Below are positions 1 to 33,960 of a stretch of 33,960 nt of DNA, piece by piece. A program made the translations under genes and the position numbers. This DNA comes from Elusimicrobia bacterium CG_4_9_14_3_um_filter_62_55 (GTDB lineage Bacteria > Elusimicrobiota > Elusimicrobia > UBA1565), in assembly GCA_002790095.1 (NCBI GenBank), contig PFUL01000119.1:1-33960 (forward strand). The letters run 5' to 3'. Every line of letters begins with the position of its first letter. Positions within the stretch are counted from its first letter, which is position 1. Below the pieces are notes generated by a model that was given only the letters and a program-made list of their open reading frames with translations, was not told the origin of the DNA and did not search any database.

Positions 1-885
1 CAGGTAGATTTGGGTAGTCTGGACCGACTCATGCCCTAGCCAAAGAGCGATCATGGAACGATCCACGCCAGAGTGCAGCAATTCCATGGCCGCCGTGTGG
101 CGTAGGACATGCGGTGATACCCGCTTGCGCTTGATGGACGGACAGATAGCCTGCGCTGCTCGGGCGTACTTGGCCACCAGATATTGAACGCCGTCGGGGC
201 TGAATCGCCCGCCATGTCTATTGGGGAAGACGACATCGGTGGGCGCCCCGCCCCGCTCCTTTATCCAGGCCCGAAGCACGATCCGCGTGTGGCGAGTAAG
301 CGGCGTACAACGCTCCTTGCGTCCTTTGCCCCGACACCGGACATGAGCGCCTATATCCAGGCTGACATCCTCACTGCGAAGTCCGATAAGTTCCGAAAGA
401 CGAAGGCCCGTCTGAATGGCCAGCAATAAAAGGGCGTAGTCGCGGCGCCCCGTACGGGTTGCTCGATCCTGCGCCGAAAGGAACGCTTGTATTTCCGGCC
501 GCGTCAGAAAGTCGACCAACGGGTGGTCCTGTCGTTTGTCGGGGATGGCCAAGACCCGCTGGATGAGGTTGGATTGTCCCGGTTCCTGAAAAGACACATA
601 CCGAAAGAACGAGCGGATGGCGGTCAGTCGGAGATTGCGACTTTTTGCTTCGTTGCCGCGCTTCTTTTCCAGATGCTCAAGGAATGCGCCGATAAATGAC
701 GCGTCTAAATCCTCCAGGCCGAGGGACGAGGGAGGCTTCTTCAAGCGATCTTGAGCGAAGCGAAACAACAAACGGAATGTGTCGCGGTAGGATGCGATCG
801 TATGCGGGCTGGCTCGTCGTTGAGCTATGAGGCGATCGGTAAAGAACGACTGAAGCAGTGCGGGCAGAGAATCTATGGTTGTCAT
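1..885 (-). CDS. ritC: RIT tyrosine recombinase, third gene (partial at C-terminus)
   Basis: This is a phage-integrase-family tyrosine recombinase; 295 residues are visible before the window edge. I chose the ATG at 885 because it overlaps the preceding stop (ATGA) and has a GGAGG seven bases upstream. The N-terminal SAM-like core-binding domain covers about residues 1-115 (motif ASPHTIASYRDTF), and the catalytic domain follows. All catalytic positions are visible: Arg in TGLRLSEL, Lys in GKGRKER, HVLRH, the second His in LGHES, and the nucleophilic Tyr in TTQIYL at the very end. Only the short tail after Tyr is cut off. In RIT elements the three proteins are thought to act together on the element ends. 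Confidence 0.85.
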   Translation of the reverse strand, partial: MTTIDSLPALLQSFFTDRLIAQRRASPHTIASYRDTFRLLFRFAQDRLKKPPSSLGLEDLDASFIGAFLEHLEKKRGNEAKSRNLRLTAIRSFFRYVSFQEPGQSNLIQRVLAIPDKRQDHPLVDFLTRPEIQAFLSAQDRATRTGRRDYALLLLAIQTGLRLSELIGLRSEDVSLDIGAHVRCRGKGRKERCTPLTRHTRIVLRAWIKERGGAPTDVVFPNRHGGRFSPDGVQYLVAKYARAAQAICPSIKRKRVSPHVLRHTAAMELLHSGVDRSMIALWLGHESVQTTQIYL

Positions 886-1814
886 TGAGCAGCCTCCCAT
901 CGTTTTTCAAGTCGGCCCGTCGTCAACGCTAAGAGTTCCGGAACGGCGGACAAATACCAATAGGTGTCTTCCACGTGGCCATGGCCGAGGAACGTGGACA
1001 ACACCGGCAGGCGCCGCTCCACGTCGACGCCGGAGCGATACCATCCCAGCAGGGTTCTGACCGCGAATCGGTGTCGAAAATCGTGCAGCCGCGGGCCGGA
1101 ACTCGCCGAGGGCTTGCGAAGCCCGATCCGGCGTGAGAGGCGGATGAACGTCCACCGGACCATGCAATCGGTGATGGGACGCCCTTGGTCGGACAAGAAG
1201 AAGGCCCCGGAGTTGGGAAACCGATGGATAGCGTCCCGCCGTTTGACGTATCGCCGAAGCGTTCGGGCGGTAGAACGGTGCAGGGGAACGAACCGTTCCT
1301 TGCCGAACTTGGCATGTCGTATTCGCAGAAGGCCCTGAAGGATGTCTACGTCGTTGCGCTGGAGACCGATGGCTTCGCTTACGCGCAATCCGGTAACGGA
1401 CAAAAGACCCAGGAGCGTGGAGTAGGTCCAGGGCCGTAGTCCCACGCTCGAAGGAAGAGTTTTAGCCGTTTTTACCAACAGCCTGATCTCGTCATCACGA
1501 TACAGATAGGGCGTGCTCCTCGGGTAGCGGCCGGGGAACAATCCCAGGGGCGGAACTTCGGTCCGAGGATCGGTAGCGCTTCGATAGCGGGCGAACCCCC
1601 GGACGAAGCCGAGTCGCTGGCCGCATACGGCCGGATGTACACCTGGGGACTGTCTGACCCAACTCAAGGCGAGCGCCGTGGTGATATGAGAAGCCCGTTT
1701 TCGTTCCAGAAAATCCACGAACTTGCGGAGCTCAGCGCCTGCCGAGACCAGCTTGAATCCCAGGGATCGGCGCAACGCCAGGTAATCTTTGAGGGCTCTT
1801 CGCAAGGGATTCAT
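882..1814 (-). CDS. ritB: RIT tyrosine recombinase, second gene
   Basis: A tyrosine recombinase of 310 residues starting at MNPLRRALKDYLALRR. The ATG at 1814 overlaps the stop of the upstream recombinase by four bases and has GGGAGG six bases before it, so a possible TTG start 18 bases further upstream is less likely. Residues 1-100 form the DNA-binding SAM-like domain. The catalytic domain shows Arg in TGLRVSEA, Lys in KFGKERFVPL, HDFRH, LGH and Tyr in DTYWYL. The VEDTYWYL ending is typical of this recombinase subgroup. It lies between the other two trio members and must be co-translated with them. All active-site residues are present, so the protein is probably functional. Confidence 0.88.
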   Translation of the reverse strand: MNPLRRALKDYLALRRSLGFKLVSAGAELRKFVDFLERKRASHITTALALSWVRQSPGVHPAVCGQRLGFVRGFARYRSATDPRTEVPPLGLFPGRYPRSTPYLYRDDEIRLLVKTAKTLPSSVGLRPWTYSTLLGLLSVTGLRVSEAIGLQRNDVDILQGLLRIRHAKFGKERFVPLHRSTARTLRRYVKRRDAIHRFPNSGAFFLSDQGRPITDCMVRWTFIRLSRRIGLRKPSASSGPRLHDFRHRFAVRTLLGWYRSGVDVERRLPVLSTFLGHGHVEDTYWYLSAVPELLALTTGRLEKRWEAAQ

Positions 1815-3046
1815 CGTGAGCCTCCCGGCCAAGACAGAGCCAGCGGACGCAGAGATGTCAGGTCCACCTTGGCGTAAATCGAAGTAGTATCGGCGCCTCG
1901 GTGTCGTAGGAGTTGGCCGATTTCTGTCAGCGACGCTCCGCGACGCAGCATGTTTGTGGCCAGGGAATGGCGAAACAGGTGTGCTCCTTGGCGAGCGGAA
2001 GAAACGCCGGCGCGTTCCAACGCTCTCTGGACTATGTCGCCCACCGACCCGGCATGGCTAAACCCTTGGCGCGGAGCTCGGCTACGGATGAATACTCTTC
2101 GGCTTGAACACGGCGGCCGGCTCTTCTTGAGATAGCTCGCCAAGGCCCGCCCGACGTTATGGGGCATGGGCAGGCGGGCTTGCCGCCTCCCCTTCCCTCG
2201 AACGGTTATAGCGCCGGTCTCCCAGTGAAGATCGTCAAGCGTCAGGATCATGACTTCGCCCGCCCGCAGGCCCAAATGCGCCAACAACATCAAAACAGCA
2301 TAGTCGCGACGACCTATAGGCGTTCTGCGGTCACAGCCTCCAAGAACCCGTCGCACTTGGTCGGGTGATAGGAACTTGGGCAATGTCGACAGCCGCCAGG
2401 TGGCGATGGTGGGTACGCAGGCGGCCAGATCGGTTTTGACGAGATCTCGATGACGGAGGTGGCGCAGGAAAGAACGCAATGCCGACACCATGAGCCCCGC
2501 GCGCTTTGGGCAAAAATCGCGGGCATGGCGCTGGACATGCCCCGTAATGTCCGTCGCACGCAGCCGATCGAACCTGAGGGGTCTTCGTTCGAAGCGCTCA
2601 GCGAGGAACCGCCGGACGAAAGGCAGGTAGTTGGTTGCCGTCGCCTGAGACAGCCCGCGCTCGTCAAAGAGGTAGCGTTCGAAATTCTCTTCCGCGAGTT
2701 CTCGCGCATTTTTTGCGCGAGGTGGCGCTTCCGAGGGCAAAATCCCTTTATGGCGCAAGAAGGCCAGGTAACGTTTCGAAACGGAATGCTCGCCGCGCCG
2801 AACACGCCACCGCCTCTTACGAAACCGGAAGTAACAGGCGACCGTGGCCGGAGTCAGGTCCTTGGCCTGGAAACCTCGCTGTTGCAGCCATTGGCTGAGG
2901 ACCGCCACCCATCGGATCTGCCAGGTGGCGTATACCGGGTAATAACCCTGCTCATGCAAAAGAGCGGCGTATTCGTCGGAGTAAGGGCCCAATGGGCCCT
3001 CGTGCATGTATGTACGGATTTTGGGATTAAGGAATTCATGGGCCAT
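1811..3046 (-). CDS. ritA: RIT tyrosine recombinase, first gene
   Basis: A tyrosine recombinase of 411 residues, the longest of the trio, with an additional N-terminal segment of about 100 residues before the SAM-like domain. The ATG at 3046 (MAHEFLNPK) is chosen because an AAGGAG sequence ends six bases upstream; the frame stays open further upstream but only through the element end. Catalytic residues are visible: Arg in LGLRAGEV, Lys in GKGRRQA, HLFRH, LRHRG in place of the usual LGH, and Tyr in DTTSIYAKV. The first gene of the trio sits next to the repeat array at the element end, where recombinase binding and the promoter of the operon should overlap. The Gly-to-Arg change in the second His motif is also seen in some active family members. 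Confidence 0.87.
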   Translation of the reverse strand: MAHEFLNPKIRTYMHEGPLGPYSDEYAALLHEQGYYPVYATWQIRWVAVLSQWLQQRGFQAKDLTPATVACYFRFRKRRWRVRRGEHSVSKRYLAFLRHKGILPSEAPPRAKNARELAEENFERYLFDERGLSQATATNYLPFVRRFLAERFERRPLRFDRLRATDITGHVQRHARDFCPKRAGLMVSALRSFLRHLRHRDLVKTDLAACVPTIATWRLSTLPKFLSPDQVRRVLGGCDRRTPIGRRDYAVLMLLAHLGLRAGEVMILTLDDLHWETGAITVRGKGRRQARLPMPHNVGRALASYLKKSRPPCSSRRVFIRSRAPRQGFSHAGSVGDIVQRALERAGVSSARQGAHLFRHSLATNMLRRGASLTEIGQLLRHRGADTTSIYAKVDLTSLRPLALSWPGGSR

Positions 3047-3091
3047 ATTCTTCTCCTTATTCATTGGGATTACTGATGAGAAGAACAAAAA

Positions 3092-3176
3092 ACTATGCCG
3101 AGTCACCAAGCCTAAAACTGCGGCCTTCCGACGGAGAGCCCCAGGCAACTCGGCATAGTCCTGAACCCGGCATAGT
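3092..3176. repeat. Terminal repeat array of the RIT element
   Basis: Twelve bases ACTATGCCGAGT at 3092-3103 are repeated exactly in inverted orientation at 3148-3159. A third, shorter copy (CGGCATAGT) lies at 3168-3176 in direct orientation to the second, with 8 bases between them. The outermost copy coincides with the end of the interrupted host gene. Such arrays are what tyrosine recombinases bind; I infer that they mark the element end and its recombinase-binding sites. Confidence 0.7.
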
Positions 3177-3885
3177 GGCGCAGCACGTGCGGCGAGACGC
3201 GGCGCGTTACCCCTGCTTGGCGGGCGTAGTCTTTGAGCCGCCGCCATAGGTGGGTGCGGCGCAGAGGTCCGCCGCGGGCAGTCAGAAACAGGACGCCGGC
3301 GATCTCCGGAAAGCGTCGCCTTCTAAGGGCGCGGTAGCGCTCCAGCGCCTGGCCGGCGCGGCGACCGAAGGGAACGATGCGCTCGCGACCGCCCTTGCCG
3401 CGCACGCGCAAAGTTCCCGTGTCGAGTTCGATCTGCCCGGCCTCGAGGCAGACGAGTTCGCTGATCCTTAAGCCCGTCGCGTAGAGGAGCTCGAGGATCG
3501 CCTTGTCGCGGATGTGGACGAAGCGAGGACCTCCGGGCTGTTCCAATAGGCGGGTGATCTCATCGCGGGTCAAGGGCTCGGGCAGCTTTGGCCGGAGCCT
3601 GGGGAGTGGGATTCCAACGGTCGGATCGACCGCTCCCAGGAATCGGTAGAAGTGTCGCAAGGCGATGATGGCCTGATGGATGCCACCCGGGCCGAGGCCG
3701 TTTCGCTGCCGGCTTTTCAGGTAGTCGCGCACGGCCTTCTGGTCGGCTTTTTCAGGAGTGCGGCCCCGGCCTTGGAGGTGGGTCAGATAGGCACGGACCG
3801 CGTAGCCGTAGGTCTCGACTGAACGTGGGGCGAGCCAGCGTTGCTCGGCGAGGTGCGCCAGAAAGGCGTCGAGACGAGAATCCAC
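3112..3885 (-). pseudogene. Xer-like tyrosine recombinase interrupted by the RIT element
   Basis: A XerC/XerD-type recombinase reading from a GTG at 3885 (preceded by GAGG). The SAM-like domain (about residues 1-90, motif RSVETYGYAVRAYL) and most of the catalytic domain are intact: Arg in TGLRISEL, Lys in GKGGRER and HVLRH near residue 237. Directly after HVLRH the sequence changes; 20 foreign residues encoded by the element end follow to a stop at 3112. A complete Xer protein has about 300 residues, so the second His motif and the nucleophilic Tyr are missing and the product should be inactive. The missing tail is expected beyond the other end of the element, outside the window. It could be the chromosomal dimer-resolution recombinase or belong to an older mobile element. 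Confidence 0.85.
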
Positions 3886-3938
3886 GGCCTCATGACCTTA
3901 CCGTGGCTTGCCGAGGAAAGCAAGTGGAGCGCCGAGCT

Positions 3939-3969
3939 GGCAGTAGTCAAGGATTCCTTGACTACTGCC
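3939..3969. repeat. 31-bp perfect palindrome
   Basis: Two 15-base arms (GGCAGTAGTCAAGGA and its exact complement) are separated by a single T at 3954. It lies 54 bases upstream of the Xer-like gene. No T-tract follows on either strand, so a plain terminator is unlikely. Possible roles are a recombinase or regulator binding site, or a cruciform-forming repeat. Confidence 0.85.
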
Positions 3970-3983
3970 ATTACGGCAGAATA

Positions 3984-4020
3984 TTGGCCCTGTTTCGCGC
4001 GACGTTGGCCCGTGTCGCGC
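3984..4020. repeat. Imperfect tandem direct repeat
   Basis: TTGGCCCTGTTTCGCGC (3984-4000) is followed by TTGGCCCGTGTCGCGC (4005-4020), a 21-base period close to two helical turns. It lies just behind the palindrome, upstream of the Xer-like gene. The spacing suits binding of one protein twice on the same DNA face, but no factor can be named. Confidence 0.55.
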
Positions 4021-4066
4021 TTTCCGGTACGTGGGCGGGGATGTCCTAGGGTTTGCTATTTCGCGC

Positions 4067-4102
4067 ATTCGGGCATCCGAGATACCCGAATCCGCGTTTT
4101 TT
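4067..4102 (+). terminator. Terminator-like hairpin with T-run
   Basis: ATTCGGG (4067-4073) pairs with CCCGAAT (4085-4091); five bases later a run of six T (4097-4102) follows on the plus strand. No plus-strand gene ends just before it, so it may be left over from a deleted gene. The stem is only 7 bp with an 11-base loop. Confidence 0.35.
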
Positions 4103-4165
4103 CAAACTTCCGGTTTACCCGTTAGCAAATCCGTTAGCAGAAATTCCGCTTCACGACGGGCGGAC

Positions 4166-4214
4166 GCCGCGTTGCCAAGGTAGAGACGGCCGTTCGATTC
4201 CGCTCGCCCGCTCC
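4166..4214 (+). pseudogene. Decayed 3' half of a tRNA-Gly(GCC)-like gene
   Basis: TTGCCAA (4172-4178) has the form of an anticodon loop with GCC. After the 3' side of a weak stem and a four-base variable loop come GGCCG-TTCGATT-CCGCT (4188-4204), a T-arm with the consensus T-loop and four of five stem pairs (one G-U, one C-C mismatch). It is followed by CGCCCGCTCC (4205-4214), matching the 3' acceptor strand, discriminator and CC of many bacterial tRNA-Gly. The D-arm and the 5' acceptor strand are not found upstream, and the final A of CCA is absent. Spacing of the parts fits tRNA geometry. Integrating elements often leave such tRNA 3' ends, which fits the neighbouring recombinase gene. Confidence 0.45.
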
Positions 4215-4271
4215 CGCAAACAAGGGCGCGCGCGTACCTGCACGTTGTCGCCTAAGCCGCTAGCCGCCGCA

Positions 4272-4364
4272 GAGTCGTGGATGCTTCGGCAACGGGTCCT
4301 ATGGGAGCGCCGCTTGGACCGACTCGATGCCTATCTGATTAAACTCAAGGAGCAAAGGAAATGA
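4272..4364 (+). pseudogene. C-terminal remnant of an ArsR-family regulator
   Basis: The last 30 residues, ESWMLRQRVLWERRLDRL followed by [12 protein letters not shown], match the characteristic C-terminus of ArsR regulators that are paired with SRPBCC/AHSA1 genes. The stop overlaps the start of the next gene (ATGA), the usual arrangement of that pair. The winged-helix DNA-binding part is absent: the upstream open frame is unrelated and contains tRNA-like sequence. The 5' part was therefore probably lost in a rearrangement. Without its regulator and native promoter the downstream gene may be uncontrolled or silent. Confidence 0.65.
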
Positions 4365-4861
4365 TCCGAACTGATTCCAACCTCGATTTGGTTCTCGAAC
4401 GCGTCGTTGATGTCCCCTGCGAACTCGTATGGGAGGCTTGGACGAAGCCGGAGCACATAAAGGAATGGTTCACTCCCGCGCCGTGGAAAACGGTCGACTG
4501 CGAAATCGACCTGCGCCCGGGCGGCGCCTTCAAGACCGTCATGCAGTCGCCTGAGGGACAAAGGTTTCCGAACGAAGGCTGCTTTCTGGAAATCGTCCCG
4601 AATTCCAAGCTCGTTTGGACAAGCTCTTTGCTCGCAAACTATCGGCCCGCCAATCTCACCGCCAAACCCGGACATGAGTGCGAAGAACTGGCCATGACCG
4701 CGATAATCCTGCTTGAGCCGCATGGGAAGAAGACGAAATACACGGCGATCGCCCTGCATGGAGATTCCGAGACCCGCAAGCGGCACGCCGATATGGGATT
4801 TAAGGACGGCTGGGGCAAAGCGCTCGATCAGTTGGTCGAGCACATGAAGACCTTGCGCTGA
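4361..4861 (+). CDS. SRPBCC (AHSA1-type) ligand-binding-fold protein
   Basis: A protein of 166 residues of the SRPBCC superfamily (Activator of Hsp90 ATPase homologue 1-like). The family start is clear: about residues 8-35 read [18 protein letters not shown], then [12 protein letters not shown], followed by the conserved RPGGAF (residues 51-56) and the C-terminal helix [16 protein letters not shown] that closes the hydrophobic pocket. The length is usual. Members of this subgroup usually sit behind an ArsR regulator, and here only its tail remains, overlapping the ATG. The ligand is unknown for this subgroup, and no catalytic residues can be assigned. Confidence 0.85.
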
Positions 4862-4868
4862 CGACTTT

Positions 4869-5060
4869 CTATCGAGGAAAGATCTGCTCCATCGCCCGGC
4901 GCGAGCCTTCCTCTTGGTCGCGCCGCGCCTCCTCGTCGCGCCCCATCGCGCGAAGCATCAAGGCCGCCTCCGCGCGCTCGCGCACGGCGCGCCGCAGCGG
5001 GGCGGTCCCGACTGCCTCGGCGTCGGCGGGCGCCAAGGCAAGGGAGATCGGCGTCCGCAC
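4869..5060 (-). CDS. Possible small protein or TPR-like gene remnant
   Basis: A minus-strand frame of 63 residues from a GTG, largely Ala/Arg/Glu-rich and predicted helical; EAALMLRAMGRDEEARR looks like a TPR-type helix pair. There is no clear ribosome-binding site, and the frame lies between two plus-strand genes. It may be the tail of a decayed gene or a chance frame in GC-rich DNA. Confidence 0.25.
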   Translation of the reverse strand: MRTPISLALAPADAEAVGTAPLRRAVRERAEAALMLRAMGRDEEARRDQEEGSRRAMEQIFPR

Positions 5061-5095
5061 TCATGACCTCGGTCCATTTTTTGTATTCTCGCGCC

Positions 5096-6340
5096 GTGAA
5101 CCTTTTTGACACCGCGGCCATACTCACCGTTTTAGCCGCGGCATTCGGCGTCTTCAACGAACGCGTTTTGCGCCTCCCGTCGACGATCGGGACAATGCTG
5201 ATCGCTCTGTCCGTTTCCCTGCTGGCCGTGCTCCTCGACGGCTTGTTTCCTTTCTGGGGACTGCGCGCCTCCTTTGATGGTTTTTTACTGGGCATCGATT
5301 TCAATCGCACTTTGATGCAGGGCATGCTCAGCTTTCTGCTCTTCGCGGGGGCTCTTCATGTGGACTTGGAGCAGCTGCTGAAGCGACGCTGGGTCATCCT
5401 GTCCTTGGCCGTATTCGGGGTTCTCATCTCGACGGCGATCGTCGGCGCCGCGACCTATTTTCTGCTGCGCCTGGCGGGATTCGCGACGCCGCCGACGCTG
5501 TGCCTGGTTTTCGGGGCGCTCATCTCCCCGACCGATCCTGTGGCCGTTTTGGGCCTGCTCAAGGAAATGAAGGCCTCCCCGGAATTGGAGGCCCAAATAG
5601 CCGGGGAATCCCTGTTTAACGACGGCATCGGCGTCGTCGTTTTTCTGGCCGCCGTCGCCTTGGCGGGGCTGGCGCCGGGGCAGGCGGAGTTGACGGCCTC
5701 GGGCGTCGCCGCGCTTTTCATGCGCGAGGTCTTGGGGGGCATCGCGTTGGGACTGCTCAGCGGCTTTCTCGCCTACCGCGCCTTACTGGCGGTGAAAAAT
5801 CACTCCTTGGAACTGCTCATCACTTTGGCCCTGGTATTGGGCTGCTATTCGCTGTGCATACACCTGCACGCCTCGGGACCGATCGCCGTCGTTTTGGCCG
5901 GTCTTTTCATCGGCAATCACGGCAAACGCTTCGCGATGAGCGAAGACGGTGCGCGCCGCATCGGCGATTTCTGGAATCTGCTCGATGAGTTTCTAAACGC
6001 CCTCTTGTTTCTGCTCGTCGGGCTCGAAATTTTTATCGTGCATCCCACCGCTCCTGAAATCGCCGCAGGCTTGGTCGCCATTCCCGTCGTATTGCTCGCC
6101 CGCTTCGCTGCGGTGGGCCTGCCGATTTCCGCCCTGAACCTGCAGCGCGAGTTCGCGCCGGGCATTATCCCCATTCTCACCTGGGGGGGCCTGCGCGGAG
6201 GCATCTCGGTGGCCCTGGCCCTCTCCCTTCCCGAGTTTCCGGGCAAGCGGCTTCTGCTGACGGCCACCTTCGCGGTGGTGCTGTTCTCGGTGCTGGTGCA
6301 GGGCTTAAGCATCGGACGCCTGGTGCGCCGCTACCGCTGA
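5096..6340 (+). CDS. CPA1-family Na+/H+ antiporter (NhaP type)
   Basis: An inner-membrane cation/proton antiporter of 414 residues from the GTG at 5096; an in-frame ATG at 5063 would add 11 residues, but neither start has a good ribosome-binding site. About 12 hydrophobic segments are visible. The CPA1 ion-site motifs are present: SPTDPVA (residues 144-150) and ESLFND (171-176), whose Asp and Asn-Asp residues bind the cation and proton. GLRGGISVALALSL near the C-terminus is another family hallmark. The protein ends soon after the last helix, so it lacks the long cytoplasmic regulatory tail of eukaryotic NHEs. It should export Na+ (or K+) for pH and salt homeostasis. It is transcribed alone. 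Confidence 0.9.
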   Translation: MNLFDTAAILTVLAAAFGVFNERVLRLPSTIGTMLIALSVSLLAVLLDGLFPFWGLRASFDGFLLGIDFNRTLMQGMLSFLLFAGALHVDLEQLLKRRWVILSLAVFGVLISTAIVGAATYFLLRLAGFATPPTLCLVFGALISPTDPVAVLGLLKEMKASPELEAQIAGESLFNDGIGVVVFLAAVALAGLAPGQAELTASGVAALFMREVLGGIALGLLSGFLAYRALLAVKNHSLELLITLALVLGCYSLCIHLHASGPIAVVLAGLFIGNHGKRFAMSEDGARRIGDFWNLLDEFLNALLFLLVGLEIFIVHPTAPEIAAGLVAIPVVLLARFAAVGLPISALNLQREFAPGIIPILTWGGLRGGISVALALSLPEFPGKRLLLTATFAVVLFSVLVQGLSIGRLVRRYR

Positions 6341-6385
6341 GCAGGGCCGGCCCGAAGGGCCAGTACCCTCGGTGAAGCCCCCGGC

Positions 6386-6907
6386 CTATTCCCCGCGGAT
6401 GACGATCACGCCGCAGGCGATGCGCCCGCCCGCGTTGCCCACCGGCTGACTGAAGTCATCCTCTTTCTCGTGCAAGACGATCGAGCGTCCGGCGACGGCG
6501 ATCTTCCCTTTGAGGGCTGCCTTGGGCAAAGAGGCCGTAAACGCCACCTTGCCATCCTGGACCGCCACATTGCCGAGGTCGCCAGGATGCGCCTTCTTGG
6601 CGTCCTTGAGCGCGTGGCCGTGGGGGGCGCCCTTGGGGTTGTAGTGGCCGCCCGCGGCCTTGCCCAAGTCCGAGCAATCCCCGAACTCGTGGATGTGCAG
6701 CGCGTGCATGCGGCCGGGAACGCCGGTCAAGGTTACAGTGACCTTCAGGCCGCCCTTCACGTCCTTGAAGCGCGCAGTGCCTGAGATCGGGGAGCCTTCG
6801 GCCGTGCCTTGAAAGCGCGCGACGCCGATCTCCTTTTTAGACTCGCGCGCGTGAGCGCCTGCGGCGCTGAGGAGAAATCCTGCGACGATGAGATTGATTG
6901 TTATCAT
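6386..6907 (-). CDS. sodC: Cu/Zn superoxide dismutase, exported
   Basis: A periplasmic Cu/Zn superoxide dismutase of 173 residues that converts superoxide to oxygen and peroxide. The ATG at 6907 gives a good signal peptide (INLIVAGFLLSAAGAHA, cut near residue 20); longer in-frame starts run into the neighbouring rhodanese gene. Metal ligands are visible: HIHEFGDC (His71, His73), GGHYNP (His88), PHGHA (His96), HPGDLGN (His107, Asp110) and VLHE (His146). Cys78 and Cys165 can form the conserved disulphide. It lies downstream of the rhodanese gene on the same strand but with a hairpin between them, so it may have its own promoter in the 86-base gap. Confidence 0.93.
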   Translation of the reverse strand: MITINLIVAGFLLSAAGAHARESKKEIGVARFQGTAEGSPISGTARFKDVKGGLKVTVTLTGVPGRMHALHIHEFGDCSDLGKAAGGHYNPKGAPHGHALKDAKKAHPGDLGNVAVQDGKVAFTASLPKAALKGKIAVAGRSIVLHEKEDDFSQPVGNAGGRIACGVIVIRGE

Positions 6908-6954
6908 GGTATTTCTTGGGACCCACCCGCACTTACTTTTGCGTGCCGCAAGAA

Positions 6955-6983
6955 CGCGACGGCGTCGAGAACCCGCCGTCGCG
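6955..6983 (-). terminator. Hairpin behind the rhodanese gene
   Basis: CGCGACGGCG (6955-6964) pairs perfectly with CGCCGTCGCG (6974-6983), a 10-bp stem and 9-base loop located 11 bases past the rhodanese stop. A second small palindrome, TTGCGTGCCGCAA, lies at 6939-6951. There is no real T-run, so it may only partly stop transcription into sodC. Confidence 0.5.
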
Positions 6984-6993
6984 CCCCGTCGGA

Positions 6994-7374
6994 CTACGAG
7001 CAGCAGTCGCCTTTCTCTTTCTTGGCCTCTGCCCGGTCGACCGGAGCTTCCAGCGGCAGTCCCGCCGCACTCCACTCCGCCACGCCGCCTTTGTAGACGG
7101 AAACGTCGTAGCCCTTGGCGCTCAGCAGTTCCGCGGCCTTGATCGAGGCCTCGCACGAGGCCCCGGCGCAGTAGGTCACGACCGCTTTCTTCTTGTCCAG
7201 TTCCCGAAAACGCGCTTCAAGCTCGGCCCCTGGTATTTTTTTCGATCCCTTGATGACTCCCAGCTTGTAGGACTCGGGAGCAAGCACGTTCACCAACTCG
7301 AACGGATCTTTGCTCTGAATCTTTTTGTTCAACTCGTCCTTTGTGATTTCCTTCAGTTGCACGGCGTTGGTCAT
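6994..7374 (-). CDS. Single-domain rhodanese-like sulfurtransferase
   Basis: A cytoplasmic single-domain rhodanese of 126 residues. The start has an ideal AAGGAGG. The active-site loop CAGASC (residues 69-74) carries the persulfide-forming Cys69 followed by the basic-shape loop usual in the family; KGGVAEW near residue 95 is the C-terminal rhodanese signature. The protein ends with a Lys/Glu-rich tail and two adjacent cysteines (DCCS), which could take part in sulfur or metal handling. Such proteins move sulfane sulfur or act in thiol stress, in line with the neighbouring superoxide dismutase. The physiological acceptor is not known. Confidence 0.9.
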   Translation of the reverse strand: MTNAVQLKEITKDELNKKIQSKDPFELVNVLAPESYKLGVIKGSKKIPGAELEARFRELDKKKAVVTYCAGASCEASIKAAELLSAKGYDVSVYKGGVAEWSAAGLPLEAPVDRAEAKKEKGDCCS

Positions 7375-7439
7375 GACGTCCTCCTTAATTCAATTCCCCG
7401 TCGTTCGATTGCGACGATCCGCTCGGTTCGAACGCGGCT

Positions 7440-7589
7440 TCACACCTTGCCGCCGCGAAGCAGCCGAACGACCAGCACGATCAAGGCGATAACCAGAAGA
7501 AGATGGATCAATCCTCCCCCAAACTGAATGGTGGAACCCCCGATCCACGATAGGACCAGGATTAAGATGATGATGTCCAGAAGTCCCAT
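7440..7589 (-). CDS. Small membrane protein of the lmo0937 type
   Basis: A 49-residue protein starting MGLLDIIILILVLSWIGG, with GAGGAGG just before the ATG at 7589. It has two hydrophobic segments (about residues 3-18 and 26-42) linked by a Gly-rich turn, with the family ending GLIHLLLVIALIVLVVRLLRG. This matches small stress-associated membrane proteins of the lmo0937 family, whose function is unknown. It is a separate unit upstream of the rhodanese gene, with a 65-base gap. Confidence 0.8.
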   Translation of the reverse strand: MGLLDIIILILVLSWIGGSTIQFGGGLIHLLLVIALIVLVVRLLRGGKV

Positions 7590-7750
7590 AGTTCCTCCTC
7601 GCATTCGAACCTTGCTTCCCACAGGGTACGCGAAGCAGTCCCGGATTGCTATGGACGCGATGTCAGACTATTGTCTCAGGCGGCAACGCCTCGTTCCTGT
7701 GGATGAAACAAAACACTTACAACTCGTTCATGTGAATCCGCACGCCGAGC

Positions 7751-7759
7751 TGGCATAAT
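7751..7759 (+). promoter_or_regulatory. Possible extended -10 promoter for the response regulator
   Basis: TGGCATAAT resembles an extended -10 element and lies about 85 bases before the response regulator start. No convincing -35 is seen upstream, as is common for extended -10 promoters. Confidence 0.35.
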
Positions 7760-7844
7760 TCAATTTCACCGAGAAAAAATGGATTTCGGGCCGACGCCGG
7801 AGCGTCCCCGGCACAGGGAACTCGGCGATTCAACGGGAGGTTGC

Positions 7845-8243
7845 ATGCAAAATGGCGGCGGACGGATTCTCTTCGTGGAAGATGACGCGGACCTACGAGA
7901 GTTGATGATGATGGGCCTGCAGGGCGAGGGATTCACCGTCTCCGGCTACGGTTCCGGGGCCGAAGCCGTCGCCGCGATTCGCCGGGAGAGGTTCGATGTC
8001 GCCCTTTTGGATATCGACCTTCCCGACACGCGCGGAGACTATCTCATGCGCCGGCTCAGAAGCATCGCTCCGGGGCTGTTCGTGATCCTCGTCTCTGGGT
8101 CCGCTCCGGTCGACATCGGGATATCCGCGGTCGAGGACGAAGCCGATTCGTTCTTGACAAAACCGTACAAGCTCGCCGAGATCATGTGGCTGCTCCAGAG
8201 GAGTTTGCGGACCGGTTCCCGCAAGTCCGAAGCCTTACACTGA
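7845..8243 (+). CDS. Stand-alone response regulator receiver protein
   Basis: A CheY-like receiver domain of 132 residues without output domain. The ATG at 7845 has GGGAGG four bases upstream. Conserved positions are visible: the acidic pocket EDD (12-14), phospho-acceptor Asp56 in ALLDIDLP, the switch Ser84 in ILVSGSA and Lys106 in LTKPY. A short basic helix follows the domain. It must act by protein-protein contact, for instance in a phosphorelay. No histidine kinase is encoded in the window. The methyltransferase gene follows after 53 bases and may be co-transcribed. Confidence 0.9.
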   Translation: MQNGGGRILFVEDDADLRELMMMGLQGEGFTVSGYGSGAEAVAAIRRERFDVALLDIDLPDTRGDYLMRRLRSIAPGLFVILVSGSAPVDIGISAVEDEADSFLTKPYKLAEIMWLLQRSLRTGSRKSEALH

Positions 8244-8296
8244 TGCCCCCGGTATTTGAAGGAAAGCTCCAAGTTTGTCACCATGAGGGAGCGATT

Positions 8297-9115
8297 ATGT
8301 CTATCGATACGACTCAATCTCCCTTTACCGAGGTGATACGGACCGGGCCCTACCAGATTCGCTTCCCCAAGCGCGATGGACTGGATCAGGACGAGGAGTG
8401 GTGCGAGGTCGAGATAGACGGGGTTTGGAAGCGCGTGCGCTTTCACGACTACGATGTCATCTACCGCATCCCGGGACTTTACGAGACTATTTTTTACCGC
8501 ACTTTGCGCTGCACCTCCCCGACCGTGGTAAACGCGCTGTTGCGCGTAGTGCTGCTGGAGCGCGCTCAGAAGGCGGAGGAACTTTGCGTACTGGACTTCG
8601 GGGCCGGCAACGGCATGGCGGGAGAGGCTCTTCAAACCTTGGGGATACGCAGGATATTCGGGGTGGACATCCTGCCGGAGGCTCAAGAAGCCGCCTTGCG
8701 CGACCGCCCCTGGGTCTACAACGATTACTTCGTCACCGACCTCAATCGCTGGGACCCGGCGGTTCGGTTGCCTCTTGAAGCCGCGAACATAAACACACTC
8801 GTGACGGTGGCGGCTTTGGGATTCGGCGACATTCCGGTGAGGGCCTTTTACAACGCCTTCAACCTCATCCAGGAGCCCGGCTGGGTGGCCTTCAACATCA
8901 AGGAGGATTTTCTCGATGATGGCGCCCGCGGGGGCTTCGCCGGCCTCATCGGAATGATGCGCCGCCGCGGCATTTTGCGCATAGACATCTTCAAGCGCTA
9001 CTGTCACCGGCTGGCCATCACCGGCGAGTCTTTGTTCTACATCGCGGTCGTGGCCCGCAAGCTCAAGGATATCCCGCCCGAACTGCTCGCCCAAGTCGAA
9101 CACACGGTCCGATAA
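8297..9115 (+). CDS. Class I SAM-dependent methyltransferase
   Basis: A protein of 272 residues with the Rossmann-type methyltransferase fold. The start at 8297 is supported by GAGGGAG five bases upstream. Motif I reads VLDFGAGNG (residues 98-106) and the acidic residue that holds the SAM ribose is Asp124 in FGVDI. About 95 residues precede the SAM-binding core. The C-terminal part (FNIKEDFLDD, then a cluster of basic residues and ESLFYIAVV) fits the last strands of the fold. The substrate cannot be told from sequence; small molecules and cell-envelope compounds are both possible. It follows the response regulator gene on the same strand. Confidence 0.85.
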   Translation: MSIDTTQSPFTEVIRTGPYQIRFPKRDGLDQDEEWCEVEIDGVWKRVRFHDYDVIYRIPGLYETIFYRTLRCTSPTVVNALLRVVLLERAQKAEELCVLDFGAGNGMAGEALQTLGIRRIFGVDILPEAQEAALRDRPWVYNDYFVTDLNRWDPAVRLPLEAANINTLVTVAALGFGDIPVRAFYNAFNLIQEPGWVAFNIKEDFLDDGARGGFAGLIGMMRRRGILRIDIFKRYCHRLAITGESLFYIAVVARKLKDIPPELLAQVEHTVR

Positions 9116-9174
9116 GGATTCGTTCGACGCGGCGCACTCCTCGTAGGACCAAATCCCAAGGACCCCTCCGGGCT

Positions 9175-10812
9175 TCAGAGTGAGAGCGACGACCGCTCGC
9201 CCGGGGGCAATTTACTCAGCGGCAGGTCGGGATGCTTGTCGATGAAATAGGAGCAGTCCCATTCCCTCACGAACAACGCGACCGGACGACCCTCCGCATC
9301 CGCCGCCAGGCGCGAGCCGCCCAACAACGCGCTTTCGACGGCCGCCGCCTGCCCCGCCTCCGCGATCCAGCGCATCGCCTTCCATGGGGCCGCCTCCAAC
9401 CGCGACTCCGCTCCGTATTCGGTCTTCAGGCGATGCGTGAGCACCTCGAATTGGAGCTGTCCCACCGCCCCAAGCAGCGCGGCCCGCGAGGCGGACCCGT
9501 CGAGCGTAAAGGCTTGGACGACTCCCTCCTGGAGCAGATGCTCCAGCCCCGCCCGGAAGCGCTTGCTGTGCGCGGTGTCGGCGCAGTGCAGATACGCCAA
9601 ATGTTCGGGTGGAAACCTGGGGACGGGATTGAAGACGATCTCCGCGTCCTCGGCCAGCGTATCTCCGATGCGCAGCTGCGAGTGGCCCACGATGCCCACG
9701 ATATCCCCGGGGTAGGCCTCGTCGACGGTCTCCCGTCCGCGTCCGAAGAGCTTGTGGGAACTGGACAGACGCAGGAGCGCGCCCGTGCGTGAGTGGCGAA
9801 CGCGCATGTCCCTTTGAAAACGGCCCGAGCAGACGCGCAAGAAGGCGAGCTGGTCCCGGTGCTTCGGGTCCATGTTGGACTGGATCTTAAAAACGAACGC
9901 CGAGAAGCGCGAATCCTCCGGCAAGACGAACCCCGACGCGGTCGGCTGCGGACGGGGCGGCGGAGCGAGCCTTAGGAAACCGTCGAGCAAGAGCTGGATG
10001 CCGAAGTTGTTGACCGCGCTGCCGAAGAACACGGGAGTCAAGTCGCCCGCACGCACGGCCGCGAGTTCCAACGGCTCGCCTGCCGCGTCGAGGACGGCCA
10101 GTTCCTCGATCGCCGCACTCAGCGCGCCCGGATCGACCCGGCCTTCCGTCGCCGCCTCGAGGTCGTCGACGACGGTGACCGGGGCCTTGTAGGCGCCGCC
10201 GGGGATGCGCTCGAAGAAGTGCAACCGCTTGCTCGCGCGGTCGTAAATCCCCTTGAAATCCCGGCCGGCGCCCAACGGCCAGTTCATGGGGTAGGCGTGC
10301 AGCTGCAGCCGCGAGTCCAACTCGTCCAGGATGGCGAGCGGCTCCAGCGCGGGCTGGTCGAGCTTGTTGACGAAGGTGAAGATGGGAAGCTGCCGCGCGC
10401 GGCAGATCTCGAAGAGCTTCAAGGTCTGGCTCTCGATGCCCTTGGCGGCGTCGAGGACCATCACGACGGCGTCCACCGCGGTCAGAACGCGGTAGGTGTC
10501 CTCCGAAAAATCCTTGTGCCCGGGGGTGTCGAGCAGGTTCAGCCGCAGGCCGCGGTATTCAAACTGCAGGACCGTCGAACTCACCGAGATCCCGCGCTTG
10601 CGCTCCAGCTCCATCCAATCGGAGGCCGTGCTCCTCTCGTTCTTACGGGATTTGACGGCCCCCGCGAGCTGCACCGCTCCGCCGTAGAGCAGGAGTTTCT
10701 CGGTGAGCGTCGTCTTCCCCGCGTCGGGATGCGAGATGATCGCGAAGGTTCGCCGCCGGAGATGTCCCTCTTCCGGAGGGCGCCGTGCGAGGGGGTCTTC
10801 TGAGTGTTCCAT
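9175..10812 (-). CDS. prfC: Peptide chain release factor 3
   Basis: Release factor RF3, a translational GTPase of 545 residues that removes RF1/RF2 from the ribosome after termination. I chose the ATG at 10812 (MEHSEDPLARR); a possible start 57 bases upstream adds an unrelated tail. GTPase motifs are present: SHPDAGKT (27-34), DTPGH (96-100) and NKLD (150-153). KSRKNERSTASDWMELE and KRGISVSS are diagnostic of RF3 rather than EF-G. Domains 2 and 3 follow with the usual QLQFEVL motif near residue 450. The length is slightly longer than the E. coli protein. It appears to be monocistronic, with a 280-base upstream gap. Confidence 0.95.
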   Translation of the reverse strand: MEHSEDPLARRPPEEGHLRRRTFAIISHPDAGKTTLTEKLLLYGGAVQLAGAVKSRKNERSTASDWMELERKRGISVSSTVLQFEYRGLRLNLLDTPGHKDFSEDTYRVLTAVDAVVMVLDAAKGIESQTLKLFEICRARQLPIFTFVNKLDQPALEPLAILDELDSRLQLHAYPMNWPLGAGRDFKGIYDRASKRLHFFERIPGGAYKAPVTVVDDLEAATEGRVDPGALSAAIEELAVLDAAGEPLELAAVRAGDLTPVFFGSAVNNFGIQLLLDGFLRLAPPPRPQPTASGFVLPEDSRFSAFVFKIQSNMDPKHRDQLAFLRVCSGRFQRDMRVRHSRTGALLRLSSSHKLFGRGRETVDEAYPGDIVGIVGHSQLRIGDTLAEDAEIVFNPVPRFPPEHLAYLHCADTAHSKRFRAGLEHLLQEGVVQAFTLDGSASRAALLGAVGQLQFEVLTHRLKTEYGAESRLEAAPWKAMRWIAEAGQAAAVESALLGGSRLAADAEGRPVALFVREWDCSYFIDKHPDLPLSKLPPGERSSLSL

Positions 10813-11096
10813 GGGATTAGTCTCTAAGCAAATAATAGGGGTCAACCGGCAGTTAAGACGATTCGGCAAGGGCGGGCAAGACGGCTTAAGTCTAAGGGGG
10901 CGTGCAGGGAGTGAAGACCGTTGGGCAAAGCGCCCGACAAAACGACAGGATGGAGGATGAAACGGATTCTCGGCGGCTCACGAAACTATTATACCACAGG
11001 ATCTTCAGTGAGGGATTCTCGGGAGGACTGACCTTGGTCATTGGGCGCAGCGCGCGGAATTCCTAGGATTAAAACGGCAGGATTAGAGAGGCGGGT

Positions 11097-11762
11097 ATGA
11101 AATTCACGATTGTTTTGGCGGGATGCGGTTATCGCGACGGCGCGGAGATCCGCGAAGCGGTTCTGACTCTTCTGGCCGTCGAAAAGCACGGCCATACGTT
11201 TAGGTGCTGCGCGCCGGACAAGATGCAGCGGGATGTCGTCGACCATCTAAGCGGAGAAACCGCAGGGGCTTCCCGCAATGTCCGCGTCGAAGCCGCCCGC
11301 ATCGCCCGAGGAGAGGTCGATGACCTCGCCTCCGTCCGTGCCGTGGATTTCGACGCGCTGGTGTTCCCCGGCGGTTTCGGCGCCGCGAAAAACCTCTGCG
11401 ATTTCGCCGAGAAGGGAGTCGATTGCCGGGTCGACGCGTCCGTGGAACGGCTTATCCGGGAAACGCACGCGGCGGCGAAGCCCATCGGCGCGATTTGCAT
11501 CGCTCCCGTGATAATCGCCCGGGTGCTCGGGAAGCATCGCCCGGTTCTGACCATCGGCTCCGATCCGTCGACGGCCGCCGCACTCGAGACGATGGGCGCG
11601 ACGCACCGCGAAGCGCGGGCGATGGAAGCGGTGGTGGACGGAAAAAATCGTCTCGTCTCGACGCCGGCATACATGTGCGCCGCCGCAATTCCAGAGATCG
11701 CCGCGGGGATCGACAGGCTGGTCGTGGAGGTCGCAGCGCTCGCCGCCCGGACGGGAACCTGA
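11097..11762 (+). CDS. elbB: ElbB-like DJ-1/PfpI family protein (glyoxalase-type)
   Basis: A protein of 221 residues of the DJ-1/PfpI superfamily, ElbB branch. The start has GAGGCGGGT in front. Family features: VLAGCGYRDGAEI at the N-terminus, APDKMQRDVVDHLSGE (39-54), RNVRVEAARIARGEV, FPGGFGAAKNL (90-100) and the nucleophile elbow GAICIAP with Cys134. The E. coli homologue has weak glyoxalase activity and was linked to isoprenoid synthesis by genetics; its physiological role is uncertain. The gene stands alone, convergent with the Cys-motif protein gene. Confidence 0.88.
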   Translation: MKFTIVLAGCGYRDGAEIREAVLTLLAVEKHGHTFRCCAPDKMQRDVVDHLSGETAGASRNVRVEAARIARGEVDDLASVRAVDFDALVFPGGFGAAKNLCDFAEKGVDCRVDASVERLIRETHAAAKPIGAICIAPVIIARVLGKHRPVLTIGSDPSTAAALETMGATHREARAMEAVVDGKNRLVSTPAYMCAAAIPEIAAGIDRLVVEVAALAARTGT

Positions 11763-11795
11763 ACCCGACAACCCTGGCGGTCCCGGCCTAGGCCG

Positions 11796-11849
11796 ATGCC
11801 CGACTCGCCCCAGAGAATCCTGATCGTGTCCTTCCGTTGGGACAGCTAA
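11796..11849 (+). pseudogene. 17-codon stub resembling a glycosyltransferase start
   Basis: MPDSPQRILIVSFRWDS runs straight into TAA. The RILIVSFRWD pattern is like the first beta strand and loop of GT-B glycosyltransferases, and nothing similar follows. It could be a relic from a deletion or a coincidence. No ribosome-binding site is obvious. Confidence 0.2.
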
Positions 11850-11873
11850 GAGATGTAGGCGTTTCCGCCCGCG

Positions 11874-12605
11874 CTATTCGGGCTTGCTCCAGCCGAGTTC
11901 GGCGGAGATTTCGGCGCAGAGTTTATCCGCCTTCATCGAGAAGCGCTGCGCGATCGCGTCCACCTGAACAATGGAGTTGGGAACCGCGTCGGCGATCGGC
12001 GCCGAACCGTCCGCGCTTGCCGGTACGCCCGCGTCGCCGTCCTCGCTCCGGATGCGGCGTATGAGATGGACGAAGACTTCCGCGAGCGGCCCGAGCGTTT
12101 CGGAGAGTTCCTGCCGCGACGCTTCGACCGAGCCGCCGTGCTTCTCGAGAATCTTCCGCGTGACGTGACGCATCAATTCCAAGGAGTCCGAGAACGGAGG
12201 CAGTCCCGCCAGGTAAGGCTTCAACCGGTAGCCGACCGGGCAGGCCGTCTCGAAGACCGCGAGCTGCACCAAAGAGGAGCCGACGCTTTGGAGGTCCCAC
12301 TCCACCGTCTGCGAGCGTCCCTCTCCGTCGACGGCCGTAGCCCGCACGCGCTCGGTCGAACTTCGAGACCGCAGTTTTCCCATCGTCGCCTGCAAAGACA
12401 GCGCGGCGGGACAGCAGTAAATCCCCGTCGGCAAGGTGCACGAGGGACATTTATGAAACGAAAGCATGGTCCACGGCTTGGGCTTCTCCCGGGTGGTCGG
12501 GGTATGCGTGCCGGTTTCCCGGCGCTCGATGTAGAGGAATTCGACGGTGCCGTCGGAAAACTCGATCGAGAGCTCTTGGAACCAGGTGTCCGGAGCGTTG
12601 TCCAT
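11874..12605 (-). CDS. Conserved hypothetical protein with CPSC-CCP cysteine motif
   Basis: A protein of 243 residues, read from the ATG at 12605 (MDNAPDTWFQEL); a TTG 39 bases upstream is less likely. The N-terminal part is beta-rich (FSDGTVEFLYIERRE), followed by LSFHKCPSC and GIYCCPAAL, a Cys cluster about 55-75 residues in that could bind a metal. Residues 80-140 are again beta-rich, then a helical half (MRHVTRKILEKHGGS) ends in LGWSKPE. I do not recognise a named function, although proteins with an HxCPxC plus CP module of this size occur in several Gram-negative phyla. It is transcribed divergently from the following large gene, with an 82-base gap. Confidence 0.7.
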   Translation of the reverse strand: MDNAPDTWFQELSIEFSDGTVEFLYIERRETGTHTPTTREKPKPWTMLSFHKCPSCTLPTGIYCCPAALSLQATMGKLRSRSSTERVRATAVDGEGRSQTVEWDLQSVGSSLVQLAVFETACPVGYRLKPYLAGLPPFSDSLELMRHVTRKILEKHGGSVEASRQELSETLGPLAEVFVHLIRRIRSEDGDAGVPASADGSAPIADAVPNSIVQVDAIAQRFSMKADKLCAEISAELGWSKPE

Positions 12606-12687
12606 GCGTTTCTGAAGTGTAGCCGGAATCGGATTCCCGGGCAAGCGGCGCAGATTTCCTTGCTCTCGGATTTGTTATCGTCAGCCC

Positions 12688-14382
12688 ATGAAGTCCCCGC
12701 TCAGCGCCCTAACCCGGCTGGAACGTCTGCGGCTGCAGTTCGGAGAAAGCCCAGCCCGTGAAAAAATCGCCGCCTTGACGCGGCTCTCCCGCTCCCGCCT
12801 GAAAACCGCCGCGCAAGTAAAGCGCCTGCACGAAATCCTGTGCTTCATGCGCGCCTACCCCGATTCCCGTGAAGTTCTGGACGCGGCGGCGGCGATGCTC
12901 GCGAGCTTCGACCGCCGCGGCGATCTGCGCCGCCGCCGCGCCGCGCTCCGCGACACGGGCATCGCGGGAACCGCGATCTCCTATCCCTTCTTCTGGTTCA
13001 CCGCCGTTTGGCTCGCCCGGCGCTGGCCCGAACGCCTCACGGTGAACTGGACCGACTTCGAGAAGAAGGACGAACTTCCCGATCTTCTGGGGCTGATGCT
13101 GCCCTACGCCCAGATGCCGGTCGTCGATGAATTCGACTACTCGCCGCGGGAATGGGTCGAACTCCTGAAGGCGCCCAAGGAGAGCGACGCCGCGTTTCTC
13201 ATCCGCCGCTTCGCGAACCTCCGGGCGGATTCCTTTCTTAAGGAGAAGCTGTTCGAGCAATTCGATATCCCCGTTAAAATCACGCCCGGCCCAAAGACGC
13301 CGTCTCGAACCCGCGCGGGAAGCCTGCCGAAGCGTCCGGCGCTTCAGAGCGAGCCGCTGTTTCGGGGACGCCCGGATTTAACCCGCGAAGCGCGGCGCGC
13401 TCCCCTTTCCGTTCGCCCGGCCCCCGCGCGCGAGGCGCGAGCGCTGATCGATCTCGCCCGGGAAGCGATGGTGACGCGTCAGCGCGATTTGGATATTTTT
13501 GAAAACGCGAACCCCGCCGACGTCCGCGTGATGGAATTCACGGACGGCCTCGCGCTGGCGTGGTTCGGCGTCCTTCCGGAACGACGGCTTCTTCTGGAAA
13601 CGCTGTACGGGTTCTTGATCCTGAAAAACGGAGTCCCGATCGGCTACGGCGGATCCAGCGCGCTCTTCGGGTCCTCGGAAATCTTTTTCAACGCCTTCAA
13701 GTCCTTTCGAGGCGCTCAATCGGGGACGCTGTTCGCGCGCGTGCTCGCGGGAGCGCGAGCGCTGCTGGGGTCGGATACCTTCACGCTCGACCCCTATCAA
13801 CTCGGCCGAGGAAACGCGGAAGCGATCGACTCGGGCGCCTGGTGGTTTTACCAGAAACTCGGCTTCCGGCCCAAGGACGCCGAACTGCTGCGCCTCATGC
13901 GCCGGGAGCTTAAGAAGATGAAATCCGGGCCTCGGTACCGCTCTTCGGAAGGGACCTTGCGGCGGCTCGCGGAAGGCAATCTCTACCTTCACCTCGGCCG
14001 CGTCCGGGGCGACGTTTTAGGAGAACTCTCTCCCGGAGAGATCTCGATGGGCGCGCTGCGGCTCTTGGCCCGCCGCTTCAGCTCCGACCGCGGCCGCAGC
14101 GACGGCGCCTGCGCGAAGGAAGCCGCCCGGCTGCTGAAGGCCGGCTCGCTTCGGGGCTGGAACGCCGCGGAGCGTCAGGCGTGGACCCGATGGGCGCCGC
14201 TGATTCTGGCTCTTCCGGGAATCGAACGCTGGGACGCTGCGCGGCGGCGCGCACTCGTCGCCGTCATCAAAGCGAAGGGCGGCTCCCGCGAATCGAACTT
14301 CGCCCACCTGATGGACGCCCACCGCCCCCTGCGCGCCGCGCTGCTCCGCCTGCGCGGCGAAGCCGCAACGGCTAGCGAATAG
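12688..14382 (+). CDS. Large unknown protein with a GNAT-like C-terminal part
   Basis: A protein of 564 residues without signal peptide or membrane segment. The first 200 residues are helical and Leu/Arg-rich with a YPFFWFTAVWLARRWPE segment. Residues 205-250 are a basic Pro/Ala-rich linker. Then LETLYGFLILKNGVPIGYGG and EIFFNAFKSFRGA, with WWFYQKLGFRPKD near residue 395, resemble the core strands and the final helix-strand of GNAT acetyltransferases. The rest (PGEISMGALRLLARRFSSDR) is helical. I infer an acyltransferase-like role but the acceptor is unknown and the glycine-rich acetyl-CoA loop is not clear. The gene converges with the small lipoprotein gene; the ends overlap by 11 bases. Confidence 0.7.
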   Translation: MKSPLSALTRLERLRLQFGESPAREKIAALTRLSRSRLKTAAQVKRLHEILCFMRAYPDSREVLDAAAAMLASFDRRGDLRRRRAALRDTGIAGTAISYPFFWFTAVWLARRWPERLTVNWTDFEKKDELPDLLGLMLPYAQMPVVDEFDYSPREWVELLKAPKESDAAFLIRRFANLRADSFLKEKLFEQFDIPVKITPGPKTPSRTRAGSLPKRPALQSEPLFRGRPDLTREARRAPLSVRPAPAREARALIDLAREAMVTRQRDLDIFENANPADVRVMEFTDGLALAWFGVLPERRLLLETLYGFLILKNGVPIGYGGSSALFGSSEIFFNAFKSFRGAQSGTLFARVLAGARALLGSDTFTLDPYQLGRGNAEAIDSGAWWFYQKLGFRPKDAELLRLMRRELKKMKSGPRYRSSEGTLRRLAEGNLYLHLGRVRGDVLGELSPGEISMGALRLLARRFSSDRGRSDGACAKEAARLLKAGSLRGWNAAERQAWTRWAPLILALPGIERWDAARRRALVAVIKAKGGSRESNFAHLMDAHRPLRAALLRLRGEAATASE

Positions 14383-14784
14383 GATCCCCGGAAGCGAGTC
14401 GGCCGGTCCAGCGCCGCTCGGGATCGAGGGTCGCGCGGTCGCGCTCCCCACGGGAGCACTTGCCATAGACGCCGGCGAAGGACTTGCCGTCCTCCGAAAA
14501 AGTCAAAAACAGCGGGCCGGTCCACTCTTCGCCGGGACCGCATTCCTTCGTATCATCATCCTCGCGCCACCACCCCTCAAACTCCCGCCCCTTGAGCGTG
14601 CCGGAGAGCGTTCCCTCGTGGTAGTCATAGCGCCCCTCGACGCTGGAGAGAAGACGGCTCAGGTGCATGCGCTGGAAGGTCGTGTCCCACTCACTCGCGG
14701 CGCGCCTCGGCGCGCCGGTCCAAGCGGAGCAGCCGGCGGCGGCCAGGGCCGCGACGGCCCACACGGTGAAGATCGCAAACCGGC

Positions 14785-14788
<4 letters not shown>
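14372..14788 (-). CDS. Small lipoprotein, likely starting at CTG
   Basis: A protein of about 138 residues. From the CTG at 14788 it reads [20 protein letters not shown], a proper lipoprotein signal with Cys20. The CTG overlaps the stop of the helicase gene (CTGA) and has GGAGG exactly five bases upstream; a GTG at 14764 is the only other start that keeps the lipobox but loses the positive N-region. The mature part is short, beta-rich and contains [17 protein letters not shown] and [13 protein letters not shown], a pattern of beta-sandwich domains with a Cys pair. The function is unknown. It should be anchored in the outer or inner membrane. Confidence 0.65.
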
Positions 14789-16065
<1,277 letters not shown>

Positions 16066-16174
16066 ATGAGTCTATCCATCCATCGAGCATACCGCATATC
16101 CGACGGAGGCACCAGGGCCGGGCGGTCCCAGGCCGGCGCCGAAAATCGGCCCTGCCGATCAGGATCGAAACCCT

Positions 16175-17485
16175 TCAGGATTTCGGAGAGACGAAATCGC
16201 CGACGGCCTGGCGCAGGCGGGCGACGGCGAGATTGTAGTCGTGCACGGCCTGGACCTCGTTGGCCCGGGCGTCGGTCAGCGCCACCTGGGCGGCGAAGAC
16301 ATCCAGCTGCGTCGCGACGTCGGCGGCGAATCGCGCGCGAGAGAGACGAAGCGCCTCGCGGGCCGATTCGGACACCTTGCTCGACGCGGCGACCAATTCC
16401 CGCGCCTCGATCAACGAGGAATACGCGCGGCGCGCCTCGATTTCGACCTTGGCCTCCTGCTCGGCCAAGGCGGCGCGGGCCGAGGCCAACTCCGAACGGG
16501 CGGAATCGATCTTCGCGCGGCTCGCCAATCCGTCGAATAAATTCCAATCGCCGCGCACTCCGAGCGTCCAGCCGCGGTTTACATCCCCCAATTTGGGAGC
16601 GAACCGGTCTCTTTCGATATCGTAGGCCGCCGTCCCCTTCAAGGACGGGAGATAGTCCGCCCTTTGCAGCGTGATGTTTTCCTCCTGCGCGAAGACCAGA
16701 CGCCTCAGACGGTTGAGTTCGGGACGGTTCTCGCGGGCCTTCGCGATCGCCGTCTCCAACTCAGCCTCGAGCGGTTCAAAACGCAGTGTTCCTTCGGCGG
16801 AGATCTCCCCGGGGGCGTCCTTTCCCGTCAACCCGAGCACCGCGCGCAGTTCCTCTCCGGCAAGGCGCAATTCGTTGCGCGCCCGGATCAACGGCGTGCG
16901 GCTGTTGGCCAATTCGACCTCGACGCGCAGCACGTTGAAGTCGGAGACGCTGCCCACGTCCCGCTTGCGCCGTTCGGCCTCGACCTCGGCTTCCAACAGC
17001 CTCACCGCCTCTTCGCGCACCAAAACCTGCTCGCGCCGGAGCAGCACCGCGTAGAAGCGCTCGTGTACCAGCAGCAGTACCCGGTTCACTTCCGATTCGT
17101 ACTCGTGCGCCGCCGCGTCGCGGCGCGCGGCCTCCCGGCCCCGAAGCGCGGCTCCCGCGCCCCCGCTAAACAGAGGTTGAGACAATTCGACGCCCGCGCT
17201 CCAATTGTCCGAATGGCCGAAAGTCGAACCTCCGAACGAGGAAAGCTTCTTCGGATCCGTTCGCGAGAACTCCCCCCTCGCATCCAGGCTCGGCAGCAAT
17301 GCGGCGCGCGCGACCGCGTATGCCCCGGTACGCTGCCGAATGAGTTCCCGGGCCTGAATCAGCGCGAAGTTACGTTCCAAGGCGGTTTCGACGCAGACCC
17401 GCAGCGTCAGGGACTTCACGGCGGGGGCCTCGGCCGAAGCCGCCAACGGAAACAGCAGCGCGAGGGCCGCCGCCGAAGCCCTCAC
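16175..17485 (-). CDS. TolC-family outer-membrane efflux protein
   Basis: An outer-membrane factor of 436 residues. The GTG at 17485 overlaps the stop of the permease gene (GTGA) and gives a clean signal peptide MRASAAALALLFPLAASAEA; a GTG 24 bases earlier is possible. Two outer-membrane-efflux repeats are visible (about residues 25-210 and 230-430) with long heptad-like helices and beta segments such as WSAGVELSQPLFSGG and WTLGVRGDWNLFDG, the strand motifs of TolC. It forms the trimeric outer-membrane channel of the pump encoded upstream, and is last gene of the operon. Confidence 0.93.
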   Translation of the reverse strand: MRASAAALALLFPLAASAEAPAVKSLTLRVCVETALERNFALIQARELIRQRTGAYAVARAALLPSLDARGEFSRTDPKKLSSFGGSTFGHSDNWSAGVELSQPLFSGGAGAALRGREAARRDAAAHEYESEVNRVLLLVHERFYAVLLRREQVLVREEAVRLLEAEVEAERRKRDVGSVSDFNVLRVEVELANSRTPLIRARNELRLAGEELRAVLGLTGKDAPGEISAEGTLRFEPLEAELETAIAKARENRPELNRLRRLVFAQEENITLQRADYLPSLKGTAAYDIERDRFAPKLGDVNRGWTLGVRGDWNLFDGLASRAKIDSARSELASARAALAEQEAKVEIEARRAYSSLIEARELVAASSKVSESAREALRLSRARFAADVATQLDVFAAQVALTDARANEVQAVHDYNLAVARLRQAVGDFVSPKS

Positions 17486-20400
17486 GCCCGCGCCCCTCGG
17501 CGGCGCCACCGCTTAATCCAATCGGCGAACAACACGTAAACGACGGGCACGACGAAAAGGGTCAACACCGTGCTTGAAATCATCCCACCGACGGCGGTCA
17601 CGCCCATCGGCCGGCGCCCCTCGGCGCCGGCGCCGAAACCGATCGCGATCGGCAAAATTCCCATCACCGTGGAGAGCGCCGTCATCAGTATCGGGCGCAG
17701 ACGGATGCGCGCTGCTTCGGAGACCGCCTCGCGCGCGCCGCGGCCCTTCCCCATTAACTGGTTCGCGAACTCGACGATCAAGATCGAGTTCTTCGTCACC
17801 ATACCCAGCAGCAGCACGACGCCGATCATGCTGAACAAGTTAAAGGTCATCGACGGGATGCGGGGAACCAGCGCCGACAAGACCCCGGCGATCCACGGGG
17901 GGTTCGGAGCGTAATGCGCCCAACCGTAGAGCATCGTCCCCAAGGCATCCACCCGGCCCAGCGCCCACAACAAACCGAAGGATCCGACCACGCCCAACGG
18001 CAGGGCCGTCATCACCGTCAACGGATGGACCAGGCTTTCGAACTGCGCGGCGAGCGTCATGTAGGTAATCAGAACCGCCAGCAGAACGACCCAAAGTCCC
18101 TCGCGGCCGGCCTCGCGCAGGTCGGCGACCTCGCCGTCCCATTCGAGCCGCGCGCCGTCCGGGAGCATCCCGCGCACCAAACTCTCGGCCTTTTCCGCCG
18201 CCGTACCGATGGGAACACCGAACGGGGTCGCCTCGATCGTCGCGGCGCGCAAACGCTTAAACCGGTTGATCGCGTTCGGCGCCGCGCCCTCGGAGGTGCG
18301 CACGATCGCGCTGAGCTGAATCAGCGCTCCGGCGCGGCTGCGGACGTAAATCCGCTTGAGGTCGTCGGGCGTCAGCCGGGATTCCCTTCGCAGCTGCACC
18401 ATCACCTTGTATTCCTTCCCTTCCCGCTTAATCGTGCTTAGGTCGAGTCCGCCGAATAGAATCTGCAGAGTCCGAGAAACATCCGCGATGGAGACGCCGA
18501 GCTCCGCGGCCCGGTCGCGCTCGATCGCGATCCTGAGTTCTGGTTTTGTCATCGTGAATTGAGAACGGACATTGCGCAGCGTTCCCGATTTCTGGAGCGC
18601 TTCAACGACCCGCTGAGAGAGAGCGGAGAGCTCCGGCAGATCCGGATACTGGATCACCATCTGGAACGGCTGGCTGAACCCGCCCGAAATCGCCTTGGGC
18701 ATAATCGCGAAGGCCAGCGCGCCTTCCACTTCGCGAAACAGCCGAGCCCCGACGCCGTTGGGGCCCGCGAGGATGTCCTGGGTCGACCGCTTTGCGCCTT
18801 CCTTAAATCGCACGAACATCAAGCCCTGGTTGCCGGCGCCGGGACCTCCGCGCGAGAGGGCCACGGCCGAGAACCATCCGGCCGCCTCGGGGACGTCCTT
18901 GATGATGTTCTCCATCTGCTTGACCATCGCGTCGGTGTATTCCGCGGTGGCGCCTTCCGGCGCGATCGCCATCGCGAAGAGACGCCCCTTGTCCTCTTCG
19001 GGCAGGAACTCATGCTCAAGCCGCGAGTAGAACAAACCCCCGAGGACGACGCTCGCCGCCGCGGCCGCCAGCACCCAACGACGGTGGTCGAGCGCCCACT
19101 CCAATCTGCGCGCGTAACCCGACGCAATACGTTCCAGCAGGCGGTCGTGGATGCGATGGAACGCGTCGGATCGTTCCCCGGGTCTTTCCTTGCGAAGCAC
19201 CCGAGAAGCGACGACCGGCGCCAAGGTGAGCGCGACGAAGGTTGAAATCACCACCGCTCCCGACAGCGTTATCGCGAACTCAACGAAGAGCCGGCCGGTC
19301 ACGCTCGTTTGAAATGCGAGCGGGGTGAACACCGCGACCAACGCGGCCGTCGTGGCGATCACGGCGAATTTGATTTCCCCCATCGCGATGAAGGCCGCCT
19401 CCAACGGAGGCTTTCCCGCCTCGATATGCCGGTAGACGTTTTCGAGCACGACGATGGAATCGTCGACGACGATGCCGATCGCGAGCACCAGCGCGAGCAT
19501 CGTCAGGATGTTCACCGAATACCCGAACAAAGACATCGCCGCGAAGACCCCGATCACCGAGACCGGTACCGTGATCGCCGGCACCAAGGTCGATCGCGCC
19601 GATCCTAAAAACAGATAAATCGTTAGAACGACGAGCAGAAACGCGACGCCCAGCGTCACCCACACCTCGTGGATGGCCTTGGCCACATAAACGGACTCGT
19701 CGTAGGCGACGAAGGTCTGCACGCCCTCGGGAAGCAGCGGCGCCATCAGCGCCAGTTCACGCTTGACTCCGTCGGCAACGGCGATCGTATTCGCCTTCGA
19801 TTGGCGGATGATGCCGAGCCCGACGGCCGGCTGCGAACGGTAGCGCGCGACCGTGCGCTCGTCCTCGGCGCCGATTTCCGCGAGGCCCACGTCGCGAAGC
19901 CGCACGAGCGCGTTTGCGTCCTGCCGCAGGACCAACTCGTTGAAAGCCTCCGGGCTCTTGAACTCCCCCCGCGTTTCGATCGAGAGCTCGCGCTTGAGAC
20001 TCTCGACCTTGCCGCTGGGGAGTTGGACATTCTGCTCTCGCAGCGCGGCGGCCACATCGAGCACCGTGACCCCGTGCGCCGCCATGCGTTCGGCGTCCAA
20101 ACGGATGCGAACCGCGAATCGCTTGCTGCCTCCGGTGATGATCGAGCTCACCCCGGGCACCGTCTGCAGCCGTTCCTTCAGGGTGTTCTCGGCGAAGTCG
20201 GTAAGTTCGAGCGGGGAATAGCGGTCGCTGAACACCGCGACCCAAAGCACCGGTCTCGCGTCCGCCTGCTGCTTCGCGACGATCGGATCCTGCACGTCTT
20301 CCGGCAATTGACCGCGAATCCGGGAGACGCGATCTCTCACGTCCTGCGCCGCGAGATCGATGTCCCGGGATAGATCGAATTCGACGGTGATGTTGCTGAC

Positions 20401-20661
20401 CTGCTCGGCGCTCTGACTGGTCAACTTCTTGATGCCCTCGACGCCGTTGACCGCGTCCTCGATGCGTTCCGTAATTTCCGTCTCGACGACCGCCGCGTTC
20501 GCCCCGGGATAGACGGTGGTCACGGTGACGATCGGAGGATCGATGTCGGGTAGTTCGCGAACGGGCAGGCGCGCCAGCGCGACGGCGCCGAAGAGCACCA
20601 ACGCGAGGTTCATCATCGTCGCGAGTACCGGCCGGCGCAGACAGATCTCGGGCAGCTGCAT
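17482..20661 (-). CDS. RND multidrug efflux permease (HAE-1 type)
   Basis: An inner-membrane proton-driven efflux transporter of 1059 residues, the usual length. The N-terminus MQLPEICLRRPVLATMMN is the typical first transmembrane helix, and TM4 has the proton-relay pair Asp400-Asp401 in GIVVDDSIVVLENVYRH. The matching Lys is in GMVTKNSILIVEFANQ of the second half. Two large periplasmic loops (about residues 35-335 and 560-870) form the porter and docking domains. It should export hydrophobic or amphiphilic compounds. It is preceded by the fusion protein gene (3-base gap) and overlaps the outer-membrane factor gene. Confidence 0.95.
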   Translation of the reverse strand: MQLPEICLRRPVLATMMNLALVLFGAVALARLPVRELPDIDPPIVTVTTVYPGANAAVVETEITERIEDAVNGVEGIKKLTSQSAEQVSNITVEFDLSRDIDLAAQDVRDRVSRIRGQLPEDVQDPIVAKQQADARPVLWVAVFSDRYSPLELTDFAENTLKERLQTVPGVSSIITGGSKRFAVRIRLDAERMAAHGVTVLDVAAALREQNVQLPSGKVESLKRELSIETRGEFKSPEAFNELVLRQDANALVRLRDVGLAEIGAEDERTVARYRSQPAVGLGIIRQSKANTIAVADGVKRELALMAPLLPEGVQTFVAYDESVYVAKAIHEVWVTLGVAFLLVVLTIYLFLGSARSTLVPAITVPVSVIGVFAAMSLFGYSVNILTMLALVLAIGIVVDDSIVVLENVYRHIEAGKPPLEAAFIAMGEIKFAVIATTAALVAVFTPLAFQTSVTGRLFVEFAITLSGAVVISTFVALTLAPVVASRVLRKERPGERSDAFHRIHDRLLERIASGYARRLEWALDHRRWVLAAAAASVVLGGLFYSRLEHEFLPEEDKGRLFAMAIAPEGATAEYTDAMVKQMENIIKDVPEAAGWFSAVALSRGGPGAGNQGLMFVRFKEGAKRSTQDILAGPNGVGARLFREVEGALAFAIMPKAISGGFSQPFQMVIQYPDLPELSALSQRVVEALQKSGTLRNVRSQFTMTKPELRIAIERDRAAELGVSIADVSRTLQILFGGLDLSTIKREGKEYKVMVQLRRESRLTPDDLKRIYVRSRAGALIQLSAIVRTSEGAAPNAINRFKRLRAATIEATPFGVPIGTAAEKAESLVRGMLPDGARLEWDGEVADLREAGREGLWVVLLAVLITYMTLAAQFESLVHPLTVMTALPLGVVGSFGLLWALGRVDALGTMLYGWAHYAPNPPWIAGVLSALVPRIPSMTFNLFSMIGVVLLLGMVTKNSILIVEFANQLMGKGRGAREAVSEAARIRLRPILMTALSTVMGILPIAIGFGAGAEGRRPMGVTAVGGMISSTVLTLFVVPVVYVLFADWIKRWRRRGARA

Positions 20662-20664
20662 GGA

Positions 20665-21729
20665 CTACTTTCCGGAGGCGGCCGCGGGCGCGGCGGTCTC
20701 GGCGGCGAACGACAAGGGCGCGCCCGGGCCGATTTTCTGCACGCCCCGGACCACGACGCGATCCCCGGCGGCGACGCCGTCGAGAATTTCCACTTCGCCT
20801 TCGAAGCGCGTCCCCAGCCTGACCGTGCGCAGTTCGGCCTTATCCCCTTCTCCCGCGACGAAGACGCTGTCGACGTCCCCGCTGCGCATGATCGCCTCCT
20901 CCGGGATCATCACCGTTTCCCGGGGCTTGCCGAGCGCGAGAGAAAGATTGGCGAACATCCCCGGCCGCAGATGCTCGTTGGAATTGGGCGCCTCGGCTTT
21001 GAGGAACACGGTACGCGTCGCCGGATCGATTTGGGGTGAGACGAAGAAGACCTTCCCCTTAAAGACCTCATCGGGCAAAGAGGCGACGGTCAGGCCGATC
21101 GGCATTCCCGTCCGCAGGCGGTCGGCGTAGCGCTCGGGGACCTTTACCTCGACCTTGATCGGATCGGCGTCCACGATCGTGCCCAGCATCGTCCCCTTCT
21201 CGATCACCTGTCCGGGGCTCACCAGACGCGCCCCCAGCCGCCCTTCAAACGGAGCGCGGATCGTCGCTTCCTCAAGCTCCTTTTGCAGAAGGCGCACTCG
21301 GGCCCGGTCCGCCTCGAACTTAAATTCCGCCTGCTCGAATTCCTGCGGGGAGATCGTTCCGCTCGCCCTCAGCCCCTTCGCCCGCTCGTAGTTGGCGGTT
21401 GATTGGCGGAGTTCCGGCTGCGCCTCGGCGAGCCGGGCGGAGAGCTTCCCCTCTTCGATGCGGAAAAGAACCGCTCCCTTATCGACGCGCGCCCCTTCCC
21501 GATAGGGGACGGCCTCGACCTGACCGCCGATCTCGCTGCGGATGTCGACCGCTTCATTGGCGGCGAGCGATCCGACCAAAGAAAGCGATTCTGTCACCGT
21601 GCGGCGCTGGGCGTTCTGCACGACCACCTGAACGGCCATGGCGCCGCGCGGCGGCCCGCCCTCCTGCCCCTTGCCGCAGCCGGCCGCGGCAAAAACCGAC
21701 GCGAACACCGTCGCATAAACCCGTTTCAT
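20665..21729 (-). CDS. RND efflux membrane-fusion lipoprotein
   Basis: A periplasmic adaptor of 354 residues. The signal MKRVYATVFASVFAAAGC gives a lipidated Cys18. The biotinyl-lipoyl-like halves lie at SEIGGQVEAVPYREGARVDKG (about 65-85; written here as a motif region) and IRAPFEGRLGARLVSPGQ, flanking a short coiled-coil hairpin at about 100-150. The beta-barrel domain includes DPIKVEVKVPE and the membrane-proximal part ends in VVRGVQKIGPG. The ATG overlaps the stop of marR by four bases. It bridges the permease and the outer-membrane channel. Confidence 0.93.
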   Translation of the reverse strand: MKRVYATVFASVFAAAGCGKGQEGGPPRGAMAVQVVVQNAQRRTVTESLSLVGSLAANEAVDIRSEIGGQVEAVPYREGARVDKGAVLFRIEEGKLSARLAEAQPELRQSTANYERAKGLRASGTISPQEFEQAEFKFEADRARVRLLQKELEEATIRAPFEGRLGARLVSPGQVIEKGTMLGTIVDADPIKVEVKVPERYADRLRTGMPIGLTVASLPDEVFKGKVFFVSPQIDPATRTVFLKAEAPNSNEHLRPGMFANLSLALGKPRETVMIPEEAIMRSGDVDSVFVAGEGDKAELRTVRLGTRFEGEVEILDGVAAGDRVVVRGVQKIGPGAPLSFAAETAAPAAASGK

Positions 21730-22181
21730 GACGCCGCGACCTCTTTGGCCGCCCGCACCTCGCGCGAGATCTTCTTAAACAGCGCCAGAAAGGTGTTCTG
21801 CTCTTTGGCGTTGAGTGCGCCCAATAGCCCTTGGGCGAAATGAATCTGACCCTCGACGGCCAAACGATTCAGGCGCTTGCCTTCGGCGGTCGCTTCGACG
21901 CGCACGATCCTGCGATCCACGGCGGATCGCTCGCGGCGCACCAGCTTCTTTTCCACGAGCTTGTCGACCAAGGCGGTGACGCCGCTCAAAGACAGCGCAA
22001 GCCCCTCGGCGATGCGGCTCATCGTCAGCGCCCCCTCGGCGCAGAGCACCCGCAGGGCGGCGATCTCCTGCGGGCTTAGAATCTGGCAGACGCTTTCATT
22101 CTTCTTGTCGTTGCCTTTGAGTTCAAGCAGAATGATCTGCAGGTAGTCCACGAGACGGCCGGCTTTGTCATCGAAGGTCAT
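21726..22181 (-). CDS. MarR-family transcriptional regulator of the efflux operon
   Basis: A winged-helix repressor of 151 residues. The ATG at 22181 has TTTGGAG nine bases upstream; a TTG 15 bases earlier lacks support. The fold is typical: N-terminal dimerisation helix, helix-turn-helix ALTMSRIAEGLALSLSGVTA and the wing VDRRIVRVEATAEG with the conserved Asp-Arg-Arg. It is the first gene of a four-gene operon encoding a complete RND pump, so it very likely represses the pump until a substrate binds. A TTCG-N5-CGAA palindrome lies just upstream. The inducer is unknown. Confidence 0.92.
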   Translation of the reverse strand: MTFDDKAGRLVDYLQIILLELKGNDKKNESVCQILSPQEIAALRVLCAEGALTMSRIAEGLALSLSGVTALVDKLVEKKLVRRERSAVDRRIVRVEATAEGKRLNRLAVEGQIHFAQGLLGALNAKEQNTFLALFKKISREVRAAKEVAAS

Positions 22182-22200
22182 TAGTTCGGTCTCCAAATAA

Positions 22201-22213
22201 TTCGTATATCGAA
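22201..22213. promoter_or_regulatory. Probable MarR operator
   Basis: TTCGTATATCGAA is an inverted repeat (TTCG-N5-CGAA) located 20 bases before the marR start and 4 bases before its ribosome-binding site. A TTGACG (22232-22237, minus strand) upstream could be a -35 element. Size, AT-rich centre and position suit autorepression by the MarR protein. Confidence 0.55.
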
Positions 22214-22360
22214 GTAAATGAAGCGTAAGCCCGTCAAGCGGGTCGGCTCTTCGCAGCGGAGCGCGTCATTCGGGTTCAATGCGAAATAGGCCTTTAGGGG
22301 CGTCTATCTCTGGGCCCTATCGCCCTCGCTATGTTAGGCCTTTCGGGCTTTAATTTAGAG

Positions 22361-23506
22361 ATGAAACTTCTGCCGCTGCTCCTGCTTTTGGCCGCCGCAA
22401 GCACATCGGTCCGTGCCTACCAATTTCAATCCCCCCCCGCCCTCAGCCCGAAAGCGGAGGATTACGACAAGTACTTCAATCTGGGTTCGGTCGACGGACA
22501 TCAACGCGACAGCTTCACTCGGCGGATCCAACGGGTTTTCAACAATCTGGCAGGAAGCGGAGCGATCCGCGACGGCATCCGCAGCGCCGAAGACGCCGTT
22601 CTCGAACAACCTGGCGGGCGCCCCGACCCGGTGCAAAGCGCTCTTTTGAAAGCGACGCTCGGTGCGGATTCCGCAGGGGCTATCCTTTATGAACTGCTGC
22701 GCCTCGAGGCCCTGAAGGTCGACAAGGCCTGGAACAACATTCGGGACGCGAAGGCGTCGACCGCGGCGATCGAGGTCGATCTGGGCAAGGAATCCCGCAA
22801 GCTTCAAAAGGCCCTGCAGGGCGGCGATCTCGGCGACATCCCGTCCCAGATGGGGGCGATTCGCGGGGCGATCCAGAAGATCGAAGACTCGGTCCGCTTG
22901 ATGGAGGAGGTCGACAAGCACGTAGGGATCACCCGCCGAGGCGTCACGGAACTGTTGCCCCGGGTCGATGAGGCCGCGCGTTGGCACGCCGATTCGCACC
23001 GGGCCGCCGGAGGACGAAACGGCTCGAACCCGACGCACGCGGCGCTGCGAAACCTGTCCGGGTCGGTGAATGACGCCGCGGGACTCGGCGAAAAGGTGTA
23101 CGCGGTGATGGGCCAGATTCAAACCAATTCCCACAAGGCCCTCATCAACGCGGCCGAGGCCGACGAGAAGGTTCAAAAGGCCGCCGCCTTGGTGCGCGCG
23201 GCGCTCGCAAGCGGCGATGAAGGCGACAAGAAAACCGCCGCCGAAGCCGTTTCGGTCGCCTCCGCGGCCGCGAGCAAGGGGGCCGCGTCCGGTTCCGGCT
23301 GCGCGGCCTGCGCGGCCAAAGCCGCCGCACGCGCCTTCGGAACGAAGGACGAAGCGAGCGGCCTTCGGGAACTCGGTCCCTTCACCCCTCGCGTCTCGCT
23401 CGGCGAGAGCGCGCTGGGCGTCGCCGCCGACGGCGCGCGCAAGGTTCGCGGTTCGAAGTCCTTGAACCGCAGCCTCAAACGCCGGGCCGACGCCGCCTTC
23501 GAATAA
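22361..23506 (+). CDS. Secreted helical protein of unknown function
   Basis: A protein of 381 residues starting at ATG 22361, giving the signal peptide MKLLPLLLLLAAASTSVRA. The mature protein is Ala/Lys/Asp-rich and almost wholly helical, with likely coiled-coil stretches at about 115-200 (DKAWNNIRDAKASTAAIEV) and 235-300. One CAAC motif occurs near residue 318 (GSGCAACAAKAA); it lacks the His of a haem site and may bind metal or form a disulphide. The C-terminus is basic (GSKSLNRSLKRRADAAFE). I recognise no family. It is transcribed divergently from the efflux operon. Confidence 0.75.
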   Translation: MKLLPLLLLLAAASTSVRAYQFQSPPALSPKAEDYDKYFNLGSVDGHQRDSFTRRIQRVFNNLAGSGAIRDGIRSAEDAVLEQPGGRPDPVQSALLKATLGADSAGAILYELLRLEALKVDKAWNNIRDAKASTAAIEVDLGKESRKLQKALQGGDLGDIPSQMGAIRGAIQKIEDSVRLMEEVDKHVGITRRGVTELLPRVDEAARWHADSHRAAGGRNGSNPTHAALRNLSGSVNDAAGLGEKVYAVMGQIQTNSHKALINAAEADEKVQKAAALVRAALASGDEGDKKTAAEAVSVASAAASKGAASGSGCAACAAKAAARAFGTKDEASGLRELGPFTPRVSLGESALGVAADGARKVRGSKSLNRSLKRRADAAFE

Positions 23507-23553
23507 TCCCTGCTCCCGCCGCGCTTCCTAGCCTGGCGGCCCCCCTCCGGCGG

Positions 23554-23562
23554 TGGTATACT
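23554..23562 (+). promoter_or_regulatory. Extended -10 promoter, probably leaderless
   Basis: TGGTATACT ends only six bases before the ATG at 23569. Transcription from this element would start at or next to the start codon, giving a leaderless mRNA. No Shine-Dalgarno sequence is present in the same gap, which agrees. Confidence 0.5.
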
Positions 23563-23568
23563 GAGACG

Positions 23569-23694
23569 ATGAAGCGACGCGCGGCGGAAAAACGAAATCC
23601 CGGACGGACCCAAAAGCCCCTGCCGAACAAGGCCTTCGTTCACTACTCGGTCCATCAAGCAGCGGAATATTTCAAGCGCGTTCGCGCCGCATGA
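23569..23694 (+). CDS. 41-residue basic protein coupled to a nucleotidyltransferase gene
   Basis: MKRRAAEKRNPGRTQKPLPN continues for another 21 residues, ending in EYFKRVRAA. The stop overlaps the next ATG (ATGA), so the two are translationally coupled. The first 16 residues are strongly basic and the second half (HYSVHQAAEYFKRV) could form a helix. No family is recognised. A small basic partner in front of a nucleotidyltransferase-fold gene recalls toxin-antitoxin pairs, but the order and sequence give no proof. Confidence 0.5.
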   Translation: MKRRAAEKRNPGRTQKPLPNKAFVHYSVHQAAEYFKRVRAA

Positions 23695-24194
23695 CCCGCC
23701 CGCCGCATTTGGAATTCCTCGCGGCGCTGGCCAAGGCACGGGTCGATTATCTGCTCATCGGGGTTATGGGAATCAACCATTACGCCGAAGGCCCGTCCCA
23801 GGTCTACCATACCGAAGATCTCGATGTGCTCCTTTCGCCTTCTCAAGCCGCACTGCGCCGCGCCTGCGCGGCTCTGACTTCCTGCGGATATGAACTGCGC
23901 TCCAACGGCGAATCATTGGGGCCGATGGACGCTTTCTTGGCGTGCCGCATCCTAGAACGCCGCGCGGTCGTCAATGGATTTCACTCCCACGGCATCGGCG
24001 TAGACCTCGTCCTGGAGGCGGCGCCCTTCACCTTCGCTCAATGGAAAAAACGTCGCCGCGCGTTTCGGGTCGACCGGCTGCGCGTCTACTGCGCGGACCT
24101 GCAGATGCTGCTTAAAGCCAAGCAAACTGCCGCCCGTCCCAAGGACAAAGCCTTCCTCGCCTTATACAAGGCCGCCCGCAAGCCGAGCCGCTGA
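23691..24194 (+). CDS. Nucleotidyltransferase-fold protein
   Basis: A protein of 167 residues. The pattern VDYLLIGVMGINHYAEG followed by TEDLDVLL (Asp43 and Asp45) is that of nucleotidyltransferase-like proteins related to the AbiEii/DUF6036 group: a helix, the glycine-containing turn, then an Asp-x-Asp metal site. A third acidic residue could be in GIGVDLVLEA near residue 105. The usual GS motif is replaced by GVMG, so activity is uncertain. It overlaps the 41-residue gene by four bases. Relatives include toxin components and housekeeping enzymes; the target is unknown. Confidence 0.75.
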   Translation: MTRPPHLEFLAALAKARVDYLLIGVMGINHYAEGPSQVYHTEDLDVLLSPSQAALRRACAALTSCGYELRSNGESLGPMDAFLACRILERRAVVNGFHSHGIGVDLVLEAAPFTFAQWKKRRRAFRVDRLRVYCADLQMLLKAKQTAARPKDKAFLALYKAARKPSR

Positions 24195-24270
24195 AGCACC
24201 CTCACGTCTCGGGAACTAAACGCAGAAAAGGTAGAATACGCGAAACGATTTTCCAGGAGCGTATGATCCG

Positions 24271-24828
24271 ATGATTCGAGCGGGCGATTTCAAAAACGGC
24301 ACCACCTACGAAGACAACGGCGAGATTTTCCAGGTCGTCTGGTTCCAACACCATAAACCGGGGAAGGGCGGCGCCGTCGTGCGATTGAAGATCAAGAATC
24401 TCAAGAAGGGCACTACCGTCGAGACCTCGATGAAGCCCGAGGTGAAGTTCCGCCCCATCGACATCACGCGCCGCAACAAGACCTTCGTCTACAAGGACAA
24501 TTCCGGCTACCACTTCATGGACCAGGAAACCTACGAGCAGGAGAACCTGTCTGCGGACGCGGTCGGCGACGCCGTCAAGTTTCTCAAGGACGAAATGGAA
24601 GTCATCGGCGTCTACATCGATGATAAGTTCGTCTCCATCGAACTGCCCATCAACGTGATCTACGAGATCTCCCACACCGAGCCCGGCATCAAGGGAAACA
24701 CCGCGCAGGGAACGACCAAGCCCGCGACGATCGAGACCGGCGCGGAAATAAAGGTCCCGCTGTTTATCGACATCGGCGACAAGGTCAAGGTCAACACGAC
24801 CACCGGCGAGTACGTCGAACGCGCGTAA
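24271..24828 (+). CDS. efp: Elongation factor P
   Basis: A translation factor of 185 residues that relieves ribosome stalling at polyproline stretches. The three beta-barrel domains are all present. The loop HHKPGKGGA carries the modifiable Lys32, and MKPEVKFRPIDI, YHFMDQETYEQ and the C-terminal signature GDKVKVNTTTGEYVERA are typical. AGGAGC lies 10 bases before the ATG and TAGAAT at 24232-24237 may be its -10 element. A Lys at the tip suggests lysylation or aminopentanol-type modification, but no modification gene is in the window. A strong terminator follows. Confidence 0.97.
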   Translation: MIRAGDFKNGTTYEDNGEIFQVVWFQHHKPGKGGAVVRLKIKNLKKGTTVETSMKPEVKFRPIDITRRNKTFVYKDNSGYHFMDQETYEQENLSADAVGDAVKFLKDEMEVIGVYIDDKFVSIELPINVIYEISHTEPGIKGNTAQGTTKPATIETGAEIKVPLFIDIGDKVKVNTTTGEYVERA

Positions 24829-24853
24829 ACTCTCCTCGGGGATGCGCCCCTAA

Positions 24854-24887
24854 AAGAGCCCCCGCCCCGGCGGGGGCTCTTCTTGTT
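24854..24887 (+). terminator. Strong Rho-independent terminator behind efp
   Basis: AAGAGCCCCCGCC (24854-24866) pairs perfectly with GGCGGGGGCTCTT (24869-24881), followed by CTTGTTT. The perfect 13-bp GC-rich stem and pyrimidine-rich tail lie 25 bases past the efp stop. Confidence 0.9.
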
Positions 24888-24990
24888 TCGGGAAACAGGG
24901 TTTGTGCGGTGGTTTATCTGTTGCTTTAATTGAATTCAGGGCAAAAGGCGCGCCTTCGTCCCGGATATGAAAACTCCCCAGAGGTCCGAC

Positions 24991-27408
24991 ATGGAAAAAC
25001 AAAAAATCACCCGCCGCGACTTCATCCTCGAAGGCGCCATGACCGTGGCCACGGTGCAGCTCGCGGGAGGCCTGATTTCCCTAAACCCCTTTGAGGCCTT
25101 CGCCGAAGAGTCGCTGGGTGCGCTAACTTGGAACAAGGCCCCCTGCCGCTTCTGCGGCACCGGCTGCGGGGCGCTTCTCGGAATCCAGAACGGAAAAATC
25201 ATGGCGGTCAAGGGCGATCCGCTTTCCCCGGTCAACCAAGGCACGCTTTGCGAGAAGGGCTACGCCCTGCCGTTCATCCAAACCGGAGCCGACCGTCTCA
25301 CGAAGCCTTTGGTCCGCATGAAGAACGGCCGCTACGATAAGCGCGGCGAGCTCACCGAAACGACCTGGGGCTTCGCGCTGGGACTGATGGCTGAGAAGGC
25401 GAAAGCCGCCCTGCAGGAAAAGGGACCCTCTTCGGTCGCGATGTTCGGATCCGGACAATGGACGATTTGGGAAGGATACGCGGCGCTCAAGCTGTGGAAA
25501 GCGGGCTTGCGATCCAACTCGCTGGAAGTCAACGCCCGGCACTGCATGGCCAGCGCGGTCGCGGGATTCATGACCACCTTCGGCATGGACGAGCCGATGG
25601 GAAGCTACGAGGACTTCAAACACGCCGACGCGTTCGTGCTCTGGGGCGCGAACATGGCGGAGATGCATCCGATCCTGTTCTCAAAAATCACCGCCCGGCT
25701 GATGGAGAACAGGGCCGCGCGCCTATTCAACCTCACGACGATTTCCAACCGCTCGTCGGACATGGCCGAAGAGGAGATCCTCTTCAAGCCGCAGTCCGAT
25801 CTCGCCGTCGCCAACGGCATCGCGCGCCTCTTGATTGAAGACGGGAAGGTCGACCGCGCCTTCGTCGACAAATTCGTCGTCTTTAAGCGCGGAAAGGAAA
25901 ACATCGGCTACGGACTCGAGGACGGCTTCAAATTCGAGGAAGCGGCGAAGGCGGCATCCTTCGACGAGTACCGCGCCTTCGTTTCGGCCTACACGCCCGA
26001 ACACGTCGAGAAGCTCAGCGGCGTGAAGCCCGAAACGCTTAAAAAGCTCGCGGCCGTCTACGGGGATCCCAGCGCCAACGTGATGTCTTTTTGGACGATG
26101 GGGGTCAACCAGCATACCCGCGGGACCTGGATGAACAACCTCCTCTACAACCTGCATCTGCTGACGGGGAAAATCTCGAAGAAAGGAAACGTCCCGTTTT
26201 CGCTGACCGGCCAGCCGAGCGCCTGCGGAACCTGCCGCGAGGTTGGCACCTTCACCCACCGGCTTCCTGCCGACAGGGTGGTCACGAACCCCGAGCACCG
26301 GGCGACGGCGGAAAAGATCTGGGGCGTCCCGGCGGGAACGATTCCGGACAAGCCCACCTACCACGCCGTCGAAATGATGCGGGCGCTCGACCGCGGCGAC
26401 GTGCTGTTTCTGTGGAGTACGGTCGCCAATCCCTTCCAGGACTATCCGAATCTCAACCGCTTCCGGGAGGGAGCGCTCAAGGACGGACGGTTCATCGTCG
26501 TCTCCGACGCGTATCCGACGCGGTCGACGGCGATCGCCGACGTTGTACTCCCGTCCGCCATGTGGGTCGAGAAGGAAGGCGCGTTCGGCAACGCCGAGCG
26601 CCGCACGCATTTCTGGAAGAAACTCGTCGACGCGCCTGGGGATTCGAAATCGGATCTTTGGCAGTTCGTCGAGTTCGCGAAAAAAATGGGATTCGGAAAG
26701 CTCTTCGCCTATCCGGCCGAGGAATACCCGATCCCGACCGGCCAAACGATGTCGGACGCCTCCGAGACCGCAGGCCTGTACCTGGAGCGCGCCCTTTGGG
26801 AGGAATACCGGATCTTCGGTCTCGGACACGGCCACGACCTCACGGAGTTCGATGCCTATCACAACAGTCGGGGTCTGCGCTGGCCCGTCGTCAACGGAAA
26901 AGAGACCTTGATCCGCTACCGCGAAGGGGAAGACCCTTATGTTGAAAAAGGAAGGGAACTCCAATTCTACGGCAACGACAAGAAAACGGGCGGGAAAGCG
27001 ATCGTCTGGCTGCGCCCCTACGAACCTGCGCCGGAAGAACCCGACGCGCAGTACCCGCTCTGGCTGTGCACGGGCCGCGTGCTCGAACACTGGCATTCGG
27101 GGACGATGACCCGCCGCGTTGAGAGCCTTTACAAAGCCTACCCCCACGCGACCGCCAACCTGCACCCGAAGGACGCGGAGCGCTACGGCCTGCGCGGCGG
27201 CGAGAAGATCCGGATCGCTTCGCGGCGGGGTTCGGTCGAAATCCGAGCGGAGATCGGCGGCCGCGTGACGCCCCAGGAGGGGATGGTCTACGTGCCGTGG
27301 TTCGACGAGGACGTGATGATCAACGACGTCACGCTAGACGCGTTCTGCCCGATCTCAAAGCAAGTGGATTTCAAGAAATGCGCCGTCCGAATCGAGAAGG
27401 TCTCCTGA
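24991..27408 (+). CDS. napA: Periplasmic nitrate reductase catalytic subunit
   Basis: A molybdenum bis-MGD enzyme of 805 residues that reduces nitrate to nitrite. The ATG at 24991 has AGAGG six bases upstream; an ATG 24 bases earlier is possible. The Tat signal TRRDFILEGA (Arg8-Arg9) precedes the [4Fe-4S] cysteines 52, 55, 59 and 87 (CRFCGTGC and LCEKGY). The Mo ligand is Cys185 in NARHCMASAV, the NapA signature. The C-terminal region includes WLCTGRVLEHWHSGTMTRR and VYVPWFDEDVMINDVTLD, typical of NapA. It is followed by napB after 7 bases. The gene is far from any visible napD or electron-donor gene. Confidence 0.93.
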   Translation: MEKQKITRRDFILEGAMTVATVQLAGGLISLNPFEAFAEESLGALTWNKAPCRFCGTGCGALLGIQNGKIMAVKGDPLSPVNQGTLCEKGYALPFIQTGADRLTKPLVRMKNGRYDKRGELTETTWGFALGLMAEKAKAALQEKGPSSVAMFGSGQWTIWEGYAALKLWKAGLRSNSLEVNARHCMASAVAGFMTTFGMDEPMGSYEDFKHADAFVLWGANMAEMHPILFSKITARLMENRAARLFNLTTISNRSSDMAEEEILFKPQSDLAVANGIARLLIEDGKVDRAFVDKFVVFKRGKENIGYGLEDGFKFEEAAKAASFDEYRAFVSAYTPEHVEKLSGVKPETLKKLAAVYGDPSANVMSFWTMGVNQHTRGTWMNNLLYNLHLLTGKISKKGNVPFSLTGQPSACGTCREVGTFTHRLPADRVVTNPEHRATAEKIWGVPAGTIPDKPTYHAVEMMRALDRGDVLFLWSTVANPFQDYPNLNRFREGALKDGRFIVVSDAYPTRSTAIADVVLPSAMWVEKEGAFGNAERRTHFWKKLVDAPGDSKSDLWQFVEFAKKMGFGKLFAYPAEEYPIPTGQTMSDASETAGLYLERALWEEYRIFGLGHGHDLTEFDAYHNSRGLRWPVVNGKETLIRYREGEDPYVEKGRELQFYGNDKKTGGKAIVWLRPYEPAPEEPDAQYPLWLCTGRVLEHWHSGTMTRRVESLYKAYPHATANLHPKDAERYGLRGGEKIRIASRRGSVEIRAEIGGRVTPQEGMVYVPWFDEDVMINDVTLDAFCPISKQVDFKKCAVRIEKVS

Positions 27409-27415
27409 GGAAGCC

Positions 27416-27856
27416 ATGAAAGAAATCACGCTCACGAAACGCACTCTCTCCGTTCTCACGATCCTCGCGCTGTGCGCCTGCGCCGGCGCTGGTTCGCGCG
27501 TCTTCCGCGGTTCCGGTCTGACGACGGGAACGATCGGCGTCAACGCCTACCCCGAGGCGGGGCCGGGCGAAACCACCCCCCTGCCGAGGATGTACGCCGG
27601 CGCGCCTCCGATGATTCCGCACGCCGTGACGGACTTCTCGATCACGCGGGATCAAAACGACTGCCTGTCCTGCCACACCGACGGCGGAGAATTGGCCCCG
27701 GGACACAACGCGACGAAGATTCCCGCCTCGCATTACCGCAACGAACACACGGGAGAAACCTCCCCGGAACGCGTCCTTGGAATTCGCTACAACTGTCTGC
27801 AGTGTCACGCGCCGCAGTCCACGGACACCCCTCCGGTCCCGCAAAAGACCGACTGA
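27416..27856 (+). CDS. napB: Periplasmic nitrate reductase dihaem cytochrome subunit
   Basis: A small c-type cytochrome of 146 residues with two CxxCH sites, CLSCH (83-87) and CLQCH (127-131). PPMIPH (65-69 region) and SHYRNEH supply the distal haem His ligands as in NapB. GAGGAAG stands in front of the ATG, and the gap to napA is 7 bases. The N-terminal signal contains LALCACAGAG; Cys20 or Cys22 could be lipidated, which would tether the subunit, although the lipobox is not perfect. It passes electrons to NapA. Confidence 0.92.
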   Translation: MKEITLTKRTLSVLTILALCACAGAGSRVFRGSGLTTGTIGVNAYPEAGPGETTPLPRMYAGAPPMIPHAVTDFSITRDQNDCLSCHTDGGELAPGHNATKIPASHYRNEHTGETSPERVLGIRYNCLQCHAPQSTDTPPVPQKTD

Positions 27857-27873
27857 AGTCGTGATCCAGGTCA

Positions 27874-27882
27874 TGGTATAAG
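27874..27882 (+). promoter_or_regulatory. Extended -10 promoter for the small membrane protein
   Basis: TGGTATAAG fits an extended -10 element and starts 17 bases after the napB stop. It would give a short leader that contains an 8-codon ORF. Confidence 0.45.
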
Positions 27883-27903
27883 AACCCGGCCCGGAGGCAT
27901 ACT

Positions 27904-27930
27904 ATGGCGCCCCGGGGGTGGGAGCCATGA
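27904..27930 (+). CDS. 8-codon leader ORF
   Basis: ATG at 27904 is preceded by GGAGG at ideal distance (six bases) and encodes MAPRGWEP. Its stop overlaps the next ATG as ATGA, so translation of the leader should feed the downstream gene by reinitiation. Confidence 0.4.
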   Translation: MAPRGWEP

Positions 27931-28214
27931 CCGCGTTCGCGCACCTGTTCGCCGTTTGGTTCGCGACGGTACTTGTCGTACCGTGGCTCCTGATCGCCAT
28001 CTTCCCGATGGTGATCCTAATCCTCGCAATCGCGGCGTTAGCCAACGACCTCGCGCGCAACCGGCGCGAGCACGAAGTCGATGCAACGCCCCCTCACGAG
28101 GAGCCCCGGGGTCCTCTTTACGTGGGCATGACCTACCGCGCCGCGCACCTGCGCGGCGGGCCGCTTAAGCTGAAAGGCGCCGTTCGGGCGGCGGCCCGGA
28201 GGAAATCCGCTTAA
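27927..28214 (+). CDS. Small membrane protein of unknown function
   Basis: A protein of 95 residues from the ATG at 27927; a GTG at 27918 is also in frame. The N-terminal half (LFAVWFATVLVVPWLLIAIF then PMVILILAIAALA) holds two closely spaced hydrophobic segments or one long hairpin, followed by a charged cytoplasmic tail (NDLARNRREHEV) with Arg-rich end. No family is recognised. The 3' end overlaps the convergent gene by 50 bases, so mutual interference is possible. Confidence 0.5.
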   Translation: MTAFAHLFAVWFATVLVVPWLLIAIFPMVILILAIAALANDLARNRREHEVDATPPHEEPRGPLYVGMTYRAAHLRGGPLKLKGAVRAAARRKSA

Positions 28215-28638
28215 GCGAACTTCCGAAACGGCTGAGCCCCGCTCCCAACACGTCCAGGATCACGCAGGTGTTCCAGAGCGCCAACTGGCCGCTCGGGAAG
28301 GAGGAAAACGCCCGCGTGCCGATCATCACCGCGACGATCGACATCGCGAGCAGCACGTCCAAAGAGTTCCCCAAATCCTGCCAGGTCCAGTCCGGACTCG
28401 CCGGGGGCTTGAACAGCCGCGCGGCCGCCGCGAACACGCAGGCGTCGAGCGTTCGCCGCTTAAAAATCAGGAGGCTTCCCAAATTGACGAGATTGATCAA
28501 CAAGTCCAAGACCCCGAGAACGACCAGAGCTCCGGCCAGCAGCCACCAATCCGGAAACCGCTCCATCGCTCTTAATCCCGCGAGAATTTTGAAAACGCAA
28601 AACGGCAGCCCGACGGTCACGACTTCCAGGATCTGCAT
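28165..28638 (-). CDS. Four-helix membrane protein of unknown function
   Basis: A protein of 157 residues from the ATG at 28638. Hydrophobic segments lie at about residues 3-22 (LEVVTVGLPFCVFKILAGL), 32-60, 95-115 and 120-138, so four helices are likely. The loop between helices 2 and 3 is basic (FKRRTLDACV) and the C-terminus is Arg/Ser-rich. I recognise no domain. It overlaps the end of the convergent small protein gene. It lies downstream of secA on the minus strand, with only 41 bases between, so it could be read from the secA transcript. Confidence 0.65.
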   Translation of the reverse strand: MQILEVVTVGLPFCVFKILAGLRAMERFPDWWLLAGALVVLGVLDLLINLVNLGSLLIFKRRTLDACVFAAAARLFKPPASPDWTWQDLGNSLDVLLAMSIVAVMIGTRAFSSFPSGQLALWNTCVILDVLGAGLSRFGSSLKRISSGPPPERRLSA

Positions 28639-28679
28639 GGATTTAGGATAACCGCCGGGCGCGAGGCGCGCCACCCCGG

Positions 28680-31600
28680 CTAAAGCTCGATCGGCCCGGC
28701 TTCGCCTTGCGGGCCCCACGGCTGGAACCCGAAGATCGTTTTCAGCGTCTCGTCGCGGACGAACGACAGCATGCGTTCGAACTGATCGAACCCTTCCTTC
28801 TTATACTCGACCAGCGGATCGAGCTGCGCATAGCCGCGCAGATGGATGAAGCGCTTGATCTCCTCGAGCGCTTCCAACTCCTCCTGCCACGCCGCGTCGA
28901 TCACCGCCAGCAGCACGCGCTTTTCTATCTTGCGCAAAGCCTCGGGCATTAGCAGGGCGTCCATCAGCCCGTAGACCGACGTCAGCTGGGTATGGAGAGC
29001 CTTCTTCAGATCCTCGCGCCGCATCCCCCGCGCCTGCTCGACGGAAACGGGCATTCCGAGATGAAACCGCTGCTCAAACTCCCGGGCAAGCGCTTCGGGC
29101 TCGCGCCCGAATTCCTTGATCATGGCATCCACGCCGTCCTCGATCATCGCCGCGACGATCTCGCGCGTGTCGCCTTGGCGTTTGATCCACGAATTTCCGG
29201 GAATCGCCTTCGCGCGCAATTCGCTTTGAGTCGGGCGCTTTCCGGTGATGATCGCGTGTCGGATGCCGTAAACCGCCCGTCTCTGGTGATCGAGCACGTC
29301 GTCGTATTTCACGACGTTGTTGCGGCCTTCAAAATCGCGCGCCTCGACCTTCTCCTGGGCCTTTTCCACCGACCCGGAAAGCCTTTTGCTTTCCAAGGGT
29401 TCCCCGGCGGGCCAGTCCACGAACGCCATAAACCGCTTGATCGCGTCGACGCCGAACAACCGCATCAACTTGTCGTCGAGCGAGAGGAAGAACTGCGTAG
29501 ACCCGGGCTCGCCTTGGCGCCCCGCGCGGCCCATCAACTGGAGATCGATGCGCCGCGATTCGTGGCGTTCGGTTCCGAGAACCGCCAACCCGCCCGCCGC
29601 CGACACGCGCTCACGCTCGGATTCGGTCACGGCCTTCGCGGCGGCGAGATAGCGGGCGTACGCGTCAGGATCGGTCCCTTGCTCCAGGCGGCCGTAAAGC
29701 GCCATCTTCTCCACTTCGGCTCGCGCCTCCGCGAGCGCGTCCGCCCCGAACGCCGCCGGCGCCGTGCCGTCCGACATCGCGCGCCGAGCCAGCGCGTGCG
29801 GATCCCCGCCGAGCAGGATGTCCGTTCCCCGACCCGCCATGTTCGTCGCGATGGTCACCGCACCGAGCCGTCCGCCGAAGGCCACGATCGCGGCCTCCGA
29901 TTCATGGTGCTTCGCGTTCAGGACGCTATGCTCGACGCCGAGTTCGGTCAGCGCGCGCGACAACTCCTCCGACTGCTCGGGAGAAACGGTTCCCGCGAGC
30001 ACCGGCCTTCCGAGCGCGTGAAGCCGGAGAATCTCCGCGGCGACCGCTCGAATTTTCTCCGCGTAAGAACGGTAGATGCGGTCCGCGTAGTCCTTGCGGA
30101 TCACCGGTTTGTTCGTCGGAACGGTCAGAACCTCGAGGTCGTAGATCTTCGCGAACTCCTGCGCGGACGACGCCGCGGTCCCGGTCATTCCCGATAACTT
30201 CCGGTAAAGCCTCGCGAAATTCTGCGGCGTGACGCTGGCCACCGTCTTGGTCTCGGGTTCGATCTCGACGCCCTCCTTGGCCTGAATCGATTGGTGAAGC
30301 CCCTCCGACCACTGGCGGCCGTCCATCACGCGCCCCGTAAAATCGTCGACGATCACGATCTCCCCGCCCCGAACGAGATAATGAACGTCTTTCTGGTAGA
30401 GGTAGTTCGCCCGCAGGGCTTGACGGATGTAGTGCATCCAGGCGGAGTTGTCGCCGGTATAGATGTCCTCAACGCCGAGCAGTTCGGCGACGCGATCGAA
30501 TCCCGTTTCCGTCAGCGACGCCATTAAATCCTTCTCGTCGACGACCGCGTCGACTCCCTCCTCCAGCGCGTCGCGCTCCAAGCCGTTCGCCCGGTCTTCC
30601 TTGGTCATCACGCGAACCTTTAATTGCCGAACGACCCGATCGGCGATCGCGTAGGGTTCCACCGGCCCGCCGGAAAGACCCGCGATGATCAGCGGCGTGC
30701 GGGCCTGATCGATGAGCACGGAATCCACTTCGTCGATCAGCGCATACGCGTGTCCACGCTGGACGATCTGCGCGGGATCGACGCGCATGTTGTCGCGCAG
30801 ATAGTCGAAGCCGAACTCGCTGGCGGTTCCGTAGGTCACGTCGGCCGCGTACGCCTTTTTGCGCCCTTCGATCCCCATGCCGTTTTGAATGAGCCCGACG
30901 CTCAGTCCCATAAAGCGATAGACCGATCCCATCCATTCGCTGTCGCGCTTGGCCAAATAGTCATTCACCGTGAACAGGTGCGCGCCTTCGCCCGTCAACG
31001 CGTTCAGATAAACGGCCAACGGAGCGACGAGGGTTTTCCCCTCTCCGGTCGCCATCTCGGCGATCATTCCTTTATGCAGAGCGATCCCGCCGATCAATTG
31101 GACGTCCCGGTGCCGGAGCTTGAGCACGCGCCGGGACGCCTCGCGAACCGCCGCGAACGCCTCCGGCAGAATGTCGTCCAGCGTTTCTCCCGCGGCAAGG
31201 CGCTTCTTGAACTCCGGCGTTTTCGCGCGCAATTCCTCGTCGCCGAGCTTCTCCATCGCGCCTTCCAGCGCGTTAATGGCCTCGATCGTCGGCTGCAGCG
31301 TTCGCAATTGACGCCCGTTGTGGCTGCCGAACACGGATACGAGCAGGCCGTCCAACAACGCCCGGGGGCTCCGTACCGGAGACGGCTCGACCGCTTCCAC
31401 GGCTGCGGAAGCTCCGGAAGCGTTCGCCGCGCCTGTGAAAACGCGTGAGAGGACGCTCGCTTCGGAGCCTCCTCCGTCCGTTCGCGCTTTCTCTAATTCC
31501 GCGCCCAGCTCGACCAAGCGCTGCCCCAAATCCTTTTCAGCTCCGCGCTCTCCCGGAGCGGTAGCGGCTTTGGGGACGGAGACGGGCGCGTCCGCGGCAT

Positions 31601-31907
31601 TTCTGACCGGCCGAGCGGCCGCGGGGACCGCTGCGGCTAAGACGGCCGCCGGGACCGCCGTCGCGAGAGAACCGGCCTTGGGAGTCAAAACGGGATCCGG
31701 CAAGGTCAGCGAACCGGAGAGCGACGGCGCCGCGAGGCCTCCGGCGGGCCCGGCAAGACCGGGCCGCAAAGCCGGCATCGCCGCGGGCGCCGTCGCGGAA
31801 CTTGGACCCGTCCGCACGGCCTCGACGACGACGCGCGCGCATGCCGGCGAACTCGAAAGCGAAATCGAGAGCGCCAGGCACGCCGCGAACAAACGCCGGG
31901 CTTCCAT
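28680..31907 (-). CDS. secA: SecA preprotein translocase ATPase with N-terminal signal peptide and linker
   Basis: The SecA motor drives preproteins through SecYEG. From the ATG at 31907 the protein has 1075 residues; a start 123 bases upstream gives an unrelated extension. The SecA core begins at about residue 190 (SVFGSHNGRQLRTLQP). Walker A ATGEGKT is at 286-292, DEVD at 392-395, then the preprotein cross-linking domain, TNMAGRGTDI, GTERHESRRID and GRAGRQGEPGSTQFFLSL. The first 24 residues (LFAACLALSISLSSSPACA) look like a cleavable signal peptide, followed by about 165 Ala/Pro/Val-rich residues. Normal SecA starts directly with the core. The zinc-binding C-terminus (CxC...CH) for SecB is absent. 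It could be the only SecA or a second one. Confidence 0.88.
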   Translation of the reverse strand: MEARRLFAACLALSISLSSSPACARVVVEAVRTGPSSATAPAAMPALRPGLAGPAGGLAAPSLSGSLTLPDPVLTPKAGSLATAVPAAVLAAAVPAAARPVRNAADAPVSVPKAATAPGERGAEKDLGQRLVELGAELEKARTDGGGSEASVLSRVFTGAANASGASAAVEAVEPSPVRSPRALLDGLLVSVFGSHNGRQLRTLQPTIEAINALEGAMEKLGDEELRAKTPEFKKRLAAGETLDDILPEAFAAVREASRRVLKLRHRDVQLIGGIALHKGMIAEMATGEGKTLVAPLAVYLNALTGEGAHLFTVNDYLAKRDSEWMGSVYRFMGLSVGLIQNGMGIEGRKKAYAADVTYGTASEFGFDYLRDNMRVDPAQIVQRGHAYALIDEVDSVLIDQARTPLIIAGLSGGPVEPYAIADRVVRQLKVRVMTKEDRANGLERDALEEGVDAVVDEKDLMASLTETGFDRVAELLGVEDIYTGDNSAWMHYIRQALRANYLYQKDVHYLVRGGEIVIVDDFTGRVMDGRQWSEGLHQSIQAKEGVEIEPETKTVASVTPQNFARLYRKLSGMTGTAASSAQEFAKIYDLEVLTVPTNKPVIRKDYADRIYRSYAEKIRAVAAEILRLHALGRPVLAGTVSPEQSEELSRALTELGVEHSVLNAKHHESEAAIVAFGGRLGAVTIATNMAGRGTDILLGGDPHALARRAMSDGTAPAAFGADALAEARAEVEKMALYGRLEQGTDPDAYARYLAAAKAVTESERERVSAAGGLAVLGTERHESRRIDLQLMGRAGRQGEPGSTQFFLSLDDKLMRLFGVDAIKRFMAFVDWPAGEPLESKRLSGSVEKAQEKVEARDFEGRNNVVKYDDVLDHQRRAVYGIRHAIITGKRPTQSELRAKAIPGNSWIKRQGDTREIVAAMIEDGVDAMIKEFGREPEALAREFEQRFHLGMPVSVEQARGMRREDLKKALHTQLTSVYGLMDALLMPEALRKIEKRVLLAVIDAAWQEELEALEEIKRFIHLRGYAQLDPLVEYKKEGFDQFERMLSFVRDETLKTIFGFQPWGPQGEAGPIEL

Positions 31908-32140
31908 CCTTATCAGGGTGCGCAGGGAGCGCCGGCCCCGCCAAGAGAGAAAGACCCAGGCGTCCCCGGTAAAAGGACTGCCCGAATCTAGGCCGAATGC
32001 GCCCCCATTTTCACCCGGAGGTCCCAACATCCGTTCGCACTCGACAATATAGGTCCTCCGGGGAAGCCGTTGGGGATCATAGGGCTTATTTTTGTTTCGG
32101 GACGCAGTGCCTATACTAAGGTTCGATTTCAGGAGGTGTT
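31908..32140. promoter_or_regulatory. Divergent promoter region between secA and a secreted protein gene
   Basis: On the plus strand TATACT (32112-32117) with a weak TTTTTG 17 bases earlier forms a promoter about 25 bases before the AGGAGG of the next gene. On the minus strand TATATT (around 32045-32050) may serve secA, leaving a leader of over 100 bases. The secA start itself has only AAGG directly in front of the ATG. Confidence 0.4.
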
Positions 32141-32767
32141 ATGAAGAGAGTGATTTCCCTCACGGCGGCCGTATTCCTCACGATCGGGTTCGCTAAAACA
32201 GCGGAGGCGGACTCTTCCGCTCTTACCCTTCCGGAAGCCTCGGTTTCTCCGCTCAAACAGGCCCGAGCCGCGGATCCGGCCCCTGAAATCGGCAAAGCCG
32301 CGGCGCTCAAAATCGATCTAGGCGACATCCTCTTTCCCGACCGCGGGCGCAACGGCCGCGACCGCCGCCCCGGAAACGGGCGCAACGACCGTTGGCGCGG
32401 CCGCCAGGAAATCACCTGCAGCGCGAGCGACCGAGGCTGGGAGGAGCATTGGGGCGGACACCGGTCCCGCGGTTTCGATCTCGGACGCCTAGAGCAGACC
32501 GCGTGCGCGGACTGCAGAAAGAAGCACGGAAAATGCACGATCCACTGTGTGACCGAGGAATTCCGCTGCACGGCGCGGTTTAGACCGGAACAAAGCGACT
32601 CGTTCGAAAACGAAATTTCCGGAGACAGCCTTTCCCGCCGCTTCGATGCCGAGGACTCCGCGCTCGACCGCTGCTGGCGAGTCAACCGCGGCCGCCAAGG
32701 ACGCTGCGAACTGACGGGACGCTGCGACGACGTCGGACGCACGATGTCGCGCGGCAGTTGCCGCTGA
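32141..32767 (+). CDS. Secreted ten-cysteine protein of unknown function
   Basis: A protein of 208 residues with AGGAGG four bases before the ATG and a signal peptide (MKRVISLTAAVFLTIGFAKTAEA). The mature protein has an acidic/hydrophobic start, an Arg/Gly/Asn-rich middle (DRGRNGRDRRPGNGRND) and a Cys-rich second half with ten cysteines (motifs CADCRKKHGKCTIHC, CWRVNRGRQGRC, CDDVGRTMSRGSC). The even number and export suggest disulphides; CxxC plus His residues would also allow metal binding. No family is recognised. It has its own promoter and is divergent from secA. Confidence 0.7.
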   Translation: MKRVISLTAAVFLTIGFAKTAEADSSALTLPEASVSPLKQARAADPAPEIGKAAALKIDLGDILFPDRGRNGRDRRPGNGRNDRWRGRQEITCSASDRGWEEHWGGHRSRGFDLGRLEQTACADCRKKHGKCTIHCVTEEFRCTARFRPEQSDSFENEISGDSLSRRFDAEDSALDRCWRVNRGRQGRCELTGRCDDVGRTMSRGSCR

Positions 32768-32834
32768 AAGACTTTGTCGTTTTCTAGGTCCAAAGACGGT
32801 TGATCGTGCCGTCGGGCCATGGGAGAATAGGTTG

Positions 32835-33548
32835 ATGCTGCGCGTGTTTCGCTTTCTGTTTCTCAGCGCGATTAAGATCCTGGGGAGGATCTTCTACCGG
32901 TTCGATTTCGAATGGGTCGGGACTCCGCCGCAGCGCCCTTTCGAGCGGATCCGGCTGAACATTCTGCTCAACCACACCAGTTTGCTCGAACCGGTCGTTC
33001 TCTCGCTTCTCCCGTTCTCCTACCTGTGGAAAACCGCCGGAGAGGCCGCGTTTCCCGCCGCCGACATCACGATGAACCGCTCGGTCGCCGGCACGCTCTA
33101 CGCCGCGCTCGCCCCTCACCCGATCAGCATCTCGCGCCGCAGAGACCATACCTGGCGCAAATTCCTGGAGCTCGCGTCCGGGGGGGCGCTGATCTTCATG
33201 ACCCCGGAAGGCCGCATGAAGCGGCTCAACGGACTCGACAAACACGGAAAACTAATGACGGTACGCCGGGGGGTCGCCGAGGTGCTGCGCGAAATCGACG
33301 ATGGCGACATGCTCGTGATGCATTCAGGAGGACTTCACCACGTTCTCGCCCCCGGATGGAAATTTCCCCGGCTGTTTAAGGAAATCCGTTTCCGGTTCGA
33401 ATTGCTTCCGATCGTGGGATACAAACGCTTTCTCGACGCAAACCGTTCCGGATTCGAGGAGCGCGTCATCGCCGACCTGGAAGAACGCCGGGACCGCCAC
33501 TGCTTTTCCCCGGCGACGCGGGAAGCCGTCGAACTTCAAGCCGCTTAA
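32835..33548 (+). CDS. PlsC-like acyltransferase with altered HX4D motif
   Basis: A membrane-associated acyltransferase of 237 residues of the PlsC/LPLAT superfamily, which acylates glycerolipids or related acceptors. The ATG at 32835 directly follows a TTG that could also start it. An N-terminal hydrophobic segment (RVFRFLFLSAIKILGRIF) precedes the catalytic block LLNHTSLLEP, where His47 is followed at the Asp position by Glu52, i.e. HX4E instead of HX4D. FMTPEGRMKR corresponds to the FPEGTRS motif with altered residues. ISRRRDHTW resembles block II. Because both catalytic motifs deviate, it is probably a divergent subgroup. Confidence 0.75.
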   Translation: MLRVFRFLFLSAIKILGRIFYRFDFEWVGTPPQRPFERIRLNILLNHTSLLEPVVLSLLPFSYLWKTAGEAAFPAADITMNRSVAGTLYAALAPHPISISRRRDHTWRKFLELASGGALIFMTPEGRMKRLNGLDKHGKLMTVRRGVAEVLREIDDGDMLVMHSGGLHHVLAPGWKFPRLFKEIRFRFELLPIVGYKRFLDANRSGFEERVIADLEERRDRHCFSPATREAVELQAA

Positions 33549-33597
33549 CCGTCGTTTTTCCGCGCGCGTTCGCCGTCAGACTTCCGGCCGTCGCGTC

Positions 33598-33876
33598 TTA
33601 CTTGGAGCGCTGAAGACCCTTCGCGCAGTCCTTGTGTCCGGGGTCGGCGGCCAAACAGGCGGTAAACGCCGCGCGGGCCTTCGCCTTTTGACCGGACATG
33701 AGGAACTTCATCCCCGCGTCGAATTGACGCCCGGCTTCCTTGGCTCCGGCTCCGGAAGGTTTCGAAGCGACCCCGAGCCGTTCCAACCCGGTCCGGCAAT
33801 CGGCGTTCTTGGGATCAAGCTCCAGACAACGCGTCCACGCGTCCTGGGCGCCGCGCATGTCGCCGCGCTGGAAGCG
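33598..33876 (-). pseudogene. TPR protein gene interrupted by an insertion
   Basis: The C-terminal 92 residues of a tetratricopeptide protein. Two TPR-like units are visible: RGDMRGAQDAWTRCLELD with PKNADCRTGLERL, and FDAGMKFLMSGQKAKARAAF with AADPGHKDCAKGLQ. The frame is open upstream only to a TAG at 33877-33879; beyond this the sequence becomes AT-richer and unrelated. The ATG at 33858 lies inside a repeat, so it is not the real start. The N-terminal part should lie past the insertion, outside the window. Each repeat ends with a Cys, a pattern seen in secreted TPR proteins. Confidence 0.6.
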
Positions 33877-33879
33877 CTA

Positions 33880-33960
33880 GTGTAGTGTCTCATAATTATA
33901 TTGACATATAGCCCCGACGAAAGCTATCCTATGACCCATGAGAACAGCCCCTCCCATCTT
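33880..33960 (+). mobile_element. Left end of a probable IS630-family insertion sequence
   Basis: The TPR gene stops at CTAG (33877-33880), the known target of IS630, which inserts at the central TA. The next bases TGTAGTGTCTCATAATTAT begin an AT-rich stretch unlike the flanking DNA, as expected for an insertion sequence end. Fifty-odd bases on, a reading frame starts that resembles IS630 transposases. The other end is not in the window. Confidence 0.55.
33938..33960 (+). CDS. Start of a probable IS630-family transposase (partial)
   Basis: ATG at 33938 begins MRTAPPI and runs off the window. Many IS630-family transposases begin with this kind of MRTAPxI sequence before a helix-turn-helix. 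An in-phase alternative ATG at 33931 reads MTHENSPSHL in another frame and is less likely. Only seven residues are seen, so the call rests mainly on the context. Confidence 0.4.

Follow-up and report, generated by a model that had tools for sequence, protein, structure and literature searches.

Catalytic Arg-His codons of tyrosine recombinase genes as the probable preferred target of one clade of RIT elements

Introduction

In one contig of an uncultivated elusimicrobial genome, a gene for a tyrosine recombinase breaks off within the codons of its own active site, and three further tyrosine recombinase genes lie behind the break. The question raised by this locus is whether the break is a single event, or whether it marks a target used by such recombinase trios in general. 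The stretch of DNA analysed, hereafter the window, comprises the 33,960 nucleotides of contig C25 in its entirety, from the assembly of Elusimicrobia bacterium CG_4_9_14_3_um_filter_62_55 (4.31 Mb, 202 contigs), and its position 1 is the contig end.

Known RIT elements of Cupriavidus, Aromatoleum and other bacteria are alike in having three overlapping tyrosine recombinase genes on about 3.5 kb, with inverted repeats, while the accounts of them consulted here name single host genes and give no convincing target or ends (PMC3414803, PMC2864759). The host genes named are radC and IS66 tnpA (PMC2864759) and the Tn6049 transposase (PMC3414803), and RIT target specificity is tabulated as not tested in PMC10214605.

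Results

A RIT element within a XerD-like gene

All four genes were assigned to the tyrosine recombinases by Pfam and NCBIfam. The features of the locus, all on the minus strand, are the following:

1..885, ritC, with an ATGA overlap with ritB at 885-882, cut by the contig end
98..103, Arg-His spacer of ritC itself, ACGCCA, the join point with the palindrome in the deleted copy on contig C7
882..1814, ritB, with an ATGA overlap with ritA at 1814-1811
1811..3046, ritA, with ATG at 3046 and AAGGAG upstream, coding for a long N-terminal part and the catalytic domain
3093..3175, ritA-side element end of 83 bp; the same end adjoins the ritC tail on contig C7
3102..3093, inverted arm CTCGGCATAG, part of the ritA-side end
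3158..3149, inner arm CTATGCCGAG, part of the ritA-side end
3175..3166, outer arm CTATGCCGGG, part of the ritA-side end
3176..3181, GCGCCA, the 6 bp proposed as crossover spacer (third base of Leu, CGC for Arg, CA of His)
3176..3885, 5′ part of the XerD-like gene, broken off within the Arg-His codons of SPHVLRH

The XerD-like product reaches only position 240 of the 290 positions of the XerD profile and terminates at ...VSPHVLRH. The element begins at 3175 with CTATGCCGGG, right behind the CTG CGC CA of this gene; the bases next after ...VSPHVLRH, CTATGCCGGGTTCAGGACTATGCCGAG, form a pair of repeats at the element end. In a preliminary description of this DNA, a trio of recombinases was said to interrupt a fourth tyrosine recombinase gene, which is borne out by the domain assignments and by the stop of the XerD-like gene at ...SPHVLRH. 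The join had also been placed directly behind the HVLRH codons; it is indeed situated at this motif, but within the codons, at the spacer GCGCCA (3181..3176).

Several properties identify the trio. The three genes are adjacent, run in the same direction with short overlaps, and show A/B/C homology in the known RIT order: ritA shares 45-51% identity with RIT proteins from Cupriavidus necator pHG1, from Aromatoleum EbN1 and from further bacteria, the RITs of pHG1 and of the Aromatoleum plasmid giving 45-47%, and ritB and ritC are 57-58% and 60-67% identical to RitB and RitC, respectively, of acidobacterial RITs. The residues R...HxxR...Y are present in all three translations, as HLFRH...Y in RitA, HDFRH...Y in RitB and HVLRH...Y in RitC. 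Only one element end, that on the ritA side, lies within the window; as the same 83 bp are found beside ritA here and beside a ritC tail on contig C7 (8026-8108), they constitute a terminal inverted repeat. If the two ends are alike, the 3175 bp in the window and approximately 210 bp of ritC tail and end on C7 add up to an element of about 3.4 kb. Indirect hints of mobility come from the presence of several sites in one genome and of identical copies on one plasmid. The gene set intA-tfp-intB-srap of strand-biased circularizing integrative elements (SEs) is absent, related complete elements holding three Rit-type proteins and no fourth gene; a 6-bp spacer of the SE kind, where one end keeps the bases of the target and the other those brought by the element, can be recognized by sequence. 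An intein or homing intron does not fit either, with no splicing domain present and the host gene left with stops or frameshifts. Judged by gene content and homology, the window carries a RIT transposable element, ritA-ritB-ritC, on the minus strand.

Further cut genes in the same genome

A DNA search of the genome revealed a second Xer-like gene, on contig C7, cut behind SPHTLRH by the same end and 33% identical to the XerD-like gene of the window; no genome copy of this end besides that on C7 was found. The order on C7 is the N half of the Xer-like gene, the 83-bp end, a reversed ritC tail, a palindrome joint and the rest of the gene. The ritC tail stops exactly at the Arg-His codons of ritC, where it is joined to GTGTGACGC-CTATGCCGAGTTCGGCATAG-GCGTCACACC, and past the palindrome the Xer-like gene resumes as HTFATQYIRNGG...LGHSTLEMVRNYV, so that both of its halves are present and the element is a deleted RIT copy. 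The last 37 codons of ritC can be read on C7, and positions 1-99 of the window are identical to C7, from which they diverge at the Arg-His spacer of ritC. With this shared ritC tail and its 99-base overlap, the elements on C7 and in the window may partly be one and the same.

By a pattern search, a third Xer-like gene (78% identical to that of C7) was found on contig C107, broken at SPHTLRH by the bare 20-bp palindrome and one 6-bp spacer, which amounts to a 26-bp frameshift; this is the single case of a bare palindrome scar. Joining of the flanks restores ordinary recombinase frames in both the C7 and the C107 gene. A comparison with empty sites in related genomes, as had been proposed, gave results for both kinds of targets: genomes G027, G032 and G031 hold uninterrupted homologues of the C7/C107 gene with 68-82% identity, and G016 holds an intact homologue of 332 aa of the window gene. 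In the elusimicrobial genome itself, a homologue of the window gene on contig C178 (77% DNA identity) runs on unbroken past the Arg-His site. A continuation of the window gene was not found in the assembly, the contig stopping at position 1. The 20-bp palindrome had no exact copy in 334 other genomes of the phylum and one match in viral contigs, outside any recombinase gene, and phage records yielded only weak relatives of ritA.

Two observations on these contigs stand apart. The C178 homologue (locus L006, 9802-11088) is cut at ...QAMLGH by a different insert, whose ends are TTATGTAGC/CACATAA; positions 1-160, at the opposite end of this 11-kb contig, hold a C-terminal piece that matches it, as if a circular replicon had been opened inside an insertion sequence. 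On C7 (locus L008), a second, 5′-truncated C-terminal copy of the Xer-like gene, beginning with HTFATQYI, is located at 10918-11034.

The same codons in RITs of other bacteria

Relatives of ritA were gathered from GTDB contigs, plasmids and whole genomes, giving about 80 RITs from several phyla, and the RIT flanks were searched with a profile constructed for the catalytic domain of recombinases. Column 144-145 of this profile, which corresponds to Arg-His, is where the flanking recombinase fragments break off or begin. Distinct junctions at these codons, at the same position of the reading frame, amount to 25 on the N-terminal (upstream) side and 21 on the C-terminal (downstream) side; all 25 N-side junctions hold a spacer NMGNCA at the same position, and each of the 11 elements with both target halves allows them to be rejoined in frame into an ordinary HxxRH region. 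Targets are unrelated Xer/integrase-like genes as well as ritB and ritC of other RITs, while ritA was not seen as a target among the mapped junctions. The pattern recurs on complete plasmids of P. hospita and M. huakuii, on pHG1 and on Aromatoleum plasmid 2, which rules out assembly artefacts; the last of these carries two identical RITs that occupy the Arg-His site of two distinct recombinase genes.

The recombinase fragments beside RITs could be thought of as a piece of a fourth gene carried by the element, instead of an interrupted target. The fragment in the window, taken alone, does look attached, and some RIT flanks are pieces of ritB or ritC. On the other hand, the flanks derive from many unrelated recombinases, the second half is found across the element and can be fused in frame with the first, and uninterrupted homologues exist, all of which makes such an origin very improbable. 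The identical RIT copies with different flanks refute it, and it was rejected on this ground.

Accumulation of RITs in recombinase-rich islands, with the exact codon being a coincidence or resulting from homologous recombination between recombinase genes, was considered as well. In its favour, RITs are nested in one another on pHG1 and on the Aromatoleum plasmid, where halves have been swapped (the N half of ritB with the C half of ritC). Yet random insertion cannot produce the identical 6-bp position in the 25 and 21 junctions with element arms directly attached, different Xer genes of one genome were hit alike, and the same search gave 0/36 among RITs outside one clade. This explanation is hardly credible, and the precision of the junctions led to its rejection. 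Chance is excluded, as identical codons are cut in two more genes of this genome and by dozens of RITs elsewhere. Since relatives of the element in many bacteria are inserted at this one point of various recombinase genes, Arg-His targeting is, by the junctions mapped, a genuine rule rather than a one-off.

One clade, and other targets

The preliminary description left open whether RITs use this target generally, and the answer is confined to a part of the family. Of the 76 rows in the ritA tree, 40 form one branch (SH-aLRT 97), which was set against the 36 others: with the same search applied, 21 of the 40 had an Arg-His target, at the same codons every time, compared with none of the 36. The label is clustered on the tree, with 6 changes against 18.6 in shuffles (0/500). 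The remaining clade members are distributed among IS66 genes (five), radC (one) and those without an assigned target (13). It had also been held that copies at unrelated sequences would tell against the proposed target; sites in the own genome and those of most assigned clade members are at Arg-His. RITs outside the clade were found in IS66, ISL3-type and other transposase genes, in radC and in other genes. Because of these, and of the clade members in IS66 genes (five) and in radC (one), the Arg-His rule, as read from this tree, holds for one large RIT clade and not family-wide. The published radC, IS66 tnpA and Tn6049 cases agree with the targets other than Arg-His seen here.

RITs of the same and of other clades lie in IS66 transposase genes at L085, L066, L113, L064, L072, L036 and L108, some at the conserved DNN motif and others near the C-terminal element; by their position, these insertions make up a second class of targets, in which conserved codons of a gene from a mobile element are hit. 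The RIT in radC at L086 resembles two published radC cases, although its clade sits mostly in recombinase genes. At L141, on the minus strand, a RIT whose ritA lies near 42.4-43.7 kb of pHG1 and which has the same kind of arms interrupts a ritB gene at ...VIRSSKFR, which, from the site read there, is a conserved recombinase motif other than Arg-His.

Anatomy of the junctions

N-side junctions read gene-NMGNCA-arm, the arm being CTATGCCG or a lineage variant, and complete C-side junctions read element-spacer-palindrome-NMGNCA-gene. The NMGNCA spacer encodes Arg-His, and the inner spacer, between element and palindrome, is the reverse complement of a hexamer of the NMGNCA kind. The 20-bp palindrome consists of two element arms and lies C-terminally in every case, irrespective of element orientation: the ritA side adjoins the N half of the target in L029, L030, L044, L045, L137, L140 and L143, with ritC nearer the palindrome, and the C half in L128, L134, L136 and L141, with ritA nearer. 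On C7 the spacer on the ritC side of the palindrome is GCGTCA, which differs from the ACGCCA of ritC itself and supports a C-side spacer brought in by the element. In nearly all cases the carried and inner spacers read as Arg-His codons, in line with what earlier sites of this type would have left. Outside the conserved codons no clear DNA preference emerged, the base pattern around the site resembling that of intact recombinase genes.

Some structures depart from this order. Elements between two N halves, devoid of a palindrome, were found in L031, L032, L130 and L142 and once in L143; they require a later rearrangement and thus count against the simple model. The palindrome stands between two C halves on C7 and in L143. 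Both forms would fit exchange at Arg-His sites, and homologous recombination between copies is a possible alternative origin. On Aromatoleum plasmid 2 (L143 and L047), the N half of ritB is combined with the C half of ritC and two C halves are joined by the palindrome, giving chimaeric recombinase genes.

Discussion

A model of integration

The element ends fit integration by tyrosine recombinases with a 6-bp spacer. In the model that we propose, RitA, RitB and RitC would form a circle whose junction consists of two inverted sites sharing the palindrome, each with the core CGGCATAG - 6 bp - CTATGCCG. Strand exchange across the spacer could join either core site to the Arg-His codons of a target; the 6 bp of the target would then remain on the N-terminal side, and those brought by the element would come to lie on the C-terminal side. 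Recombination of the inner site with another Arg-His site would lead to rearranged forms, including a deletion at the codons of ritC itself; the C7 form would be the expected product of such self-targeting. Loss of the element could leave the 26-bp scar, with the target gene still broken. Considering all junctions, we assign a probability of roughly 85% to the reading that the catalytic Arg-His codons of H-x-L-R-H in tyrosine recombinase genes are the preferred site of this clade, with integration as modelled.

Instead of being selfish, the insertion could serve as a reversible switch for regulation of the host recombinase, given that the element is bounded by inverted sites, could excise, and interrupts genes which are complete apart from the insert. 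We consider this improbable: the sole palindrome-only site retains its 26-bp frameshift, the targets are diverse and often other RITs, the host range is wide, and no hint of a maintained function was seen.

The preference for Arg-His codons may have different grounds. As the host genes often belong to other mobile elements, the element would spread among recombinases and disable them, and the claim in the preliminary description that a competing enzyme is inactivated follows for the broken genes as regards loss of function. With the same integration mechanism, the target could also owe its preference chiefly to being a safe haven or vehicle, and not to warfare on competing recombinases. RITs outside the clade, which use IS66, ISL3-type and other transposase genes, and thus mobile-element genes generally, plus radC, speak for this, and conserved codons are a dependable target without any warfare; by itself, however, it does not explain the choice of catalytic codons. 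We regard the chances of the safe-haven reading as evenly balanced. More tentatively, and with some doubt, the elements could be described as recombinase-hunting transposons, in which a circle with a double inverted site would hit the Arg-His codons of any tyrosine recombinase, relatives and itself included, leaving palindromic scars by which the enzyme stays inactive and, through the swapping of halves at these codons, producing chimaeric genes.

Relation to known systems and significance

Codons that are most conserved within a gene family are a dependable target, as is known from homing introns and inteins in active-site codons; RITs differ from these in that they do not splice and leave the host gene broken. 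In the Tn554 family, several recombinases act jointly on a conserved gene site without target duplication, although with different proteins and another target than RITs.

SEs also employ tyrosine recombinases and a 6-bp spacer between end motifs, with experimental support, and keep the 6 bp of the target at one end while putting those of the donor at the other (PMC10214605). RITs resemble them in the spacer and in this distribution of target and carried bases over the two ends. The core of an SE comprises four genes, tfp and srap among them, and SEs have a median length of 15.7 kb and one attachment site (PMC10214605), in contrast to the three recombinases and the putative double inverted site with palindrome of RITs. 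GInts share three integrase-like genes and the character of target-specific islands, and differ in having a fourth gene, ginD, large islands and other targets (PMC5385486). Compared with the published RITs, a clade-wide target at the recombinase Arg-His codons is added here and the end structure is resolved.

RITs are widespread, and in the literature searched neither their ends, nor a general target, nor an earlier record of the Arg-His rule was found. A target in the catalytic codons of their own enzyme family explains the nesting of RITs in one another. The rule predicts where insertions and scars should be sought in any genome, and its target would be a substrate for a first in vivo test of RIT movement. 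Finally, the clade may be taken as a natural case of an element disabling rival and sister recombinases.
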